This document shows positions 1 through 60,652 of a stretch of DNA of 60,652 bases, piece after piece. Position 1 is the stretch's first letter. Each line of letters opens with the position of its first letter. Source of the DNA: an uncultured Eubacterium sp. (GTDB taxonomy: Bacteria > Bacillota > Clostridia > Lachnospirales > Lachnospiraceae); the NCBI GenBank assembly GCA_947385775.1, contig CANDMI010000014.1, forward strand, positions 1 to 60,652, written 5' to 3'. The notes under the pieces are model-generated. The model made no database searches and was not told where the DNA came from. It saw nothing but the letters and a program-made list of their open reading frames with translations. Both the position numbers and the translations under genes were made by a program.

Positions 1-73
1 TTAGAAATTGCTCTTTCAAAAAAGGCAATGCTTTCTGGACGGGGATACCTTGAGTGATCAATATCTTCTTCAT
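1..73 (-). CDS. N-terminal fragment, possible 2-hydroxyacid dehydrogenase family
   Basis: An ATG at 73 on the minus strand opens a frame that stays open to the window edge. It begins MKKILITQGIPVQKALPFLK. A start of the type MKKILITQ-x-IP is common in D-isomer-specific 2-hydroxyacid dehydrogenases such as phosphoglycerate dehydrogenase. Only 24 residues are visible, so the family is a guess. The ATG lies just after the stop codon of the broken penicillin-binding-protein frame and has no clear Shine-Dalgarno sequence. It may be coupled to that frame, or it may be part of the same decayed region. Confidence 0.3.
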   Translation of the reverse strand, partial: MKKILITQGIPVQKALPFLKEQFL

Positions 74-74
74 T

Positions 75-609
75 CTAATCCGTAAGAAAAATATTGTTTT
101 GTTTATAACCGACTGGCAGGATATACTTCCGGTTCAATTCCCTGCATTTCTCGTCTAATGGCAATACCCGCAATGCCGTATGTTTTAGCGTATCACTTAA
201 CGTAAGCTCCACGCCAGCTTCTCTTTTAAGGAAAAATGCCTCATTTTCAAAGCTGATATTCCCCGCAGCAGTATCAAACGCTGTCTGGTACTGCACCACG
301 TTTCTTTCCTCTTGATCTCCGAATGGCATAAAGGGATACTCGCAGGGGTTCTACATCATAAGAGATAAGTGTGGTTGTCATGTTATGTACTTCTATTCCT
401 TCATAGATAGCTGAATTGCGCTTTATAAAATCCTCCTCACTGATCTGTCCAGATGCATCCACGTCAAGCATTTGATATATTTTCTTATAATTCTGCTCTG
501 AAATATAATTCATATATGTGAAAAGCGATTTATCCGGTTTGGTCAGATTGCTTCCCGTTTTAGCTAAAATCAGCATATATACTGCCATACCAAATGTAGT
601 TGCTCCCAT
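75..609 (-). pseudogene. penicillin-binding protein fragment (MecA_N/NTF2-like domain), frameshifted
   Basis: Two overlapping minus-strand frames together read as the N-terminal NTF2-like (MecA_N) domain of a class B penicillin-binding protein. The first part (609 down to about 310) has YKKIYQMLD, SEEDFIKRNSAIYEGIE. The second (329 down to 75) has FDTAAGNISFENEAFF. In intact proteins these motifs follow one another in one frame. Here a frameshift near 300-350 separates them. The transpeptidase domain (SxxK, SxN, KTG) is absent, because the second frame ends at 75. It cannot be a working cell-wall enzyme. The region is AT-rich relative to the rest of the window and lies beside a broken integrase, which suggests a decayed acquired island. 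The family call rests on motif memory only. Confidence 0.6.
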
Positions 610-725
610 AGTGCCTAAAATTCGTTCTTCGTCCAGCTCAAGTCAAGTAAAATATGTTATGAAGTCAGCTAAAACACATATACAATATTTTTTTAAGGCG
701 AATTACAAATAAAGGAGACTTAACA

Positions 726-1574
726 ATGCACATTTTACAAGCACATATTAAAAATTATTTAGAGTATTGCAATACTCAAAAATGTTTAGATGCAAAAACG
801 CTAAAAGCATATCGAATTGATTTGCGACAATTCTCTGAACAGCTTACAACCTCGGATACCACAGAAATCACTTCATTTGAATTAGAAAATTATATAGCAG
901 AGCTTCATCAAAATTACAAACCTAAAACTGCAAAACGCAAAATTGCTTCTGTAAAAGCCCTATTCCACTTTCTTGAGTATAAAGAGATTATTGACCGAAA
1001 TCCTTTTAGCAAAATACAGATACGTTTTCGGGAACCTATAATTTTGCCAAAAATAATACCATTACATACCGTTGAGATGTTTCTATCTACAATATACAAA
1101 CAGCGCCAAGAGGCTAAGACAATATACCAGAAACGAAATGCCCTACGGGATGCCGCCGTTGTAGAACTCTTATTCGCTACTGGTATGAGAATTTCTGAAC
1201 TTTGCTCATTGAAGAATAAAGACGTAAATTTACATGATGGTATAGTCTTGATTTACGGAAAAGGCGACAAGGAACGACGAATTCAAATAGGAAATAACTC
1301 CGTGATTCATATTTTGAAAGAATATAAAGAAAACTTTTATACAGAAATTCAAGCCCGCCAACACTTTTTTGTAAACCAGTCCGGCAAAAACCTATCTGAT
1401 CAGGCAGTTCGCAGAATGATAAACAAGTATGCCTCCCTTGCTTCCATAGACTTACATATTACACCCCATATGTTCCGCCATACTTTTGCCACAAGCTTCT
1501 TAGAAGCAGATGTGGATATACGGTTTATTTAGGAAATGTTAGGGCATAGCTCTACAAATTTTTTAATATTTTAA
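726..1574 (+). pseudogene. tyrosine recombinase/integrase, truncated by a nonsense codon
   Basis: This is a XerC/D-like phage-type integrase. The N-terminal SAM-like core-binding domain covers about residues 1-100, with the catalytic domain after it. The catalytic Arg (TGMRISELC), the Lys of the beta-hairpin (GKGDKERRIQI) and the HxxR box (HMFRHTFAT) are present. A TAG at 1530-1532 interrupts the reading where a Gln is usual. In the same frame EMLGHSS continues, and a second stop comes at 1572-1574. The region that should carry the nucleophilic Tyr is missing, so the protein is catalytically dead even if the first stop is read through. The ATG at 726 has a good AAAGGAG site at about 711-717. 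It is probably the remnant of the enzyme that moved the neighbouring low-GC DNA. Confidence 0.85.
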
Positions 1575-1589
1575 GAGCAATCTTATTGA

Positions 1590-1757
1590 ACCCGAGATAC
1601 ATTATACAAGGAGGTACAGGATGCTGCCGCTCAAAATAAAGAATTGCAGAGAATCTGTGGTATGAAGCAGGAAGAATTTGCTGCAATCATTAAACCTGAA
1701 TTATTTACGCCGGCATGCTCGATACCGTGTCAAGCCGCTTTAGTATTGTGTTTTTAG
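1590..1757 (+). pseudogene. orphan coding remnant of unknown family
   Basis: A frame without a plausible start runs to a TAG at 1755-1757. It reads like real protein (for example TRDTLYKEVQDAAAQNKELQ, then CGMKQEEFAAIIKPELF). I do not recognise the family. It directly follows the broken integrase and is probably the 3' end of another gene lost when the island decayed. An AGGAGG-like sequence at 1609-1614 precedes an ATG in another frame that gives only 14 codons. Confidence 0.3.
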
Positions 1758-1866
1758 CCATTTGGCGTTTTCATCCAATAGGTGAAACAATTTTATACAA
1801 AAAGAGCTTCAGATTTGCTATAATTATGTTGGCGGGCAACTGCGCATAAAGCAAAGGAGAAGCCCT

Positions 1867-2145
1867 ATGCCCATGAGCGAAATCAGAACAGCGCTCAAAA
1901 ATAAAGTCTTTACATTCAAAATACTGCTTATCTTTCTTTTTGCTTTCATTCACTTTCTCCTCTCCGCCTGCTCTGCTAAAATTTCTTTGGGCAAAGCAGG
2001 CTGCGCTGGTTATTCTTTATTGCTTTGTTATTTTTATTGTCTTTTTCAGCGTTTTCCCACCGAATTTCGCGGTAACCGTCGCTTTTCCAATTTTTTTTGC
2101 CGTGATCGTGCCGTCATTTTTAATGGAAAGGACGGACGGGTTTGA
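1867..2145 (+). CDS. possible truncated membrane-anchored ORF with its own SD and -10
   Basis: An ATG at 1867 is preceded by AAAGGAG (about 1853-1859) and by a TATAAT at 1819-1824. The first ~33 residues look like a short basic N-terminus plus one membrane segment (FTFKILLIFLFAFIHFLL). After about 1965 the frame runs antisense into the 3' end of the CAP-domain gene, and its composition stops looking like protein. The likely reading is an intact 5' end (promoter, SD, first helix) of a gene whose remainder was deleted and replaced by the downstream convergent gene. It could also be chance. No known family is recognised. Confidence 0.25.
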   Translation: MPMSEIRTALKNKVFTFKILLIFLFAFIHFLLSACSAKISLGKAGCAGYSLLLCYFYCLFQRFPTEFRGNRRFSNFFCRDRAVIFNGKDGRV

Positions 2146-3504
2146 CGACTTCCACTTGGTGTCGAGGATGATTCCCTTTGACAGACCGCTGCCGCTGAAG
2201 CGGATTTCACGGGTGACAAATAATTGCTCATTCCTGCCTTTTTTGATGGACGTCGGTGCACTCAGATTGGCCTTCCCAAGCGAGCTGGTACGAACCTCCA
2301 TCGCTTGTATCACTCGCCCCTTGAGGGCTGACTGCTGTTCAGGCAAACTTAGGGTTTTTGATCTACGCTTCAGCTCGCGCAATTCCTCCATGCTTTTCAC
2401 ACCGTAAAGCCGGTACAGATCATCCAGGCTATCCAGTCCGTCCGGCCGGTCAGGGATAAACATCCCCTCCCAGTCGCTGTCATCCCAGTCCGTATAATTG
2501 TTTCCACCCTGAAATTCCCGTACCGTGTCAAGCACATCATCTAAGACGCTTGCCTGGCTTGTAAATTCAGCGGCAACCCCATAGTCGCCGGGTGACTGAT
2601 AAAATCCACTGATACCCACATGCGTATTGCGCGGTGAAATCAGAGCCGTATAATGTCCTACAACTTTTCCCTTGTTTTGGTTCTGCTTTACCCAATCATT
2701 CTTTTCCTCATACCACTGCTCAATTCCATGCATAATACCACTGCTGTTCCACGCGAGGCATCCGCCCCATGCTACGATGCCGTTATGCGTGACGGACACG
2801 CTGTCTCTTCCATTTGGCCGGGTATGGCTATGCCTCACCGTAGACTCTGCCGCACGGATCTGGGCAATCCACTCAAGATCAGACGACCACTTGATCGGCA
2901 CATAGTCGTCCAGTGTCAATTTCCTATTGTTCTTTACCGGACTCGGGTAGCCTTTTTCGCATGCCTCATAGCGTATTTCGTTTATGCGGGCTAAAATCTT
3001 TTTCTTTGCGGCGCTTTCATATGTACCCCTGATACCCAGGAGCATACAGCCCTTCGCTGCGTTTTCCACATTTGTCTTCCGTGCAATGACTGTCATATCC
3101 AGCGGAATATACTTCACGGTGACAAGTACGGAAGTCGTATCGTAATAGCCCTTTCTTCCGACGATCTTCGCCGTGCCGGAGCCGACTGCTTCCACTTCGA
3201 CATGAGCGCGTCCCCCGTCTTCCGACAGCTTTACGTTCAGGACCCTGTTATTGGTCGAGCTCCATTTAAAGCCGTCTGTACAATCGTAGTCCGCCCCTTC
3301 CTCGTCCGTTCCGATAAAAACAAGCTTTTTCGTTTCCCCTACATTCATTGACAGATCTCCATCCTCCCTGAATGTAAGAACCTCCGTGACTTTTGCCGAA
3401 TCTGAAGCTGCCCGCGCTTGTACAGCCGGGACTCCCGCCGCGAGAACCGCAGCGGCAAGTAAAATCCCTGTAATTTTTTTTATTGTCTTAATTATTTGTT
3501 TCAT
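2017..3504 (-). CDS. secreted CAP (SCP/PR1)-domain protein with Big2 Ig-like domains
   Basis: This 495-residue protein has an N-terminal signal peptide (basic start, hydrophobic run, AxA around residue 30). A first Big2-type Ig-like domain covers about residues 40-130 (SSTNNRVLNVK, GSGTAKIVG). A CAP domain follows at about 190-320, with a HSHTRPNGR motif, an EQWYEEKNDW helix and a GHYTALISP...HVGISG core. A C-terminal Big2 domain lies at about 412-493 (KWKSSNPSVLSIKNDGT, GKATVTAKFGGKT). CAP proteins of gut Clostridia are extracellular and mostly of unknown function. The Big2 modules usually space or bind at the cell surface. No sortase motif is seen at the C-terminus. It is last in a three-gene minus-strand series of secreted proteins and follows the previous gene after about 50 bases. 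Confidence 0.85.
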   Translation of the reverse strand: MKQIIKTIKKITGILLAAAVLAAGVPAVQARAASDSAKVTEVLTFREDGDLSMNVGETKKLVFIGTDEEGADYDCTDGFKWSSTNNRVLNVKLSEDGGRAHVEVEAVGSGTAKIVGRKGYYDTTSVLVTVKYIPLDMTVIARKTNVENAAKGCMLLGIRGTYESAAKKKILARINEIRYEACEKGYPSPVKNNRKLTLDDYVPIKWSSDLEWIAQIRAAESTVRHSHTRPNGRDSVSVTHNGIVAWGGCLAWNSSGIMHGIEQWYEEKNDWVKQNQNKGKVVGHYTALISPRNTHVGISGFYQSPGDYGVAAEFTSQASVLDDVLDTVREFQGGNNYTDWDDSDWEGMFIPDRPDGLDSLDDLYRLYGVKSMEELRELKRRSKTLSLPEQQSALKGRVIQAMEVRTSSLGKANLSAPTSIKKGRNEQLFVTREIRFSGSGLSKGIILDTKWKSSNPSVLSIKNDGTITAKKIGKATVTAKFGGKTLKKTIKITKQ

Positions 3505-3554
3505 ATGCTTTTACACCAGTAACTTTCTCATTCTTTCGTTCAAAGCATCTCCGT

Positions 3555-6014
3555 TTAATAATTCAACGGCAAAAGCTTACTCTTGCAATCGTGATCCTTA
3601 CAATCTGCGCCCTTTCCGTATTTCCCCGTTATTCCTGCGGCGTCAAACGCGCACTTGGTTCCATCGGCATCCTGATACCACAGGGACACATGGCTTGGGC
3701 TGCCCGGATTGCTGCTCATAGAGCCCATGCCAATCCACACGCCTTCCCCGTCTGCAAACGTATTCCCGTCAAACAGATAAGGCAAGTTAAGCTCCTCCTT
3801 CGCAACATCCTTTAAAATCTCGGCCGCATAACAGTCTGTAATTCCGCCCTGGAAAGCCATGATGCGGGAGAGCGTTACATCTTCAAACATCCAATATTCT
3901 AGAATTTTGCCTTCAACCGACCAATCCTTCCAGTAGGTCGGATTCGAAAATGGAAATGTCGCCTCACTATCGGGATAATGAGTCGTCGCATTGATATAAC
4001 CGCAAATCTTTCCTATTTTATTCCCGTTTGACATCTCTTCTGTCCACAGCTGCGCCTCAATCCGCTCCCTCACCCGCTTGTACAGGGCAAGGTCATAGGC
4101 CGCGCTCACGTCCTTCAGATTGTTGTTTGTTGTGCCAAGATAGATATAGTCCACGACCGCTCCGTCCTTTTTCGCGATGACTTTTACCACTCTCGTGCCC
4201 GGGCCCACGTTTACCGTGATTGTCTTTCCGGTGACTTGAAGCTCACTGCAGGGCTTCGGCCCCTCATCGTTGTACGCAAGCACGATCTTTTCCGGATATT
4301 TTGAATTCCGGTTGATCTGGCCTGTTGCGGACGTTACCGTCACCCTCGGCTCCGTCCACGCGACGCCCATATCGGTAAACATTTTCGCATAGGCGTTAGC
4401 CGTCGCGTCCTGAGCTTCAAACGTCATGTGCGCATCCAGCCAGTCCTCATCCGAATTGCTGAAAAAATGAACGGAAAGGGATGCCGTCCCGTCCGGTTTC
4501 CTCACGTTGGCATAGGCTGTCTTTTTGTAGGGGTTTTGCACCGGAAGGCAGTCAAATCCGTAGGCGGTCGCTTCTTCGTATGCAACGATCACGCCACCGA
4601 CGTACTGACTTGTAATCGGATAATGCTCCTCATCTCCGGCCGCGTTGAGGTAAATTTTTGTCCAGCCCGGCTTTAAGCCCGTTATGGAGCCATCCGGGCC
4701 AAATGAGACGACCCCTTCCGTCAGCGCTTCAAATGTCACCTCGCCGTACGCTCCGGAAACGTCTATGTGCTGGCTTTTTCCAACGTGCATATATTCGTTT
4801 TCTAGCACGGCCGTAATCTTTTGGTTACTCTTATATTTCTTTTTTACGGTTATTGTCCCCACATAATATTTATTATATGGCTTGTGGGTATCGTCCCCGT
4901 CCGCCCATAAATAAATGGTCGTCTTTCCCTCTTTGAGGGCGGTCATCGTCAAATCCTTGCTGATGGAGACGATCCCTTCTGTGGTAAAGTTCCACGTCAG
5001 GTCGCCGTATGCACCGGTAATCTTGATTTTCTGTGTTGTTCCGATAACCATTGTCTTGTCGATTGTCACATTGATTTCCTGAGCTTCCTTTTCTTTTTCC
5101 TTGACGGTAATCTTTGCGATCGGATAACGATCGTACGCCTGGTGGTTATCATCCCCACCGGCGCTAAGATAAACCGTGGCGGAGCCTGTCCTAAGGGCGG
5201 TAATGGAGCCATCCTTGCTGATGGAGACGATCCCCTTTGGGAAATCCTCATACGTCACTTCGCCGTAGGTTCCGGAAACGCTTATTTTTTGACTCTTTCC
5301 GATCTCCATCGTAGTATCCGCCACTGAAGCTTTAATGGATTGAACCTCTTTATGGATGGTGAACTGCTTTGTGATGGTTCCGCGGTACGCTCCAATACCG
5401 GTGATGGTGACGGTCGCCCTCCCGGCGTTTACATTGTTTGCATACGTTACCTCATAATCCATTCCTTCGGTCAGAGAAATGGAATATACGGCGGGCCTGA
5501 TTTCCTTGCCGGTATAATAATAGACGCTTTGAAAGGAAAGATCAAAATCATCCTCGGACAGCGGATTTGCGTCGCCGTCATCCGTATCCCCGCCAGTCAC
5601 GATACCGCCGTCGGTAGGATAATTCTTTGTCCGGATATTTTTTATGGCGCTCCATTTGCCGTAAGTTTTCCTGCTCCCGGCAGTCCTTACCGCACGCACC
5701 CTTACGTAATAGTTTTTGCCCTGCGCCAGCTTCGAAAAGGAAACGGACGTCTTTTTTCCGGACACGGTTTTTAACTGCTTTTCTTTTGAAAATTTTTTGT
5801 TTGCGGCAGTTTGAACTTGATATTTTGCCGCTTTAGAAACCTTTTTCCATGAAACCTTGATCTTTCCCGCGTCTGTGTTTTGAATCGATTTTATGGTTCC
5901 TTTTTTTGGAGCGGCTGCGGCTGCCGTCGGCGCGGGAGAGCTGACTCCAAAGCATAATGATACGATCAGCGCTAAAAGCATGGTTTTTGCAACCCATATT
6001 TTTTTCTTCATCAT
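3555..6014 (-). CDS. large secreted protein: Fn3, three Big2 repeats, transglutaminase-like C-terminus
   Basis: The protein is about 819 residues with a signal peptide. An Fn3-like domain sits at about 40-130 (KIKVSWKKVSKAAKYQVQ, KNYYVRVRAV). A linker rich in Asp and Gly and a YDG-like module (TGKEIRPAVYSISLTEGMDY) follow. Then come three repeated Big2-like units at about 225-310, 315-400 and 400-485, each with a [ST]GxYG-[DE][LV]T-[YWF] core and a GDD/GDE-H turn. The C-terminal 300 residues end in ITDCYAAEIL, SHVSLWY and KCAFDAAG, which could be the Cys-His-Asp triad of a transglutaminase-like fold. That assignment is mine and needs a profile test. The start is set at the ATG of MMKKK; an upstream TTG is less likely, and the ribosome site is weak. 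The gene lies 47 bases downstream of the PPC/Fn3 gene. Confidence 0.8.
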   Translation of the reverse strand: MMKKKIWVAKTMLLALIVSLCFGVSSPAPTAAAAAPKKGTIKSIQNTDAGKIKVSWKKVSKAAKYQVQTAANKKFSKEKQLKTVSGKKTSVSFSKLAQGKNYYVRVRAVRTAGSRKTYGKWSAIKNIRTKNYPTDGGIVTGGDTDDGDANPLSEDDFDLSFQSVYYYTGKEIRPAVYSISLTEGMDYEVTYANNVNAGRATVTITGIGAYRGTITKQFTIHKEVQSIKASVADTTMEIGKSQKISVSGTYGEVTYEDFPKGIVSISKDGSITALRTGSATVYLSAGGDDNHQAYDRYPIAKITVKEKEKEAQEINVTIDKTMVIGTTQKIKITGAYGDLTWNFTTEGIVSISKDLTMTALKEGKTTIYLWADGDDTHKPYNKYYVGTITVKKKYKSNQKITAVLENEYMHVGKSQHIDVSGAYGEVTFEALTEGVVSFGPDGSITGLKPGWTKIYLNAAGDEEHYPITSQYVGGVIVAYEEATAYGFDCLPVQNPYKKTAYANVRKPDGTASLSVHFFSNSDEDWLDAHMTFEAQDATANAYAKMFTDMGVAWTEPRVTVTSATGQINRNSKYPEKIVLAYNDEGPKPCSELQVTGKTITVNVGPGTRVVKVIAKKDGAVVDYIYLGTTNNNLKDVSAAYDLALYKRVRERIEAQLWTEEMSNGNKIGKICGYINATTHYPDSEATFPFSNPTYWKDWSVEGKILEYWMFEDVTLSRIMAFQGGITDCYAAEILKDVAKEELNLPYLFDGNTFADGEGVWIGMGSMSSNPGSPSHVSLWYQDADGTKCAFDAAGITGKYGKGADCKDHDCKSKLLPLNY

Positions 6015-6061
6015 GTACAATTCTTTCTGTCAGATCTGGTTCAGGACAGATCCCTCCTCTT

Positions 6062-7174
6062 TTAATTTTTAATGACTACCGCCTTTTTGCCGCTCCACTT
6101 TCCGTAATCCTTCATGCCGTTTACCACCGTATAGGCGCGAACCCGGACATAATACTTCTTATTTTTCTTAAGTCCGTAATATTTTGCGCTGGTAATGGAA
6201 GGATCATAGCTGTTTTTCATCAGGCCGCTGTCCTTGAAATCCGACTTCGTAGAATACCACACCTCGTAACCTCTGGCTCCGGACACCTTTCCCCATTTTA
6301 CCGTCATCGTTTGATACGATACATTTTTCACGCTCTTTAATTTCGGAGCCGCAGTGTTCTTCTTCTTGTAGTCAATTGTAAAAGTATAAGAACCCATGCC
6401 CTTGTTCACATCTTTTTTCGCAATGGCGAGATAGTATGTGCCCGCCTTTACAAGCATCGGCTGGGAAACCTTGCTGCCTTTATATAAGGTATTTGTGTAG
6501 GTTGGATTCACGGAATCGTCGTATACGCCAAAGGTAACATCATCAGACGTGGAATTTGTCAGATTTAACGTGATCTGGCCAGCCGCAGGCGCCTGGAATT
6601 TGAAATAATCGATATCGTCGTTTGCCGCGAGCACGCCCTTGTATTTTTTTTGTAAACTGATCTCAGGGGCGCTCGATGCCATGTCGTTGTTGGAATCCTG
6701 GGTTTCGACGAAGCTCTCGCCTGCGACGTCCATGTTTGCCACGAAGGAGAATGACACGTCATCGGAATATTGTACGGCCATATAATAGCTTCCGCCGGTC
6801 AAATACAGGTCATTCCAAGATGCGCCGCGCTCATATGTTTGCAGCGTATAAATTTCTGTCTGCGAGGCGTCATAGAATTTTAGATAGCATGTATGTACGG
6901 CATAGTTTTTTTGGAGTGTCAAATCCAGCTTTCCTGCCTCATCCAACGAAAACTTATAATACCGCCTGCCGCCGCCATCTGGAAACGAGCCGGCCATGGA
7001 CGTTCCAAACACCAGCGGTCTTGCCGTCGCAAAGCTGGTATTGGTCTGCGTAGGAAGCGCCGCATCCTGTGCATAAGCCGTTTGCCGCGTAATGGGCAGC
7101 TCCACCGCCGTCCCAAACGCCGTAAACGCCGCTAGAAGTCCCGCCATCGCTCTTTTCTTGAATCCTTGTTTCAT
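6062..7174 (-). CDS. secreted protein with two PPC-type domains and a C-terminal Fn3 domain
   Basis: This protein has 370 residues and a signal peptide that ends near AYA (residue 35). Two bacterial pre-peptidase C-terminal (PPC)-like beta-sandwich units lie at about 45-155 and 160-270. The first shows RYYKFSLDEAGKLDLTL; the second shows IDYFKFQAPAAGQITLNL and a GTYYLAIAK strand. An Fn3 domain covers about 275-370 (TMTVKWGKVSGARGYEVWY, KYYVRVRAYT) and resembles the Fn3 of the next gene downstream. No catalytic domain is seen, so it is a surface or secreted binding/adhesion protein. AAGGAGG stands before the ATG at 7174. It is the first gene of the minus-strand secreted trio and probably has its promoter in the shared divergent region 7175-7498. 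Confidence 0.8.
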   Translation of the reverse strand: MKQGFKKRAMAGLLAAFTAFGTAVELPITRQTAYAQDAALPTQTNTSFATARPLVFGTSMAGSFPDGGGRRYYKFSLDEAGKLDLTLQKNYAVHTCYLKFYDASQTEIYTLQTYERGASWNDLYLTGGSYYMAVQYSDDVSFSFVANMDVAGESFVETQDSNNDMASSAPEISLQKKYKGVLAANDDIDYFKFQAPAAGQITLNLTNSTSDDVTFGVYDDSVNPTYTNTLYKGSKVSQPMLVKAGTYYLAIAKKDVNKGMGSYTFTIDYKKKNTAAPKLKSVKNVSYQTMTVKWGKVSGARGYEVWYSTKSDFKDSGLMKNSYDPSITSAKYYGLKKNKKYYVRVRAYTVVNGMKDYGKWSGKKAVVIKN

Positions 7175-7291
7175 AATTTCCAGTTCCTCCTTATTTAATG
7201 TGTGTATGCATTACGAGTTGTATATATGGTATCACTTGTACATCAATTATGCAAGAGTTGGATTTTGTACGGATTTACAGATACAGCAACC

Positions 7292-7319
7292 TTGTAATTA
7301 CCTTGCAAACTGTGATAAT
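7292..7319 (+). promoter_or_regulatory. candidate promoter in the divergent gap before the purine operon
   Basis: The 324-base gap between the secreted gene and the purine permease is AT-rich. TTGTAA at 7292-7297 and GATAAT at 7314-7319 are 16 bases apart on the plus strand. The leader to the permease start would be about 175 bases. I could not recognise a purine riboswitch or other named aptamer in it. Confidence 0.4.
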
Positions 7320-7498
7320 AAATTATTTTTGGAATAAAAATTTTTTAGCAAATAAGTTGCAATTTATTCAAAATGATGGTAATATGGATAAAATGAATTT
7401 TGTTATTGTTAAATTTGCACGATTATCCTGGTGGCAAAATGGTTGGGGAACGGGAAAATTAGCAGCGTGCCAGGAGAGGGAAAGGGGGAACAGTAGTT

Positions 7499-8854
7499 AT
7501 GAGCAACAATTTAGGCGCGGCTGGTTCAGGGCCGTTGTTTCAGGTGGATGGGAAGCCGTCGGTGGGGCAGGCGTTTCCGCTGGCGTTGCAGCATGTGGTA
7601 GCGATGATTGTGGGGTGTGTGACTCCGGCGATCATTGTGGCAGGCGTGGCGGGGCTTTCCGAAAGGGATTCTGTAATTTTGATTCAGGCCGCGCTCGTAA
7701 TGTCGGCGCTGACGACGCTGGTGCAGCTTTATCCGGTGATCAAATTCGGACGGTTTTCCATTGGCTGTGGGCTTCCGGTAATTATGGGGATCAGCTTTGC
7801 CTATGTGCCGACGATGCAGGCCATTGCCGGGGAGTTTGATATCGCGACGATTTTGGGGGCGCAGGTCATAGGCGGCGTGATCGCGGTCTTGGTGGGGATT
7901 TTTATTAAGCAGATCCATAAGTTTTTCCCACCGCTGATCACAGGCACGGTTGTGTTTGCGATTGGACTTTCTCTATATCCGACGGCGATTAATTATATGG
8001 CAGGGGGAGTCGGGAAGGAAGATTACGGCTCGTGGCAGAACTGGTTTGTGGCAATTGTCACGTTGATCGTGGTGACGGTATTGAACCATTATGGGAAGGG
8101 GCTTTTAAAGCTGGCTTCGATTTTAATTGGGATTATAGCGGGGTATGCGCTGGCGCTTTGCTTTGGGATGGTGGATTTTACGGCAATCGCAAATGCGTCC
8201 TTCTTCCAGCTTCCGATACCGATGCATTTTGGCATCCGTTTTGAGCCGTCTGCCTGCGTTGCCATCGGGATTTTGTTTGCGATCAATTCCGTGCAGGCCA
8301 TTGGGGATCTGTCCGCGACAACGACAGGCGGGCTTGACCGTATGCCGACGGAGGAGGAATTAAGCGGCGGGATTGTGGCAAGCGGTATCTGCAATATGTT
8401 CAGCGCGGTTTTTGGCGGGCTGCCGACCGCCACTTACAGCCAGAATGTGGGAATCGTAGGCTCCACAAAGGTAGTGGCAAAGCGGGTGTTTGGAATGGCT
8501 GCGGGCATTCTTTTGATCGCGGGGCTGATCCCGAAATTTTCATCCGTATTGACGACGATCCCATACTGCGTGCTGGGCGGGGCTACGGTATCGGTGTTTG
8601 CTTCCATCGCGATGACGGGCGTGAAGCTGATCGTGACTGCCCCGATGAATTTTCGAAATACGACGATCGTCGGCCTTGCGATCGCCCTGGGCATGGGGAT
8701 TACCCAGGCAAATGCGGCGCTTGCGTTATTCCCGGACTGGGTGACGACGGTATTTGGAAAATCTCCGGTTGTATTGGCGACGATCGTATCGGTTATTTTG
8801 AATTTAGTCCTGCTGAAAAATAAGGAAATGGAAAAGGCGGAAGGGCTGCGGTAA
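7499..8854 (+). CDS. purine (xanthine/uric acid) permease, NCS2 family
   Basis: This 451-residue polytopic membrane protein belongs to the nucleobase:cation symporter-2 family (PbuX/XanQ/UacT type). About 12-14 hydrophobic segments alternate with short loops. The N-terminal signature (QHVVAMIVGCVTPAIIV) and the NCS2 motif QAIGDLSATT are visible. The family imports xanthine, uric acid or related purines with a cation. The substrate is inferred from the downstream genes, which degrade purines. The ATG at 7499 follows AAAGGGGG. It is the first gene of a run of same-strand genes to 17872, with a 29-base gap to ssnA. Confidence 0.9.
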   Translation: MSNNLGAAGSGPLFQVDGKPSVGQAFPLALQHVVAMIVGCVTPAIIVAGVAGLSERDSVILIQAALVMSALTTLVQLYPVIKFGRFSIGCGLPVIMGISFAYVPTMQAIAGEFDIATILGAQVIGGVIAVLVGIFIKQIHKFFPPLITGTVVFAIGLSLYPTAINYMAGGVGKEDYGSWQNWFVAIVTLIVVTVLNHYGKGLLKLASILIGIIAGYALALCFGMVDFTAIANASFFQLPIPMHFGIRFEPSACVAIGILFAINSVQAIGDLSATTTGGLDRMPTEEELSGGIVASGICNMFSAVFGGLPTATYSQNVGIVGSTKVVAKRVFGMAAGILLIAGLIPKFSSVLTTIPYCVLGGATVSVFASIAMTGVKLIVTAPMNFRNTTIVGLAIALGMGITQANAALALFPDWVTTVFGKSPVVLATIVSVILNLVLLKNKEMEKAEGLR

Positions 8855-8883
8855 AAGATTATCATAAGGAAAGGGGAAGGCAA

Positions 8884-10215
8884 ATGCTGGTAATTGGAAA
8901 TGGCAAGCTGGTGACAAGGGAGGAAAACCATCCGTTTTATGAATGCGGCGCGGTTGCGGCGGATGGGGCAAAAATTGCAGATGTGGGGGAACATGATGAG
9001 ATTTTGGCAAAATATCCGGATTCGGAATACATCGATGCAAAAGGCGGGGTGATCATGCCTGGGTTTATCAATGCGCATGAGCATATATACAGCGCGTTCG
9101 CCAGGGGGCTTAGCATTCGGGGCTACAATCCGAAAGGTTTTTTGGATATTTTAGATGGACAGTGGTGGACGATCGACAGGCATCTGACGTTGGAGCAGGT
9201 TCGCTACAGCGCGTATGATACGATGATTTCCTGCATCCGAAACGGCGTGACAACGATCTTTGATCACCATGCAAGCTTCGGGGCGGTGGAAGGAAGCCTT
9301 TTTGAAATTGCTAAAGCGGCGGAGGATACGGGCATCCGCTCCTGCCTGTGTTATGAGATTTCAGACCGCGACGGCATGGATAAAGCAAGGGCCGCGGTAA
9401 AGGAAAACGCGGACTTTATCAAATATGCGCAAAAGGAAGGCTCCGACATGCTTGCGGGCATGATGGGGATGCACGCCCAGTTTACGATTTCCGACGAAAC
9501 GATGGAGCTTGCGGCGGCAAGCAAACTGGAGGGGGCGGGCTATCATATCCATGTGGCGGAAGGGATTGAGGATTTGCATGACTGCCTGAAAAAATATGGG
9601 AAGCGCATCGTAGACCGCCTGATGGACTGCGGCATTCTGGGGGAAAAGACCTTGCTTGGGCACTGTATTTATATTAACCCGCATGAAATGGAGCTGATTC
9701 AGGATACAGACACGATGGTGGTGCACAATCCGGAGTCCAATATGGGAAACGCATGTGGCTGCCCGCCGACGATGGAGCTTGTGCGCAGGGGCATTTTGAC
9801 CGGCCTTGGAACGGACGGCTATACCCATGACATGACGGAATCCTATAAGGTGGCAAACGCGCTGCACAAACACCATTTATGCGATGCGAACGCGGCGTGG
9901 GCGGAAGTTCCGAAAATGCTGTTTGAAAATAATGCGGCGATTGCCAACCGTTATTTTAAAGCCCCGCTTGGGGTTTTAAAGGAAGGAGCGGCCGCGGATG
10001 TGATCGTTGTGGATTACGATCCGCCTACGCAGTTAAATCAGGACAATATCAACGGGCATATTTTGTTTGGCATGACAGGCAGGGATGTGGTGACGACTGT
10101 TTGTAACGGTAAAGTGTTGATGAAAGGCCGGGAGATCTTGTGCGTGGACGCGCCTAAGATCATGGCAAAATGCAGGGAAGAATCGGCGAAGCTTTGGAAA
10201 AGCATTAACGGATAA
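8884..10215 (+). CDS. ssnA: SsnA-type amidohydrolase
   Basis: This 443-residue amidohydrolase of the guanine deaminase/chlorohydrolase superfamily matches SsnA, which occurs in selenium-linked purine clusters. It has the metal motif NAHEHIYSAF (HxH), further ligands at HIHVAEG and GHCIYINPHE, and GLGTDGYTHDM with the catalytic Asp. The TIM-barrel is flanked by small beta-sandwich parts at both ends (start MLVIGNGKLV; end DAPKIMAKC). SsnA is needed for anaerobic purine/urate use in some bacteria; its exact step is not settled for this organism. AGGGGAAGG precedes the ATG. It sits between the permease and YgfK. Confidence 0.9.
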   Translation: MLVIGNGKLVTREENHPFYECGAVAADGAKIADVGEHDEILAKYPDSEYIDAKGGVIMPGFINAHEHIYSAFARGLSIRGYNPKGFLDILDGQWWTIDRHLTLEQVRYSAYDTMISCIRNGVTTIFDHHASFGAVEGSLFEIAKAAEDTGIRSCLCYEISDRDGMDKARAAVKENADFIKYAQKEGSDMLAGMMGMHAQFTISDETMELAAASKLEGAGYHIHVAEGIEDLHDCLKKYGKRIVDRLMDCGILGEKTLLGHCIYINPHEMELIQDTDTMVVHNPESNMGNACGCPPTMELVRRGILTGLGTDGYTHDMTESYKVANALHKHHLCDANAAWAEVPKMLFENNAAIANRYFKAPLGVLKEGAAADVIVVDYDPPTQLNQDNINGHILFGMTGRDVVTTVCNGKVLMKGREILCVDAPKIMAKCREESAKLWKSING

Positions 10216-10273
10216 TGCAAAACAGGAGGATGGAAAAAGCATTCATGGATAATGTAAAACAGGAGGGTGGAGC
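10202..10273 (+). repeat. tandem duplication of the ssnA 3' end and SD before ygfK
   Basis: Two adjacent units of about 35-37 bases are nearly identical. Both have GCATT..., GGATAATG and AAAACAGGAGG. The first unit (from 10202) includes the last codons of ssnA; the second (from about 10239) ends at the ygfK ATG. The result is two AGGAGG sites in a row, of which only the second is placed for ygfK. Confidence 0.75.
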
Positions 10274-13267
10274 ATGAGCGATATTATGAAATGTATGCCG
10301 TTTGAGCAGCTTTTAAATTGGATACGGACGGAGCATACGAAAAAAGGGACGGTGTTTGGGGTGCACAGGCCGTATACCGCGGATGCCAAAAAGTCCAAGA
10401 CGATTTTCGGGCGGAAGTTAGAAACGGTGATCGGGCCTGCGGCTGGGCCAAACAGCCAGCTTGCGCAAAATATAGCCGCTTCTTATTACGCGGGGAGCCG
10501 TTTTTTTGAATTAAAGACCGTACAGATTATGGATGGCGCGGAGCTTGCAAAGTGCGTGAATAAGCCGTGCATTAAGGCGGACGACGAAGCGTACAACTGC
10601 GAATGGTCTACGGAGCTGTATGTGCCGCAGGCGGAGGGCGAATATATCAAAGCCTGGTTTTTGCTGGCGTTTCTGGCAAAGGAATATGGGCTTGGGGCTA
10701 TGGACGGATTTCAGTTTAACATCAGCGTAGGCTATGACCTGGCGGGCATAAAGTCGAAAAAGATCAATGATTTTATTGACCATATGATGGATGCGGGGGA
10801 AACGGATATTTTTAAGCATTGCAAAGAAACGCTGCTTGCCCATGCGGATGAGTTTGCCCATATGACGAGGGAGGACATTGAGGCGGTTTCGCCAAAGATC
10901 TGCAATTCCGCGACGATTTCCACGCTGCATGGCTGCCCGCCGCAGGAGATTGAAAGCATTGCGGTGTATCTGCTTACGGAAAAGAAGTTACATACATTTA
11001 TCAAATGCAATCCGACGCTTCTGGACTATGAGTTTGCGCGGGATACGTTAAATAAAATGGGATATGATTATATTTCATTCGGAAGGTTTCATTTTGAAGA
11101 CGACCTTCAGTATGCGGATGCGGTTCCGATGCTGCAAAGGCTGATGGAGCTTTCCGGGAAGCAGGGCTTGCAGTTTGGCGTGAAGATTACAAATACGTTT
11201 CCGGTAGACGTAAAGGCCGGGGAGCTTCCGAGCGAGGAAATGTACATGTCCGGTAAATCCTTATACCCGCTGTCCATTTCCCTGGCGGCGAAATTGTCGG
11301 AGGAATTTGACGGAAAGCTGCGGATTGCTTATTCCGGCGGGGCGGATGCGTTTAATATGAATAAAATCGTAGGCTGCGGCGTATGGCCGGTTACGGTGGC
11401 GACGACGATCTTAAAGCCGGGCGGGTATCAAAGGCTGTTGCAGATGGCGCAAAATTTAAATCAGATGGGGGTGGCTGATTTTGAGGGCATTGATGCAGCG
11501 GCGTTAAACAAGCTGGCAAAAGAGGCGGTGACAGACGCGCATCATGTAAAGCCAGCCAAGCTTCCGGTTTCCAGAAAGACGGATGAGCCGGTGCCGTTGC
11601 TGGACTGCTTTATGGCCCCGTGCGAGGATGCGTGCCCGATCCATCAGGAGATTTCCACCTATATGAAGCTGGCAGGGGAAGGGAAATACGAAGAAGCGTT
11701 TCGGGTAATCCTGAATCAAAACGCGCTGCCGTTTATTACAGGCACAATCTGCGCACACGGATGCCAGAGCCACTGTACGCGCAATTTTTATGAAACCCCT
11801 GTAAAGATCCGAGATACCAAGCTGCTTTGCGCGAGGAAGGCGTATGACGCTGTGCTGGATACGGTAAAGCCGTATGGAAGCTGCGGCAAAAAGGCGGCGG
11901 TCGTAGGCGGCGGGCCTGCCGGTATGGCGGCGGCTTATTATCTGGCAAGGCAGGGCGTGGATGTGACGCTGTATGAGCAGCGCGGCCGGCTTGGGGGAAT
12001 TGTAAGCTCGGTTATCCCGGATTTTCGGATTGACGATGCGGTGATCGCAAAGGACGCCGCATTTTTAAATAAGCTTGGGGTTACAGTACTCACCGGGACA
12101 AAAGCGCCAACGGTTGCGCAGTTAAAGGCGCAGTATGACGCAGTTGTGCTGGCGGTGGGCGCGTATAAACGCGGGGAACTGTCCCTGGAGGGCAGGCAGG
12201 CTTACAACGCGCTGGAGTTTTTAGAGGCGTTTAACGAAAAGAAGGGGGCGCTGGAGCCTGGTAAAAATGTAGCAGTCATCGGCGGCGGGAATACGGCTAT
12301 GGATACCGCGCGGGCGGCGAAGCGCTGCAAAGGGGTGGAGCATGTGTACCTGGTATACCGTAGGACGAAACGGTATATGCCTGCGGATGAGCATGAGCTT
12401 ACGCTTGCGCTTGCAGACGGCGTGGAGTTTAAGGAGCTGCTTGCGCCGGTCAGGATTATGGACGGCAACCTTATCTGTGAGGAAATGAAGCTTGGGGAAC
12501 CGGACGCTTCCGGACGGGCCGGCGTAACGGGAACCGGAGTATTGCAGGAGATACCTGCGGATTTGGTGATCGCGGCGGTCGGGGAAAAGGTTCCTGCGGA
12601 TTATTATGAAGAAAACGGGATCCATACAGACGAATTGGGGCGCCCGATGGTATCGGATACTACATTAGAAACAAATATCAAAGGGGTATACGTCATAGGA
12701 GACGGGCTTTACGGGCCGTCCTTAGTCGTAAAAGCTATGGCGCAGGCGCAAAAAGCGGCGCAGGCGATTGTGGAAGAGTACGTGTCCCTTGATATGGGGC
12801 AGGCGGCGCAGCCGGAAAGCGTTTACAAAAAGAAGGGAATCCTTGCAGAACCGGAAGAAATTGCGGACGGGGAATCCGAAAGGTGCCTAAGCTGCTCCAG
12901 CGTTTGCGAAAACTGCGTGGACGTATGCCCGAACCGGGCGAATATTTCGATTCAAGTACCGGGCATGGAAAAGGCGCAGATCCTCCATGTGGACGGCATG
13001 TGCAACGAATGCGGGAATTGCAGGAGCTTTTGCCCGTATGCCAGCTCGCCGTATCTGGATAAGTTTACTTTATTTGGAAGCGAAGCGGATATGAAAAACA
13101 GCAAAAACCAGGGCTTTGTTGTTTTGGATAAAGATAAGGCGCGCTGCAAAGTACGGTTTTTGGGCGATGAATTTATTTGGGAAAGCGGGCAGGACGGAAA
13201 GCTCGCGCCTGCGCTTGGACATTTCATCGAAGCGGTGTGCAGGGATTATGATTATTTGCTGGAATAG
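10274..13267 (+). CDS. ygfK: YgfK, selenium-cluster oxidoreductase (putative selenate reductase subunit name)
   Basis: This 997-residue protein is a multidomain flavin/iron-sulfur oxidoreductase. A dihydroorotate dehydrogenase-like TIM barrel covers about 1-430 (start MSDIMKCMPFEQLL is typical for YgfK). A GltD-like part follows with an N-terminal Fe-S helical domain (CEDACPIHQEI, CAHGCQSHC) and FAD and NAD(P) Rossmann motifs (VGGGPAGMAAA, VIGGGNTAMDTARA). The C-terminus has ferredoxin-type clusters (CLSCSSVCENCVDVCP, CNECGNCRSFCP). The name selenate reductase comes from family databases. In purine-degrading gut anaerobes it is found with ssnA, hydantoinase and xanthine dehydrogenase and is required for urate/purine use. 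Here it probably passes electrons from NAD(P)H to a purine-derived substrate. Length is normal for the family. Confidence 0.92.
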   Translation: MSDIMKCMPFEQLLNWIRTEHTKKGTVFGVHRPYTADAKKSKTIFGRKLETVIGPAAGPNSQLAQNIAASYYAGSRFFELKTVQIMDGAELAKCVNKPCIKADDEAYNCEWSTELYVPQAEGEYIKAWFLLAFLAKEYGLGAMDGFQFNISVGYDLAGIKSKKINDFIDHMMDAGETDIFKHCKETLLAHADEFAHMTREDIEAVSPKICNSATISTLHGCPPQEIESIAVYLLTEKKLHTFIKCNPTLLDYEFARDTLNKMGYDYISFGRFHFEDDLQYADAVPMLQRLMELSGKQGLQFGVKITNTFPVDVKAGELPSEEMYMSGKSLYPLSISLAAKLSEEFDGKLRIAYSGGADAFNMNKIVGCGVWPVTVATTILKPGGYQRLLQMAQNLNQMGVADFEGIDAAALNKLAKEAVTDAHHVKPAKLPVSRKTDEPVPLLDCFMAPCEDACPIHQEISTYMKLAGEGKYEEAFRVILNQNALPFITGTICAHGCQSHCTRNFYETPVKIRDTKLLCARKAYDAVLDTVKPYGSCGKKAAVVGGGPAGMAAAYYLARQGVDVTLYEQRGRLGGIVSSVIPDFRIDDAVIAKDAAFLNKLGVTVLTGTKAPTVAQLKAQYDAVVLAVGAYKRGELSLEGRQAYNALEFLEAFNEKKGALEPGKNVAVIGGGNTAMDTARAAKRCKGVEHVYLVYRRTKRYMPADEHELTLALADGVEFKELLAPVRIMDGNLICEEMKLGEPDASGRAGVTGTGVLQEIPADLVIAAVGEKVPADYYEENGIHTDELGRPMVSDTTLETNIKGVYVIGDGLYGPSLVVKAMAQAQKAAQAIVEEYVSLDMGQAAQPESVYKKKGILAEPEEIADGESERCLSCSSVCENCVDVCPNRANISIQVPGMEKAQILHVDGMCNECGNCRSFCPYASSPYLDKFTLFGSEADMKNSKNQGFVVLDKDKARCKVRFLGDEFIWESGQDGKLAPALGHFIEAVCRDYDYLLE

Positions 13268-13308
13268 CGTGGCAGGCATATTTGTAAAACAGCGGGAAGG
13301 GATGAAAA

Positions 13309-14679
13309 ATGAGACAGATATTTCGTGGCGGATTGGTTGTAAACGGCAGCGGGGCGAAAAAAGCGGATGTATTAATTGAAGGCGAAACCATCCTGGCGGT
13401 TGGAGAGAACGTACAGGATATGGAAGCGCAGGCAGTGGACGTATCCGGTAAATATTTGTTTCCGGGGTTTATTGACGGTCATACGCATATGGATCTGGAG
13501 GTGTCCGGCACGGTGACCGCCGATGGGTTTGACACGGGGACAAGGGCGGAGCTTGCCGGAGGGACGACCTGCATTGTGGACTTTGCAACTCAAAACCGGG
13601 GAGAGACACTGGAATATGCATGTAAGCGCTGGCATGAAAAGGCGGATGGAAAGGCGAATTGCGACTATGCGTTTCATCTGGCTATATCGGACTGGAACAG
13701 CGGGGTAAGTAAGGAGCTGGAACAGGTTGTGGCAGGCGGCATTCATTCCTTTAAGCTGTATACCATATATGACGCGATGTTTTTGGACGACGAGAGCATT
13801 TATGAAATATTTGCGCGGCTAAAGCAGCTAGGCGCCATTGCGGGCGTGCACTGCGAAAACCAGGGCATAGTCAAAGCGCGGCTAAAGCAGCTTGCGCGTA
13901 AAGAGGGCGGCAGGAGGAACGTGGAAAATTATCCTGCCACAAGGCCGGCTTTGGCGGAGGCGGAAGCGGTAAGCCGCGTTTTAAAAATCGCAAAATGCGT
14001 GGATACGCCGGTGATCATCGTGCATTTAAGCTCTATGGAGGGCTATGAGGAAATTGCGCGGGCAAGGCAAAAGGGCCAGAAGGTATATGTGGAAACCTGC
14101 CCGCAATATCTGGTAATGGATGAAAGCAGATACGCGCTGCCGCACCAACAGGGAAGAAATTATATGATCGCGCCGCCGCTTCGGACGAAAAAAGACCAGG
14201 AAGCGCTTTGGGCTGCCCTTGGCAGGGGGGAGATCCAGACGATCGCCACAGACCATTGCAGCTTTACTTTAAAGCAAAAGGATATGGGGAAGGACGATTT
14301 TGCGTTAACGCCCTGCGGGATGCCGGGGGCGCAGGAGCGGCCGGGGCTGATCTATCATTACGGCGTAGAAAAAGGGCGGATTACGTTGGGACAGATGTGC
14401 GCCTGCCTGGCGGAAAATCCCGCAAAGCTGTATCGGCTGTACCCAAAAAAGGGCGTGATCGCAAAAGGCTCGGACGCGGATATCGTAGTCTGGGATCCGG
14501 ACGCGGAATGGACGCTGTCGAAAGAAACGCAGCAGTCCGCGTGCGATTACTGCCCGCTGGAGGGCACGAAGCTTAAGGGAGCGACGCAAAAGGTATACTT
14601 ACGCGGGATGCTGGCGGCGGAAAATGGTAAGATCCGGGAGGAATATAAGGGACGGTATGTGAACGGCATTGGAAGATGA
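13309..14679 (+). CDS. hydA: dihydropyrimidinase / D-hydantoinase
   Basis: This 456-residue cyclic amidohydrolase hydrolyses cyclic amide rings, such as dihydropyrimidines or hydantoins. Metal motif GHTHMDLEV (HxH), the carbamylated-Lys region HSFKLYT, VHLSS and the ATDHCSF Asp are all in place. It lies in the SsnA-YgfK-XDH cluster, where a hydantoinase (HyuA/HydA) is a standard partner and probably opens a reduced purine-derived ring. GGGAAGGG precedes the ATG. A gap of about 40 bases separates it from ygfK. The physiological substrate is inferred from position. Confidence 0.9.
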   Translation: MRQIFRGGLVVNGSGAKKADVLIEGETILAVGENVQDMEAQAVDVSGKYLFPGFIDGHTHMDLEVSGTVTADGFDTGTRAELAGGTTCIVDFATQNRGETLEYACKRWHEKADGKANCDYAFHLAISDWNSGVSKELEQVVAGGIHSFKLYTIYDAMFLDDESIYEIFARLKQLGAIAGVHCENQGIVKARLKQLARKEGGRRNVENYPATRPALAEAEAVSRVLKIAKCVDTPVIIVHLSSMEGYEEIARARQKGQKVYVETCPQYLVMDESRYALPHQQGRNYMIAPPLRTKKDQEALWAALGRGEIQTIATDHCSFTLKQKDMGKDDFALTPCGMPGAQERPGLIYHYGVEKGRITLGQMCACLAENPAKLYRLYPKKGVIAKGSDADIVVWDPDAEWTLSKETQQSACDYCPLEGTKLKGATQKVYLRGMLAAENGKIREEYKGRYVNGIGR

Positions 14680-14806
14680 GAAGTGTATCGTAAGCAGGAT
14701 GGAAGTATTATGAGGCAGTGGATGCGATAAAGATGATGTGGAAGCGTTCATGAAGAAATGCGAAGCGATATCAGATTATGGAGTTTGGGCGAAAGGGGGG
14801 AAGGCG

Positions 14807-17386
14807 ATGTCTGCATTTTATGTAAACGGGCAGGAGGTTACAGTCGAAAAAAAACAGCCCTTGCTTCGTTATTTACGGGATACGCTGCATCTAACGTCTG
14901 TAAAGGACGGATGCAGCCAGGGCGCGTGCGGGGCGTGTACGGTTTTAATAGACGGGGAGGCTTATAAAGCCTGCGTCCCGCGTACAGACGCGCTGGAAGG
15001 AAAGCATATTGAGACGGTGGAGGGTTTAAGTGAGTGGGAATCGCAGGTTTATACTTATGCCTATGGGGAAGCCGGGGCTGTCCAGTGCGGTTTTTGCATT
15101 CCGGGAATGGTGCTTTGCACAAAGGCGTTATTAGCGAAAAATCCGGATCCGTCGGAAGAAGAGATCCGTTATGCCCTTAGAAATAACTACTGCCGCTGCA
15201 CCGGGTATGTGAAGATCATTGCGGCTGTAAAGCTGGCGGCAAAGATCCTGCGGGACGGAAAAATACCGGAATGCAGCGCGGATGACTGGAAAATAGGCTC
15301 CCGCGTACACCGGCTGGATGTGGAAGAAAAGGTGTGCGGGACGGGGAAATACCCGGATGATTATTATCTGGAGGGCATGTGCTATGGCTCCGCGCTGCGC
15401 AGCAAATATCCAAGGGCCAGGGTGCTTTCCATCGACATGGCGGCGGCAAAAGAGCTGCCTGGCGTGGTGGCGGTGATCACCGCGGAGGATATTCCGGGGG
15501 AAAATAAAATCGGGCATCTAAAGCACGACCAGTATACGCTGATCTCGGTAGGAGGGCTGACTCATTATCTGGGGGATGCGGTGGCGCTGGTGGTGGCGCG
15601 GGATTTAGAAACGGTAGAAAAGGCGAAAAAGCTGATTCAGGTGGAGTATGAAGCGCTTCCTGCCATACATAATATTGAAGAAGCCGCGGCCCCGGGGGCG
15701 CCGCTTGTATATGAAGAGGAGGAGTCTAATGTATTGGCGCACAAGCATGTCAGCCGCGGCAATGCCGATGAAGCCATCCGAAAATCCCGTTATGTCATCA
15801 CCCGGCATTTTGAAACTCCTTGGACGGAGCACGCGTTTTTAGAGCCGGAATGCGCGGTGGCCTATATCGACGAGGACGGGGATGTGAAAATTATTTCCAC
15901 CGACCAGTCCGCATACTGTACGCTGCACGAAAGCAGCCTGCTGCTTGGCGCCGATAAGGTAAAGGCGCAAAACGCGCTGGTAGGCGGGGGCTTTGGCGGG
16001 AAAGAGGATATGACGGTGCAGCATCACGCGGCGCTTGCGGCATATATTACCAAAAGGCCGGTAAAGATCAGGCTGACCAGGGAGGAATCCCTTTTGATCC
16101 ACCCAAAAAGGCATCCGTTTGTGATGGATTTTACAATGGGCTGCGATGAAAACGGCAAGATCTTAGGCGTAAAGGCAAAGGCCGTATCCGATACCGGGGC
16201 GTTCGCGTCGCTGGGCGGGCCGGTGTTGGAGCGGGCATGTACCCATGCGGCGGGGCCGTATGCCTATGAAAATTTTGAGATCGAAGGCACAGCCTATTAT
16301 ACGAACAATCCTCCGGCTGGGGCGTTCCGGGGGTTTGGCGTGACCCAGACCTGTTTTGCGACGGAGACGCTTTTGAATGAAATGGCGGATGAGATCGGCA
16401 TTACGCCGTGGGAAATCCGCTACCGCAATGCCATCCGCCCGGGAGGGACGCTTCCAAACGGGCAGATCGTAGACGAGTCCACAGGGCTGGTAGAAACGCT
16501 GGAGGCGGTAAAGGAGGAATATGAAAAAGCGCTGGCCGAAGGCAAACCGGTGGGGATTGCCTGCGCGATGAAAAACGCGGGTGTAGGCGTAGGCATCCCG
16601 GACTGGGGAAGGGCGAAGCTTATTGTAGAAGACGACGGTAAGCTGCATATTTATTCCGGCGCATCCTGCATCGGCCAGGGGCTTGGGACGGTTCTGGTGC
16701 AGATGGTCGTCAGCAATACGGATCTGACCAGAGGGCAGATCGTCTATGAGCGCAGCAACACATGGATCGCGCCGGATTCCGGCACCACGTCCGGCTCCCG
16801 ACAGACGATGATCACCGGGGAAGCGTGCAGGCGTGCCTGTGAAAAGCTGATGGAAGCAAAAAAAGGGAAAACGTTGGAGGATTTGAAAGGGCAGGAATTT
16901 TACGGGGAATACCTTACAAAGACAGACCCGCTGGGCGCGGACGTGCCAAACCCGGTATCCCATGTGGCGTACGGCTACGCGACGCAGATGTGCGTCCTTG
17001 ACCCAAAGACCGCTAAAATCGAAAAGATCACAGCCGCCCACGACGTAGGCAAGGCGGTAAACCCATTATCCTGCGAGGGGCAGATTGAAGGCGGCGTGGT
17101 CATGTCCATGGGCTTTGCCCTAAGGGAAAGATACCCGATAGATGACAACTGCAAGCCGATTGAAAAATATGGCTCTTTGGGGCTGTTTCGTTCCCATGAA
17201 ATTCCAAATATCGAAGCCATCGTAATCGACAAGCCCGGGTTAAACGTAGCCTGCGGCGCTATTGGCATCGGGGAGATCACATCGATTCCGACTGCGCCTG
17301 CGATTTCGGACGCTTATTACCGTCTGGATGGAAAACGGCGCTACAGCCTGCCGATTACCGCAACGCCATATGAAAGGAAGGGATAG
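14807..17386 (+). CDS. xdh: selenium-dependent-type xanthine dehydrogenase, 2Fe-2S plus Mo subunit fusion
   Basis: This molybdenum hydroxylase of about 859 residues has an N-terminal pair of 2Fe-2S domains (GCSQGACGACTVLIDG, then QCGFCIPGM and NYCRCTGYVKI). A molybdopterin-binding region with GGGFGGKEDM and GAFRGFGVTQT follows. Near the C-terminus, GAIGIGEITSIPTAPAI carries the active-site Glu. There is no FAD domain, so electrons must leave through a partner, probably the downstream polyferredoxin or YgfK. This fused layout fits the selenium-dependent XDH family, in which a labile Se ligand is added to Mo; no in-frame UGA is needed. An upstream ATG at 14738 exists, but GGGGGG at 14795-14800 followed by ATG at 14807 (MSAFYVNGQ) gives the better start and the usual N-terminus. 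Confidence 0.92.
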   Translation: MSAFYVNGQEVTVEKKQPLLRYLRDTLHLTSVKDGCSQGACGACTVLIDGEAYKACVPRTDALEGKHIETVEGLSEWESQVYTYAYGEAGAVQCGFCIPGMVLCTKALLAKNPDPSEEEIRYALRNNYCRCTGYVKIIAAVKLAAKILRDGKIPECSADDWKIGSRVHRLDVEEKVCGTGKYPDDYYLEGMCYGSALRSKYPRARVLSIDMAAAKELPGVVAVITAEDIPGENKIGHLKHDQYTLISVGGLTHYLGDAVALVVARDLETVEKAKKLIQVEYEALPAIHNIEEAAAPGAPLVYEEEESNVLAHKHVSRGNADEAIRKSRYVITRHFETPWTEHAFLEPECAVAYIDEDGDVKIISTDQSAYCTLHESSLLLGADKVKAQNALVGGGFGGKEDMTVQHHAALAAYITKRPVKIRLTREESLLIHPKRHPFVMDFTMGCDENGKILGVKAKAVSDTGAFASLGGPVLERACTHAAGPYAYENFEIEGTAYYTNNPPAGAFRGFGVTQTCFATETLLNEMADEIGITPWEIRYRNAIRPGGTLPNGQIVDESTGLVETLEAVKEEYEKALAEGKPVGIACAMKNAGVGVGIPDWGRAKLIVEDDGKLHIYSGASCIGQGLGTVLVQMVVSNTDLTRGQIVYERSNTWIAPDSGTTSGSRQTMITGEACRRACEKLMEAKKGKTLEDLKGQEFYGEYLTKTDPLGADVPNPVSHVAYGYATQMCVLDPKTAKIEKITAAHDVGKAVNPLSCEGQIEGGVVMSMGFALRERYPIDDNCKPIEKYGSLGLFRSHEIPNIEAIVIDKPGLNVACGAIGIGEITSIPTAPAISDAYYRLDGKRRYSLPITATPYERKG

Positions 17387-17389
17387 CCT

Positions 17390-17872
17390 ATGGCAGTAAA
17401 AAAGAAATTTCCATATCGGGCGGCTGTCGTGGCATGTAAGGGCGGCTGTCAGGACGATGGGGGCTGCGCTTGCGCGTATGGGTGCACGGGATGTGGAAAA
17501 TGTGTGGAGGTATGCAGGTTTGGCGCGGTTTCCATAAACGAAGCCGGGGTTTCTAAGGTGGATGAAAAGAAGTGCATCGCCTGCGGCATGTGCGTGAAAA
17601 GCTGCCCGCGGAAGGTGATACATTTACATGAGTGTGCAAATTCGATTGTGGTGGAGTGCTCGAATCAAGATGAAGCGAAGCAGGCACGGGATATTTGTAA
17701 AAATAGCTGTATTGGGTGCGGGGCTTGTGAGAAGGCTTGTACAGCGGGGGCTGTGCGGGTTGCAGGGCATTGTGCGGTGATTGAGGAAGAGGTTTGCTTA
17801 AGCTGCGGGATGTGTGTCGTGAAGTGCCCAAGAGGGGCGATTGTGGATTTGCGGGGGGTGTTGAATAAGTAG
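17390..17872 (+). CDS. polyferredoxin with several 4Fe-4S motifs (RnfB-like C-terminal part)
   Basis: This 160-residue Cys-rich protein has two 4Fe-4S pairs: CTGCGKCVEVC with CIACGMCVKSCP, then CIGCGACEKAC with CLSCGMCVVKCP. An extra N-terminal Cys group is ACKGGCQDDGGCAC. It resembles the ferredoxin-like part of RnfB. It starts 3 bases after the xdh stop with AGGAAGGGA as its SD, so it is translated together with xdh. The likely role is electron transfer to or from the xanthine dehydrogenase, which has no FAD domain. It is the last gene of the purine run. Confidence 0.85.
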   Translation: MAVKKKFPYRAAVVACKGGCQDDGGCACAYGCTGCGKCVEVCRFGAVSINEAGVSKVDEKKCIACGMCVKSCPRKVIHLHECANSIVVECSNQDEAKQARDICKNSCIGCGACEKACTAGAVRVAGHCAVIEEEVCLSCGMCVVKCPRGAIVDLRGVLNK

Positions 17873-17961
17873 CGCTGTATTGCGATTGTATGATAATGCG
17901 GGCAGAGGGATTTTGTTAAGCCGGACGATGGTTGCGTGGTTTGAAATATTTGCAGATAGGC

Positions 17962-18205
17962 GGACGCTGGGAGAGGGGATTTGCGCGGTCTGCCTGGCGC
18001 AATTCCAGAATGTAAGAAGTTCTAGGTATTCTGCATTTACGTTTCACAGACGGACGGACGCGGCCCCTAGTTCGCCTCTGGCTGCGCCAGAAGCTAAAGG
18101 AGCCGCTTACGGCTGCGCCGCCTGGTTGTGAGCAGAATACGAAGAACTTCTAAACATTCTTGCATACGCGCCATGCAGACCGTGCAAATCCCCTCTCCCG
18201 GCTGG
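17962..18205 (+). repeat. structured element copy A (~244 nt, long imperfect hairpin)
   Basis: The ends pair: 17971-17993 with 18175-18197 is a 23-nt stem with one G-U. An inner stem pairs 18007-18023 with 18143-18160. A further match is GGTATTCTGC near 18025 with GCAGAATAC near 18132. The centre (about 18050-18125) is a GC-rich multi-hairpin core with GGACGCGGCCCC, GGCTGCGCC and GGAGCCGCTTACGGC. Copy B on the opposite strand has the same order and core but different stem sequences. The region 17873-18788 holds no convincing gene; short frames here do not look like protein. Confidence 0.8.
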
Positions 18206-18287
18206 CAGTCGAAAGCGTTACAGAAAATGTTTGTACGTAAATTCAATTGTTAATAGTCGAGCTATTTTAAGTAAAACATTACGAAAT

Positions 18288-18534
18288 CCAGCCGGGTGAT
18301 GGGGAGCGGGGCTGGCTTTCGGCGACGTATGGAAGAATGCTAGAAGCCCTTAGCATTCTGCTTGAAAACCAGGCGGCGAAGCCGTAAGCGGCTCCTTTAG
18401 CCACTGGCGTAAGCCGGGGGCGGACTGGGGGCCGCGTCCGTCCGGCTGTGATTCCTATACGCAGGATGCTTAGAGCTTCTTGCATTCTGGAATTGAAGCC
18501 GGAAGCCAGCCCCGCCCCCCATCGCCCAGCGTCC
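18288..18534 (-). repeat. structured element copy B (~247 nt), inverted relative to copy A
   Basis: Read on the minus strand it aligns end to end with copy A: GGACGCTGGG at the start, AATTCCAGAATG, AGACGG/AGCCGG then ACGGACGCGGCCCC, GCTAAAGGAGCCGCTTACGG, GCCGCCTGGTT, and CCCGGCTGG at the end. The outer stem pairs 18295-18323 with 18498-18526 (29 nt). Its sequence differs from the copy A stem, yet pairing is kept. The inner stem around AGAATGCAAGAAGC is also kept. The two copies are 82 bases apart and lie between the purine operon and ridA. Confidence 0.8.
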
Positions 18535-18701
18535 GGAATCGAAATAAAACTCCATTTAACGAAACTGCCACAAGCAAAGCATAGATAAAGAAAAATATAG
18601 TTACAAAAAGAAAATTATTTGCTATACTGTCCATAAATATGAAAACCAATATATTTACATCATAAGATTCAAACAATTACAAATAATCAAAATATTCAAC
18701 A

Positions 18702-18772
18702 GGGATGTGTGAAAAAGAAATAGTCCATGCTAATTTCTCGAAAAGCGAACTAGCGCATTTTTAACACATCCC
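18702..18772 (+). other. 71-nt hairpin element just upstream of ridA
   Basis: GGGATGTGT at 18702-18710 pairs perfectly with ACACATCCC at 18764-18772. An inner GCTA...TAGC pairing is possible. It ends 7 bases before the ridA AGGAGG. It could be a terminator-like fold, a leader structure or a small MITE. The AT-rich stretch 18545-18700 before it shows no gene. Confidence 0.5.
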
Positions 18773-18788
18773 GGAACCAGGAGGAAAA

Positions 18789-19175
18789 ATGAAAACAGTA
18801 TTAAGCACAGAACATGCTCCAAAAGCGATCGGCCCGTATTCGCAGGGTATCCAGGCAGGGGATTTGTTGTTTTTATCGGGGCAGCTTCCAATCGACCCGG
18901 CAGTAGGAAAGATCGTCGCGGCAGATATCGAAGGCCAGACAAAGCAGTCCCTTACAAATATCAGGGCTATTTTAGAATCCGCAGGATGCACCATGGATAA
19001 TGTGGTAAAAACAACGGTTTTTCTAAAAGATATAAACGATTTTGGAAAAATGAACGAGGTATACAAGGAGTTTTTTACGGAAGGAAACTATCCGGCGCGT
19101 TCCGCGATCCAGGTAGCTGCCATTCCGCAGGACGCAAGGCTTGAAATAGAAGTGGTCGCGTTAAAAAAGGCGTAA
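18789..19175 (+). CDS. ridA: RidA family reactive enamine/imine deaminase
   Basis: The 128-residue protein has the typical RidA (YjgF/YER057c/UK114) layout: start HAPKAIGPYSQG, LFLSGQLPIDP, the FLKDINDF helix and the C-terminal YPARSAIQVAAIPQDARLEIE, where the Arg binds the substrate carboxylate. The family hydrolyses reactive enamines and imines such as 2-aminoacrylate to ketoacids and ammonia, as a cytosolic trimer. AGGAGG precedes the ATG. It is followed after 6 bases by mocA, so it belongs to the same short operon. RidA-like proteins are common beside purine and diaminopropionate catabolism genes; the link here is inferred. Confidence 0.92.
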   Translation: MKTVLSTEHAPKAIGPYSQGIQAGDLLFLSGQLPIDPAVGKIVAADIEGQTKQSLTNIRAILESAGCTMDNVVKTTVFLKDINDFGKMNEVYKEFFTEGNYPARSAIQVAAIPQDARLEIEVVALKKA

Positions 19176-19181
19176 AGAAAT

Positions 19182-19769
19182 ATGGATGCGATAGTTCTGG
19201 CGGCAGGATGCAGCAGGCGGTTTGGAAAGAACAAGCTATTGTTTCAGATAAAAGGGAAACCCATGTACCGGCATATATTAGAGCTGCTTTTTAGACAGCA
19301 GGAAGCTAAGGCTGTCGGGCAGGTGGTTGTTGTAAGCCAGTATGAGGAGATTTTTTTGGATATCAAAAAGCATTTCAAAGGAATGGAGTGCGTGAAAAAT
19401 CCTACTCCGCAAATAGGGATTTCCAGTTCGATCCGGCTTGGCGTACGGCGGCTGCTGGAACTGCCAGAAGCATCCGAGGGCTGTTTTTTTACAGTGGCAG
19501 ACCAGCCCTATTTTACAGAGCGGTCGTTTCAAAAGATGGCCAAATTGCAGCGGGAGTATCCAAATCAGATCATAGCGGCGGCAAAACGCGGGGAATGCTG
19601 CAATCCGGTGATCTTTCCGGCGAAATATTATCCAAAACTACAGGAATTAACCGGGGATGTGGGAGGTAAGGCTGTTTTGCGCAAGTCTATGGAAGCGGTA
19701 AGGCTTTGTGAATTGCCGGGAGGAGAGCTTTTGGATGTGGATACGGCATCGGATTTGGAGAATGGATAA
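19182..19769 (+). CDS. mocA: molybdenum cofactor cytidylyltransferase-like nucleotidyltransferase
   Basis: This 195-residue protein of the MobA/MocA-like NTP transferase family has the signature LAAGCSRRFGKNKLL (LAAGxSxRxGxxK). An Asp in FTVADQPYF holds metal, and NPVIFPAKYY follows. MocA adds CMP to molybdopterin to make the cytosine dinucleotide cofactor used by xanthine dehydrogenase-type enzymes. That fits the xdh gene 1.8 kb upstream and YqeC directly downstream. The gene is close behind ridA and runs directly into yqeC. Confidence 0.85.
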   Translation: MDAIVLAAGCSRRFGKNKLLFQIKGKPMYRHILELLFRQQEAKAVGQVVVVSQYEEIFLDIKKHFKGMECVKNPTPQIGISSSIRLGVRRLLELPEASEGCFFTVADQPYFTERSFQKMAKLQREYPNQIIAAAKRGECCNPVIFPAKYYPKLQELTGDVGGKAVLRKSMEAVRLCELPGGELLDVDTASDLENG

Positions 19770-20492
19770 ATGTTGCGGCAAAGCGATATAAAAAATAAAT
19801 TTCCATTTTTGCGGGAGTCCGGGCATGTCGTGTCTTTGGTTGGCGCGGGCGGAAAGACGACGGTTATGTATGGGCTGGCAAGGGCTTATGCGCAGGGCGA
19901 TAGAAAAGTTATTGTTACGACGACTACGCATATCCAAAGGCCGTGCGATTTTCCGGTTGCGGAGGATATCCATACGCTAAAGCTGCTTTTGCGGACGCAT
20001 CCGATCGTGGTGGCTGGAAAGGACGCGGGGAATAATAAGTTAAAAATGCCGGATGGGTTTGAGCTTTTCGCGTATCAAAAGCTTGCGGGGCTTATTTTAA
20101 TAGAAGCGGACGGGGCAAAGCGATTGCCGTGTAAGGCCCCGGAGTTGTGGGAGCCTGTGATCTTGCCTGGATGCGATATCGTCCTTGGGGTCATGGGGCT
20201 GGACGCTTTAGGAAAGCCGCTTGGAGAAGTTTGTTTTCGAAAAGAACGGGTCATGGAAATTTTGCATGTGGATGAATGTCATTGTATGGAAGAAGCGGAT
20301 CTGGCTGCGATTTTAAGCGGGGAATCTGGGACGAAAAAGGATGTGGGCGGCAGGGAGTATTACGTCGTGTTAAATAAATGTGACGATGCGCGCAGGATGG
20401 AGCAGGCGGAGAGGATAAGGGCGCTGCTGGCGGATAAGGGGATATTGCAGGCGGTATATACGAGTTATATCGTGAATGATTTTGCAGATTAG
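19770..20492 (+). CDS. yqeC: YqeC, selenium-dependent molybdenum hydroxylase accessory protein
   Basis: The 240-residue protein opens with a P-loop (VSLVGAGGKTTVMYGLA), then VIVTTTTHIQRP and LILIEADGAKRLPCKAPELWEPVI. These match the YqeC family, thought to help insert selenium or mature the selenium-dependent Mo hydroxylases. The ATG at 19770 directly follows the mocA stop. With MocA it forms a maturation module for the xanthine dehydrogenase of this locus. SelD and other selenium genes are not in the window. Confidence 0.88.
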   Translation: MLRQSDIKNKFPFLRESGHVVSLVGAGGKTTVMYGLARAYAQGDRKVIVTTTTHIQRPCDFPVAEDIHTLKLLLRTHPIVVAGKDAGNNKLKMPDGFELFAYQKLAGLILIEADGAKRLPCKAPELWEPVILPGCDIVLGVMGLDALGKPLGEVCFRKERVMEILHVDECHCMEEADLAAILSGESGTKKDVGGREYYVVLNKCDDARRMEQAERIRALLADKGILQAVYTSYIVNDFAD

Positions 20493-20524
20493 TTTCCACA
20501 CACTGTTCGCGCTTGATTGCTTAA

Positions 20525-20668
20525 CATTTGGAAGGGGTTGAAAAGCAGCTGCATGACGCTGGGGTCAATGACTGCCTTTCGTTTGAGCAGGTGGTGGATG
20601 AGGTGATCGAGCGGTATACTCCTACCAGGCGGGGTATTTGCTGGATTAAATTGCTTTGTCCAGTTTGA
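20525..20668 (+). pseudogene. short coding remnant, unknown
   Basis: A 47-codon frame without a normal start (in-frame stop just before) reads LEGVEKQLHDAGVNDC, then FEQVVDEVIERYTP, and ends at TGA 20666-20668. It looks like the C-terminus of a real protein, but I cannot name the family. It lies between yqeC and prfC. Confidence 0.25.
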
Positions 20669-20698
20669 TTTTTATCCAAGGCGTATAACAGGCTGTTT

Positions 20699-22288
20699 TT
20701 ATTCCCTGCCAAACTCCGCCAATTTCAGCCCTTCATTGCGGTCTAACGTCATGCCGATGCTCCATTCGTTTACAAACAATAATAACGGCCGTCCTTTCAT
20801 ATCCAAAACTTTTTTCATATCGGACGTGCCGCTTAAACGCTCTACGTCGATTTCTTTATTTTCAATCCAGCGGATATGCTCGTAAGGCAGGTTTTCTAAG
20901 CGGATCTCCACGTTGTATTCATTTTCCAGCCGGAATTTTAATACGTCAAACTGCAAAACCCCGACGACTCCAACAATAATCTCTTCCATCCCGCCTTTAA
21001 ATTCCTGAAAGATCTGGATCGCGCCTTCCTGGGCGATCTGCGTTACGCCTTTTACAAACTGCTTGCGCTTCATCGTGTCTAACTGGCGCACCCTTGCGAA
21101 ATGCTCTGGCGCAAAGGTTGGGATGCCCTCGAATGCAAAGTCCTCTTTCGCGGTCGTTAACGTGTCCCCAATGGAATAAATGCCAGGGTCGAAAATGCCG
21201 ATGATGTCGCCCGCGTACGCTTCTTCTATGATCTTTCGCTCCTGCGCCATAAGCTGCTGGGGCTGGGAAAGCTTGACGGTCTTTTTCCCCTGGATATGCT
21301 TGACCTCCATGCCCGCGGTAAATTTGCCGGAGCAGATGCGCATAAAAGCGATGCGGTCGCGGTGGTTTTTATTCATGTTTGCCTGGATCTTAAACACAAA
21401 GGCCGAAAAATCCTCCATAAACGGACTGATCTTGCCGTTATCCGAATTTCTAGGAAGCGGCGCGTACGTCATCTGCAAAAAATGCTGTAAAAAGGTTTCC
21501 ACGCCAAAATTTGTCAGCGCGGAGCCAAAAAACACAGGCGAAAGCTCGCCCTTTGCTACCTTTTCCTGATCAAATTCCGCGCTTGCGCCGTCTAACAATT
21601 CGATCTCTTCGAGTAAATGCGCTTGGAAATCCTCGCCGATTTCTGCGGTGAGTTCGTCGCTGTCTAGGTCCAAATGCCGCATCGAGCCTTCCTTTGTGCC
21701 TTTTAACGTATCGGAAAAGGTCATGACCTTTTTTGTATTTCGGTCGTAAACTCCTTTGAAATTTTTCCCGCTGCCGATTGGCCAGTTGATCGGACAGGTC
21801 GCGATGCCTAATTCCTTTTCAATGTCGTCCAATAATTCAAAGGAATCCCTTGCGTCGCGGTCCATTTTATTAATAAAAGTAAAAATCGGGATGTGGCGCA
21901 TCACGCACACCTTAAACAGCTTTCGGGTCTGCGCCTCCACGCCCTTGGAAGCGTCAATGACCATGACCGCTGAATCCGCCGCCATAAGCGTGCGGTAGGT
22001 GTCCTCGGAAAAGTCCTGATGCCCCGGCGTGTCCAGAATGTTGATGCAGTAGCCGTCGTAATGAAATTGCAGCACAGACGACGTTACGGAAATCCCTCTT
22101 TGCTTTTCAATCTCCATCCAGTCGGAAACCGCATGCCTTGCAGTCGCCTTTCCCTTTACGGAGCCGGCCAGGTTAATGGCGCCTCCGTAAAGCAGGAATT
22201 TTTCCGTTAAGGTTGTCTTGCCCGCATCCGGGTGCGAGATGATCGCAAATGTCCTTCTTTTTTCAATCTGCTGACGTAAATCCGCCAT
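20699..22288 (-). CDS. prfC: peptide chain release factor 3
   Basis: The 529-residue translational GTPase recycles release factors RF1/RF2 from the ribosome after termination. G1 is ISHPDAGKTTLTEK, G3 is DTPGHQDFSEDTYR and G4 is NKMDRD. Domain II follows at about 300-390 and the RF3 C-terminal domain after it. Length is typical. The nearest upstream gene on the strand is nadE, about 165 bases away. An AT-rich self-complementary stretch (GCGCAAAAGCTTTTCGCG, near 22354-22371) in that gap may end nadE transcription. Confidence 0.95.
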   Translation of the reverse strand: MADLRQQIEKRRTFAIISHPDAGKTTLTEKFLLYGGAINLAGSVKGKATARHAVSDWMEIEKQRGISVTSSVLQFHYDGYCINILDTPGHQDFSEDTYRTLMAADSAVMVIDASKGVEAQTRKLFKVCVMRHIPIFTFINKMDRDARDSFELLDDIEKELGIATCPINWPIGSGKNFKGVYDRNTKKVMTFSDTLKGTKEGSMRHLDLDSDELTAEIGEDFQAHLLEEIELLDGASAEFDQEKVAKGELSPVFFGSALTNFGVETFLQHFLQMTYAPLPRNSDNGKISPFMEDFSAFVFKIQANMNKNHRDRIAFMRICSGKFTAGMEVKHIQGKKTVKLSQPQQLMAQERKIIEEAYAGDIIGIFDPGIYSIGDTLTTAKEDFAFEGIPTFAPEHFARVRQLDTMKRKQFVKGVTQIAQEGAIQIFQEFKGGMEEIIVGVVGVLQFDVLKFRLENEYNVEIRLENLPYEHIRWIENKEIDVERLSGTSDMKKVLDMKGRPLLLFVNEWSIGMTLDRNEGLKLAEFGRE

Positions 22289-22452
22289 CGTAAATCCTCC
22301 AAATCTTTTAAATCTTCTAAATCATTAAATTTTTCTTTGCGGTTTTATTAAAGCGCAAAAGCTTTTCGCGTCCGGATACTATTGTAGAGCGCCCGCCGGA
22401 TAAAGTCAACATCCATACCCGCACAGACTGTATGAAAAGGTTTGCTAACGGT

Positions 22453-24384
22453 TTAAAGATTATTTGGCGCGCTTAATTTTTCGACCTCGTCCAGCCAGAT
22501 CCGCCCGCTTGCGTCGCTTGGCATACGAAGGTCTCCTCTTGGGGAAACGGCGACAGTCCCGACCTTTGGGCCGTCTGGCAGGCAGGAGCGTTTGAACTGC
22601 TGGGAAAAGAACCTCCGGTAAAAGGTCTTTAGCCATTTTAAGATCACATCGTCCGTATACGCGCCTGCAAACGCAAGCTTCGCAAGCCGGAATATTTTTG
22701 CCGGGGGATAGCCAAACCTTAAAATATAATACAGGAAAAAGTCATGCAGCTCGTATGGGCCTACAATGTCCTCCGTCTTTTGGGAAATCTGGCCCTCCTG
22801 CGGCGGCAAAAGCTCCGGACTTACCGGGGTGTCTAAAACGTCCAGTAATATTTTTTCCAGATCTTTGTCATCGCAGGCATCCGCGTAATAACGAACCAGG
22901 TGCCGCACCAGCGTCTTTGGCACGGACGCGTTTACGCCATACATTGACATATGATCGCCGTTATATGTGGCCCATCCAAGCGCAAGCTCCGACATATCCC
23001 CGGTGCCGATCACAAGCGCTCCGCACTGGTTTGCAAGATCCATTAAAATCTGTGTGCGCTCCCTGGCCTGGCTGTTTTCGTAGGTTACATCGTGGACAGC
23101 CGGGTCTTGTCCGATATCCGAAAAATGCATCGTTACGGATTTTTGAATGTTTATTTCCTTTAAGCCCGCGTTTAAGCTTCGGATAAGCTGCACAGCGTTG
23201 TCATAGGTGCGGTCTGTTGTTCCAAAGCCCGGCATCGTGACTGCCAAAATCTGGCTGTGGGGGATATTTAAAAGATCAAACGCCCGCACGGTCACTAAAA
23301 GCGCAAGCGTAGAGTCTAAGCCCCCCGAAATGCCGATCACGGCGCGTTTACAGCCGGTATGCTCGAAACGCTTTTTTAACCCCATTGCCTGTATCTGTAA
23401 GATTTCCTCGCACCGCTTGTCCCGTTCTTCTTTTTTTCCAGGCACAAACGGCGCCCGGTCAACATGGCGCGTCAGCTTTGTGCGCTTTGGCGTAAGCGAA
23501 AATTCATTCCAAACGTAATCGGCCGCGCCGTCATGCTCAAATGTGGACAGCCTGCGCCGTTCTGCGGACAGCTTTGCCACGTCGATTTCAGAAGAGATCG
23601 TATTGTTCTGAAACCGTTTCGCTTCCGCTAACACAGCGCCGTTTTCCGCAATGATGCTGTGCCCGGAATATACCACGTCCTGGGTGGACTCCCCGTCGGA
23701 CGCGCATGCGTAAATATATCCGCAGACAAGCCTTGCGGACTGCCCGTTTATCAAATCGCGCCGGTACGTATCCTTGCCGGTGACTTCATCCGAGGCGGAC
23801 AGGTTTACTATGACAGTCGCCCCCGCTAACGCATGGCGGATGCTTGGCGGGTTTGGCGCCCATACATCCTCGCATAATTCTACGGCGATCCGAAGCTTTG
23901 GCATAGACTGGCATACAAAGATCTGGTCTGTGCCCATCGGCACGGTAACGCCTTCTTTTAAAGTTACCGGAACGCATTTTTTCATGCCCTTTGTAAAATG
24001 CCTGGCTTCGTAAAATTCGGCGTGGTTTGGAAGGAAAGTCTTTGGGATCAGGCCAAGTATCGTTCCTTTGTAGATCGCCGCCGCGGTATTATACAGCTTT
24101 CCCATATATTCAAGCGGAAGCCCCACAAATATAATAGCGTCGGTTTCCGCGGTCTGCGCCGCGATTTTAAATAGCTGGCATTTCGCTTCGTCCAGCAAAG
24201 TTTCTTGTAAAAACAGATCCCCGCAGGAATAGCCCGTAATGCATAATTCCGGGAAAACCATTATGGAAGCCCCTCGCAGCGCGGCTTCTTTTATCTGCCG
24301 TATGATGACGGCGGCGTTGTATTTTGGTTCCGCGACTTTTATTTTTGGCGAAAAAGCGGCGGCCTTTACGTATCCATGCTCCAT
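22453..24384 (-). CDS. nadE: glutamine-hydrolysing NAD+ synthase
   Basis: The 643-residue enzyme makes NAD+ from deamido-NAD+ with glutamine as ammonia donor. The N-terminal nitrilase-type glutaminase covers about 1-290, with a Glu in VFPELCITGY and the nucleophilic Cys in AVELCEDVWAPN. The C-terminal NAD synthetase has the ATP-pyrophosphatase loop GISGGLDSTLAL and GTGDMSELALGWATYNGD. The start MEHGYVKAAAFSP is usual for this subfamily. It lies between Hsp33 and RF3 on the same strand. Confidence 0.95.
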   Translation of the reverse strand: MEHGYVKAAAFSPKIKVAEPKYNAAVIIRQIKEAALRGASIMVFPELCITGYSCGDLFLQETLLDEAKCQLFKIAAQTAETDAIIFVGLPLEYMGKLYNTAAAIYKGTILGLIPKTFLPNHAEFYEARHFTKGMKKCVPVTLKEGVTVPMGTDQIFVCQSMPKLRIAVELCEDVWAPNPPSIRHALAGATVIVNLSASDEVTGKDTYRRDLINGQSARLVCGYIYACASDGESTQDVVYSGHSIIAENGAVLAEAKRFQNNTISSEIDVAKLSAERRRLSTFEHDGAADYVWNEFSLTPKRTKLTRHVDRAPFVPGKKEERDKRCEEILQIQAMGLKKRFEHTGCKRAVIGISGGLDSTLALLVTVRAFDLLNIPHSQILAVTMPGFGTTDRTYDNAVQLIRSLNAGLKEINIQKSVTMHFSDIGQDPAVHDVTYENSQARERTQILMDLANQCGALVIGTGDMSELALGWATYNGDHMSMYGVNASVPKTLVRHLVRYYADACDDKDLEKILLDVLDTPVSPELLPPQEGQISQKTEDIVGPYELHDFFLYYILRFGYPPAKIFRLAKLAFAGAYTDDVILKWLKTFYRRFFSQQFKRSCLPDGPKVGTVAVSPRGDLRMPSDASGRIWLDEVEKLSAPNNL

Positions 24385-24460
24385 GTATGTTGTCTCCTTT
24401 ACTTATAAACTGACGTTTCCATATTTATCCAGTTTCCATAATACATCCGGTTTCGATTGT

Positions 24461-25330
24461 TTATTGTATCATTCGTTTTAGCTCTTCCACGTCAAAGACA
24501 TATGCGTGTTTGCAAAACTGGCACTTGACCTCGATCGGCTCCCCGTCGTCGATCATATCCTGCATATCCTTTTTTGGAATGCTGATAAGAGCCTTTGTCA
24601 CCCGCTCTTTCGAACAATTGCATTGAAAATATGCGTCCATTTTATCTGCGATTTCCAGATCCATGCCAGATAGAACCTGCTCTAACAGTCCCTCCGGCGA
24701 CGCGCCGGACTGAAAGATTTCCGTCACCGGGGGGATGCGTTTTATATTTGCTTCCAATTGCGAAATGACTTCTTCGCTGGCGTTTGGCATAAGCTGGACG
24801 ATAAAGCCGCCCGCCTGACGGATTGACCAGTCCGTATCCACCAAAACGCCAAGCCCTACGGAGGATGGGACCTGCTGTGAGGAGGCAAAATAATAAGTCA
24901 GATCCTCCGCGATCTCCCCGGTCTGAAGCTGCGTCGTTCCGATATAAGGCTCCTTTAGCCCCATGTCCTGGATAACGCGCAAAATGCCGTTTCCGACCGC
25001 GCCTCCTACATCCAGCTTGCCCATTTTATTTGGCGGCAATTCGATATCTGCGACATTTGGATAGCCTTTTACATGCCCGGTCGCGTCCGCGGTCACGGTC
25101 ATTCCCTTTAGCGGCCCGTCGCAGACAATCTGTAGCGTTAAAAGGTCCTCCTCCCCTTTCATCATAACGCCCATCATAGCCCCGGCTGCAAGCAGCCTTC
25201 CAAGCGCGGCGGATACGACCGGGCTTGCGTCGTGGCAGGATGTAGCGGCTTGCGTCAGATGCTTTGAGGTAATGGCAAACGCCCGGATCGCATGGTCTGC
25301 GGCGGTGGCCCTTACAATATAATCTTTCAT
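24461..25330 (-). CDS. hslO: redox-regulated chaperone Hsp33
   Basis: The 289-residue protein has the Hsp33 fold (start MKDYIVRATAADHAIRAFA) and the C-terminal zinc switch CNCSKERV with CQFCKHAYVF (CxC and CxxC). Under oxidation it releases zinc and becomes a holdase for unfolding proteins in the cytosol. Length is normal. It is upstream of nadE on the minus strand, with about 75 bases between them. Confidence 0.95.
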   Translation of the reverse strand: MKDYIVRATAADHAIRAFAITSKHLTQAATSCHDASPVVSAALGRLLAAGAMMGVMMKGEEDLLTLQIVCDGPLKGMTVTADATGHVKGYPNVADIELPPNKMGKLDVGGAVGNGILRVIQDMGLKEPYIGTTQLQTGEIAEDLTYYFASSQQVPSSVGLGVLVDTDWSIRQAGGFIVQLMPNASEEVISQLEANIKRIPPVTEIFQSGASPEGLLEQVLSGMDLEIADKMDAYFQCNCSKERVTKALISIPKKDMQDMIDDGEPIEVKCQFCKHAYVFDVEELKRMIQ

Positions 25331-25443
25331 TTTATTCTTTTTTCCATCCTTCCTTTTTTACAAATTATAACGTGACAGCGGTCAAACGTCAAATCTTAAG
25401 CAAAACTTAAGCAAATCTTAGGAATTTTTTATTTACGGGTTCG

Positions 25444-25472
25444 TTGATAATTAAAAAAATACGAGGTATAAT
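25444..25472 (+). promoter_or_regulatory. near-consensus sigma-70-type promoter
   Basis: TTGATA (25444-25449), a 17-base spacer and TATAAT (25467-25472) precede the glycosyltransferase operon. It faces away from hslO. No operator repeat was noticed next to it. Confidence 0.8.
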
Positions 25473-25520
25473 ATGCTTGTTTTTTTGAAAACTAATCATT
25501 GTGGAAGGAGTGATGAGAGG

Positions 25521-26618
25521 ATGCAAAGAAATTGTGTGCTGATCGTCCCGTCTGTCAACCCCGATGCGAAGCTGCTGCCATATTTAAAAGACCTGGTGAA
25601 AAACGGTTTTCAAAAAATCATATTGATTGATGACGGGAGCCGTCCGGAATGCAAAGCTACCTTTGACGCGGCGGGCGCGATGCCGGAATGCGACCTGCTT
25701 GTCCATACGGTGAATATGGGCAAAGGGCGCGCGCTAAAGGACGCGTTGAATTATTACTGCCAGCATTTTAGGCAGGATTATTCTGGCGTGATCACCGTGG
25801 ATTCGGATGGGCAGCATAAGGCAAAGGACGTTACGCGTTTGGACGCGGCGATCTGCGATTGCCCGGAAACGCTAGTTTTGGGCGTTCGGGATTTTGATGG
25901 GCCGACGGTTCCATTTAAAAGCAGGTTTGGAAATAAATTAACGAAAACGATCATGAAGCTATTGATCGGCAAAGCGGAGCAAACGGGCGGAGAGCAAAAG
26001 GAAGCCATCGTTGATACCCAGACCGGGCTTCGGGCGATACCAAATGCTTTGATTTTACGTTACCTGACCTTAAACGGGGAGCGGTTTGAATATGAGACGA
26101 ATATGCTCATTGACGCGCTGCATTCCCATACGCCGGTTCGACAGATCGAAATCGATACGGTATACGTGAATGAAAACAGCGAAACGCATTTTCGTCCAGT
26201 GGCGGATTCCTTTGCCATTTATCATTTGATCTTTGCCACCTTTTTTAAATATCTGCTGGCATCCTTATCCGCGTTTTTGATCGATTACAGCGTTTACTGC
26301 CTGTTGATCTACGCACTTGGAGCTTTGGATTTAAAGACAAAAATCTGGATCTCGGCCTCGGCGGCAAGAGTCGTTTCTTCCTTATATAATTATACGGTGA
26401 ATATGGCGGTGGTGTTTCAAAACCACAAAGGGAGAAAAAAGACGTTTTTTAAATATTATGCGCTTTGCGCCGCGCAGCTATGCTGCTGCGCGTCATTTGT
26501 ATATCTGATCTGTCAGGGCATGGGGCTGTCTGAAACGATCGTAAAGCTTGTGGTAGACGCGCTGTTATTTATCGTCAGCTTTCAGATACAAAAAAACTGG
26601 GTTTTCCGGGAAGGATGA
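25521..26618 (+). CDS. glycosyltransferase family 2 fused to a GtrA-like membrane domain
   Basis: The protein is about 365 residues from ATG 25521. A GT2 catalytic domain covers about 1-215 (IILIDDGS, then the metal motif TVDSDGQH). A C-terminal GtrA-like part of about 120 residues has four membrane segments, with conserved elements RVVSSLYNYTVN and FQIQKNWVF. Such fusions (DPM1-like plus GtrA) usually make or flip polyprenyl-phosphate sugars for cell-envelope glycosylation. GGAAGGAG lies before this ATG; a longer start at 25473 is possible but lacks a good SD. It opens an operon with the next two genes, with a 4-base gap to the second. Confidence 0.88.
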   Translation: MQRNCVLIVPSVNPDAKLLPYLKDLVKNGFQKIILIDDGSRPECKATFDAAGAMPECDLLVHTVNMGKGRALKDALNYYCQHFRQDYSGVITVDSDGQHKAKDVTRLDAAICDCPETLVLGVRDFDGPTVPFKSRFGNKLTKTIMKLLIGKAEQTGGEQKEAIVDTQTGLRAIPNALILRYLTLNGERFEYETNMLIDALHSHTPVRQIEIDTVYVNENSETHFRPVADSFAIYHLIFATFFKYLLASLSAFLIDYSVYCLLIYALGALDLKTKIWISASAARVVSSLYNYTVNMAVVFQNHKGRKKTFFKYYALCAAQLCCCASFVYLICQGMGLSETIVKLVVDALLFIVSFQIQKNWVFREG

Positions 26619-26622
26619 TGCT

Positions 26623-28416
26623 ATGCTTTTTGCTTTTCGATTTTGCCTGCTGATTTTGTCGTTTAGCGGGTACGCGCTTTTTGTCACGCAAAAATACCAT
26701 ATACGCGTGGAGTTTGCGCCCGCGTTGTTTTGCGCGTGGTGCAGCGTCGTTTTATTTGCGGCCGGGCTTATCAACTGCCTGCCGGCTGCGGTATTCCTGC
26801 TTTTTGTCGGAGGCTTTGCATTGCTTGCGTTAGCCGCCCGCAAAAAATATTTTTTCACAAAGCAGGATGCCTTAAAGTATGTGGGTTTTCTTGCGCTTTT
26901 GATCTACTTTTTCATTTTGATGCAGGGCGCGCATTTTGTAAGCTATGATAATTTCAGCCATTGGGCTACGGTTGTAAAAGACATGCTAAACGTAGATCGT
27001 ATGCCGAATTTTGAGGATTCCCTGATCCGGTTCCAGTCCTATCCGCTGGGCAGCTCTTTGTTTATATATTATATCTGTAAGATCATTGGCGCGTCCGACG
27101 CATGTCTTTTATGGGGGCAATTGCTGATGCTGTTGAGCTTTCTTTTTTGCGTTTATGCATTCGCGCAAAAAAAGAATTTGTATACCGCATTGGCCACGCT
27201 GCTTTATGGCATATGGGCGCTTACGGCAAATAACCACATTTATGAGCTGCGGGTGGACACGCTGCTGCCGGTTGTTGGAGTCGGCGCGTTTGCGTATATT
27301 TTCTATTATAAAAAGGAGTCTGAGAAAGCGATATTAGGTTCGGCTGCGATGTTTGTCCTGCTGATCCAGATTAAAAACAGCGGCATATTTTTTTATGCGG
27401 TATGCGTGATCTGCCTTGCGGCAGGCGCATGGGATTACTGCAAAAAGCACAGGGCATATTTTTTTTCCTTCAGCCTGCTTATGCCCCTTGGCTCGATGTA
27501 TTTATGGAAACGGCATGTGGCGTTTTCGTTTTCCGCGGGCATGGATTCGAAGCATTCCATGAACCTTGCCCATTTTCAGCAGGTGGCGGCAAAAAAAACA
27601 GCCGAAGAGATGCGTTCCATCGGCATCCATATTTTAAAGCAGTTTACGTCGTTTAAAAAATTAGGCACAACGCCGGGAGCCGGGATGCAGACAAACAAAG
27701 GGCTTGTTCTGCTTGTCCTGCTTTTGATGTTTTTTATGGCGATGTGTCTGCTTAGCCTTTTATTACGCAGCAGGCAGGCGCTTTACGCTGTGCTTTGCGC
27801 CGGAGCGCTGAACGTAGGCTGTTTTATCGTCTATACGATATCAGTCTATGCGATGTACCTTTTTTCCATGCCTCCCGCCGAAGCCTCCCGCCTGGCGAGC
27901 TTTGACCGGTATATGTTTTCGATTTACATTTTTATGTATGGGCTGACGGTAATCTTTACGCTGTATGGCGTTCGCGCTTTGCAAAGCAGCCAGAGCGCCG
28001 CTTCTTTTACCGTGGCGATCGTAGCGTGTCTGCTATTCGTGCTGCCGCTTAATTTTTGCAATCGTCAGCTGCCTACTTTAGTGGAAAAGCCTGCCTTTGC
28101 GGATTCCAAACGAAACCAGCTTTGGCGGATATTGGAGCAGGCCGGGATAGAAAAAGGGGCGTCCTGCGCCGTTTACAGCAATACCACCGATACGGATAAA
28201 CGATATTTTTATTATCTGACGCGCTATGAGCTTTGGTCGCCAAAGATTCTTTCGGTAAATCGAAATGATTTTTTGGAAAATAAAAAGAAGCTGAAAAAAT
28301 ACGATTATCTGATCGTCTGGGATTCGGACGAGTTTATCGATGGGTATTTAAGGGAACGGGGGCTTTCGCATTATGCCGGGCGAAGCGGGATATGCGTTAA
28401 GCTTGGAAGTGGCTGA
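26623..28416 (+). CDS. polytopic membrane protein, possible GT-C-type glycosyltransferase
   Basis: The protein has 597 residues with about 12 predicted hydrophobic helices and a soluble C-terminal tail of about 110 residues. Periplasmic-loop features SYDNFSHWATVVKDML and SYPLGSSLFIYYI resemble large membrane glycosyltransferases or oligosaccharide-handling proteins. The DNFSHW region may hold an acidic catalytic residue, but this is inference. It follows the GT2-GtrA gene, which may provide its lipid-linked donor. No exact family is recognised. The gene ends about 60 bases before the PLD-like gene. Confidence 0.7.
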   Translation: MLFAFRFCLLILSFSGYALFVTQKYHIRVEFAPALFCAWCSVVLFAAGLINCLPAAVFLLFVGGFALLALAARKKYFFTKQDALKYVGFLALLIYFFILMQGAHFVSYDNFSHWATVVKDMLNVDRMPNFEDSLIRFQSYPLGSSLFIYYICKIIGASDACLLWGQLLMLLSFLFCVYAFAQKKNLYTALATLLYGIWALTANNHIYELRVDTLLPVVGVGAFAYIFYYKKESEKAILGSAAMFVLLIQIKNSGIFFYAVCVICLAAGAWDYCKKHRAYFFSFSLLMPLGSMYLWKRHVAFSFSAGMDSKHSMNLAHFQQVAAKKTAEEMRSIGIHILKQFTSFKKLGTTPGAGMQTNKGLVLLVLLLMFFMAMCLLSLLLRSRQALYAVLCAGALNVGCFIVYTISVYAMYLFSMPPAEASRLASFDRYMFSIYIFMYGLTVIFTLYGVRALQSSQSAASFTVAIVACLLFVLPLNFCNRQLPTLVEKPAFADSKRNQLWRILEQAGIEKGASCAVYSNTTDTDKRYFYYLTRYELWSPKILSVNRNDFLENKKKLKKYDYLIVWDSDEFIDGYLRERGLSHYAGRSGICVKLGSG

Positions 28417-28475
28417 ACGCAGGCTTAAAGAAACAGAAAAAACCAGTCGTTTTGAAAAATAAAGGCTATGGACAT

Positions 28476-30047
28476 ATGAAAAAAATTATAAAGAAACCGA
28501 TAGAGAATCCGATAAAGAAACCGATTAAAAATCTTGATAGAAGTACGGATAAAGATACTGGTAAAAATTCTGCTAAAAATGCTGTCAGAAATCCAGATAA
28601 AGAAACAGATAAAAAAATAGTTCAGAAATCTGTTCGGAAATTTATTCAGATTACGATTTTTGGCATTTTGTTTGCGGTTTTATATGTTTTTTTGGGCGTT
28701 GTGATATCGTATAAAAAACAGCCTGACGTAAGCGCGGAGTATCAGTCGGCGTTTCGCGTGGGCGACTGCTATGGGGATACGGCTTTAGCGGAAAGGGCGT
28801 GCATTATAGAAGACAACGAAGAGGCTTTGTATGAAAGGCTTCGGATGATCGCCCAGGCAAAGGAGCGCGTGATCTTATCCACCTTTGAGTTTCGGTCGGA
28901 TGAAAGCGGCAAGGATGTGCTTGCGGCGCTTCTTGCCGCCGCCAAAAGGGGCGTAAAGATCCAGATACTCGCAGACGGGGCGACGGCTTTTTTAAGAATG
29001 GATCGAAACGCGTATTTTTACGCCTTGGCCGCGTCGGAAAATGTGGAAATTAAGATCTATAACAGGGTCAACCTGCTAAAGCCCTGGAAAAGCATGGGGC
29101 GGCTTCATGATAAATACGTCATTGTGGACGATTGGCTGTATCTTTTGGGCGGCAGAAATACGTACGACTATTTTTTAGGCGACAACGGCTATAAAAATTA
29201 TGACAGGGATGTGCTTGTTTATAGCGGCGCGTCTAAGGAAAAGGACGATAAAGGGGACGGCTCCCTTTGTCAGCTGGAAGCGTATTTTGCATCTGTCTGG
29301 GAGTTGGAGGAATGCTCTGTATTTTCATGCAAAGATATGGAGCAGGCGCAGACGGCGCGGCGGGAATTGGAAAGCCGTTTTGAAAAGCTGAAAAAAGAGT
29401 ATCCGTTTCTTTTAGAAAAGTCGGATTATCGGGAAATGACATTTGAGGTCAATAAAATAACGCTTTTGTCAAATCCAATTCATGTATACGCAAAGGAGCC
29501 GACTTTATTTTATTCGCTGACAGAGATCATGAAATCTGCCAAAGGAAGCGTTATGATCCATACGCCTTACATTATCTGCAACGACTGGATGTACGAGTCC
29601 TTTCGAGAGGTTTGTGACGGCAATCCGAATACGTCGCTTTTTACAAATTCAGCCGCAAATAACGGCAATCCTTTCGGAGCTTCGGATTATTTGAAAAACA
29701 AAGGCAGGCTGTTGGATACAGGTCTTACAGTTTACGAATATGAGGGCGGCGTATCTTACCATGGAAAAAGCATTTTGATGGGGGAGCGTCTGTCGGCGGT
29801 CGGCTCGTTTAATATGGATATGAGAAGCGCATACCTGGATACGGAACTGATGCTTGTAATAGACAGCAAAGGGTTGAATCAACAGCTTCGGGAGAATATG
29901 CAGGCTTATGAGGCGCAGGCGGCAAAGGCGATCGATGAAAAAGAGTATGAGATTCCGGAAGGGGTAGAGCGCCAAAAGCTTGGGAAAAAGAAGGAACGGA
30001 TGCTAAAGGCGCTGAAACTGGTGAACTGGTTTCGGTTTTTGATGTAA
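28476..30047 (+). CDS. membrane-anchored phospholipase D-family protein (cardiolipin synthase-like)
   Basis: The protein is about 523 residues. One membrane segment lies at about 60-80 (ITIFGILFAVLYVFLGVVI). Two PLD half-sites follow: RLHDKYVIVDD...GGRN, and SYHGKSILMGE...GSFNMD. Each has the HxK followed by G-G/S-x-N. Such proteins transfer phosphatidyl groups (cardiolipin synthesis) or act on other phosphodiesters at the membrane. The segment before the membrane helix is very rich in Lys, Asp and Asn with short repeated units (IKKP, NPDKETDK). It comes from an AT-rich, repeat-like DNA stretch at 28480-28630. The ATG at 28476 has AAAGG upstream; a TTG at 28452 is an alternative. The 3' end of this gene is copied at 32666-32740. 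Confidence 0.85.
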   Translation: MKKIIKKPIENPIKKPIKNLDRSTDKDTGKNSAKNAVRNPDKETDKKIVQKSVRKFIQITIFGILFAVLYVFLGVVISYKKQPDVSAEYQSAFRVGDCYGDTALAERACIIEDNEEALYERLRMIAQAKERVILSTFEFRSDESGKDVLAALLAAAKRGVKIQILADGATAFLRMDRNAYFYALAASENVEIKIYNRVNLLKPWKSMGRLHDKYVIVDDWLYLLGGRNTYDYFLGDNGYKNYDRDVLVYSGASKEKDDKGDGSLCQLEAYFASVWELEECSVFSCKDMEQAQTARRELESRFEKLKKEYPFLLEKSDYREMTFEVNKITLLSNPIHVYAKEPTLFYSLTEIMKSAKGSVMIHTPYIICNDWMYESFREVCDGNPNTSLFTNSAANNGNPFGASDYLKNKGRLLDTGLTVYEYEGGVSYHGKSILMGERLSAVGSFNMDMRSAYLDTELMLVIDSKGLNQQLRENMQAYEAQAAKAIDEKEYEIPEGVERQKLGKKKERMLKALKLVNWFRFLM

Positions 30048-30138
30048 AAAGCATGGCTCTTATCTTGATTTCCCCCTCCGGCTCGCTGCGCTTCGCGTTC
30101 CGGCAGCTTTGTCGGAGAGGAAGAAACGGATTGCTTTT

Positions 30139-30318
30139 TTACTTGACGGGAGTAACAACCGGTTTGCCATCCTGGTCGACCAACACAGTCAGTCCGGTGC
30201 CGTTTGCCTTGTTATGGGATGCCAGCAAGTAGTTCACACCGGTTTCCGTATCCACGATGACCTTTGCTACGTTTACAATGCCTTGACTGTAGACTTCAAC
30301 AAAACGTTCTTTCGCCAT
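30139..30318 (-). CDS. DUF6440 family small protein
   Basis: This is a 59-residue protein starting MAKERFVEVYSQG. The motifs VNVAKVIVDTETGVNYLL and GLTVLVDQDGKPVV are characteristic of DUF6440, whose function is unknown. The start at 30318 has a perfect AGGAGGT (about 30324-30330); a longer frame from 30390 is less likely. It lies downstream of a LytTR/GHKL two-component pair on the same strand, with a 120-base gap, and could be part of the same acquired block or a target of it. Confidence 0.8.
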   Translation of the reverse strand: MAKERFVEVYSQGIVNVAKVIVDTETGVNYLLASHNKANGTGLTVLVDQDGKPVVTPVK

Positions 30319-30438
30319 ATGCTTACCTCCTCTCTTGTATTGCCGCTTGACAGTATGACCATACCACATAAGCGGAGCGTTGTGTTTCAAATTTCCTAAA
30401 CAAACAGAAATACTTCCTAAATGGAATGGGAGGAAACC

Positions 30439-31176
30439 TCATTCGCTCCCTCCCATTCTTTTGCGAAGTTCTGTTTTCCCTGCGCGGGAAAGCAGACACT
30501 CGTGACCGCCAACCCACAGTTTGTTGTGTTTCAAATCTACTGTTTCAATCTTATCCGTTGCCACCAAATAGGCCCGATGTGTGCGGACAAAGCGGTTTCC
30601 TAATCGACTTTCCAGTTCATTGAGGCTTCCTAAAAAATCCATTCGGCTGTTGGATGTATGGAGTAAAACATGGTGGGGAATGGAGGCGGTCTCAAAAAAG
30701 AGAATATTGCGCAGGGGGACATGACGCACCATTTCCCCTGTCCGCAATGTAAACATTTCTGCTGGGTCTTGGCGTTCTGCCAATAGGCGTGAATGTATCT
30801 CGCACAAACACTGCGACACAGACGGCCCAATTTGCTCTGGTTCTTTTACGATGTAGTCGAATGCCTCCAAGTGATATTGAAAGGTGCGCCAAGCCAAATC
30901 ACCATAGCTGGTGATATAGACCAGCGTACCATGAGGGTCACGCCGCCGTAACTCCTGCCCCAGCCGAAAGCCGTCCCATTCTTCATCATTTAATTCTACA
31001 TCCAAAAAGTAAATTCCGCATCTTTCCCCTTCTGCTGCGGCCAGTAATTCTTGGACATTGGCAGCGCTGCACACAACTTTCATATCATAGTTTTCAACAA
31101 ATATCCTCCACTCCAAAGCCGTCTGGATTTGATGACGGACAACTTCCTCGTCATCGCATAAATAAATTCCGATCAT
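30439..31176 (-). CDS. LytTR-family response regulator
   Basis: The protein is about 245 residues. The receiver domain starts MIGIYLCDDEEVV, has the phosphoacceptor Asp in YFLDVELND and an ITSYG switch. A C-terminal LytTR DNA-binding domain follows (HVPLRNILFFE, RFVRTHRAYLV, LSRAGKTELRKRM). The family controls peptide-signal and surface gene expression. The ATG at 31176 overlaps the kinase stop as ATGA, so the two are translationally coupled. A longer reading frame upstream overlaps the kinase and is not used. Confidence 0.92.
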   Translation of the reverse strand: MIGIYLCDDEEVVRHQIQTALEWRIFVENYDMKVVCSAANVQELLAAAEGERCGIYFLDVELNDEEWDGFRLGQELRRRDPHGTLVYITSYGDLAWRTFQYHLEAFDYIVKEPEQIGPSVSQCLCEIHSRLLAERQDPAEMFTLRTGEMVRHVPLRNILFFETASIPHHVLLHTSNSRMDFLGSLNELESRLGNRFVRTHRAYLVATDKIETVDLKHNKLWVGGHECLLSRAGKTELRKRMGGSE

Positions 31177-32486
31177 GCCCTGCCCTCCACTGTCATCTCC
31201 TGCACAAATACACCATTTTCCCAACTGGCGGAAGTCGAGACATTGGGATAGTTCTCTAAAATACGCTGGTAGCTGGATAGGCCCAATCCCCGGCCCGCTC
31301 CTTTTGTAGACCATCCATCGTCCCACATTTTTCCTGGCTCAATAACGTTTGTATAGGAATTTGATACCCGAAGAAACACCTGCCGCTCCTGGGCCAACAG
31401 AACGATTTCCACCCAAGGCCGCTCCGTATTCAACGCAGCCTCCATAGCATTGTCTATCAGAATACCCAGGCAGCGGACAAAATCCCATACGTCCATATCC
31501 ACTGCTGCGATCGGGTAAAGCGCCTCCAGACGGCAGTCGATTCCCTTCTCCCGCATGGCTGTGAGCTTGCTCAAAAGGAGGCTTCTCGCTTCTGGGAGCT
31601 GTAAGTTTCCAATTTGCGTGGACAGCTGGATTTTGTTTCCAAGCCGCTGGTCAAACCCGGCATCCAATTCGGACAAAGTATGGCAAAGTTCCTCCAATTC
31701 TCCCTCTCCTGCCTGTTCGGCAAGGCTTGCCAGCAGGTTTTTATAATCATGACGAAACGTGCGTACCTCACGGCGGATCATCTCCAGGTCTTGCTCGTAG
31801 AGCCGCTGTTGGGCGATAACATCCTGCTGGGCCTGAATTTTCCTGGCGGTGTCGAACCGCTGGGCTAAATGGACGATCAGCACAGCCATCAGGACTACCA
31901 GCGTCAGCGCCAGCAGGTAGTAAAACGTCAGGAAACGGGGCTGGATGCCATAAGCCAATCGGAGAAGCATTTCCATAGCAGCTTCCAGAGCAAACAGAAG
32001 GAGGGCTATCTGCCATGATGCGGATTTGTTTTCCAATAGCAGGCAAAACCACGCTCCAAACCGCAGCTTGTAAAGCAATAGAGAAATGGCAATGCTGATA
32101 CCTAAGTGCAGTCCGATTGTTGCGGCAAGCGAGATTGGAACCAGCATGGACACAGTAGCGTCCGCCACCTGGAAAATACCCGCCATGCAGGTAGCGGCAA
32201 GAGACTGCCAGAATCTAAACTGCCACGCCCACCGCACCCAAAGGGTGCACATAACAAGGATGGCAAAGGAGCTGATGAAATACCGGGATGTTTCTAGCGC
32301 CGGGACGGTATATAGTCCGGCGGAAAACAGGACGGCAATAAGCGGAGATAGAAGCAGGAGAGGCAATTTTTTCAGTCGCCGCTTCACTGCCCGTTCATCT
32401 GTCACCGCCAGCAGAAAGACTGTAAGCGCCAGATGCCCTGTCAAAGTATCCAAAAATCCAACTAAAAAATTGCTTAGTGAGAACAT
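31173..32486 (-). CDS. GHKL-domain sensor histidine kinase (AgrC-like)
   Basis: The protein is 437 residues. The N-terminal half (about 1-210) has six hydrophobic helices and looks like a membrane sensor. The H-box is FRHDYKNLLASL. A coiled-coil lies before it and a GHKL ATPase domain after it (LGILIDNAMEAAL N-box, then GAGRGLGLSSYQRIL). AgrC-type kinases sense peptides outside the cell. No agrB or agrD was seen nearby, so the signal is unknown. It is coupled to the response regulator. A TATAAT at 32531-32536 (minus strand) could be its -10 and abuts the mosaic repeat fragment. Confidence 0.9.
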   Translation of the reverse strand: MFSLSNFLVGFLDTLTGHLALTVFLLAVTDERAVKRRLKKLPLLLLSPLIAVLFSAGLYTVPALETSRYFISSFAILVMCTLWVRWAWQFRFWQSLAATCMAGIFQVADATVSMLVPISLAATIGLHLGISIAISLLLYKLRFGAWFCLLLENKSASWQIALLLFALEAAMEMLLRLAYGIQPRFLTFYYLLALTLVVLMAVLIVHLAQRFDTARKIQAQQDVIAQQRLYEQDLEMIRREVRTFRHDYKNLLASLAEQAGEGELEELCHTLSELDAGFDQRLGNKIQLSTQIGNLQLPEARSLLLSKLTAMREKGIDCRLEALYPIAAVDMDVWDFVRCLGILIDNAMEAALNTERPWVEIVLLAQERQVFLRVSNSYTNVIEPGKMWDDGWSTKGAGRGLGLSSYQRILENYPNVSTSASWENGVFVQEMTVEGRA

Positions 32487-32537
32487 AATGCTATAAATCT
32501 CTTTCTTTATAGTTTCGTTTTGGTGCAGTTATTATAG

Positions 32538-32665
32538 AGAGCCGTCGCCTATCGTTACGACTGGAAGCACGATCACGCCGCCGCCAAGCCAGCAGCCGCT
32601 TCCGATTGTGATCGGCAAAGCGTAGGTGCGGCAAAAATATTCCTCTGCGTTGTCCTGCTCTGATT
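32538..32665. repeat. 128-bp duplicate of the acetyltransferase gene interior
   Basis: This matches 33601-33728 inside the sugar O-acetyltransferase gene, in the same orientation, with about three mismatches. It is not translatable as a gene here. Its right end joins directly to the copied PLD 3' end. The remaining sequence of 32487-32760 shows no gene. Confidence 0.9.
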
Positions 32666-32740
32666 AAAAACTTGGGAAAAAGAAGGAGCGGATGCTAAAG
32701 GCGTTGAAATTGGTGAACTGGTTTCGGTTTTTGATGTAAA
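32666..32740. repeat. 75-bp duplicate of the PLD gene 3' end
   Basis: This matches 29974-30048, the last codons and stop of the PLD-like gene, with about four mismatches and in the same orientation. With the true PLD 3' end it brackets the DUF6440/LytTR/GHKL block as direct repeats. Confidence 0.9.
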
Positions 32741-32760
32741 TAAGGAAAGAGTCGGCGCGG

Positions 32761-33180
32761 TTATCGAGCCTGGACTTTCGCAAGCAGGGCTTCCTGCAAT
32801 ACTTGTGATAAATTCAGGTTCATTTCCAGAGCCGCCGCGTTAAGCCATTCCGGGATAATGAGAGTTTTTTTGACGGATTTGTCAAAATGTTCTTTTGCAT
32901 AGGCTTCCACATCTACGGAAACAATATTGACGAAAGCCTCCTGCGGCTCGATTTCCAGCTCCTTTGCAACAGCTGTTAGTTTGATAGAATTCATTGGCGA
33001 TGGTTCTGGAAGCGGTTCGCCATCCTGTCTAAGCCAGCGTAGCCGTCCGGCAAGACAATCGATCGCCATTGCCATTGCTTCATTTATCGTTTCGCCACAA
33101 GTGGCTAAATCCAAATCGGGAAAGATAACGGAATAGCCCTGTTCTTCTTTGAAGAAACAAGCCGGATACATCGATAACAT
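32761..33180 (-). CDS. hicB: HicB-family antitoxin
   Basis: The protein is 139 residues with a HicB-type partial RNase H fold at the N-terminus (YPACFFKEEQGYSVIFPDL, then GETINEAMAMAIDCL). A C-terminal helix for DNA binding includes IPEWLNAAALEMNLNLSQV (ribbon-helix-helix-like). It neutralises HicA and represses its own operon. AGGAGGT precedes the start. It follows hicA by about 30 bases. Confidence 0.9.
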   Translation of the reverse strand: MLSMYPACFFKEEQGYSVIFPDLDLATCGETINEAMAMAIDCLAGRLRWLRQDGEPLPEPSPMNSIKLTAVAKELEIEPQEAFVNIVSVDVEAYAKEHFDKSVKKTLIIPEWLNAAALEMNLNLSQVLQEALLAKVQAR

Positions 33181-33213
33181 AGCTTACACCTCCTGTATTG
33201 GGAAAATGCGGAA

Positions 33214-33402
33214 TCATTTTATTCCCGCCTGCCTTCGGATGTTGTTTTCAGTGCCTTTTGGAAGGTCTTTACTGTGAAATGGTATTGTGACCTTTCCAGA
33301 CTTCGTTGGGTGTATATAGTTTCTATGAGAGCCTTCCTGGTTTTTGAACACCCACCCATCAGCAAGGATTAACTTTTCCATTTCTTTTGGCTTTAGTGGC
33401 AT
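33214..33402 (-). CDS. hicA: HicA-family toxin (mRNA interferase)
   Basis: The 62-residue protein has the double-stranded RNA-binding-like HicA fold. The catalytic His is in GSHRNYIHP, and KVTIPFHSKDLPKGT follows. HicA cleaves mRNA when free of HicB. Order hicA then hicB is normal. An AGAAGG lies before the ATG. The pair sits beside the mosaic junction at 32665, a common place for such mobile modules. Confidence 0.9.
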   Translation of the reverse strand: MPLKPKEMEKLILADGWVFKNQEGSHRNYIHPTKSGKVTIPFHSKDLPKGTENNIRRQAGIK

Positions 33403-33477
33403 AACGTTTTCCTTCTTGCAATAGTATAGTATCGTAAAATATGCGTAAAGTCAATGCAAACGCAAGAATGCGTCTGA

Positions 33478-34110
33478 TCATATGTAACAGTTGCGATCCG
33501 CATCTTCCTCATTCAGCTTTCGGATAACGCGGCATGGGTTGCCTACTGCAAGCGAGTTTTTTGGAATGTCTTTCGTAACGACGCTTCCCGCGCCGATCAC
33601 AGAGCCGTCGCCTATCGATACGCCTGGAAGCACGATCACGCCGCCGCCAAGCCAGCAGCCGCTTCCGATTGTGATCGGCAAAGCGTAGGTGCGGCAAAAA
33701 TATTCCTCTGCTTTGTCCTGCTCTGATTTTACGCTCCAACCTGGCGTAAGCCTTTCGGCTAACGGGACGGGGTGCGTTGCGGCATAAAGCTGCACATTAG
33801 AAGCGATCAGCACATTGTCGCCGATCGTAATGCGATTACAGTCTACAAAGGCACAATTCATGTTCACAGACACATTGCTTCCTATATAAATGTTTTGCCC
33901 GTAATCACAGAGAAACGGATGCCCTACCGATACATTTTCGCCAATTTCCCCAAACAACTGTTTCAGGACGTTTCTTTTTTCTGTTTTTTGCTCATATGCA
34001 AGCGCATGATATTCCCGCAGCAGTTTTCTTGCCCGGCTTTTCATATCTAAAAAGATTTTATCATGGCAGTTATAATATTCCCCTGCCATACATTTTTCAT
34101 ATTCTGTCAT
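33478..34110 (-). CDS. sugar O-acetyltransferase (maltose/galactoside type, LbH)
   Basis: The protein is about 210 residues and belongs to the hexapeptide-repeat (left-handed beta-helix) acyltransferases. It starts MTEYEKCMAGEYYNCHD, the Mac N-terminal domain of maltose/galactoside acetyltransferases. It has the catalytic His region AATHPV and hexapeptide coils GSGCWLGGGVIVLPGVSIG and GAGSVVTKDIPKNSLAVGNP. It transfers acetyl from acetyl-CoA to sugars in the cytosol. AGGAGG before 34110 fixes the start. A 128-bp part of the gene is duplicated at 32538-32665. Confidence 0.88.
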   Translation of the reverse strand: MTEYEKCMAGEYYNCHDKIFLDMKSRARKLLREYHALAYEQKTEKRNVLKQLFGEIGENVSVGHPFLCDYGQNIYIGSNVSVNMNCAFVDCNRITIGDNVLIASNVQLYAATHPVPLAERLTPGWSVKSEQDKAEEYFCRTYALPITIGSGCWLGGGVIVLPGVSIGDGSVIGAGSVVTKDIPKNSLAVGNPCRVIRKLNEEDADRNCYI

Positions 34111-34267
34111 AAAACGCCTCCTGTTGAAAATTTTGGGGGATTGCAGTTTCATCATATCGCAAGATAGGCGGGAAGTCAACGCAAAAACCCGGGACTTTGC
34201 GGTGCGGCAAAGTCCCGGGTTTCGCTGTAGCCAGTAAATGCAAAGTTCTGGGCTGAAAGAGAATTAT

Positions 34268-35431
34268 TTACTGCTTTTGGAGCTTCACTTTTACTTCTCC
34301 ATACTCTATTTTCTCAAACACATCCTTAGCCTTCACTACAAGCGTATCCGGCAGTTCTGTTGCGGAGTAGCGCCAGCGCTGCGTCATTGTAATGCCGTCG
34401 TCTCCGATATCGGTTCCGCCTTCTGTGCCAGTCAGTTCCTTTCCGTTTTCGTCGTAAAGGAAGAAGCAGATATCTCCGTCCTTTGTTTTGAGCCAGTCCG
34501 TGTGATTTCCCGCATAATGGTATTTTACGCTTCCGATCATCCCCAAAGCGGATTTTTCAAAGGTAACGCCGTCTAATATCAGGTCTGTGCCCGCAATCTT
34601 TTCAACGGTTTCCGGTACGTATGGAATCGTTTCGCTGTCTGTTTTATCGTCCAGCGTAAAGGTAAAGGAATCCTTGATCATATCGGTATCCAGGGAGCCG
34701 TTTGGCGGGCATACGCCGGTATTGCATACAAAAGTAAGCTCTTTTGTGCGTTCTACGTTTTCAAAAGAAATGGTGTAACAAAGAGTCCCGTCCGGGTCCA
34801 TGGCATATTCGTATGTCTGACAGTCCGCTTTGGAAGGGATGCCGACAGAGAGGATCACGCATTCCTTGCCATGATCTTTTGCATATTCCCGAATGCTTAC
34901 GCCGGACGCTTTGATGCCCTGGATATCCAGGTTTGAAATATCCAGCGTGTCAAGCTCACCGGCGTATTCGGACGGGATCAAAAGATATTTGTCCGGGTCG
35001 GAAGGCTTTGCCTCTAGTGCGATAAAGATTTTTGTTTTATCGCAGATGGCCTCCTTTACCCGAAATGACGCAAAAGCTTCCTGGGAAGCAGGGGATAGAG
35101 CGCTTTCTGGATTTTTTGCGCTCGGCTGCGTTACATTCGTTTCTAACAGGGCTGCGGCCTGTTTTTGCACGGACGGGCTTTCGTCTTTAAATTTAGAAAG
35201 AAGCGAAAAATGCTCCGTCGCCGCATAAGCGGTCGTGCCGATGAGAAACAGCGCCGCGATCGAAGCCGCCGCTGTCTGGAAGCTGCGTTTTTGCCATTTG
35301 GCCTGTTTCGTCCTTTTTACATTGCCCTGTCGGATTTCATGAAACGCCTGGTTTGCTTTATTTAATACGATATCCGGGATATCCGCCTGTTCTTTTAAAA
35401 TATCGTTTAATTTATCGTTGTAAGATTTCAT
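34268..35431 (-). CDS. DUF4179 membrane protein, probable anti-sigma factor
   Basis: The protein is 387 residues. A cytosolic N-terminal stretch of about 50 residues (NDILKEQADIPDIVLNKANQ) is followed by one membrane helix at about 52-70 (AAASIAALFLIGTTAYAA) and a large outer domain typical of DUF4179. In Clostridia and Bacilli such proteins are encoded just after an ECF sigma factor and hold it at the membrane. That is the arrangement here, with about 90 bases between them. Confidence 0.85.
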   Translation of the reverse strand: MKSYNDKLNDILKEQADIPDIVLNKANQAFHEIRQGNVKRTKQAKWQKRSFQTAAASIAALFLIGTTAYAATEHFSLLSKFKDESPSVQKQAAALLETNVTQPSAKNPESALSPASQEAFASFRVKEAICDKTKIFIALEAKPSDPDKYLLIPSEYAGELDTLDISNLDIQGIKASGVSIREYAKDHGKECVILSVGIPSKADCQTYEYAMDPDGTLCYTISFENVERTKELTFVCNTGVCPPNGSLDTDMIKDSFTFTLDDKTDSETIPYVPETVEKIAGTDLILDGVTFEKSALGMIGSVKYHYAGNHTDWLKTKDGDICFFLYDENGKELTGTEGGTDIGDDGITMTQRWRYSATELPDTLVVKAKDVFEKIEYGEVKVKLQKQ

Positions 35432-35522
35432 ATTTGCCTGACCTTTCCCCTGTATATTTCATGACGTTTTTTTACAGGAAACATGTGATAATAAGAATGC
35501 AAATTATCAAATTTAAATTATA

Positions 35523-36047
35523 TTAATAATGACACGTTGAAGGAGCGGAGCTTTCCGACTGTAATGCCTGGAGCAGCTTTTGCTTTCCACGGCGCAGTCT
35601 TGTCAGCACGGTGTTTGGACTGATCTGCAATGCTTTCCCGATCTCCTTTACGGGCATCTGCTCGTAATAGTACATAAGAAAGACGATGCTGTATTTTTCA
35701 TCCAGCGACGCAAGCAAGTCCTGCCATTCGCTGCGTTCATATCCAAGATCTGGCGCGCCGTTGTCCGTAATGTCTGCAATGTCTGTATACGGATGGCTCT
35801 GTTTCAAAATATCTTTGCATTTATTGAGCAGTATCCGTATCATCCAGGTTTTAAAATATTGCGGATTTTTCAGAGTGTTTAACTTTTCATAGCAGGCTAA
35901 AATGGTGTCCTGTATCGCGTCCGCTATGTCTTCTTCCTTTTTTAAATAAACCCATGCCGCTTTGTACATGCTTTGCATGTTCTTTTCCATTAAAAGGACG
36001 AAAGCGTCGTCATCGCCAGAAATTGCTGCATTTACAAGCTGTTCCAC
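35523..36047 (-). CDS. ECF-type RNA polymerase sigma factor
   Basis: The protein is about 174 residues. Region 2 is at about 15-80 (YKAAWVYLKKEEDIADAIQD, then KTWMIRILLNKC). Region 4 is at about 120-165 (YSIVFLMYYYEQMPVKEIG, then NTVLTRLRRGKQKL). It recruits RNA polymerase to a stress or envelope regulon and is probably held by the DUF4179 protein. GGGAGG fits the GTG at 36047 better than the GTG at 36056, which overlaps the SD. Confidence 0.9.
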   Translation of the reverse strand: MEQLVNAAISGDDDAFVLLMEKNMQSMYKAAWVYLKKEEDIADAIQDTILACYEKLNTLKNPQYFKTWMIRILLNKCKDILKQSHPYTDIADITDNGAPDLGYERSEWQDLLASLDEKYSIVFLMYYYEQMPVKEIGKALQISPNTVLTRLRRGKQKLLQALQSESSAPSTCHY

Positions 36048-36308
36048 AAATTTCACCTCCCTTTGCGGGTGTATGGCGGGGCGCGTTTTACAACCGTATT
36101 TACGCGCATCGCGCTGTTTATAGTCATATCGTAATGAAGAGCTTGGGCCCTTACCTTCATTCTATATATTAGACGGGAAAACAGGGAAAAATATTTCATA
36201 AAAATGTAACAGTTCAGCTCGCGCCATTCGCAAAGTTGCGCTTACGCGCTTTTCCGCTGCTTTGCAGCTAAATTTGCTTATAAACGGGCGCTCCGCTCAT
36301 CGACTGTT

Positions 36309-37229
36309 GTGGCCATAACCGAATTTACAGACGGTTTGTGTCTGGATGGGCCGGGGGAGGATACGGCAATGATCTTTTACCCGGGCGCGAAAGTGGAATA
36401 TACGGCCTATATTCCGTTGTTGAATGGCCTGGCAAAACAGGGGATAGATTGTTTTTTGGTCAGGATGCCGTTTAATATGGCGTTTTTGGGGCAAAATAAA
36501 GCGAAAAAGATTATGGATTCTTATGAGTACAGCCACTGGTATCTGGCCGGGCATTCTTTAGGCGGCGCAATGGCGGCGTCCTATGCGTCCAGCCATTTAG
36601 ACAGTCTGGATGGCCTTGCGCTTTTTGCCGCCTATCCGACAAAAAGCCTCTCGTCCGACTCCTTTTCGGTTCTATCCGTCTACGGGAGCCTGGACGGGGT
36701 TTTGAATATGGAAAAGGTCAAAGAAGGCAAAAAATTCCTGCCCGCAGACAATACCGAGCTTTGTATAGAAGGCGGAAACCATGCGCAGTTTGGAAACTAT
36801 GGAAATCAAAAAGGCGACCATACCGCATCGATCAGCCGTAAGGAGCAGCAGGAGCAGACGATCCAGGCTGTCTTGCAGATGATGTCAGCCCATAAGAACC
36901 GGAAGCAGGAGGTAGATATGGATTATCAACAGATTACCCCGCAGGAAGCAAGAGACCGGATGGAGACAAACGAGGATATCGTGATCTTGGATGTCCGCAC
37001 GCGGGAGGAATACGATTCCGGGAATATCAAAAACGCGATATGCCTGCCAAATGAAGATATCAGAAACGAACCTGAAATGCTGCCAGATAAGCGTCAGGAG
37101 ATTTTCGTTTACTGCAAAAGCGGAAACCGAAGCAAGCAGGCGGCGAGGAAGCTTGCGGATATGGGATATGAAAGCGTGCTGGAGTTTGGAGGGATTTTAG
37201 ACTGGCCTTATTCGGATATGATAGAATAA
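36309..37229 (+). CDS. alpha/beta hydrolase fused in frame to a rhodanese domain, N-terminus probably truncated
   Basis: The 306-residue frame has two parts. Residues 1-200 are an alpha/beta hydrolase of the membrane-anchored type with nucleophile elbow AGHSLGGAMAA, Asp in YGSLDGVLN and His in GGNHAQFGNYG. Residues 204-306 are a rhodanese domain with the active Cys in VYCKSGNRSKQAA. Family members usually have a membrane helix before the ITEFTDGLC motif; here that part is missing and the GTG at 36309 has no SD. AGGAGGT at 36907-36913 precedes an in-frame ATG at 36918, exactly at the rhodanese start. The rhodanese may therefore be made as a separate protein. The hydrolase part may be a pseudogene. 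The gap 36057-36308 holds only small GC-rich palindromes and no gene. Confidence 0.75.
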   Translation: MAITEFTDGLCLDGPGEDTAMIFYPGAKVEYTAYIPLLNGLAKQGIDCFLVRMPFNMAFLGQNKAKKIMDSYEYSHWYLAGHSLGGAMAASYASSHLDSLDGLALFAAYPTKSLSSDSFSVLSVYGSLDGVLNMEKVKEGKKFLPADNTELCIEGGNHAQFGNYGNQKGDHTASISRKEQQEQTIQAVLQMMSAHKNRKQEVDMDYQQITPQEARDRMETNEDIVILDVRTREEYDSGNIKNAICLPNEDIRNEPEMLPDKRQEIFVYCKSGNRSKQAARKLADMGYESVLEFGGILDWPYSDMIE

Positions 37230-37281
37230 ATAAAAGCGTGTTGTTTAACAGAATGTGGGAGCGGATTCTAAAAAAAATGGT

Positions 37282-37309
37282 TTGAAAATACCATTTGGTC
37301 TGATATAAT
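37282..37309 (+). promoter_or_regulatory. promoter of the RelE-type toxin-antitoxin pair
   Basis: TTGAAA (37282-37287), a 16-base spacer and TATAAT (37304-37309) stand about 30 bases before the antitoxin start. Confidence 0.7.
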
Positions 37310-37341
37310 CAGTGTATTCCAATGAAAGAAGGTGATCGCGC

Positions 37342-37554
37342 ATGAGTAACAGGGAAAGAATCGTTGAATTATTAGACGTTATACCGGATTACAAAATCGG
37401 TTACGTGCTTGCATATGTTCAGGGGATAGCTGCCGATGAGGAAGCGGATGATCTTTTTTGTCAAAGAATGCTGGAAAACTATGAAAATGCCCCAGACGAG
37501 GAAAAAGAAAATATTCCACTTGAAGAATGCAAGAAAGAATGGGGGCTTGGTTGA
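37342..37554 (+). CDS. antitoxin of a RelBE/ParDE-like pair
   Basis: This 70-residue acidic protein starts MSNRERIVELLDVIPDYKIG and ends EECKKEWGLG. The basis for calling it an antitoxin is its size, its acidic tail and its overlap with a RelE-type toxin gene. The DNA-binding part is not obvious. GAAGGTG before the ATG is an acceptable SD. Confidence 0.75.
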   Translation: MSNRERIVELLDVIPDYKIGYVLAYVQGIAADEEADDLFCQRMLENYENAPDEEKENIPLEECKKEWGLG

Positions 37555-37805
37555 TGTATCAGATTATCATCAAAAAGAAAGCGAAGAAATTTATTGACAA
37601 GCTGCCCCTAAATGAGAAAAAACGGGTCGTCTATGCAATAGAACAACTTCCAAACGGTGAAGATATAAAGAAAATAAAAGGACAGGACAATTTGTTGAGA
37701 CTGCGTGTCGGTGAATATCGGATTATTTATTCTATAGATAATGGAAAATTGATTGTTTATGTTGTGGATGCCGGGAATCGTGGAGACATATACAAAAGGT
37801 ATTAA
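37554..37805 (+). CDS. RelE/ParE-family toxin
   Basis: This 83-residue basic protein starts MYQIIIKKKAKKFIDKLP. It has the RelE/ParE core: KKIKGQDNLLRLRVGEYRII and a C-terminal VVDAGNRGDIYKRY. Such toxins cut mRNA at the ribosome or poison gyrase. The ATG at 37554 overlaps the antitoxin stop (TGATG); a longer frame from 37527 overlaps the antitoxin more and is not used. Confidence 0.88.
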   Translation: MYQIIIKKKAKKFIDKLPLNEKKRVVYAIEQLPNGEDIKKIKGQDNLLRLRVGEYRIIYSIDNGKLIVYVVDAGNRGDIYKRY

Positions 37806-37881
37806 TTTTCGGTTATCTATAAATGTAATATATATCTAACTAGGCTAATGTCAGTTCCCATAGCGTTTGTGAGGTATAAAA

Positions 37882-37946
37882 GGGGCTGCCTAGAGCGTGT
37901 TTGAAAAATGCTTTCTGACAGATGTGTTCCTTAGTGCGGCAGCCCT
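37882..37946. terminator. 65-nt hairpin between toxin and GRE genes, possible terminator or MITE
   Basis: GGGCTGCC at 37883-37890 pairs with GGCAGCCC at 37938-37945. Its loop is long (47 nt) and contains TGTTTGAAAAATGC. It lies between two converging genes. Loop length is large for a standard terminator, so a small mobile repeat is equally possible. Confidence 0.45.
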
Positions 37947-37993
37947 ATTTATCTTTGAGGTGTAAAAAGAAGAAAAATAAATGGCGGGCTTAT

Positions 37994-40405
37994 TTACAGA
38001 GCCTGTTCAGTACGGCCGATAATGTCATCCTGTGTTGCGCGGGACAGTGCATTGAAGAAAGCGGAATAGCCTGCAACGCGGACGATCAGGTCTTTATGGT
38101 TTTCCGGATGGGTCTGGGCATCCAGAAGGGTTTCTTTTGAAACGACGTTGTACTGTACGTGATATCCGTCCAGACGGTCAAAGAAGGTTCGGATGATCAT
38201 TTCCAGCTTCTGCTGGTTCTTTTCTTTGGACAGCATCTGCGGCGTTACTTTTTGGTTTAGCAGCACGCCGCCGGTAATCTCGTGCGTTGGCAGTTTGGAT
38301 ACCGATTTGAATACTGCGGTCGGACCTTTTTTATCCATTGCATGAACCGGGGAACAGCCTTCTGCAAGTGGCGTGCGCGCATGGCGACCGTCTGGTGTGG
38401 CCATGGTGGCCCTGCCTTGCCCTACATTGGCGGAGATACTGGAAGTTCCAGCATATCGGATGCCGCCGATCGGCCCGCGCCCGTAACGGGTATTTGGATA
38501 TTTTTTTATCTCATCGATGTAGGCATTGTATACATCAACGACAAGATTGTCGACATAATCATCGTCGTTGCCGTATTTTGGTGCGTCATGGATGAGCATC
38601 TGCTGGATTTTCTGGTTTTTAGGGCGGCAGAAGTCGTCTTTCAGCGCATCCATGAGCTGCTGCGGCGTAATTTTCTTTTCTTCATATACCAGTTTCTTAA
38701 TTGCGGCAAGGCTGTCAGCCATATTTGCGATGCCTACCTGAAGGCCGGAAATGAAGTCATATACGGCGCCGCCCTGTTTTAAGGTTTTTCCGCGCCCGAT
38801 GCAGTCCTGCGTAAGCGCGGAGCAGAGGATATCCGGGCATTCGCGTTCAATCGCCAGGTCGATGGCGTTTTCCACAATCACGCTCATGCGCGTCAGCTCA
38901 CGGATTGTTTTTTCAACGGCTGCTTTAAGTTCTTTAAAGCTCTTAAAATCGGTGAAATTCCCATAGCCTTTTACAAAGCGCTTTCCGGAAGTCGGATCGA
39001 TGCCGTCATTCATTGTGATCAGCAGCGCTCTTGGGAAGTTCAGGTAGCTCATGCCGGTGCAGCGGTAGCCCCATTTGCCAGGAACTGCGGTTTCCACACA
39101 TCCGATCGCGGAATAGTTGTAGGCGTCCTCTTGTGCAACTCCTTTTTCAATAAAGGAAGGGATGATGACTTCGTCCGAGTTGAATGCGGGCATGCCTGTG
39201 CCAAGCTTCATAACTTCAATCGCTTCATTCATAAATTCTTTGGAAAGTCCTTTGTAATAACGGACAGTCAGGTTTGGCTGCGGCAGGCGCGTCTGCGCTA
39301 CAGACCGGAGCACGAGAAAGGAAAGCTCGTTGACGGCGTCTTTTTTATCCGGAGTCTGGCCGCCGACGGTGACATTCTGGTACATCGGGCTGCCTGCGCT
39401 GCTTAGCGTATGCGTCTGGCTTCTTACTTTATTGATCGTAAGTGTCTTGATCCACAGGTTCGTTAAAAGCTCTACAGCTTTGTCAGCGGTAATCTCCCCT
39501 TTCTCCAGGCTGTTTTTATAATATGGATAAATGTACTGGTCAAAACGCCCATAGGACAGGGAATGTCCATTGGATTCAATCTGGAGGATGAGCTGGATAA
39601 ACCATGTAGCCTGTACGGCTTCCTGGAATGTTTCCGCAGGCTCATATGGCGCTTTGTCACAGATGCGGGCGATTTCCAGAAGCTCCGCTTTCCTTTCTGC
39701 GGATGCGGACGCCGCTTTTTCCCTTGCCAGCACAGCATAGCGGTGGGCGAAGTCCTTTACGGCTTGCAGTACAATGAGCACAGCGTTATAAAAGCAGTTT
39801 TTGTCAATGTTTTCAGGGACGCACAGATCCAGTTCGGATTTTAATTTGCGTGTACGCTCTTCATAGCCTTTTAGCCCGGTTTCCAGCATTGTTTTGTAAT
39901 CGACTGCCAGGTGCGCGTCGCCGGAGTTCAGTTTGCCTTCCATGCCGAAAAATCCGGTTTCCATAAATACATCGACTTCTTCCGGGAGCAGGGCGCCGCC
40001 TTTGGCGCGCAGGTTGTTGTTTTCCCAAAACGGGGCAATGGAGCGGAGTTTCTCTTTTGTTTCTTCCGTAATATAGAAGACATCCCCGTCGCGCTTTTCA
40101 AACAGATCCAGTTCATTGATGACAAATTCCAGCGTATATTCCGGGAAAATAGGCGCGTCTTTATTGGATGCCGCCTGGTTCCCGACAATCAGCGTTTCAT
40201 CTTCAATATAGATGGACATTTTTTCCAGAATGTTCTGGAGCATCAGCGCACGTTTCATGACAGACGGCTGGTTTTTATGTTTCTGATAAGCTTCCGTGGC
40301 AAGCAGGGCCCTTTCTGCACAGATATACGGCTTTTTGTCAAGCACGTCTTCCCTGAATTTTTCCATACGCGGCGTCAGGTCGCCGAAATGCGCTGTATTT
40401 TTCAT
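37994..40405 (-). CDS. glycyl radical enzyme, YbiW/PflD-like C-O lyase candidate
   Basis: The protein is 803 residues with a full-length GRE fold. Cys436 lies in SAIGCVETAVP and the radical Gly779 in VRVAGYSAFF. The GCVE motif with Glu two residues after Cys is found in dehydratase/lyase GREs, not in pyruvate formate-lyase, which has two adjacent Cys. Its activase is divergent next door and a fructose-6-phosphate aldolase-type gene follows. The same set surrounds ybiW/pflD of E. coli, which have been reported to open 1,5-anhydrohexitol 6-phosphates to 1-deoxyfructose 6-phosphate. That substrate is an inference here. It is oxygen-sensitive and cytosolic. A promoter lies at 40459-40487. Confidence 0.9.
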   Translation of the reverse strand: MKNTAHFGDLTPRMEKFREDVLDKKPYICAERALLATEAYQKHKNQPSVMKRALMLQNILEKMSIYIEDETLIVGNQAASNKDAPIFPEYTLEFVINELDLFEKRDGDVFYITEETKEKLRSIAPFWENNNLRAKGGALLPEEVDVFMETGFFGMEGKLNSGDAHLAVDYKTMLETGLKGYEERTRKLKSELDLCVPENIDKNCFYNAVLIVLQAVKDFAHRYAVLAREKAASASAERKAELLEIARICDKAPYEPAETFQEAVQATWFIQLILQIESNGHSLSYGRFDQYIYPYYKNSLEKGEITADKAVELLTNLWIKTLTINKVRSQTHTLSSAGSPMYQNVTVGGQTPDKKDAVNELSFLVLRSVAQTRLPQPNLTVRYYKGLSKEFMNEAIEVMKLGTGMPAFNSDEVIIPSFIEKGVAQEDAYNYSAIGCVETAVPGKWGYRCTGMSYLNFPRALLITMNDGIDPTSGKRFVKGYGNFTDFKSFKELKAAVEKTIRELTRMSVIVENAIDLAIERECPDILCSALTQDCIGRGKTLKQGGAVYDFISGLQVGIANMADSLAAIKKLVYEEKKITPQQLMDALKDDFCRPKNQKIQQMLIHDAPKYGNDDDYVDNLVVDVYNAYIDEIKKYPNTRYGRGPIGGIRYAGTSSISANVGQGRATMATPDGRHARTPLAEGCSPVHAMDKKGPTAVFKSVSKLPTHEITGGVLLNQKVTPQMLSKEKNQQKLEMIIRTFFDRLDGYHVQYNVVSKETLLDAQTHPENHKDLIVRVAGYSAFFNALSRATQDDIIGRTEQAL

Positions 40406-40458
40406 AATAAATCAATTCCTTTCTTATAAAACTCTTTTCTGTTTCATTTGATGTATAT

Positions 40459-40487
40459 ACAGTAACACATGTGGTAAAAGAAGTCAA
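40459..40487 (-). promoter_or_regulatory. promoter of the glycyl radical enzyme gene
   Basis: On the minus strand TTGACT (40487-40482), a 17-base spacer and TACTGT (40464-40459) lie about 55 bases before the GRE start. A candidate operator at 40519-40528 lies just upstream of the -35. Confidence 0.6.
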
Positions 40488-40518
40488 CGAGTATTTCAAA
40501 AGAAATTAATTTTATTTT

Positions 40519-40528
40519 ATTCGAAAAT
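40519..40528. promoter_or_regulatory. candidate DeoR operator 1 (ATTCGAAAAT)
   Basis: ATTCGAAAAT lies between the two divergent promoters of the GRE and activase genes. The near-identical ATTCGTAAAT (opposite strand ATTTACGAAT) occurs in the fsa and deoR upstream regions. Confidence 0.45.
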
Positions 40529-40534
40529 AAAGCA

Positions 40535-40563
40535 TTTACACTTGAATATTATTATGCTATGAT
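40535..40563 (+). promoter_or_regulatory. promoter of the GRE activase gene
   Basis: TTTACA (40535-40540), a 17-base spacer and TATGAT (40558-40563) lie about 30 bases before the activase start. Confidence 0.6.
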
Positions 40564-40593
40564 AAATGCACAAAACAGCAAAGGAGTGTGTTT

Positions 40594-41493
40594 ATGAAAA
40601 AGGGTATTGTTTTTAATATTCAGAAATTCAGCATCCATGACGGGCCGGGGGTGCGGACCACTGTTTTTTTGAAGGGATGTCCGTTGAAATGCAAATGGTG
40701 CGCCAATCCGGAATCGCAGTCGAAAAAAATTCAGATTTTATGGGACCGGGACAAATGCATAGGTTGTTCTGCGTGTTTTCATACATGCCGCGAACGGGCC
40801 GTTTCCTTATCTGCGGCAAAAGAAGTTTCCATTGATGCTTGTAAATGCGCGGGCTGTCTGAGGTGTGTAATCAACTGCCCGGCAGGCGCGCTTAGCTTTG
40901 AAGGGGAATCTATGTCTGTGGAGTCTGTGGTGGACGAATGTCTCAAAGACATTGATTTTTATGAAACATCAGGCGGCGGTGTAACGATTTCGGGCGGCGA
41001 GGGAATGTGCCAACCGGAATTTTTAAAAGAGCTTTTAAAAGAACTGAAGCTGCATAAGATTCATCTTGCGATTGAAACTACCGGATATATCAAGAAAGAA
41101 GTTTTTAAAGAGCTTGCCCCGATGTTCGACCTGCTGCTGTTTGATGTCAAGCATTATGACAGCGGCAGGCATTATGAGGGGACTGGCGTTTATAATGAAC
41201 GGATTGTAGAAAATCTGAAACTGGCAATTGGGCAGGGCATGGAAGTCCTTCCGCGGATTCCGGTCATTCCGGGTTTTAACGATTCCCTAGAAGACGCTGC
41301 CGGAATTGCGCTGCTGCTGAAGCAGGCGGGCGCATCCAGGGCACAGCTTCTTCCGTTTCACCAGTTCGGAGAAAATAAATATCACAAGCTTGGAGCTGCG
41401 TATGCTTATGAAAATATAGCTGCGCTGCATGAAGAAGATCTGCAGGATTATCTGCGAGTTTTTCTAGAACAGGGCATAGAGGTTTATTTTTAA
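40594..41493 (+). CDS. glycyl radical enzyme activating protein (radical SAM)
   Basis: The protein is about 299 residues. The radical SAM motif is CPLKCKWC (CxxxCxxC), with SIHDGPGVRTTVF before it. A ferredoxin-like insert has two further 4Fe-4S sets (CIGCSACFHTC and CAGCLRCVINCP), normal for activases of non-PFL GREs. TISGGEG and DVKHYDS are the SAM-binding strands. It makes the Gly radical on the neighbouring enzyme. AAAGGAG fits ATG 40594 with a 7-base spacer; a GTG 6 bases earlier is less likely. Confidence 0.93.
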   Translation: MKKGIVFNIQKFSIHDGPGVRTTVFLKGCPLKCKWCANPESQSKKIQILWDRDKCIGCSACFHTCRERAVSLSAAKEVSIDACKCAGCLRCVINCPAGALSFEGESMSVESVVDECLKDIDFYETSGGGVTISGGEGMCQPEFLKELLKELKLHKIHLAIETTGYIKKEVFKELAPMFDLLLFDVKHYDSGRHYEGTGVYNERIVENLKLAIGQGMEVLPRIPVIPGFNDSLEDAAGIALLLKQAGASRAQLLPFHQFGENKYHKLGAAYAYENIAALHEEDLQDYLRVFLEQGIEVYF

Positions 41494-41507
41494 GGAAAGA
41501 GAAAAAG

Positions 41508-41538
41508 AAAAATCCGACGGAGCAGGATTCTTTTTTTA
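41508..41538 (+). terminator. terminator after the activase gene
   Basis: AATCC and GGATT form a short stem, followed by CTTTTTTT and preceded by an A-run. It lies just after the activase stop. Confidence 0.5.
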
Positions 41539-41565
41539 GATTAAGTAAAAAACTTTCAAAAAGAC

Positions 41566-41594
41566 TTGACAGAATAATATTTACGAATTATCAT
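41566..41594 (+). promoter_or_regulatory. fsa promoter with operator in the spacer
   Basis: TTGACA (41566-41571), a 17-base spacer and TATCAT (41589-41594). The spacer holds ATTTACGAAT at 41579-41588, the shared motif of this locus, placed where a repressor would block polymerase. A leader of about 140 bases follows, with GGCGCCAGGCGCC (about 41681-41693) as a strong fold. Confidence 0.65.
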
Positions 41595-41736
41595 GCAATT
41601 ATGAATGAAATATAAATAAGTTATGTAACAAAGCATTATAGGAGTTATGCGTAACAGCAGGAAATGCACGTGCATGATCCGGCGCCAGGCGCCTGTCCGT
41701 GCGGCATATCAATTCATTTAAAGTGGAGGGAAAGAC

Positions 41737-42414
41737 ATGAAACTTATCATCGATGACGCGCACATTGACCAGATCAAAAAAATTTACGAGTTTTATCCGG
41801 TAGACGGGGTGACGACAAATCCATCAATTCTTGCAAAGAGTGGGAAACAGCCTTATGAAGTGTTAAAGGAAATCCGTGCTTTTATAGGAGAAAATGCGCA
41901 GCTTCACGTACAGGTAGTTGCAAAGACTGCAGAAGGCATGATCGAAGATGCGCACCGTATCGCTGCGGAGCTTGGCAGAAACACTTATGTAAAAATCCCG
42001 TCTGTGCCGGAAGGTTTTAAAGCAATGATGGCTCTGCATGAAGAAGGCTTACAGATTACCGCGACTGCAATTTATACGCCAATGCAGGCATTCCTTGCCG
42101 GAAAAGCAGGGGCGTCCTATGCAGCGCCATACATTAACCGTATTGACAATATGGGTTATAACGGCATTCAGGTTGCGCAGAAAATTCACAACATTTTTAA
42201 GAACAATGGATTAAAAACCGAAGTCCTTGCGGCAAGCTTTAAAAATTCCCAGCAGCTTCTTGAGCTTTGCGAATACGGAATCGGCGCGTCTACCGTATCT
42301 CCTGACGTAATTGATGCGCTTGTGAAGAATCAGGCCATTACGGCAGCGATTGATGGCTTTACAGCGGATTTTGAAAAACTGGCTGGTGAAGGAAAAACCA
42401 TGAGCAATTGCTGA
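41737..42414 (+). CDS. fsa: fructose-6-phosphate aldolase-type transaldolase
   Basis: The protein is 225 residues, a small TIM barrel of the FSA/TalC group. The Schiff-base Lys is at about 86 in TYVKIPSV, and TTNPSILAKSG is the N-terminal motif. E. coli FsaA/FsaB cleave fructose 6-phosphate or 1-deoxyfructose 6-phosphate to glyceraldehyde 3-phosphate plus dihydroxyacetone or hydroxyacetone. Its place with a GRE and activase fits the second use. AGTGGAGGG precedes the ATG. The end overlaps a terminator-like hairpin. Confidence 0.88.
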   Translation: MKLIIDDAHIDQIKKIYEFYPVDGVTTNPSILAKSGKQPYEVLKEIRAFIGENAQLHVQVVAKTAEGMIEDAHRIAAELGRNTYVKIPSVPEGFKAMMALHEEGLQITATAIYTPMQAFLAGKAGASYAAPYINRIDNMGYNGIQVAQKIHNIFKNNGLKTEVLAASFKNSQQLLELCEYGIGASTVSPDVIDALVKNQAITAAIDGFTADFEKLAGEGKTMSNC

Positions 42415-42426
42415 TGGGCCTTTTTC
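42391..42426 (+). terminator. terminator overlapping the fsa stop
   Basis: GAAAAACCAT...AGCAATTGCT...ATGGGCCTTTTTC folds on itself with a T-run at its 3' end. It may also serve the converging deoR gene. Confidence 0.5.
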
Positions 42427-42465
42427 GTTGGATTTTCGGTATGCGCCTGGCTAGAGATAAGGTCA

Positions 42466-43212
42466 TTATACGGTAATCACACTGATTTTCTGGCTCTCCA
42501 GTTCTTTTTTTACAGACGCCTCAATCTGGCTGTCGGTTATTACCTGCCGGATCTGGCAATGGAGATTTAACGGAACGATTCCGTGTTTGCAGAATTTATC
42601 ACTTTCAGTAAGTACAATGACCTGTTCCGCCTGGCGCGACATGTCTCGCACGGCCTGCGCACGCATCTGGTCGCGGTTTGTAAACCCTGTCCGCGATGAA
42701 TAGCCGTCCGTGCCTATAAAAAAACGGTCCACGCAGAAATTTTCCACGCACTGGCTTACCATAGGCCCTACCATGATCTGGGCGTCTTCCTGATAAATCC
42801 CGCCCAGAAGTATGATCTGAAAATTGGATTTGCCGCGTATATAGCTGGCAATATACGCGCTGTTTGTGATAATCGTCAGGTTTTTTTTTGTTTCGGCAAG
42901 CGCATCCGCAAGGAGCGCGCAGCAGCTTCCGCTTTCGATCATCAGGGTATCCCTGTTTGAAATCAGCTCCGCAGCCTTTTTTGCAATCCGTTTTTTTTCT
43001 TCATAGTGGTAAGCGATTCGGCTGTTCAGGTCATCTGTGCTGCGCAGGAGCGCATATCCATGCTCGCGTGTCACGATACCCATATTTTCCAGATTGTCCA
43101 GATCCTTGCGCACGGTAACTTGTGAGACGCCAAGTTTCTCCGCAAGGACAGAAACTTCTATTTTTGTTTCGTTTGTTAAAATTTCCAGTATTTGATCTGC
43201 TCTTTTCGACAT
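42466..43212 (-). CDS. DeoR/GlpR-family transcriptional regulator
   Basis: The protein is 248 residues. An N-terminal DeoR helix-turn-helix (VSVLAEKLGVSQVTVRKDLD) is followed by a sugar-phosphate-sensing domain (IESGSCCALLADAL, FFIGTDGYSSRTGF). Such regulators are usually repressors released by a phosphorylated sugar. It converges on fsa and is the likely controller of the GRE locus. A promoter TTGAAA-18-TATATT lies at 43318-43289 on the minus strand. Confidence 0.9.
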   Translation of the reverse strand: MSKRADQILEILTNETKIEVSVLAEKLGVSQVTVRKDLDNLENMGIVTREHGYALLRSTDDLNSRIAYHYEEKKRIAKKAAELISNRDTLMIESGSCCALLADALAETKKNLTIITNSAYIASYIRGKSNFQIILLGGIYQEDAQIMVGPMVSQCVENFCVDRFFIGTDGYSSRTGFTNRDQMRAQAVRDMSRQAEQVIVLTESDKFCKHGIVPLNLHCQIRQVITDSQIEASVKKELESQKISVITV

Positions 43213-43288
43213 ACCAGGCTCCTGACTGTATCTATTTTTACATATGAATGATTATGATATCGTTTATATGCAAATGTTTTCTGTTTTT

Positions 43289-43334
43289 AATATAGCATAT
43301 AAAACAGATATTTTTCAAGAAAAAATTTACGAAT
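43289..43334 (-). promoter_or_regulatory. deoR promoter with upstream operator 3
   Basis: On the minus strand TTGAAA (43318-43313) and TATATT (43294-43289) are 18 bases apart. ATTCGTAAAT (43334-43325) lies directly upstream, which suggests autoregulation. Confidence 0.5.
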
Positions 43335-43388
43335 GAAAATGAAAGCGGAGATTGGCTTGGATTATTTGTATCGTCCGACTATATTTTT

Positions 43389-43529
43389 TCACTCATCGTC
43401 TGCCTCGATTAGTTCATGTGCGGCGCCTTTCCCGGCACGCAGCTCCTGGACGGATTTTTCCACATAGGCCATGTCCGTTTCGGTGAAAAGTAGCCAGCTG
43501 TAACCAAAAAAAGCGGGATATAAATACAT
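43389..43529 (-). pseudogene. small coding remnant, antitoxin-like tail
   Basis: A 46-residue frame reads SWLLFTETDMAYVEKSVQEL and ends HELIEADDE. The acidic helical end is like a toxin-antitoxin antitoxin tail. There is no SD and no partner toxin. It is probably the 3' remnant of a lost gene. Confidence 0.3.
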
Positions 43530-43606
43530 ATGGAAAGCGCGAGGATATTGTGATACAATAAAGGCATAGCAAAACTTGTGTAAATTGTATTAGGAGGTGA
43601 ATTTGT

Positions 43607-43783
43607 ATGCCTACAAACGAAAAAGAATATAACGGAAATCTTTTTGACCAGCTTTCCATTTTAGAACGGATTGAAGCAGTTGCAAAAGAAGAAGCTGTAT
43701 TAAAACAGATTGCGATGGAGCGCCGGCAGATAGAACGGAAGCTATATCAGAAACCGCCGCTTCTTATTGAAGAAACAGAATAG
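43607..43783 (+). CDS. small conserved-looking hypothetical protein, 58 residues
   Basis: ATG at 43607 follows a perfect AGGAGGTGA (about 43592-43600). The product starts MPTNEKEYNGNLFDQLSILE, continues with a Lys/Glu-rich helix (RIEAVAKEEAVLKQ, RRQIERKLYQK) and ends IEETE. It looks like a single amphipathic helix or coiled coil. I do not recognise the family. It is followed by a good terminator, so it is a monocistronic small gene. Confidence 0.65.
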   Translation: MPTNEKEYNGNLFDQLSILERIEAVAKEEAVLKQIAMERRQIERKLYQKPPLLIEETE

Positions 43784-43809
43784 CAAAAAACAAAATAGCA
43801 ATAAACAAA

Positions 43810-43841
43810 AAAAGAGGGTGTTGAGACAGCATTCTCTTTTT
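43810..43841 (+). terminator. Rho-independent terminator
   Basis: AAAAGAGGGTG and CATTCTCTTTT pair around a short TTGAGACAG loop; a T-run follows. It ends the 58-residue gene. Confidence 0.7.
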
Positions 43842-43928
43842 TAATTGTATACCCGCGAGAAGTTTCCTTTGCCAATTATTACGAGGTATACACCCGTATG
43901 CGAAAAGCAATCGCACGTAATGCATATC

Positions 43929-43957
43929 TTGTAAAACCCCCTCAATATGTTTATAAT
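43929..43957 (+). promoter_or_regulatory. promoter of the two-component operon
   Basis: TTGTAA (43929-43934), a 17-base spacer and TATAAT (43952-43957) lie 28 bases before the response regulator start. Confidence 0.75.
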
Positions 43958-43985
43958 GAACACAAGAATTGGGGGCGCGTAAAAA

Positions 43986-45650
43986 ATGGAATCAAACAAA
44001 TTAAAAGTATTTCTAGTAGAAGACGAGATCGTCGTACGGGAAGGAATCAAAAAAAACATCAACTGGCAGCAGGAGGGCTTTGTGTTTGTAGGCGAGGCGA
44101 GCGACGGGGAGCTGGCGTATCCGCTGATCCAGAGCACGAAGCCGGATATCCTGATCACGGATATCCGTATGCCCTTTATGGACGGGCTAGAGCTTAGCCG
44201 GCTTGTGAAAAAGGAGCTGCCGGATATCCGGATACTGGTGCTTAGCGGCTATAACGAATTTGAATACGCAAAGGAAGCGATCAACATCGGCATTGCGGAA
44301 TACCTGCTAAAGCCGATTACCGGGGCGAAGCTTTTGGAAGCGGTGAAAAAAATGGCCAAGTCCATACAGGAGGAGTGGCAGCAGAAACAGTATTTGCTGG
44401 CGTATCAAAAGGAACGGGCGGAAAACGGGCAGCTTGCAAGGCGTAAGCTGTTTGGGCGGCTGGTTTCGGGAAAGCACTCCGTCTCCACGATGCTTGGGGA
44501 GGGCAGGGAGATTGGAATGGAGCTTGCGGCTTCCCAGTATAATATTGTGCTGTTCCAGTTGTTTACCGGGGAAGAAGGGGAAAATTATTCGGATGAGCTG
44601 AACCGGATTACGGCGGAAATGGAAAGATTAGCGGATAATATGCAGCATGTGGTCATGATCGACCGCGGAGGGCTGGAAGGCTTTGCGTTTTTGTTAAAGG
44701 GCGCGGAGGAAGGCAGCGGGCGCGGCATCCCGGAGCTTTTGCCGGAATTTATTTCGGGGTTAAAACAGATTATGGGCAGGTTCCCGGGGGTGGAATATTT
44801 TGGCGGCGTGGGCGTTACCGTGGAGCGGTTAAGCGAGCTTAAAGTATGCTTTGCAAAGGCAAGCCATGCGTATGCCTACCGCTATTTGTGGGACCGCAAC
44901 CAGATCGTGACCGGGGATGTGGAAAAGGAGCAAAAGGCCGCCGACGGCGAGTTAAGCCTTGGAGGGTTAAATGTAGGAAACCTGGAGAAAAATGTAGTCG
45001 GCAAGTTTTTGGCTACCGGATTGCAGGAGGAAACGGCGGATTTTGTAGAAGGGTATATCCAAAGCCTGGGGGAGCAGAATATCCAGTCTTTGATGTTTCG
45101 CCAGTATATTATTATGAATACCTATATTACAGCCGCGGGGGCGGTGGAAAAGCTTGGGTATAAGCCGGATGTGATGGTGGCGGAATGCGGGGATTTTAAA
45201 TCTATGACAAGCGCCTTTGTGTCGGTGGAGCAGGCGGTTTCTTATTTAAAGTATGTGCTTGCGGCCGCAATCCGATTGCGGGATGCGGTGTCGCAGAAAA
45301 AATACGCGAAGCTTTTGGAGGACGCGGAGCGCTATATCCGTCAGAATTTTCAAAATGAGGAAATTTCCTTAAATACCGTAGCCGCGAGCGTGAACCTAAG
45401 CCCGAACCATTTCAGCACGATTTTTTCCCAGGAAACAGGCCGGACTTTTGTGGAGTATTTAACCTTTGTGCGTATGGAAAAGGCAAAGGAGCTTTTGCGC
45501 AATACGAATAAAAAAACTTCGGATATCGCCTACGAGGTGGGCTACCGGGACGCGCACTATTTCAGCTATTTATTCAAAAAGACCCAGGCCTGCACACCGC
45601 GGGAGTACCGCACAAAATCGGCGCCAAGGCCGGGTGAGGATACAGTATGA
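43986..45650 (+). CDS. YesN-type response regulator with AraC DNA-binding domain
   Basis: The protein is 554 residues. The receiver domain covers about 1-125, with Asp59 in ILITDIRMP, acidic EDE near 12 and Lys in YLLKPIT. A long middle region of unknown fold follows. The C-terminal AraC domain lies at about 445-545 (NTVAASVNLSPNHFSTIF, then KTSDIAYEVGYRDAHYFSYL). It pairs with the YesM-like kinase downstream. Such pairs control sugar ABC importers, and here the arabinose-type importer follows at once. Confidence 0.93.
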   Translation: MESNKLKVFLVEDEIVVREGIKKNINWQQEGFVFVGEASDGELAYPLIQSTKPDILITDIRMPFMDGLELSRLVKKELPDIRILVLSGYNEFEYAKEAINIGIAEYLLKPITGAKLLEAVKKMAKSIQEEWQQKQYLLAYQKERAENGQLARRKLFGRLVSGKHSVSTMLGEGREIGMELAASQYNIVLFQLFTGEEGENYSDELNRITAEMERLADNMQHVVMIDRGGLEGFAFLLKGAEEGSGRGIPELLPEFISGLKQIMGRFPGVEYFGGVGVTVERLSELKVCFAKASHAYAYRYLWDRNQIVTGDVEKEQKAADGELSLGGLNVGNLEKNVVGKFLATGLQEETADFVEGYIQSLGEQNIQSLMFRQYIIMNTYITAAGAVEKLGYKPDVMVAECGDFKSMTSAFVSVEQAVSYLKYVLAAAIRLRDAVSQKKYAKLLEDAERYIRQNFQNEEISLNTVAASVNLSPNHFSTIFSQETGRTFVEYLTFVRMEKAKELLRNTNKKTSDIAYEVGYRDAHYFSYLFKKTQACTPREYRTKSAPRPGEDTV

Positions 45651-45766
45651 GCAGGGAAACAACAGAAAATAAATATAATCTCGTAGAAAAATGTCCGGAA
45701 ACTGAAAAAAGGCGGCAGGGATTTATAAAAGGGCATAAGATGTCCGCAAAAAGGAGGCAGGCTTCC

Positions 45767-47197
45767 ATGAAAAAACGCCTGTACGCGCTGATCGCGGTGT
45801 GCCTGCTGCCGTTGACGGCTATGATGGTCTATCTTTTAGTGTTGTTAAACGATGTGTCGCAGCGGTATGATTCCATCGTAGAAAACATCACAATGGCGAA
45901 TGCCTATAATATCGTGTTTAAAGAAAACATGGATTACTTAATGTACATAATTGTCGTTAATGAAAAGCGGGCGCAGGAGCTTATCGATGTGTCAAAGCCG
46001 TTAGAGATGATCGACGATGCAAGGCAGGCGTTCCATGAGCTTTATAAGGCGGCGGATACGGACGGCTCCAGGGAGAGCTTAAGAAGAGTTCTAAAAAGCC
46101 TGGACACCTTAGAAGACCGGGTGAAGGAAATTGAGGAAGCCGCGTTAGTCAGCGGCTCCTATGACGCGAATATGAACCGGCTGGATTTAAATATCCGGGT
46201 TTTGACGGATCTGATTCAGGAGCAGATTCAAAAATATATTTATGAGCAGGCGATCAAAATGGAGGAGCTGCGCATCGGCATACGCAAAGATGTGGAGCGC
46301 TCGATCTTTTTGCTGGGGGTTGTGGTGGCAGGAATTTTCACAAGCGCGTTCTTTGTAAGCGGCAAGGTCATAAGCAGCATTACAAAGCCGATCCAGAAGC
46401 TTTGCAAGGTGGCAAAGCAGGCCGGGCAGGGGGATTTTAAAGTGCGCGTGGAGGAGGCCGGAACCTATGAGCTTACGGTATTAAAGGAAAGCTTTAACCA
46501 TATGATCGAAGAGCTGGGACAGCTTGTAGAGGATATCCGCATCGAACAGCTTAATTTAAGGGCGGCGGAGCTTCAGCTTTTACAGGAGCAGATCAACCCC
46601 CATTTTTTGTACAATACGCTGGATACGATCATATGGCTTGCGGAATCTCACGACACAGAGCATGTGGTAAAGATGGTGACTTCCCTTTCTGATTTTTTCC
46701 GCACGACGTTAAGCAAAGGCAAGGATTTTATTTCGGTGGAGGAAGAAAAGCTGCATATCGAAAGCTACCTGGCGATCCAGCAGTTTCGGTATCAGGACAT
46801 TATGGAATATGAGATTTCCTTTTCCGATGAGATTTTAGAATATGAGATGTTAAAGCTGACGTTGCAGCCCCTTGTGGAAAACGCCCTTTATCACGGGATA
46901 AAAAATAAAAGGGGGATGGGCCATATACAGGTAATTGGGAAAAAGGAAGGGCAAAACCTGGTGTTTCGGGTAAGGGATGATGGCATTGGCATGACGGCGG
47001 AGCGGCTTTTGGAGGTGCAGGGATTAATACAGGGGGACAGGCCAAGGGATCAGGAGTATTCCGGCTTTGGGTTGTTTAACATTAACCAGAGGATAAGGCT
47101 TTACTACGGGCAGGAATATGGGCTGACCTTGGATAGCATCCATCAAAAAGGCACCCAGATGCAGGTGGCGATCCCGTGCGTAAAAAATCAGCCGTAA
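45767..47197 (+). CDS. YesM-type sensor histidine kinase
   Basis: The protein is about 476 residues. Two membrane helices lie at about 5-25 and 185-205 with an outer sensor between them. HAMP follows at about 205-260. The His-kinase motif is LLQEQINPHFLYNTLD and the ATPase N-box is LVENALYHGIKNK with DDGIGM. AAGGAGG at 45751-45757 fits ATG 45767; an ATG at 45647 overlapping the regulator stop would add 40 residues. The sensed signal is probably a sugar or a sugar-loaded binding protein. Confidence 0.9.
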   Translation: MKKRLYALIAVCLLPLTAMMVYLLVLLNDVSQRYDSIVENITMANAYNIVFKENMDYLMYIIVVNEKRAQELIDVSKPLEMIDDARQAFHELYKAADTDGSRESLRRVLKSLDTLEDRVKEIEEAALVSGSYDANMNRLDLNIRVLTDLIQEQIQKYIYEQAIKMEELRIGIRKDVERSIFLLGVVVAGIFTSAFFVSGKVISSITKPIQKLCKVAKQAGQGDFKVRVEEAGTYELTVLKESFNHMIEELGQLVEDIRIEQLNLRAAELQLLQEQINPHFLYNTLDTIIWLAESHDTEHVVKMVTSLSDFFRTTLSKGKDFISVEEEKLHIESYLAIQQFRYQDIMEYEISFSDEILEYEMLKLTLQPLVENALYHGIKNKRGMGHIQVIGKKEGQNLVFRVRDDGIGMTAERLLEVQGLIQGDRPRDQEYSGFGLFNINQRIRLYYGQEYGLTLDSIHQKGTQMQVAIPCVKNQP

Positions 47198-47362
47198 AAA
47201 TCTCATAAAAAACATGCGTTAAAAATTAGCATAAAAAATCATGCGTAAAAAATTGAACATTTTTCGGAGAAAATTGTACTTTATTCACAATTTGTTCAAA
47301 AATAGATAAAAAATCATACAAAATTCAGAAATAACTCCGTATTACTTTTTGTGCATTAACGA

Positions 47363-47368
47363 TATAAT
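47363..47368 (+). promoter_or_regulatory. -10 element before the sugar ABC operon
   Basis: TATAAT at 47363-47368 lies 83 bases before the binding-protein start. No good -35 stands 16-18 bases upstream, which fits a promoter that needs an activator such as the adjacent AraC-type regulator. No palindromic operator was recognised. Confidence 0.4.
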
Positions 47369-47451
47369 GCTTACATCAGCCAAGGGATTCTTGGTAAAAT
47401 ATCATAAAAGGATATCGAAAAGGGTATCATAAGGAAACGGAGGAAAAACGT

Positions 47452-48597
47452 ATGAAAAAGAAAATTGTAAGCATGATGACATGCCTGGCAATGACAGCGG
47501 CTTTGATGGCTGGGTGCGGCAGCAGCCCGTCAAGCAGCAGTTCCGGGGACAATGACACGGAAAAAGAAGAATCTGGCGATAACGCGAATGCGGATGCGTC
47601 CGGTGACGAAGCGGGGGATACATCCGGCGATGACGCAAATAACGATACGTCCGGCGGCGACGGCGATACGATTACGATCGGGTTTGCCCAGGTAGGCCAT
47701 GAGTCTGACTGGCGTACCGCGTCGACAAAGTCCTGCCAGGATATATTTTCTAAGGAAAACGGCTATGATTTACAGTTTGTAGACTGCGATAACGATCCTG
47801 CGGCACAGATCGAAGCGGTGCGCGGGTTTATCCAGCAGGCCGTGGATTATATTATCGTAGACCCGATCGTCTCCAAAGGATGGGATACGGTACTGACCGA
47901 GTGCGACGACGCGGGCATCCCGGTGATCGTCATTGACCGTACGATCGAAGACTCTGACAAATATGTGTCCTGGGTAGGCTCCAACTTTAAGACAGAGGGG
48001 CTTGCGGCAGGGGAATGGCTGAAAGCTTACGCAAAGGAAAAAGGCATTAACGAGATTAACGCGCTGGTTATCGAAGGATCTACAGGCGCATCCGCGACAC
48101 TTGGACGTACGGAAGGGTTTAAGGAAATCGCCGATGCAAACGGCTGGAATATTTTAGATTCCCAGACCGGCGACTTTACCGAGGCCGGCGGGCAGGAGGT
48201 TATGGAGTCCTACATAAAATCCTATGAAGGCAAGTTTAACGTCGTAATCTGCCAGAATGATAACGAAGCGTTCGGCGCAATGACCGCTATGAAAAACGCG
48301 GGCGTTGAATACGGCGTAGGAAAAGACGTGATCTTAGTTTCCTTTGACGCATGTTCCGCAGGGCTTGAGAAGGTTATGAGCGGCGATATCAACGCGGATT
48401 TTGAATGTAACCCGCTGGCGGCTCCGGATGTGGAAAAGGTAATCAAGCAATTGCAGTCCGGTGAGGAGCCGTTAAAGGAAGTGTATATGACAGAGCACTG
48501 GTTTGTAAATGAAGATATCTTGTCTTCTATCACCGTAAATGGAGAAGAACAGGAGCTTACGGTTGTAACACAGGAAATTATTGATGCTCAATACTAA
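47452..48597 (+). CDS. sugar ABC transporter substrate-binding lipoprotein (YtfQ-like), first copy
   Basis: The protein is 381 residues. The lipobox is LMAGC, with the lipid Cys at about 22. A Ser/Asp/Gly-rich acidic linker of about 45 residues follows, then a periplasmic-binding fold of family 1 (TIGFAQVGHESDWR, DYIIVDPIVSKGW, VICQNDNEAFGAMTAM, INADFECNPLAAP). YtfQ binds galactofuranose, arabinofuranose or related furanoses. The operon context favours arabinose. ACGGAGG precedes the ATG. Confidence 0.92.
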   Translation: MKKKIVSMMTCLAMTAALMAGCGSSPSSSSSGDNDTEKEESGDNANADASGDEAGDTSGDDANNDTSGGDGDTITIGFAQVGHESDWRTASTKSCQDIFSKENGYDLQFVDCDNDPAAQIEAVRGFIQQAVDYIIVDPIVSKGWDTVLTECDDAGIPVIVIDRTIEDSDKYVSWVGSNFKTEGLAAGEWLKAYAKEKGINEINALVIEGSTGASATLGRTEGFKEIADANGWNILDSQTGDFTEAGGQEVMESYIKSYEGKFNVVICQNDNEAFGAMTAMKNAGVEYGVGKDVILVSFDACSAGLEKVMSGDINADFECNPLAAPDVEKVIKQLQSGEEPLKEVYMTEHWFVNEDILSSITVNGEEQELTVVTQEIIDAQY

Positions 48598-48637
48598 TTC
48601 GAATATGTGAATGTTTGAATCCGAAAGTAGTGGTTTT

Positions 48638-48664
48638 GAGGGGAGGCTTGCGGGTCTCCCTTTC
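48638..48664 (+). other. intercistronic hairpin after the binding-protein gene
   Basis: GGGAG (48641-48645) pairs with CTCCC (48656-48660), with flanking wobble pairs and a short T-rich 3' side. It may act as a partial terminator and keep the binding protein in excess over the transporter. Confidence 0.4.
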
Positions 48665-48734
48665 TTTGGCGCTTGCTTTCACGGCTTTTGGTTTCGCATA
48701 ACTTTTACATATTGAGATAGAAAGGACGGTATTT

Positions 48735-50255
48735 ATGGAAAATAACGTAGTATTGACCATGCGTGGGATCACCATGACGTTTCCTGGCGTAAAAGCTCTT
48801 GACAATGTGGATTTCACGCTCCGTAAAGGGGAAATCCATGCGCTGATGGGGGAAAACGGGGCCGGAAAATCCACGCTGATCAAATGCTTAACCGGTATCA
48901 ACGCATTCCAGGCCGGGGAAATCCACGTAGACGGCATTAACGGCCCGGTGGTGAACCATTCTACGCTGGACGCGCAAAAAAAGGGGATATCCACCGTATA
49001 CCAGGAGGTCAACCTCTGCGGAAACTTAAGCGTAGCGGAAAACCTGTTTATCGGCAGGGAGCCTAGGACGAAGCTTGGGACGATCGACTGGAAAACGATG
49101 GTGAAAAAATCCCAGAAGATTATGAAGGATCTGGATATGCCCGTGGATGTAAACCAAAACCTGGAAGAATATTCTCTGGCGTTGCAGCAGATGATCGCCA
49201 TTGCCAGGGCCGTGGATATGGACTGCAAGGTTCTGATTTTGGACGAGCCAACATCTTCTTTGGATGACAGTGAAGTGGAAAAGCTGTTCCGGCTGATGAC
49301 GCAGCTTCGGGATAAAGGCGTTGGGATCGTGTTTGTCACCCATTTTCTGGAGCAGGTATACGCGGTCTGCGACCGGATCACGGTTTTAAGAAACGGCACC
49401 CTCGTAGGGGAATACCCGATCGCGGAGCTTCCAAGGGTGAAGCTGGTAGCGGCTATGATGGGCAAGGATTTTGACGATATGGCGGCGATCAAATCGGACG
49501 AAGCCGTGGATTTTAGCAACGCGGATGTGTGCATAGACGCAAAGGGGCTAAGCCACAAGGGTACGATCAAGCCGTTTGACCTTTTGATCCATAAAGGGGA
49601 AGTGGTAGGCTTAACGGGCTTATTAGGCTCCGGGCGAAGCGAGCTTGCAAGAGTTATTTACGGGGCGGATAAAAACCAGACCGGCACGTTAAAGGTAAAA
49701 GGCAAAGAGGCCATGATCAAAGCCCCGATTGACGCGATGAACCTTGGCATGGGCTTGCTTCCGGACGACCGGAAGGCGGAGGGCATTATCGGGGATCTTT
49801 CCGTCCGGGAAAACCTGATACTGGCGCTTCAGGCAAAGCGGGGGATGTTCCGCTTGATCCCGATGAAGGAGCAGGTCGCGTTGACGGATAAATATATTAA
49901 GATGCTACAGGTAAAAACGGCAAGCAGGGAGACGCTGATTAAGCAGCTTTCCGGCGGGAACCAGCAGAAGGTCATTTTAGGAAGATGGCTTGCGACAGAT
50001 CCGGATTTCCTTATTTTAGACGAGCCGACCAGGGGGATTGACATCGGCACAAAGACCGAAATTCAAAAATTGGTGCTTCGGCTTGCCGGGGAAGGCAAGA
50101 GCCTGATCTTTATATCCTCCGAGATTGAAGAGATGCTGCGCACCTGTTCTAAGATGGCGGTTTTAAGGGACGGGGAAAAGGTTGGGGAAATTACGGAAAA
50201 TCTGACCCAGGAAAATGTGATGAAAGCGATTGCGGGAGGTGCCTCGAATGAGTAA
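48735..50255 (+). CDS. sugar ABC transporter ATP-binding protein (two domains, YtfR-like)
   Basis: The protein is 506 residues with two ABC domains. The first has Walker A GENGAGKSTLIKC, signature-region YSLALQQM and Walker B LILDEPTSSLD. The second has the degenerate loop LLGSGRSELARV, signature LSGGNQQKVILGRW and LDEPTRGIDIG. This layout is normal for CUT2 ribose/galactose-type importers. It powers the two permeases that follow. The stop overlaps the next start by 8 bases. Confidence 0.95.
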   Translation: MENNVVLTMRGITMTFPGVKALDNVDFTLRKGEIHALMGENGAGKSTLIKCLTGINAFQAGEIHVDGINGPVVNHSTLDAQKKGISTVYQEVNLCGNLSVAENLFIGREPRTKLGTIDWKTMVKKSQKIMKDLDMPVDVNQNLEEYSLALQQMIAIARAVDMDCKVLILDEPTSSLDDSEVEKLFRLMTQLRDKGVGIVFVTHFLEQVYAVCDRITVLRNGTLVGEYPIAELPRVKLVAAMMGKDFDDMAAIKSDEAVDFSNADVCIDAKGLSHKGTIKPFDLLIHKGEVVGLTGLLGSGRSELARVIYGADKNQTGTLKVKGKEAMIKAPIDAMNLGMGLLPDDRKAEGIIGDLSVRENLILALQAKRGMFRLIPMKEQVALTDKYIKMLQVKTASRETLIKQLSGGNQQKVILGRWLATDPDFLILDEPTRGIDIGTKTEIQKLVLRLAGEGKSLIFISSEIEEMLRTCSKMAVLRDGEKVGEITENLTQENVMKAIAGGASNE

Positions 50256-51315
50256 AGTAAAGAAAATTACAGGGATGCCGCTGTTTCTTCCGATTTTTTG
50301 TATGCTGCTTGTAATGCTGGTAAACGTGGTTTCCGATGTGGCAAACGGCAATTTTGCATTCAACTTTTTTACGATTTCCGTGCGAAACGGGGTGTTTTAT
50401 GGCCGGTTGATTGACATATTAAACAGGGGGAGTGAGATTGCGATCTTAGCGATCGGAATGACGCTTGTGGTGTCCGCTTCGGCCGGGACGGATATTTCCG
50501 TAGGTTCTGTTATGTCGCTGTCCGCATCCTTTTGCTGTATGCTGCTTGCTGGCTACGGAGTGGCGGCTACAAGCGAGTTACAGATGCCGCTTATCATCGG
50601 CGTTTTGGGCGGTATTTTAATGGGATGTGTTTGCGGCGCGTTTAACGGGTTTTTGGTGGCCTACTTAAATGTACAGCCTATGGTGGCGACGCTGATCTTA
50701 TTTTCCGCGGCCCGGGCGATTGGGCTGTTATTGTGCAACAATTTGATCGTGTATGTAAGAAACGACGCGTTTGGATTTTTCGGCAGCTTTTTTGGCCCGA
50801 TCCCGACTCCGATCGTGATCGCGGCGCTCTGCGTCCTTGCGATATCGCTGTTACTGCGCTATACCGCATTAGGGCTTTACATACAAAGTGTAGGTATTAA
50901 TAAAAAAGCTTCCCGGATCGCCGGGTTAAACTCGGAAAAGATTATTTTCCTTTGTTATATCGTATGCGGCCTGTGCGCCGGGATTGCGGGGATTGTAGCG
51001 TCATCTCGTATCACGTCCGCGGATTCCAACAATATCGGGCTGAATTTTGAATTGGACGCGATCTTAGCGGTGGCCTTGGGCGGCAACAGCTTGGGAGGCG
51101 GGAAATTCCGTCTGGCTGGCTCGATCATCGGCGCTTATACGATACAGGCGATTACCACGACCTTATATGCCCTTGGGGTATCCCCGGAGCAGGCTCCGGT
51201 TTATAAGGCAATCGTAGTTATTATCATCGTAACAATACAGGCCCCTCCGTTTAAGGCGTTTATGAAACGCATGTCCGATAAGAGGGCTTTGGCGAAAGGA
51301 GGCGCTGCAGCATGA
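50248..51315 (+). CDS. sugar ABC permease 1 (YtfT-like)
   Basis: The protein is about 355 residues with 8-10 membrane helices and the CUT2 permease motif GTDISVGSVMSLSA. The cytosolic coupling loop has AVALGGNSLGGGKFRLAGS. GGGAGGT inside the ATPase gene precedes ATG 50248. The stop overlaps the next start as ATGA. It pairs with the second permease. Confidence 0.93.
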   Translation: MSKVKKITGMPLFLPIFCMLLVMLVNVVSDVANGNFAFNFFTISVRNGVFYGRLIDILNRGSEIAILAIGMTLVVSASAGTDISVGSVMSLSASFCCMLLAGYGVAATSELQMPLIIGVLGGILMGCVCGAFNGFLVAYLNVQPMVATLILFSAARAIGLLLCNNLIVYVRNDAFGFFGSFFGPIPTPIVIAALCVLAISLLLRYTALGLYIQSVGINKKASRIAGLNSEKIIFLCYIVCGLCAGIAGIVASSRITSADSNNIGLNFELDAILAVALGGNSLGGGKFRLAGSIIGAYTIQAITTTLYALGVSPEQAPVYKAIVVIIIVTIQAPPFKAFMKRMSDKRALAKGGAAA

Positions 51316-52319
51316 AAAAGAAAATGAACAGCAATACCCTTCTTTTGCTGATCACGATCGTACTGTTTATTTTTATGTATGTGGTAGGCTGTGTGATCTA
51401 CAGCGATAAAGGGTTTGGACATTTACAGACGTTTTTGAACCTTTTGATCAACAATGCGGGGCTGCTTTGCGTAGCCTGCGGCATGACCTGCATTATGCTT
51501 ACCGGCGGGATTGATATTTCCGTAGGCTCCTTAATTGCGTTGGACTGTATGATCCTTGCGGTGGGCATGGAGCAATGGGGGATGAGCGCCCCGGTTTTAT
51601 GTATCCTGATTTTAATTATCGGGATCGTGTTTGGGATGGTGCAGGGCTTTTGCGTCGGGTATTTAAAGATCCAGCCGTTTATCGTGACGATGGCGGGGAT
51701 GTTCTTTGGCAGGGGCATGACGGCGGTCCTTTCCACCGACCAGGTATCCATCGCAAATGAATGGTTCGTGCATCTGGCGAACATTAAAATTGAAATTCCT
51801 TTCGGCGGTTATGTAAATCCAAAAGGGATTTACCAGACTCCGTTTATCCGGGTATCGGTCGTTGTGGCTTTGCTTGTATTAGTGGCGATATTTTTAATGC
51901 TTCGTTATACGAAATTTGGACGGAGCCTGTACGCGGTAGGCGGCAACGAGCAGTCGGCTGTGATGATGGGGTTGAACGTGCCTATGACAAAGCTGAAAGC
52001 CTATGTGCTATCGTCATTCCTTTGCTCCATCGGCGGCATCTGCTTTTGCCTGAATACGATGTCCGGCAATGTACAGCAGGCTACGGGCCTTGAAATGGAT
52101 GCGATCGCATCCTCCGTAATCGGCGGAACGCTCTTAACCGGGGGTGTTGGGAATGTCATCGGCTCCTTCTTTGGGGTGCTGATCAATGGCACGATTTCCA
52201 CGCTGGTTAAGACAAACGGCAAGCTGCTTAGCTCCTGGTCCAGCATTGCGGTAGCGGCGCTGTTGTGCTTCTTTATCGTGTTGCAGAGCGTATTTGCCAA
52301 GATTAAGGAAAAGAAATAA
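51312..52319 (+). CDS. sugar ABC permease 2 (YjfF-like)
   Basis: The protein is 335 residues with 8-10 membrane helices and GGIDISVGSLIALDC plus GGNEQSAVMMGLNV. It is the second CUT2 permease, matching the YtfT-YjfF pair of E. coli. It overlaps the first permease gene by 4 bases. An AT-rich gap of about 95 bases follows before the second binding protein. Confidence 0.93.
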   Translation: MKKKMNSNTLLLLITIVLFIFMYVVGCVIYSDKGFGHLQTFLNLLINNAGLLCVACGMTCIMLTGGIDISVGSLIALDCMILAVGMEQWGMSAPVLCILILIIGIVFGMVQGFCVGYLKIQPFIVTMAGMFFGRGMTAVLSTDQVSIANEWFVHLANIKIEIPFGGYVNPKGIYQTPFIRVSVVVALLVLVAIFLMLRYTKFGRSLYAVGGNEQSAVMMGLNVPMTKLKAYVLSSFLCSIGGICFCLNTMSGNVQQATGLEMDAIASSVIGGTLLTGGVGNVIGSFFGVLINGTISTLVKTNGKLLSSWSSIAVAALLCFFIVLQSVFAKIKEKK

Positions 52320-52415
52320 ATAAGAAGTGAAACAAGATAAAATAAGATAAAAATAAGATAAAAATAAAATAGAAAAAATTTAACTAAAAATATTTTGCGG
52401 GGAGGAGGATGCATT

Positions 52416-53381
52416 ATGAGAAAATGTTTCTACATATTTGCCTGTATTGCCCTTTTGCTGTCAGGATGCAGCAGTAAGAGGCAGGAAGGCAAGGCAGACC
52501 CTGGCTCCGCGGGGAAAAGTAAAAACCTGATTGTAGTAGGTTTGTCCCAGGTAGGATCGGAATCGGACTGGAGGCTTGAAAATACACGCTCCTACCGGGA
52601 GACCTTTACGGAGGAAAACGGTTATTACCTGATTTTTGAGGACGCGCAGCAAAAGCAGGAAAACCAGGTGAAGGCCATCCGTGATTTTATTCTTCAGGAA
52701 GTGGATTATATTGTATTAGACGCGATAGCGGAAACCGGATGGGACGAGGCGCTGATGGAAGCAAAGGAAGCGGGGATTCCTGTGATCTTGTCAGACCGTT
52801 CGGTAAAAGTAGAGGATGAGGGGCTTTATACAAGCTGGATTGGCAGTGATTTTAAAAAACAGGGGAAAAGGGCGGCAAAGTGGCTTTTGGATTACCTGGA
52901 AAAACAGGGGCGCAGTGAAGAGCAGATTAAAATTGTAACGCTCCAGGGAACTTTAGATTCCACTGCCCAGCTTGGACGTTCGGAGGGCTTTTTGCAGGTC
53001 ATGGACAAGCAGGAAAACTGGATCATGTTAGACCAGGCTCCAGGGGAGTTTGTCCAGGCGAAGGCAAAAGAAGTCATGGAATATTTCTTAAAAACCTATC
53101 CGGATATCGATGTGGTGATCTGCCAGAATGACAATATGGCGTTTGGGGCGATGGAGGCCATGAAGGAGTCTGGAAGAAGCTATGGGAAATACGGGGATAT
53201 TATTTTGATTTCTTTTGACGCGACGAAGGCCGCGCTGGAAGCCGTTGAAAAAGGGGAGATTAACGCGGATTTTGAGTGCAATCCGCAGCTTGGCCCGCTT
53301 GTGGATGAGACAATCAAAAAGCTGGAGGCGGGCCAGGAAGCGCCGAAAATCCAGTATGTGGATGAGGGCTATTACGAGTAA
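52416..53381 (+). CDS. second sugar-binding lipoprotein, paralogue of the first
   Basis: The protein is about 321 residues. Lipobox LLLSGC is near residue 14. The fold matches the first binding protein: VGLSQVGSESDWRLENT, DYIVLDAIAETGWDEAL, VICQNDNMAFGAMEAM, INADFECNPQLGP. It lacks the acidic linker. A strong GGGGAGGAGG precedes ATG 52416. Having two binding proteins around one importer suggests a wider ligand range or a partner for the sensor kinase. Confidence 0.9.
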   Translation: MRKCFYIFACIALLLSGCSSKRQEGKADPGSAGKSKNLIVVGLSQVGSESDWRLENTRSYRETFTEENGYYLIFEDAQQKQENQVKAIRDFILQEVDYIVLDAIAETGWDEALMEAKEAGIPVILSDRSVKVEDEGLYTSWIGSDFKKQGKRAAKWLLDYLEKQGRSEEQIKIVTLQGTLDSTAQLGRSEGFLQVMDKQENWIMLDQAPGEFVQAKAKEVMEYFLKTYPDIDVVICQNDNMAFGAMEAMKESGRSYGKYGDIILISFDATKAALEAVEKGEINADFECNPQLGPLVDETIKKLEAGQEAPKIQYVDEGYYE

Positions 53382-53462
53382 AATAAATCGCGACGTTCAG
53401 ATAACCTTACGGTTACAATAAGTCGGCTTTACAGATTATAAGATTATAATGGAGGGAAAAAG

Positions 53463-54959
53463 ATGTTACAGACAAAAAACTATAAATTTTGGTTTTGTAC
53501 CGGCTCCCAGGATTTGTATGGGGATGAATGCCTGGCAAAAGTGGCGCAGCATTCCAGACAGATTGTAGATGAATTAAATAAAACAGGGATTTTGCCATAC
53601 GAGCTTGTATGGAAGCCGACGCTTATTACAAATGAACTGATCCGAAAGACCTTTAACGAGGCAAATTCAGACGAAGAATGCGCAGGCGTGATCACATGGA
53701 TGCATACGTTTTCCCCTGCAAAGTCCTGGATATTAGGATTGCAGGAGTGTCGCAAGCCGCTGATGCACCTCCATACCCAGTTTAATGAAGAGATCCCATA
53801 TGATTCCATCGATATGGATTTTATGAATGAAAACCAGTCCGCCCACGGCGACCGGGAATACGGGCATATCGTAAGCAGGATGCGCATAGAGCGAAAGGTT
53901 GTAGTCGGCCACTGGTCAGACCCTGTGGTGGCGGAAAAGATCGCGTCCTGGATGCGCACAGCCGTGGGCATTATGGAAAGCAGCCATATCCGCGTGATGC
54001 GCGTGGCGGACAATATGCGAAACGTAGCCGTGACCGAAGGGGACAAGGTAGAGGCGCAGATCAAATTCGGCTGGGAGGTGGACGCATATCCGGTAAATGA
54101 GATCGCAGAGTCCGTAGCGGCGGTTTCCGAATCGGATACGAACGCCCTGGTGGATGAGTATTACGACAAATACGAGATCTTATTGGAAGGCAGGGACCCG
54201 CAGGAGTTTAAAAAGCATGTGGCGGTGCAGGCCCAGATCGAGATCGGCTTTGAGCGGTTTTTACAGGAGAAAAACTACCATGCGATCGTAACCCATTTCG
54301 GCGACCTTGGGGCGTTAAAGCAGCTCCCGGGGCTGGCAATCCAGCGGCTGATGGAAAAAGGCTACGGCTTTGGCGCGGAGGGCGACTGGAAGGTAGCTGC
54401 GATGGTGCGGCTGATGAAGGTTATGACCGCTGGGATGAAGGGCGCAAAGGGAACGTCCATGCTGGAGGACTATACGTATAACCTGGTAAAAGGCAAGGAA
54501 GGCATTTTACAGGCGCATATGCTGGAGATCTGCCCGAGCATCGCAGACGGGCCGGTCAGCGTCAAGTGCCAGCCGCTTTCCATGGGCGACAGGGAAGATC
54601 CGGCAAGGCTTGTGTTCACTTCCAAGGAAGGGACAGGCATTGCGACGTCTTTGATTGATTTAGGCAACCGTTTCCGTCTGATCATCAACACGGTAGACTG
54701 CAAAAAGAACGAGAAGCCGATGCCGAAGCTTCCGGTGGCCACGAATTTCTGGACGCCGCAGCCGGATATGTACACCGGGGCGGAAGCCTGGATACTGGCG
54801 GGCGGCGCGCACCATACGGCGTTTACCTATGACCTTACGGCTGAGCAGATGGGCGACTGGGCGAACGCGATGGGGATTGAAGCGGTTTATATTGATAAGG
54901 ATACGACGATTCGCGGGTTTAAGAGGGATCTGATGCTGGGCGAGGTGTTTTACCGTTAA
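53463..54959 (+). CDS. araA: L-arabinose isomerase
   Basis: The protein is 498 residues and converts L-arabinose to L-ribulose in the cytosol with Mn2+. Motifs: FWFCTGSQDLYG, GVITWMHTFSPAK, HLHTQFNEEIP, FGAEGDWKVAAMVR and GTSMLEDYTYNL, with metal ligands in the last group and in GGAHHTAF. GGAGGG precedes the ATG. It starts the metabolic half of the island. Confidence 0.96.
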   Translation: MLQTKNYKFWFCTGSQDLYGDECLAKVAQHSRQIVDELNKTGILPYELVWKPTLITNELIRKTFNEANSDEECAGVITWMHTFSPAKSWILGLQECRKPLMHLHTQFNEEIPYDSIDMDFMNENQSAHGDREYGHIVSRMRIERKVVVGHWSDPVVAEKIASWMRTAVGIMESSHIRVMRVADNMRNVAVTEGDKVEAQIKFGWEVDAYPVNEIAESVAAVSESDTNALVDEYYDKYEILLEGRDPQEFKKHVAVQAQIEIGFERFLQEKNYHAIVTHFGDLGALKQLPGLAIQRLMEKGYGFGAEGDWKVAAMVRLMKVMTAGMKGAKGTSMLEDYTYNLVKGKEGILQAHMLEICPSIADGPVSVKCQPLSMGDREDPARLVFTSKEGTGIATSLIDLGNRFRLIINTVDCKKNEKPMPKLPVATNFWTPQPDMYTGAEAWILAGGAHHTAFTYDLTAEQMGDWANAMGIEAVYIDKDTTIRGFKRDLMLGEVFYR

Positions 54960-55093
54960 GTCATTATTTTTAAAAGAATAGATTGCCTGTTTATTGTTCA
55001 CCAGTTTACAGATTGGGCAATTTTCCAAGACACAACAGATCAGTTGTCGGATATGTATCCTGTGAACATAGCAGGCGCAAAAAGGAGGATAAC

Positions 55094-55747
55094 ATGAAAT
55101 TTTTTGTAGATACGGCAAATGTGGAGGACATTAAAAAAGCAAACGATATGGGCGTGATCTGCGGCGTGACCACAAACCCTTCTTTAATCGCAAAGGAGGG
55201 CAGGGATTTTTCGGAAGTCATCAAAGAAATCACATCGATTGTGGACGGGCCGATCAGCGGCGAGGTGAAAGCGACAACGACGGACGCTGCGGGCATGATA
55301 AAAGAAGGCCGTGAAATTGCGGCGATCCATCCAAACATGGTCGTAAAAATCCCGATGACGGTGGAAGGCTTAAAAGCGGTAAAAGCGCTGTCCGCAGAGG
55401 GCATCAAGACGAATGTCACCCTGATTTTTTCCGCAAACCAGGCGCTGCTTGCGGCAAGGGCGGGGGCAACTTATGTATCCCCGTTTTTGGGCAGGCTGGA
55501 CGACATTTCCCAGACCGGCGTGGATTTAATACGCGACATCGCAGAGATTTTCGATATTTATGAGCTGGATACGGAGATTATCGCGGCGAGCGTGCGCAAC
55601 CCGATCCATGTGACGGACTGCGCGCTGGCAGGGGCGGATATTGCAACCGTTCCTTACGCGGTCATTGAGCAGATGACAAAGCATCCGCTGACCGACCAGG
55701 GCATTTTAAAATTCCAGGCGGATTACAAGGCCGTATTTGGCGAGTAG
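55094..55747 (+). CDS. tal: transaldolase (small TalC/FSA-type)
   Basis: The protein is 217 residues and starts [18 protein letters not shown]. The Schiff-base Lys is in [11 protein letters not shown]. It links the pentose phosphate pool with glycolysis. It is a paralogue of fsa at 41737 but is more like the TalC type; here it sits with transketolase, so true transaldolase activity is likely. AAAGGAGG fixes the start at 55094. Confidence 0.9.
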
Positions 55748-55757
55748 GGGGCAGGCT

Positions 55758-56591
55758 ATGGATAAATTAAAGCTTCAAAAAACAGCCGTGGAGGTGCGAA
55801 AGGGCATCATCGAGGGCGTGCACAGCGCAAAGGCCGGGCATCCGGGCGGCTCCTTATCGGCGGCGGATATTTTTACTTATCTTTATTTTGAAGAGATGAA
55901 CATTGACCCGAAGAACCCGAAGATGGAGGGGCGCGACCGTTTTGTGTTATCCAAGGGCCATACCGCGCCGGGGCTTTATTCGGCCCTGGCAAACCGTGGG
56001 TATTTTCCGGTAGAGGATCTGCTGACGCTGCGCCATACCGGGTCTTATTTACAGGGGCATCCGGATATGAAGCATATCCCTGGAGTGGATATGTCAAGCG
56101 GTTCTTTAGGACAGGGGCTTTCCGCGGCAGTCGGGATGGCTCTGGCCGGAAAGCTGGATCAGAAAAGCTACCGCGTCTATGCGCTTTTAGGGGACGGCGA
56201 GATCCAGGAAGGGCAGATCTGGGAGGCCGCCATGTTTGCGGGGCACCGCAAGCTGGACAACCTGACGGTCATTGTGGACAATAACAACTTACAGATTGAC
56301 GGCCCGGTTGACGAGGTGTGCTCCCCATATCCGATCGATAAAAAGTTCGAAGCGTTCAATTTCCATGCAATAAACATTGATGGAAATGATTTTGACGAAA
56401 TTGACAAGGCGTTTAAAGAAGCAAAGGCAACCGCCGGGAGGCCGACTGCCATAATCGCGCATACCGTAAAAGGCAAAGGGGTGTCCTTTATGGAAAACGC
56501 CGTGGGCTGGCACGGGAAAGCGCCAAATGACGCAGAGTATGAAACGGCCATGGAAGAATTAAAGAAAGCAGGTGACGCGTTATGCCAGTAA
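55758..56591 (+). CDS. tktN: transketolase, N-terminal subunit
   Basis: The protein is 277 residues and carries the thiamine diphosphate pyrophosphate-binding half: SAKAGHPGGSLSAADI, FVLSKGHTAPGLY, and LLGDGEIQEGQIWEAA with NNN after it for Mg2+. The C-terminal half is the next gene. Split transketolases are common in Clostridia. The start is 10 bases after the tal stop. Confidence 0.94.
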   Translation: MDKLKLQKTAVEVRKGIIEGVHSAKAGHPGGSLSAADIFTYLYFEEMNIDPKNPKMEGRDRFVLSKGHTAPGLYSALANRGYFPVEDLLTLRHTGSYLQGHPDMKHIPGVDMSSGSLGQGLSAAVGMALAGKLDQKSYRVYALLGDGEIQEGQIWEAAMFAGHRKLDNLTVIVDNNNLQIDGPVDEVCSPYPIDKKFEAFNFHAINIDGNDFDEIDKAFKEAKATAGRPTAIIAHTVKGKGVSFMENAVGWHGKAPNDAEYETAMEELKKAGDALCQ

Positions 56592-57538
56592 TTGGAAACA
56601 TAAAGGAGCTTCCAAAAATCGCCACAAGGGAAAGCTATGGGAACGCGCTGGCAGAGCTTGGCAAGGGGCATCCAGACGTAGTCGTGCTGGACGCGGACCT
56701 TGCGGCGGCGACCAAGACCGGGGTATTCAAAAAAGCGTTCCCGGACAGGCACATCGACTGCGGGATTGCGGAAGCGAACATGACAGGCATCGCCGCCGGG
56801 CTTTCCACCTGCGGGAAAGTTCCGTTTATCAGCACCTTCGCTATGTTTGCCGCGGGCCGCTCCTTTGAACAAGTGCGAAATTCCATCGGATACCCGCACT
56901 TAAATGTAAAGATCGGGGCGACCCATGCGGGCATCTCGGTCGGGGAGGACGGCGCAAGCCACCAGTGCAACGAAGACCTGGCGCTGATGCGGGAAATCCC
57001 TGGCATGACGGTCATAAACCCAAGCGACGACGTGGAGGCGAAAGCGGCCGTGGAAGCGGCATACGCCCACGTCGGCCCGGTGTACTTACGCTTCGGGCGG
57101 CTGGCGGTCCCGGTGATCAACGACAGGCCGGACTACAAATTTGAGATCGGAAAAGGCGTGGTCTTAAAGGAAGGAAGCGACCTTACGATCTTTGCCACAG
57201 GGCTTTGCGTATCGGAAGCTTTTCTTGCGTCGGAAATGCTGGAAAATGACGGAATCCATGCGGAGGTCATTAACATCCATACGATCAAGCCGCTAGACGA
57301 GGAGCTTGTCACAGCGTCCGCGGCTAAGACGAAGCGGGTGTTTACGGCAGAGGAGCATTCCATCATCGGCGGCCTTGGGGCGGCGGTGGCGGAAACGCTT
57401 GGGGAAAAATGCCCGACGAAGATAACCCGCCTTGGAGTAAAGGACGTGTTCGGCGAGTCCGGCCCGGCGAAGGAGTTATTGCATAAATATGAGCTGGACG
57501 CGGACGGGATTTATAAAAATATAAAAGAAAGCTTATAA
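56582..57538 (+). CDS. tktC: transketolase, C-terminal subunit
   Basis: The protein is 318 residues and holds the pyrimidine-binding half: IDCGIAEANMTGIAAGLS (with the catalytic Glu), FISTFAMFAAGR, HAGISVGEDGASHQ. It overlaps the N-terminal gene by 10 bases, so the two are co-translated and form one enzyme. Confidence 0.94.
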   Translation: MPVIGNIKELPKIATRESYGNALAELGKGHPDVVVLDADLAAATKTGVFKKAFPDRHIDCGIAEANMTGIAAGLSTCGKVPFISTFAMFAAGRSFEQVRNSIGYPHLNVKIGATHAGISVGEDGASHQCNEDLALMREIPGMTVINPSDDVEAKAAVEAAYAHVGPVYLRFGRLAVPVINDRPDYKFEIGKGVVLKEGSDLTIFATGLCVSEAFLASEMLENDGIHAEVINIHTIKPLDEELVTASAAKTKRVFTAEEHSIIGGLGAAVAETLGEKCPTKITRLGVKDVFGESGPAKELLHKYELDADGIYKNIKESL

Positions 57539-57547
57539 ACAATCGCA

Positions 57548-57579
57548 CAGGCGCCACGCCGTTATTTCGGTGGCGCCTG
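57548..57579. other. 10-bp-stem hairpin between tktC and the kinase gene
   Basis: CAGGCGCCAC (57548-57557) pairs exactly with GTGGCGCCTG (57570-57579). No T-run follows, so it is more likely an RNA-processing or stability element than a terminator. Confidence 0.55.
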
Positions 57580-57676
57580 ACGCAATCATTAAGGAAAGAA
57601 CAGTAAATCATTTGGCAAATAACTATGCATTGGGTATGCCTGGTTTAGACATCAGATAGAAATGGAGGAGAAGCGT

Positions 57677-59269
57677 ATGAATCAAAAAGAAGCAATCAAA
57701 GCGGGCAAGACTTCGCTTGGCATCGAGTTTGGCTCCACAAGGATTAAGGCGGTGTTGATCGGGGAGGACTCTGCGCCGCTTGCGTCCGGCAGCCATGAAT
57801 GGGAAAACCAGTATGACAACGGCGTCTGGACTTACAGCCTGGAAGCGGTCTGGGGAGGTTTGCAGGACTGCTACCGGAACCTGGCGGAGGATGTAAAAAA
57901 CACCTATGGGGTAGAGCTTACGACAACCGGCTCCATCGGCTTTAGCGCGATGATGCACGGATATATGGCGTTTGACCGGAATGGGGAGCTGTTAGTCCCG
58001 TTTCGCACCTGGCGCAATACGACTACGGAGCAGGCCGCAAAGGTTTTGACCGAAGTGTTCCATTATAATATCCCGCAGAGGTGGAGCATCGCGCACCTTT
58101 ACCAGGCGATCTTAAATAAAGAAGAGCATGTCAAAGACGTGGCGTTTTTAACGACCCTTGCAGGCTACATCCACTGGCAGCTTACGGGGGAAAAGGTTCT
58201 GGGCATTGGGGACGCGTCCGGCATGTTTCCGATTGACAGCGGGACGAAGGATTACGACGCCGTTATGATGGAAAAATTTGAGAATTTAACCGATAAGGAC
58301 GCATATCCTTGGAAGCTGAAGGATATTTTGCCAAAAGTCCTTTGCGCGGGGGAAAACGCGGGGACGCTTACGCCGGAGGGCGCAAAGCTGCTAGACACAA
58401 GCGGGAAGCTTTCGCCGGGCGGCCCGGTATGTCCGCCGGAGGGGGACGCGGGCACCGGGATGGCGGCGACCAACAGCGTGGCTGTGCGCACCGGGAATGT
58501 TTCGGCAGGCACTTCCGTGTTTGCCATGATCGTATTGGAAAACGAGCTGCAAAACGTCCACCCGGAAATCGACATGGTCACGACCCCGTCCGGCGACCCG
58601 GTGGCGATGGCGCACTGCAACAACTGCACGTCGGATTTAAACGCCTGGGTAGGGCTGTTTGAGGAATTTGCGGAAAGCTTCGGCATGGATGTGGATATGG
58701 ACCGCCTGTTTTCCGTTCTGTACAATAAGGCGCTGGAAGGGGACGCGGACTGCGGCGGGCTTTTGGCGTACAACTATTTTTCCGGCGAGAGCATCACTGG
58801 ATTTGAAGAAGGACGGCCGGTTTTTGCAAGGAGCGTGGAAGGGAAATTCAACCTGGCCAACTTTATGCGCGTCCATCTGTTTACGGCGCTTGGCGCGCTG
58901 AAAAACGGGCTGGACATCCTTTTAAAGGAAGAAAAGGCAAAGGTGGACAAAATCTACGGGCATGGCGGCTTATTTAAGACCCCGGTGGTAGGCCAGCGGA
59001 TTATGGCCGCGGCGATGGACACGCCTGTTTCCGTAATGGAGACCGCTGGGGAAGGAGGGGCCTGGGGCATCGCGATCCTGGCGGCGTATATGCGGCGCAA
59101 AGCGCAGGGGGAGAGCCTTGCAGACTACCTTGCGGACAAGGTGTTCGGCGGGGAGGACGGCGTGACGGAGCAGCCGGACGCCAGCGACGTAACCGGGTTT
59201 GATGAATTTTTAAAACGCTATAACGCGTGCCTGCCGATTGAGCGGGCGGCGGTGGACACGCTGAAATAA
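57677..59269 (+). CDS. araB: FGGY-family carbohydrate kinase, probable L-ribulokinase
   Basis: The protein is about 530 residues. N-terminal phosphate motif [37 protein letters not shown] and C-terminal [15 protein letters not shown]. It phosphorylates a ketopentose. Position between AraA and AraD points to L-ribulose; sequence features alone could also fit other FGGY kinases. GGAGGAG fits ATG 57677. A 14-base gap leads to araD. Confidence 0.88.
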
Positions 59270-59283
59270 AGGGGGACAGGGCA

Positions 59284-59979
59284 ATGCTGGAAGAATTAAA
59301 AAAACAGGTGTACGAAGCGAATATGGAGCTTCCAAGGCGCGGGCTTATCACGTATACATGGGGGAATGTCAGCGGGATCGACAGAGAGTCCGGCTGTTTT
59401 GTCATCAAGCCAAGCGGCGTGGACTACGACAAGCTATCGCCGGATGACATGGTCGTTATGGATCTGGAGGGCAATAAAATAGAAGGAAAATATAAACCGT
59501 CCTCTGACACGCCGACCCATTTAGAGCTGTATAAAAAATACCCGGAAATCGGCGGCGTAGTCCACACCCATTCGCCGGAGGCGACGGCCTGGGCGCAGGC
59601 GGGGCGGGACATCCCGCTTTACGGGACGACCCATGCGGACTATTTTTACGGCCCGATCCCGTGCGCAAGGAGCTTAACGCCAAAGGAGATTGACGAAGCT
59701 TATGAAACGAACACCGGAAAGGTGATCATAGAGACGTTTGAGGGCCGGGGCTTAAACCCGATGTACACGCCGGGTGTATTGTGCACAAACCATGGGCCAT
59801 TTACATGGGGGAAAGACGCGGCGGAAGCGGTGCATAATGCGGTGGTGCTGGAAGAAGTTGCAAAGATGGCGACTAGGACCGAGCTGATCCAGCCGAAGGT
59901 GAAGCCTGCGCCGGATTGTATACGGGATAAGCATTTCTTCCGCAAGCATGGGGAGAACGCTTATTACGGACAGGGGTGA
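59284..59979 (+). CDS. araD: L-ribulose-5-phosphate 4-epimerase
   Basis: The protein is 231 residues, a zinc class II aldolase/epimerase. Metal His residues are in [10 protein letters not shown], and a third in [10 protein letters not shown] region plus [17 protein letters not shown] and [10 protein letters not shown] bind phosphate. It makes D-xylulose 5-phosphate, which enters the transketolase/transaldolase reactions coded upstream. AGGGGGACAGG precedes the ATG. Confidence 0.95.
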
Positions 59980-60077
59980 AACTGATGCATTTGCATTATT
60001 GAATTTGTATTTGTATTCTTTAAATTTTATGAGTGGATTTTGGATGGGGGAAGTGAAAGATTATTTTATAACCGAAT

Positions 60078-60356
60078 ATGGATGCCGTTAGGGAAAAGGA
60101 TATGGGGAGCCTGTACGGATGGAAGAAGGAAATGCCTGGACTGTGTAGTAACAGTCTGGGCATTCTATTTGACTGTATGCAGAAAACACAAAACAAAATG
60201 GTTACAAATGCTCAGCAACGGATAAGAAAAAGCATAGGAAGGACTGCCTATGAGGTGACGCTGCATTTCAGCAGTACAAGTACAGAGAATCCATACGATA
60301 AACTAAAACGGATTATTTTAAATGACTGCACAGATCTGAAAAAAATTCCCAAATGA
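60078..60356 (+). CDS. TnpW-like transposon-associated small protein
   Basis: The frame is 92 residues. The last 45 (RIRKSIGRTAYEVTLHFS, then ENPYDKLKRIILNDC) resemble TnpW-family proteins of conjugative transposons, which have a TxYxVxxHFSxTS core. The first 40 residues are less convincing and no SD is seen at any ATG. It may be a remnant of a mobile element at the end of the arabinose island. Confidence 0.45.
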   Translation: MDAVREKDMGSLYGWKKEMPGLCSNSLGILFDCMQKTQNKMVTNAQQRIRKSIGRTAYEVTLHFSSTSTENPYDKLKRIILNDCTDLKKIPK

Positions 60357-60427
60357 TGAAAAATTCCAGATATACAGTAACAGGGCAGGATGGAATGGAT
60401 GGTGGAACAAATTTAATTTGAATTTTA

Positions 60428-60456
60428 TTGTAAAGATGTGCGATTTTTTGTATAAT
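60428..60456 (+). promoter_or_regulatory. consensus-like promoter upstream of the last gene
   Basis: TTGTAA (60428-60433), a 17-base spacer and TATAAT (60451-60456) lie 100 bases before the GTG at 60556. Confidence 0.65.
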
Positions 60457-60555
60457 TAAAGTGTGGCAGAAACAGGATATATCGTATTTTGTGCTGCATC
60501 TTATGGGACATTAGTAGTTCCATAAGCATGAAATTTTAGAAATCAAGGTGGTAAG

Positions 60556-60652
60556 GTGTCGGACAATACAAAACAGACGCAGGAAGTTAAGGCAAAGCGT
60601 ACCGCAAAAAACAGTGTGTTTTTAGACCTTTTTCAAGATAAAAAGAATTTGC
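60556..60652 (+). CDS. start of an Rpn/PD-(D/E)XK nuclease-type transposase-related gene (partial)
   Basis: GTG at 60556 follows AAGGTGG. The visible 32 residues include KRTAKNSVFLDLFQDKKNL, a typical start of Rpn-family recombination-promoting nuclease/putative transposase proteins in Lachnospiraceae. The rest lies outside the window. Confidence 0.55.
   Translation, partial: MSDNTKQTQEVKAKRTAKNSVFLDLFQDKKNL

Follow-up and report, generated by a model that had tools for sequence, protein, structure and literature searches.

A probably old and mobile pair of inverted hairpins related to the TwoAYGGAY candidate RNA in an uncultured Eubacterium

The hairpins described here have their nearest named counterpart in TwoAYGGAY (Rfam RF01731, type Cis-reg), and the relevant passages of three papers present it as a probable RNA of the human gut, gamma-Proteobacteria and Clostridiales, marked as not cis-regulatory in a 2010 survey (PMC2864571), as a family improved by R-scape (PMC11701678) and as a possible CsrA-binding RNA (PMC4333381). 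Those same passages do not treat it as mobile, and literature searches combining MITEs with Lachnospiraceae and IS66, or MITEs with structured RNA and 'Clostridi', gave no match. On the side of mobile DNA, the described system that bears on this locus is ISDge4, a member of the ISBst12 group of IS66, for which the ends GTGACTACTCAGCA and GTAACTGCTCAGCA and an 8-nt direct repeat are given in the part of the source that deals with it (PMC12898284).

The window (the whole stretch of DNA analysed, 60 652 nucleotides from an uncultured Eubacterium sp. of the Lachnospiraceae) carries the element in the gap between a ferredoxin-like gene and a Rid gene. Upstream lie genes for SsnA, YgfK, a dihydropyrimidinase-like protein, a selenium-dependent xanthine dehydrogenase and the ferredoxin-like protein, and downstream the Rid, MocA-like and YqeC genes, so that the earlier note describes the position correctly when it says that the element separates a purine operon from its cofactor genes. 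The two inverted hairpins of about 245 nt that had been proposed from inspection of the letters were borne out by profile matches that place their feet at 17962-18205 (copy A) and 18288-18534 (copy B), and a repeat search of the window returned the outer stems and the inner stem where that inspection had put them. The features are as follows.

17962..18205, plus strand (outer to inner): hairpin A, profile match, outer foot GGACGC and inner foot GGCTGG
18288..18534, minus strand (outer to inner): hairpin B, profile match, inverted copy of A
18206..18287: AT-rich spacer between the inner feet
18001..18166, minus strand: TwoAYGGAY-like core of A, RF01731 42.6 bits (gathering score 43), our own model R1 166.8 bits
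18328..18494, plus strand: TwoAYGGAY-like core of B, RF01731 45.0 bits (gathering score 43), R1 163.3 bits
17966..18000 (5' arm, plus) with 18168..18202 (3' arm, plus): outer stem of A, 35 nt, 91% complementary
18291..18323 (5' arm, plus) with 18498..18530 (3' arm, plus): outer stem of B, 33 nt, 88% complementary
18015-18034 with 18132-18151: inner stem of A, 20 nt, 90% complementary
17924..17961, plus strand: expected left end of the whole unit, judging from four better-kept copies in which a motif lies 37-38 nt outside the foot
18535..18572, minus strand: expected right end of the whole unit, judging from better-kept copies

When A was aligned globally with reversed B, 199 of the 256 columns were identical (77.7%), and the two copies form each other's inverted repeat over two stretches, of 99 nt (78%) and 43 nt (93%). 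The folding energies as RNA are −147.9 kcal/mol for A (minus strand, z −14.4) and −152.3 kcal/mol for B (plus strand, z −10.2), and in neither case did any of 200 shuffled sequences fold as well. The spacer (18206..18287) gave no promoter-like site, and the end motif of the better-kept copies is not recognisable at either expected end (17924..17961, 18535..18572). The window element is probably an old copy of its repeat family.

The earlier note had recognised no named class. A class can now be named, in that the window element is, by its sequence, a diverged relative of TwoAYGGAY, although not a member of it. In a permissive Rfam scan RF01731 matched B at 45.0 and A at 42.6 bits, either side of the gathering score of 43; the default scan at the gathering threshold, run on the whole window, listed neither. 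(That 18328-18494 lies above the gathering score in one scan and is absent from the other illustrates that fast filters can hide matches.) A profile made from 31 TwoAYGGAY-type copies matches both hairpins over their full length (A with E 8e-14, B with 3e-16). In the other direction, model R1, for which the cores of 36 window-family copies were used, reaches up to 81 bits against TwoAYGGAY loci, and wherever matches to the two strands were listed the TwoAYGGAY strand scored higher; by both the profile and R1 the stems of the two families are thus homologous on the same strand. What is absent is the feature from which TwoAYGGAY takes its name: AYGGAY loops occur neither in the window-family consensus nor in the 36-copy alignment, and the core loops differ from those of TwoAYGGAY, which is why the element is filed as a relative. 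The CsrA-binding feature, ANGGA motifs in hairpin loops, was likewise not present in the window-family alignment.

Genuine TwoAYGGAY is present in the same genome, with 31 RF01731 matches of up to 116.1 bits, and several of these copies are pairs with the same anatomy, that is, a CGGACGC outer foot, a GGCTG inner foot and a facing order. Among 20 TwoAYGGAY loci from other genera, five hold two matches in the same paired arrangement. RF01731 was matched in 8 of 41 related genomes (3 of 29 genera) and in none of 14 control genomes, and across the order in 26 of 344 genomes, 24 of them over the cut-off, with seven candidates scored per genome.

The window family is highly repeated in its own genome (3.98 Mb in 152 contigs). 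With A as query, blastn gave 53 raw matches, which after merging represent at least 36 places, 33 of them of 150 nt or more; 40 of the 73 candidates were scored. Several contigs of the assembly (C27, C31, C44 and C104, among others) end at or near TwoAYGGAY copies, as expected of repeats that break an assembly, and for this reason the copy numbers are lower bounds. In the genome most window-family copies are arranged in facing pairs. An alignment of the arms of the window pair and of 11 other pairs separated two types, A and B, with distinct stems, and by best hit an A-type arm is joined to a B-type arm in every one of the 11 other inverted pairs (summing two hits per arm leaves 10 of 11, the exception being one arm of L015). 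This constancy indicates that A, spacer and B are copied as a whole unit, in which the spacer varies from 75 to 942 nt across the 12 pairs.

A profile search of all collected loci gave 325 distinct copies or fragments, 265 nearest to the window family and 60 nearest to TwoAYGGAY. Of 63 adjacent near-full-length pairs, 59 face inwards, three lie head to tail and one faces outwards. Among the 125 full copies for which 1500 nt or more of sequence on the inner side was available, an inverted mate was present there in 97 and absent in 28; as the loci were chosen because they hold copies, these counts describe copies rather than genomes. No transposase was found in the spacer of any unit examined. 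Genes do lie between facing arms, at L024:1573-2199 a transglutaminase-like ORF (PF01841) and at L106:2217-3521 an ORF that matches nothing in Pfam, and by this spacer ORF content both loci were rejected as autonomous copies with a transposase between the arms. Two pair units from another genus (L195 and L196, G356) have long spacers of about 0.9-1 kb that resemble each other, with no gene noted. In three hairpins of relatives (L325:4059-4465, L248:772-1169 and L263:3667-4088) different palindromic insertions occupy the same spot near the tip, at CTAG; one of these begins AGAGCGTGTTTGAAAAAT, which is present in other loci too.

The search of related genomes for copies, which the earlier note had suggested, found the window family by blastn in 10 of 61 genomes, all of them congeners, of which 13 were searched; some weak blastn matches in relatives (G001, for example) are TwoAYGGAY-type copies. 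A pattern scan of named genomes gave at least 116 stretches; those listed (80) all belong to six assemblies that carry the title Eubacterium sp. or Eubacteriaceae bacterium. Across the order R1 matched only the window's own genome among 344, which is a weak negative for the others since eight candidates were scored per genome and this was the sole member of the genus in the sample. The plasmid and phage collections gave no blastn match to 17950-18545, and viral contigs gave none with a strict pattern that also misses the relatives' loci and so says little. In one congener (G012) the same gene junction exists without the element: the order xanthine dehydrogenase, ferredoxin-like, Rid is kept (identities 89, 67 and 80%), the gap between the last two genes is about 155 nt as against 916 nt in the window, and no profile match was obtained there even at E 10. 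The intergenic sequence of G012 is too diverged for a convincing alignment that would define the insertion point or a precise empty site.

The position between two operons would suit a bidirectional transcription terminator or insulator selected at this place, and so, at first sight, would the finding that copies lie closer to the 3' ends of genes (median 68.5 nt) than to the 5' ends (161.5 nt). This asymmetry is however accounted for by avoidance of promoters. Furthermore, the 31 pair units with a nearby gene at each end divide into 20 tandem, six convergent and five divergent contexts, as compared with 366, 61 and 59 of 486 in the background, so that there is no convergent excess to speak of (6/31 vs 61/486) and no clear bias of gene orientation, and only one terminator-like site was found where 1.0 was expected, lying within a hairpin. 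We regard a terminator or insulator role as highly improbable. As the contexts of the other copies resemble the background, the position of the window element between operons is probably incidental, and the gene context fits scattered insertion at a distance from promoters better than a role specific to this locus.

The earlier note had described the element as having the pattern of an RNA under selection or of a mobile palindrome in DNA, and had asked whether base-paired change extends beyond the two copies in the window. Both halves of that alternative stood in part. The element is repeated and probably mobile (at least 36 places, facing pairs, a congener without it), and its covariation is RNA-like. 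Two copies are too few to judge covariation, but 36 establish it: 19 of the 40 pairs show change on both sides (92 cells) and 97.1% of cells are paired. The covariation score of 0.232 compares with a shuffled mean of 0.122, and none of 500 shuffles, which ignore relatedness, was as high on any of five measures; structures slid along the alignment scored at most 0.077.

Covariation of this kind has two possible sources, because compensatory changes in a palindrome can also be yielded without selection, by template switching. A pure DNA palindrome of the REP/BIME type, moved by a Y1 (RAYT) transposase, would acquire its covariation by template switching between the arms in replication. We therefore compared G-U with A-C cells on the TwoAYGGAY strand, using pairs called in both folding directions and ignoring kinship. 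In the window family (53 copies) G-U exceeds A-C in 22 pairs as against nine with the reverse (p 0.03), and in the TwoAYGGAY-type set (32 copies) in 34 as against 11 (p 0.0008). When the union of the pairs is taken, the two cell counts come close to each other (120 vs 106 and 90 vs 87, respectively). Unpaired columns of the window family lean the opposite way (59 C-to-T cells in 18 columns, 145 G-to-A in 29), while those of the TwoAYGGAY set have a slight lean per column in the same direction (34 C-to-T cells in nine columns, 48 G-to-A in 18). Taken together, the bias of G-U over A-C gives moderate support to a constraint on the hairpins at the level of RNA. The roughly 2:1 excess on pairs called in both directions argues against a DNA palindrome alone, as does the length of the hairpins (about 245 nt, far above that of REPs, which measure 20-40 nt). 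Inverted pairs of long hairpins and the general lack of target-site duplications described below do fit a Y1-type mechanism, but the end motifs resemble those of a DDE transposon, and on balance we think a pure DNA palindrome rather unlikely.

If the constraint is on RNA, the hairpins might instead be a functional host RNA that acts in cis as a regulator or as a small RNA, for instance a CsrA-binding sponge, with their repetition being secondary. The covariation over 36 copies and the G-U bias on one strand are what such an RNA would give, and the Rfam type Cis-reg and the proposed binding of TwoAYGGAY to CsrA (in the passage of PMC4333381 concerned) point the same way. Set against this, copies are present by the dozen, and their gene contexts are mixed and resemble the background (20/6/5 of 31, as above); the window family lacks the AYGGAY loops that the CsrA idea depends on; and TwoAYGGAY is marked as not cis-regulatory in the relevant part of the 2010 survey (PMC2864571). 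A host function as the primary explanation therefore seems unlikely to us.

Evidence on how the units may move comes from their ends. Genuine TwoAYGGAY units in the window genome are bounded by repeats starting GTTACTTTTCA, and the best-kept window-family ends (in L006, L021, L045 and L055) read GTAACnGTTCAGATAAG, 37-38 nt outside both feet. The end motif was found in 18 of 114 flanks as against 2.2% of shuffled flanks; it is present on both sides in four of 45 window-family units (always at a distance of 37 or 38 nt from the foot) and in one of 10 TwoAYGGAY pairs, and is absent from 37 of the 45 window-family pairs. A 2314-bp element in a related genome (G005, locus L143) has GTTACTTTTCACACCCACGCCAG at both ends and, by eye, a 7-bp direct repeat. 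Its GTTACTTTTCAC ends match those of the hairpin units, and it carries an IS66-family ORF of 575 aa (PF03050 43 bits, cut-off 23.1; NF033517 120.5 bits, below the cut-off of 180). A remnant with the same end is present in the window genome, and a 42%-identical relative of the element in G018 has the ends GTTACTGTTCAG. It is the likeness of the unit ends to these elements and to ISDge4 that leads us to name an ISBst12-like transposase. In the window genome itself PF03050 has no match, as compared with 91 in the congener G004 (6.7 Mb); L143 was a weak hit in this search.

Target-site duplications are not the rule around the pair units. They were found at one of 55 pair units, which is the chance level (mean 1.1 with flanks exchanged), and at none of the five units with end motifs on both sides; among five hairpin units with GTTACTTTTCA-type ends an 8-bp duplication flanks one of TwoAYGGAY type (L186) and is lacking at L085, L188, L194 and L026. 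A structured element of 145 bp with GTTAC...GTAAC ends has an 8-bp flanking duplication at all three of its places in the window genome (L166:1368-1512, L181:1144-1288 and L191:1368-1512), and a 49-bp element with such ends has none. By eye, an 8-bp duplication also flanks a short palindrome in L112 and a nested element with GTTACAGTTCA-type ends that sits in a hairpin arm near the tip (L306:2836-3246). The missing duplications around pair units could reflect age together with recombination between copies, or another mechanism.

The reading that we favour, and consider reasonably probable, is that the window element is a non-autonomous, MITE-like element made of a pair of RNA-like hairpins, related to TwoAYGGAY and mobilised by an IS66-type transposase; that it is mobile in origin is very probable. 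A unit would comprise a short end, hairpin A of about 245 nt, a variable spacer, the inverted hairpin B of about 245 nt and a second short end. Judging from the similarity of the ends and the remnants in the window genome, such units may have been moved in trans by an IS66-family, ISBst12-like transposase, and the hairpins are presumably maintained, or once were, as RNA that is transcribed from the spacer out through each arm, the direction of the TwoAYGGAY strand. More tentatively, TwoAYGGAY and its loop-less sister family might be the paired RNA arms of a superfamily of mobile elements in Lachnospiraceae and similar bacteria, with each unit sending a structured RNA from its spacer out past its two ends, and that RNA controlling, guiding or shielding transposition or sparing neighbouring genes; we offer this as a possibility well short of an even chance. 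TwoAYGGAY has been a described candidate RNA since 2010, its function unexplained, and in the window genome it also forms the arms of repeated, probably mobile DNA. If its copies are arms of mobile units, the search for a function should shift from host regulation to the biology of mobile elements, and the dozens of diverged copies per genome offer a natural set for asking how an RNA-like structure survives spread as DNA.

Of the described systems, TwoAYGGAY resembles the window element in strand, in the outer and middle stems, in the end-to-end profile match and in the paired inverted arrangement seen in the window genome, and differs in that the window copies score 45.0 and 42.6 bits where genuine members reach 116.1 and have core loops without AYGGAY. 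REP/BIME sequences with RAYT transposases are likewise palindromic units in inverted pairs, intergenic and present in many copies, but at 20-40 nt they contrast with about 245 nt per hairpin here. With MITEs that have IS66-family (ISBst12-like) ends the element shares the lack of any coding capacity of its own and the high copy number, and its better-kept copies have terminal inverted repeats that resemble such ends, whereas the 8-bp duplications seen at the 145-bp elements are not the rule at the hairpin-pair units.
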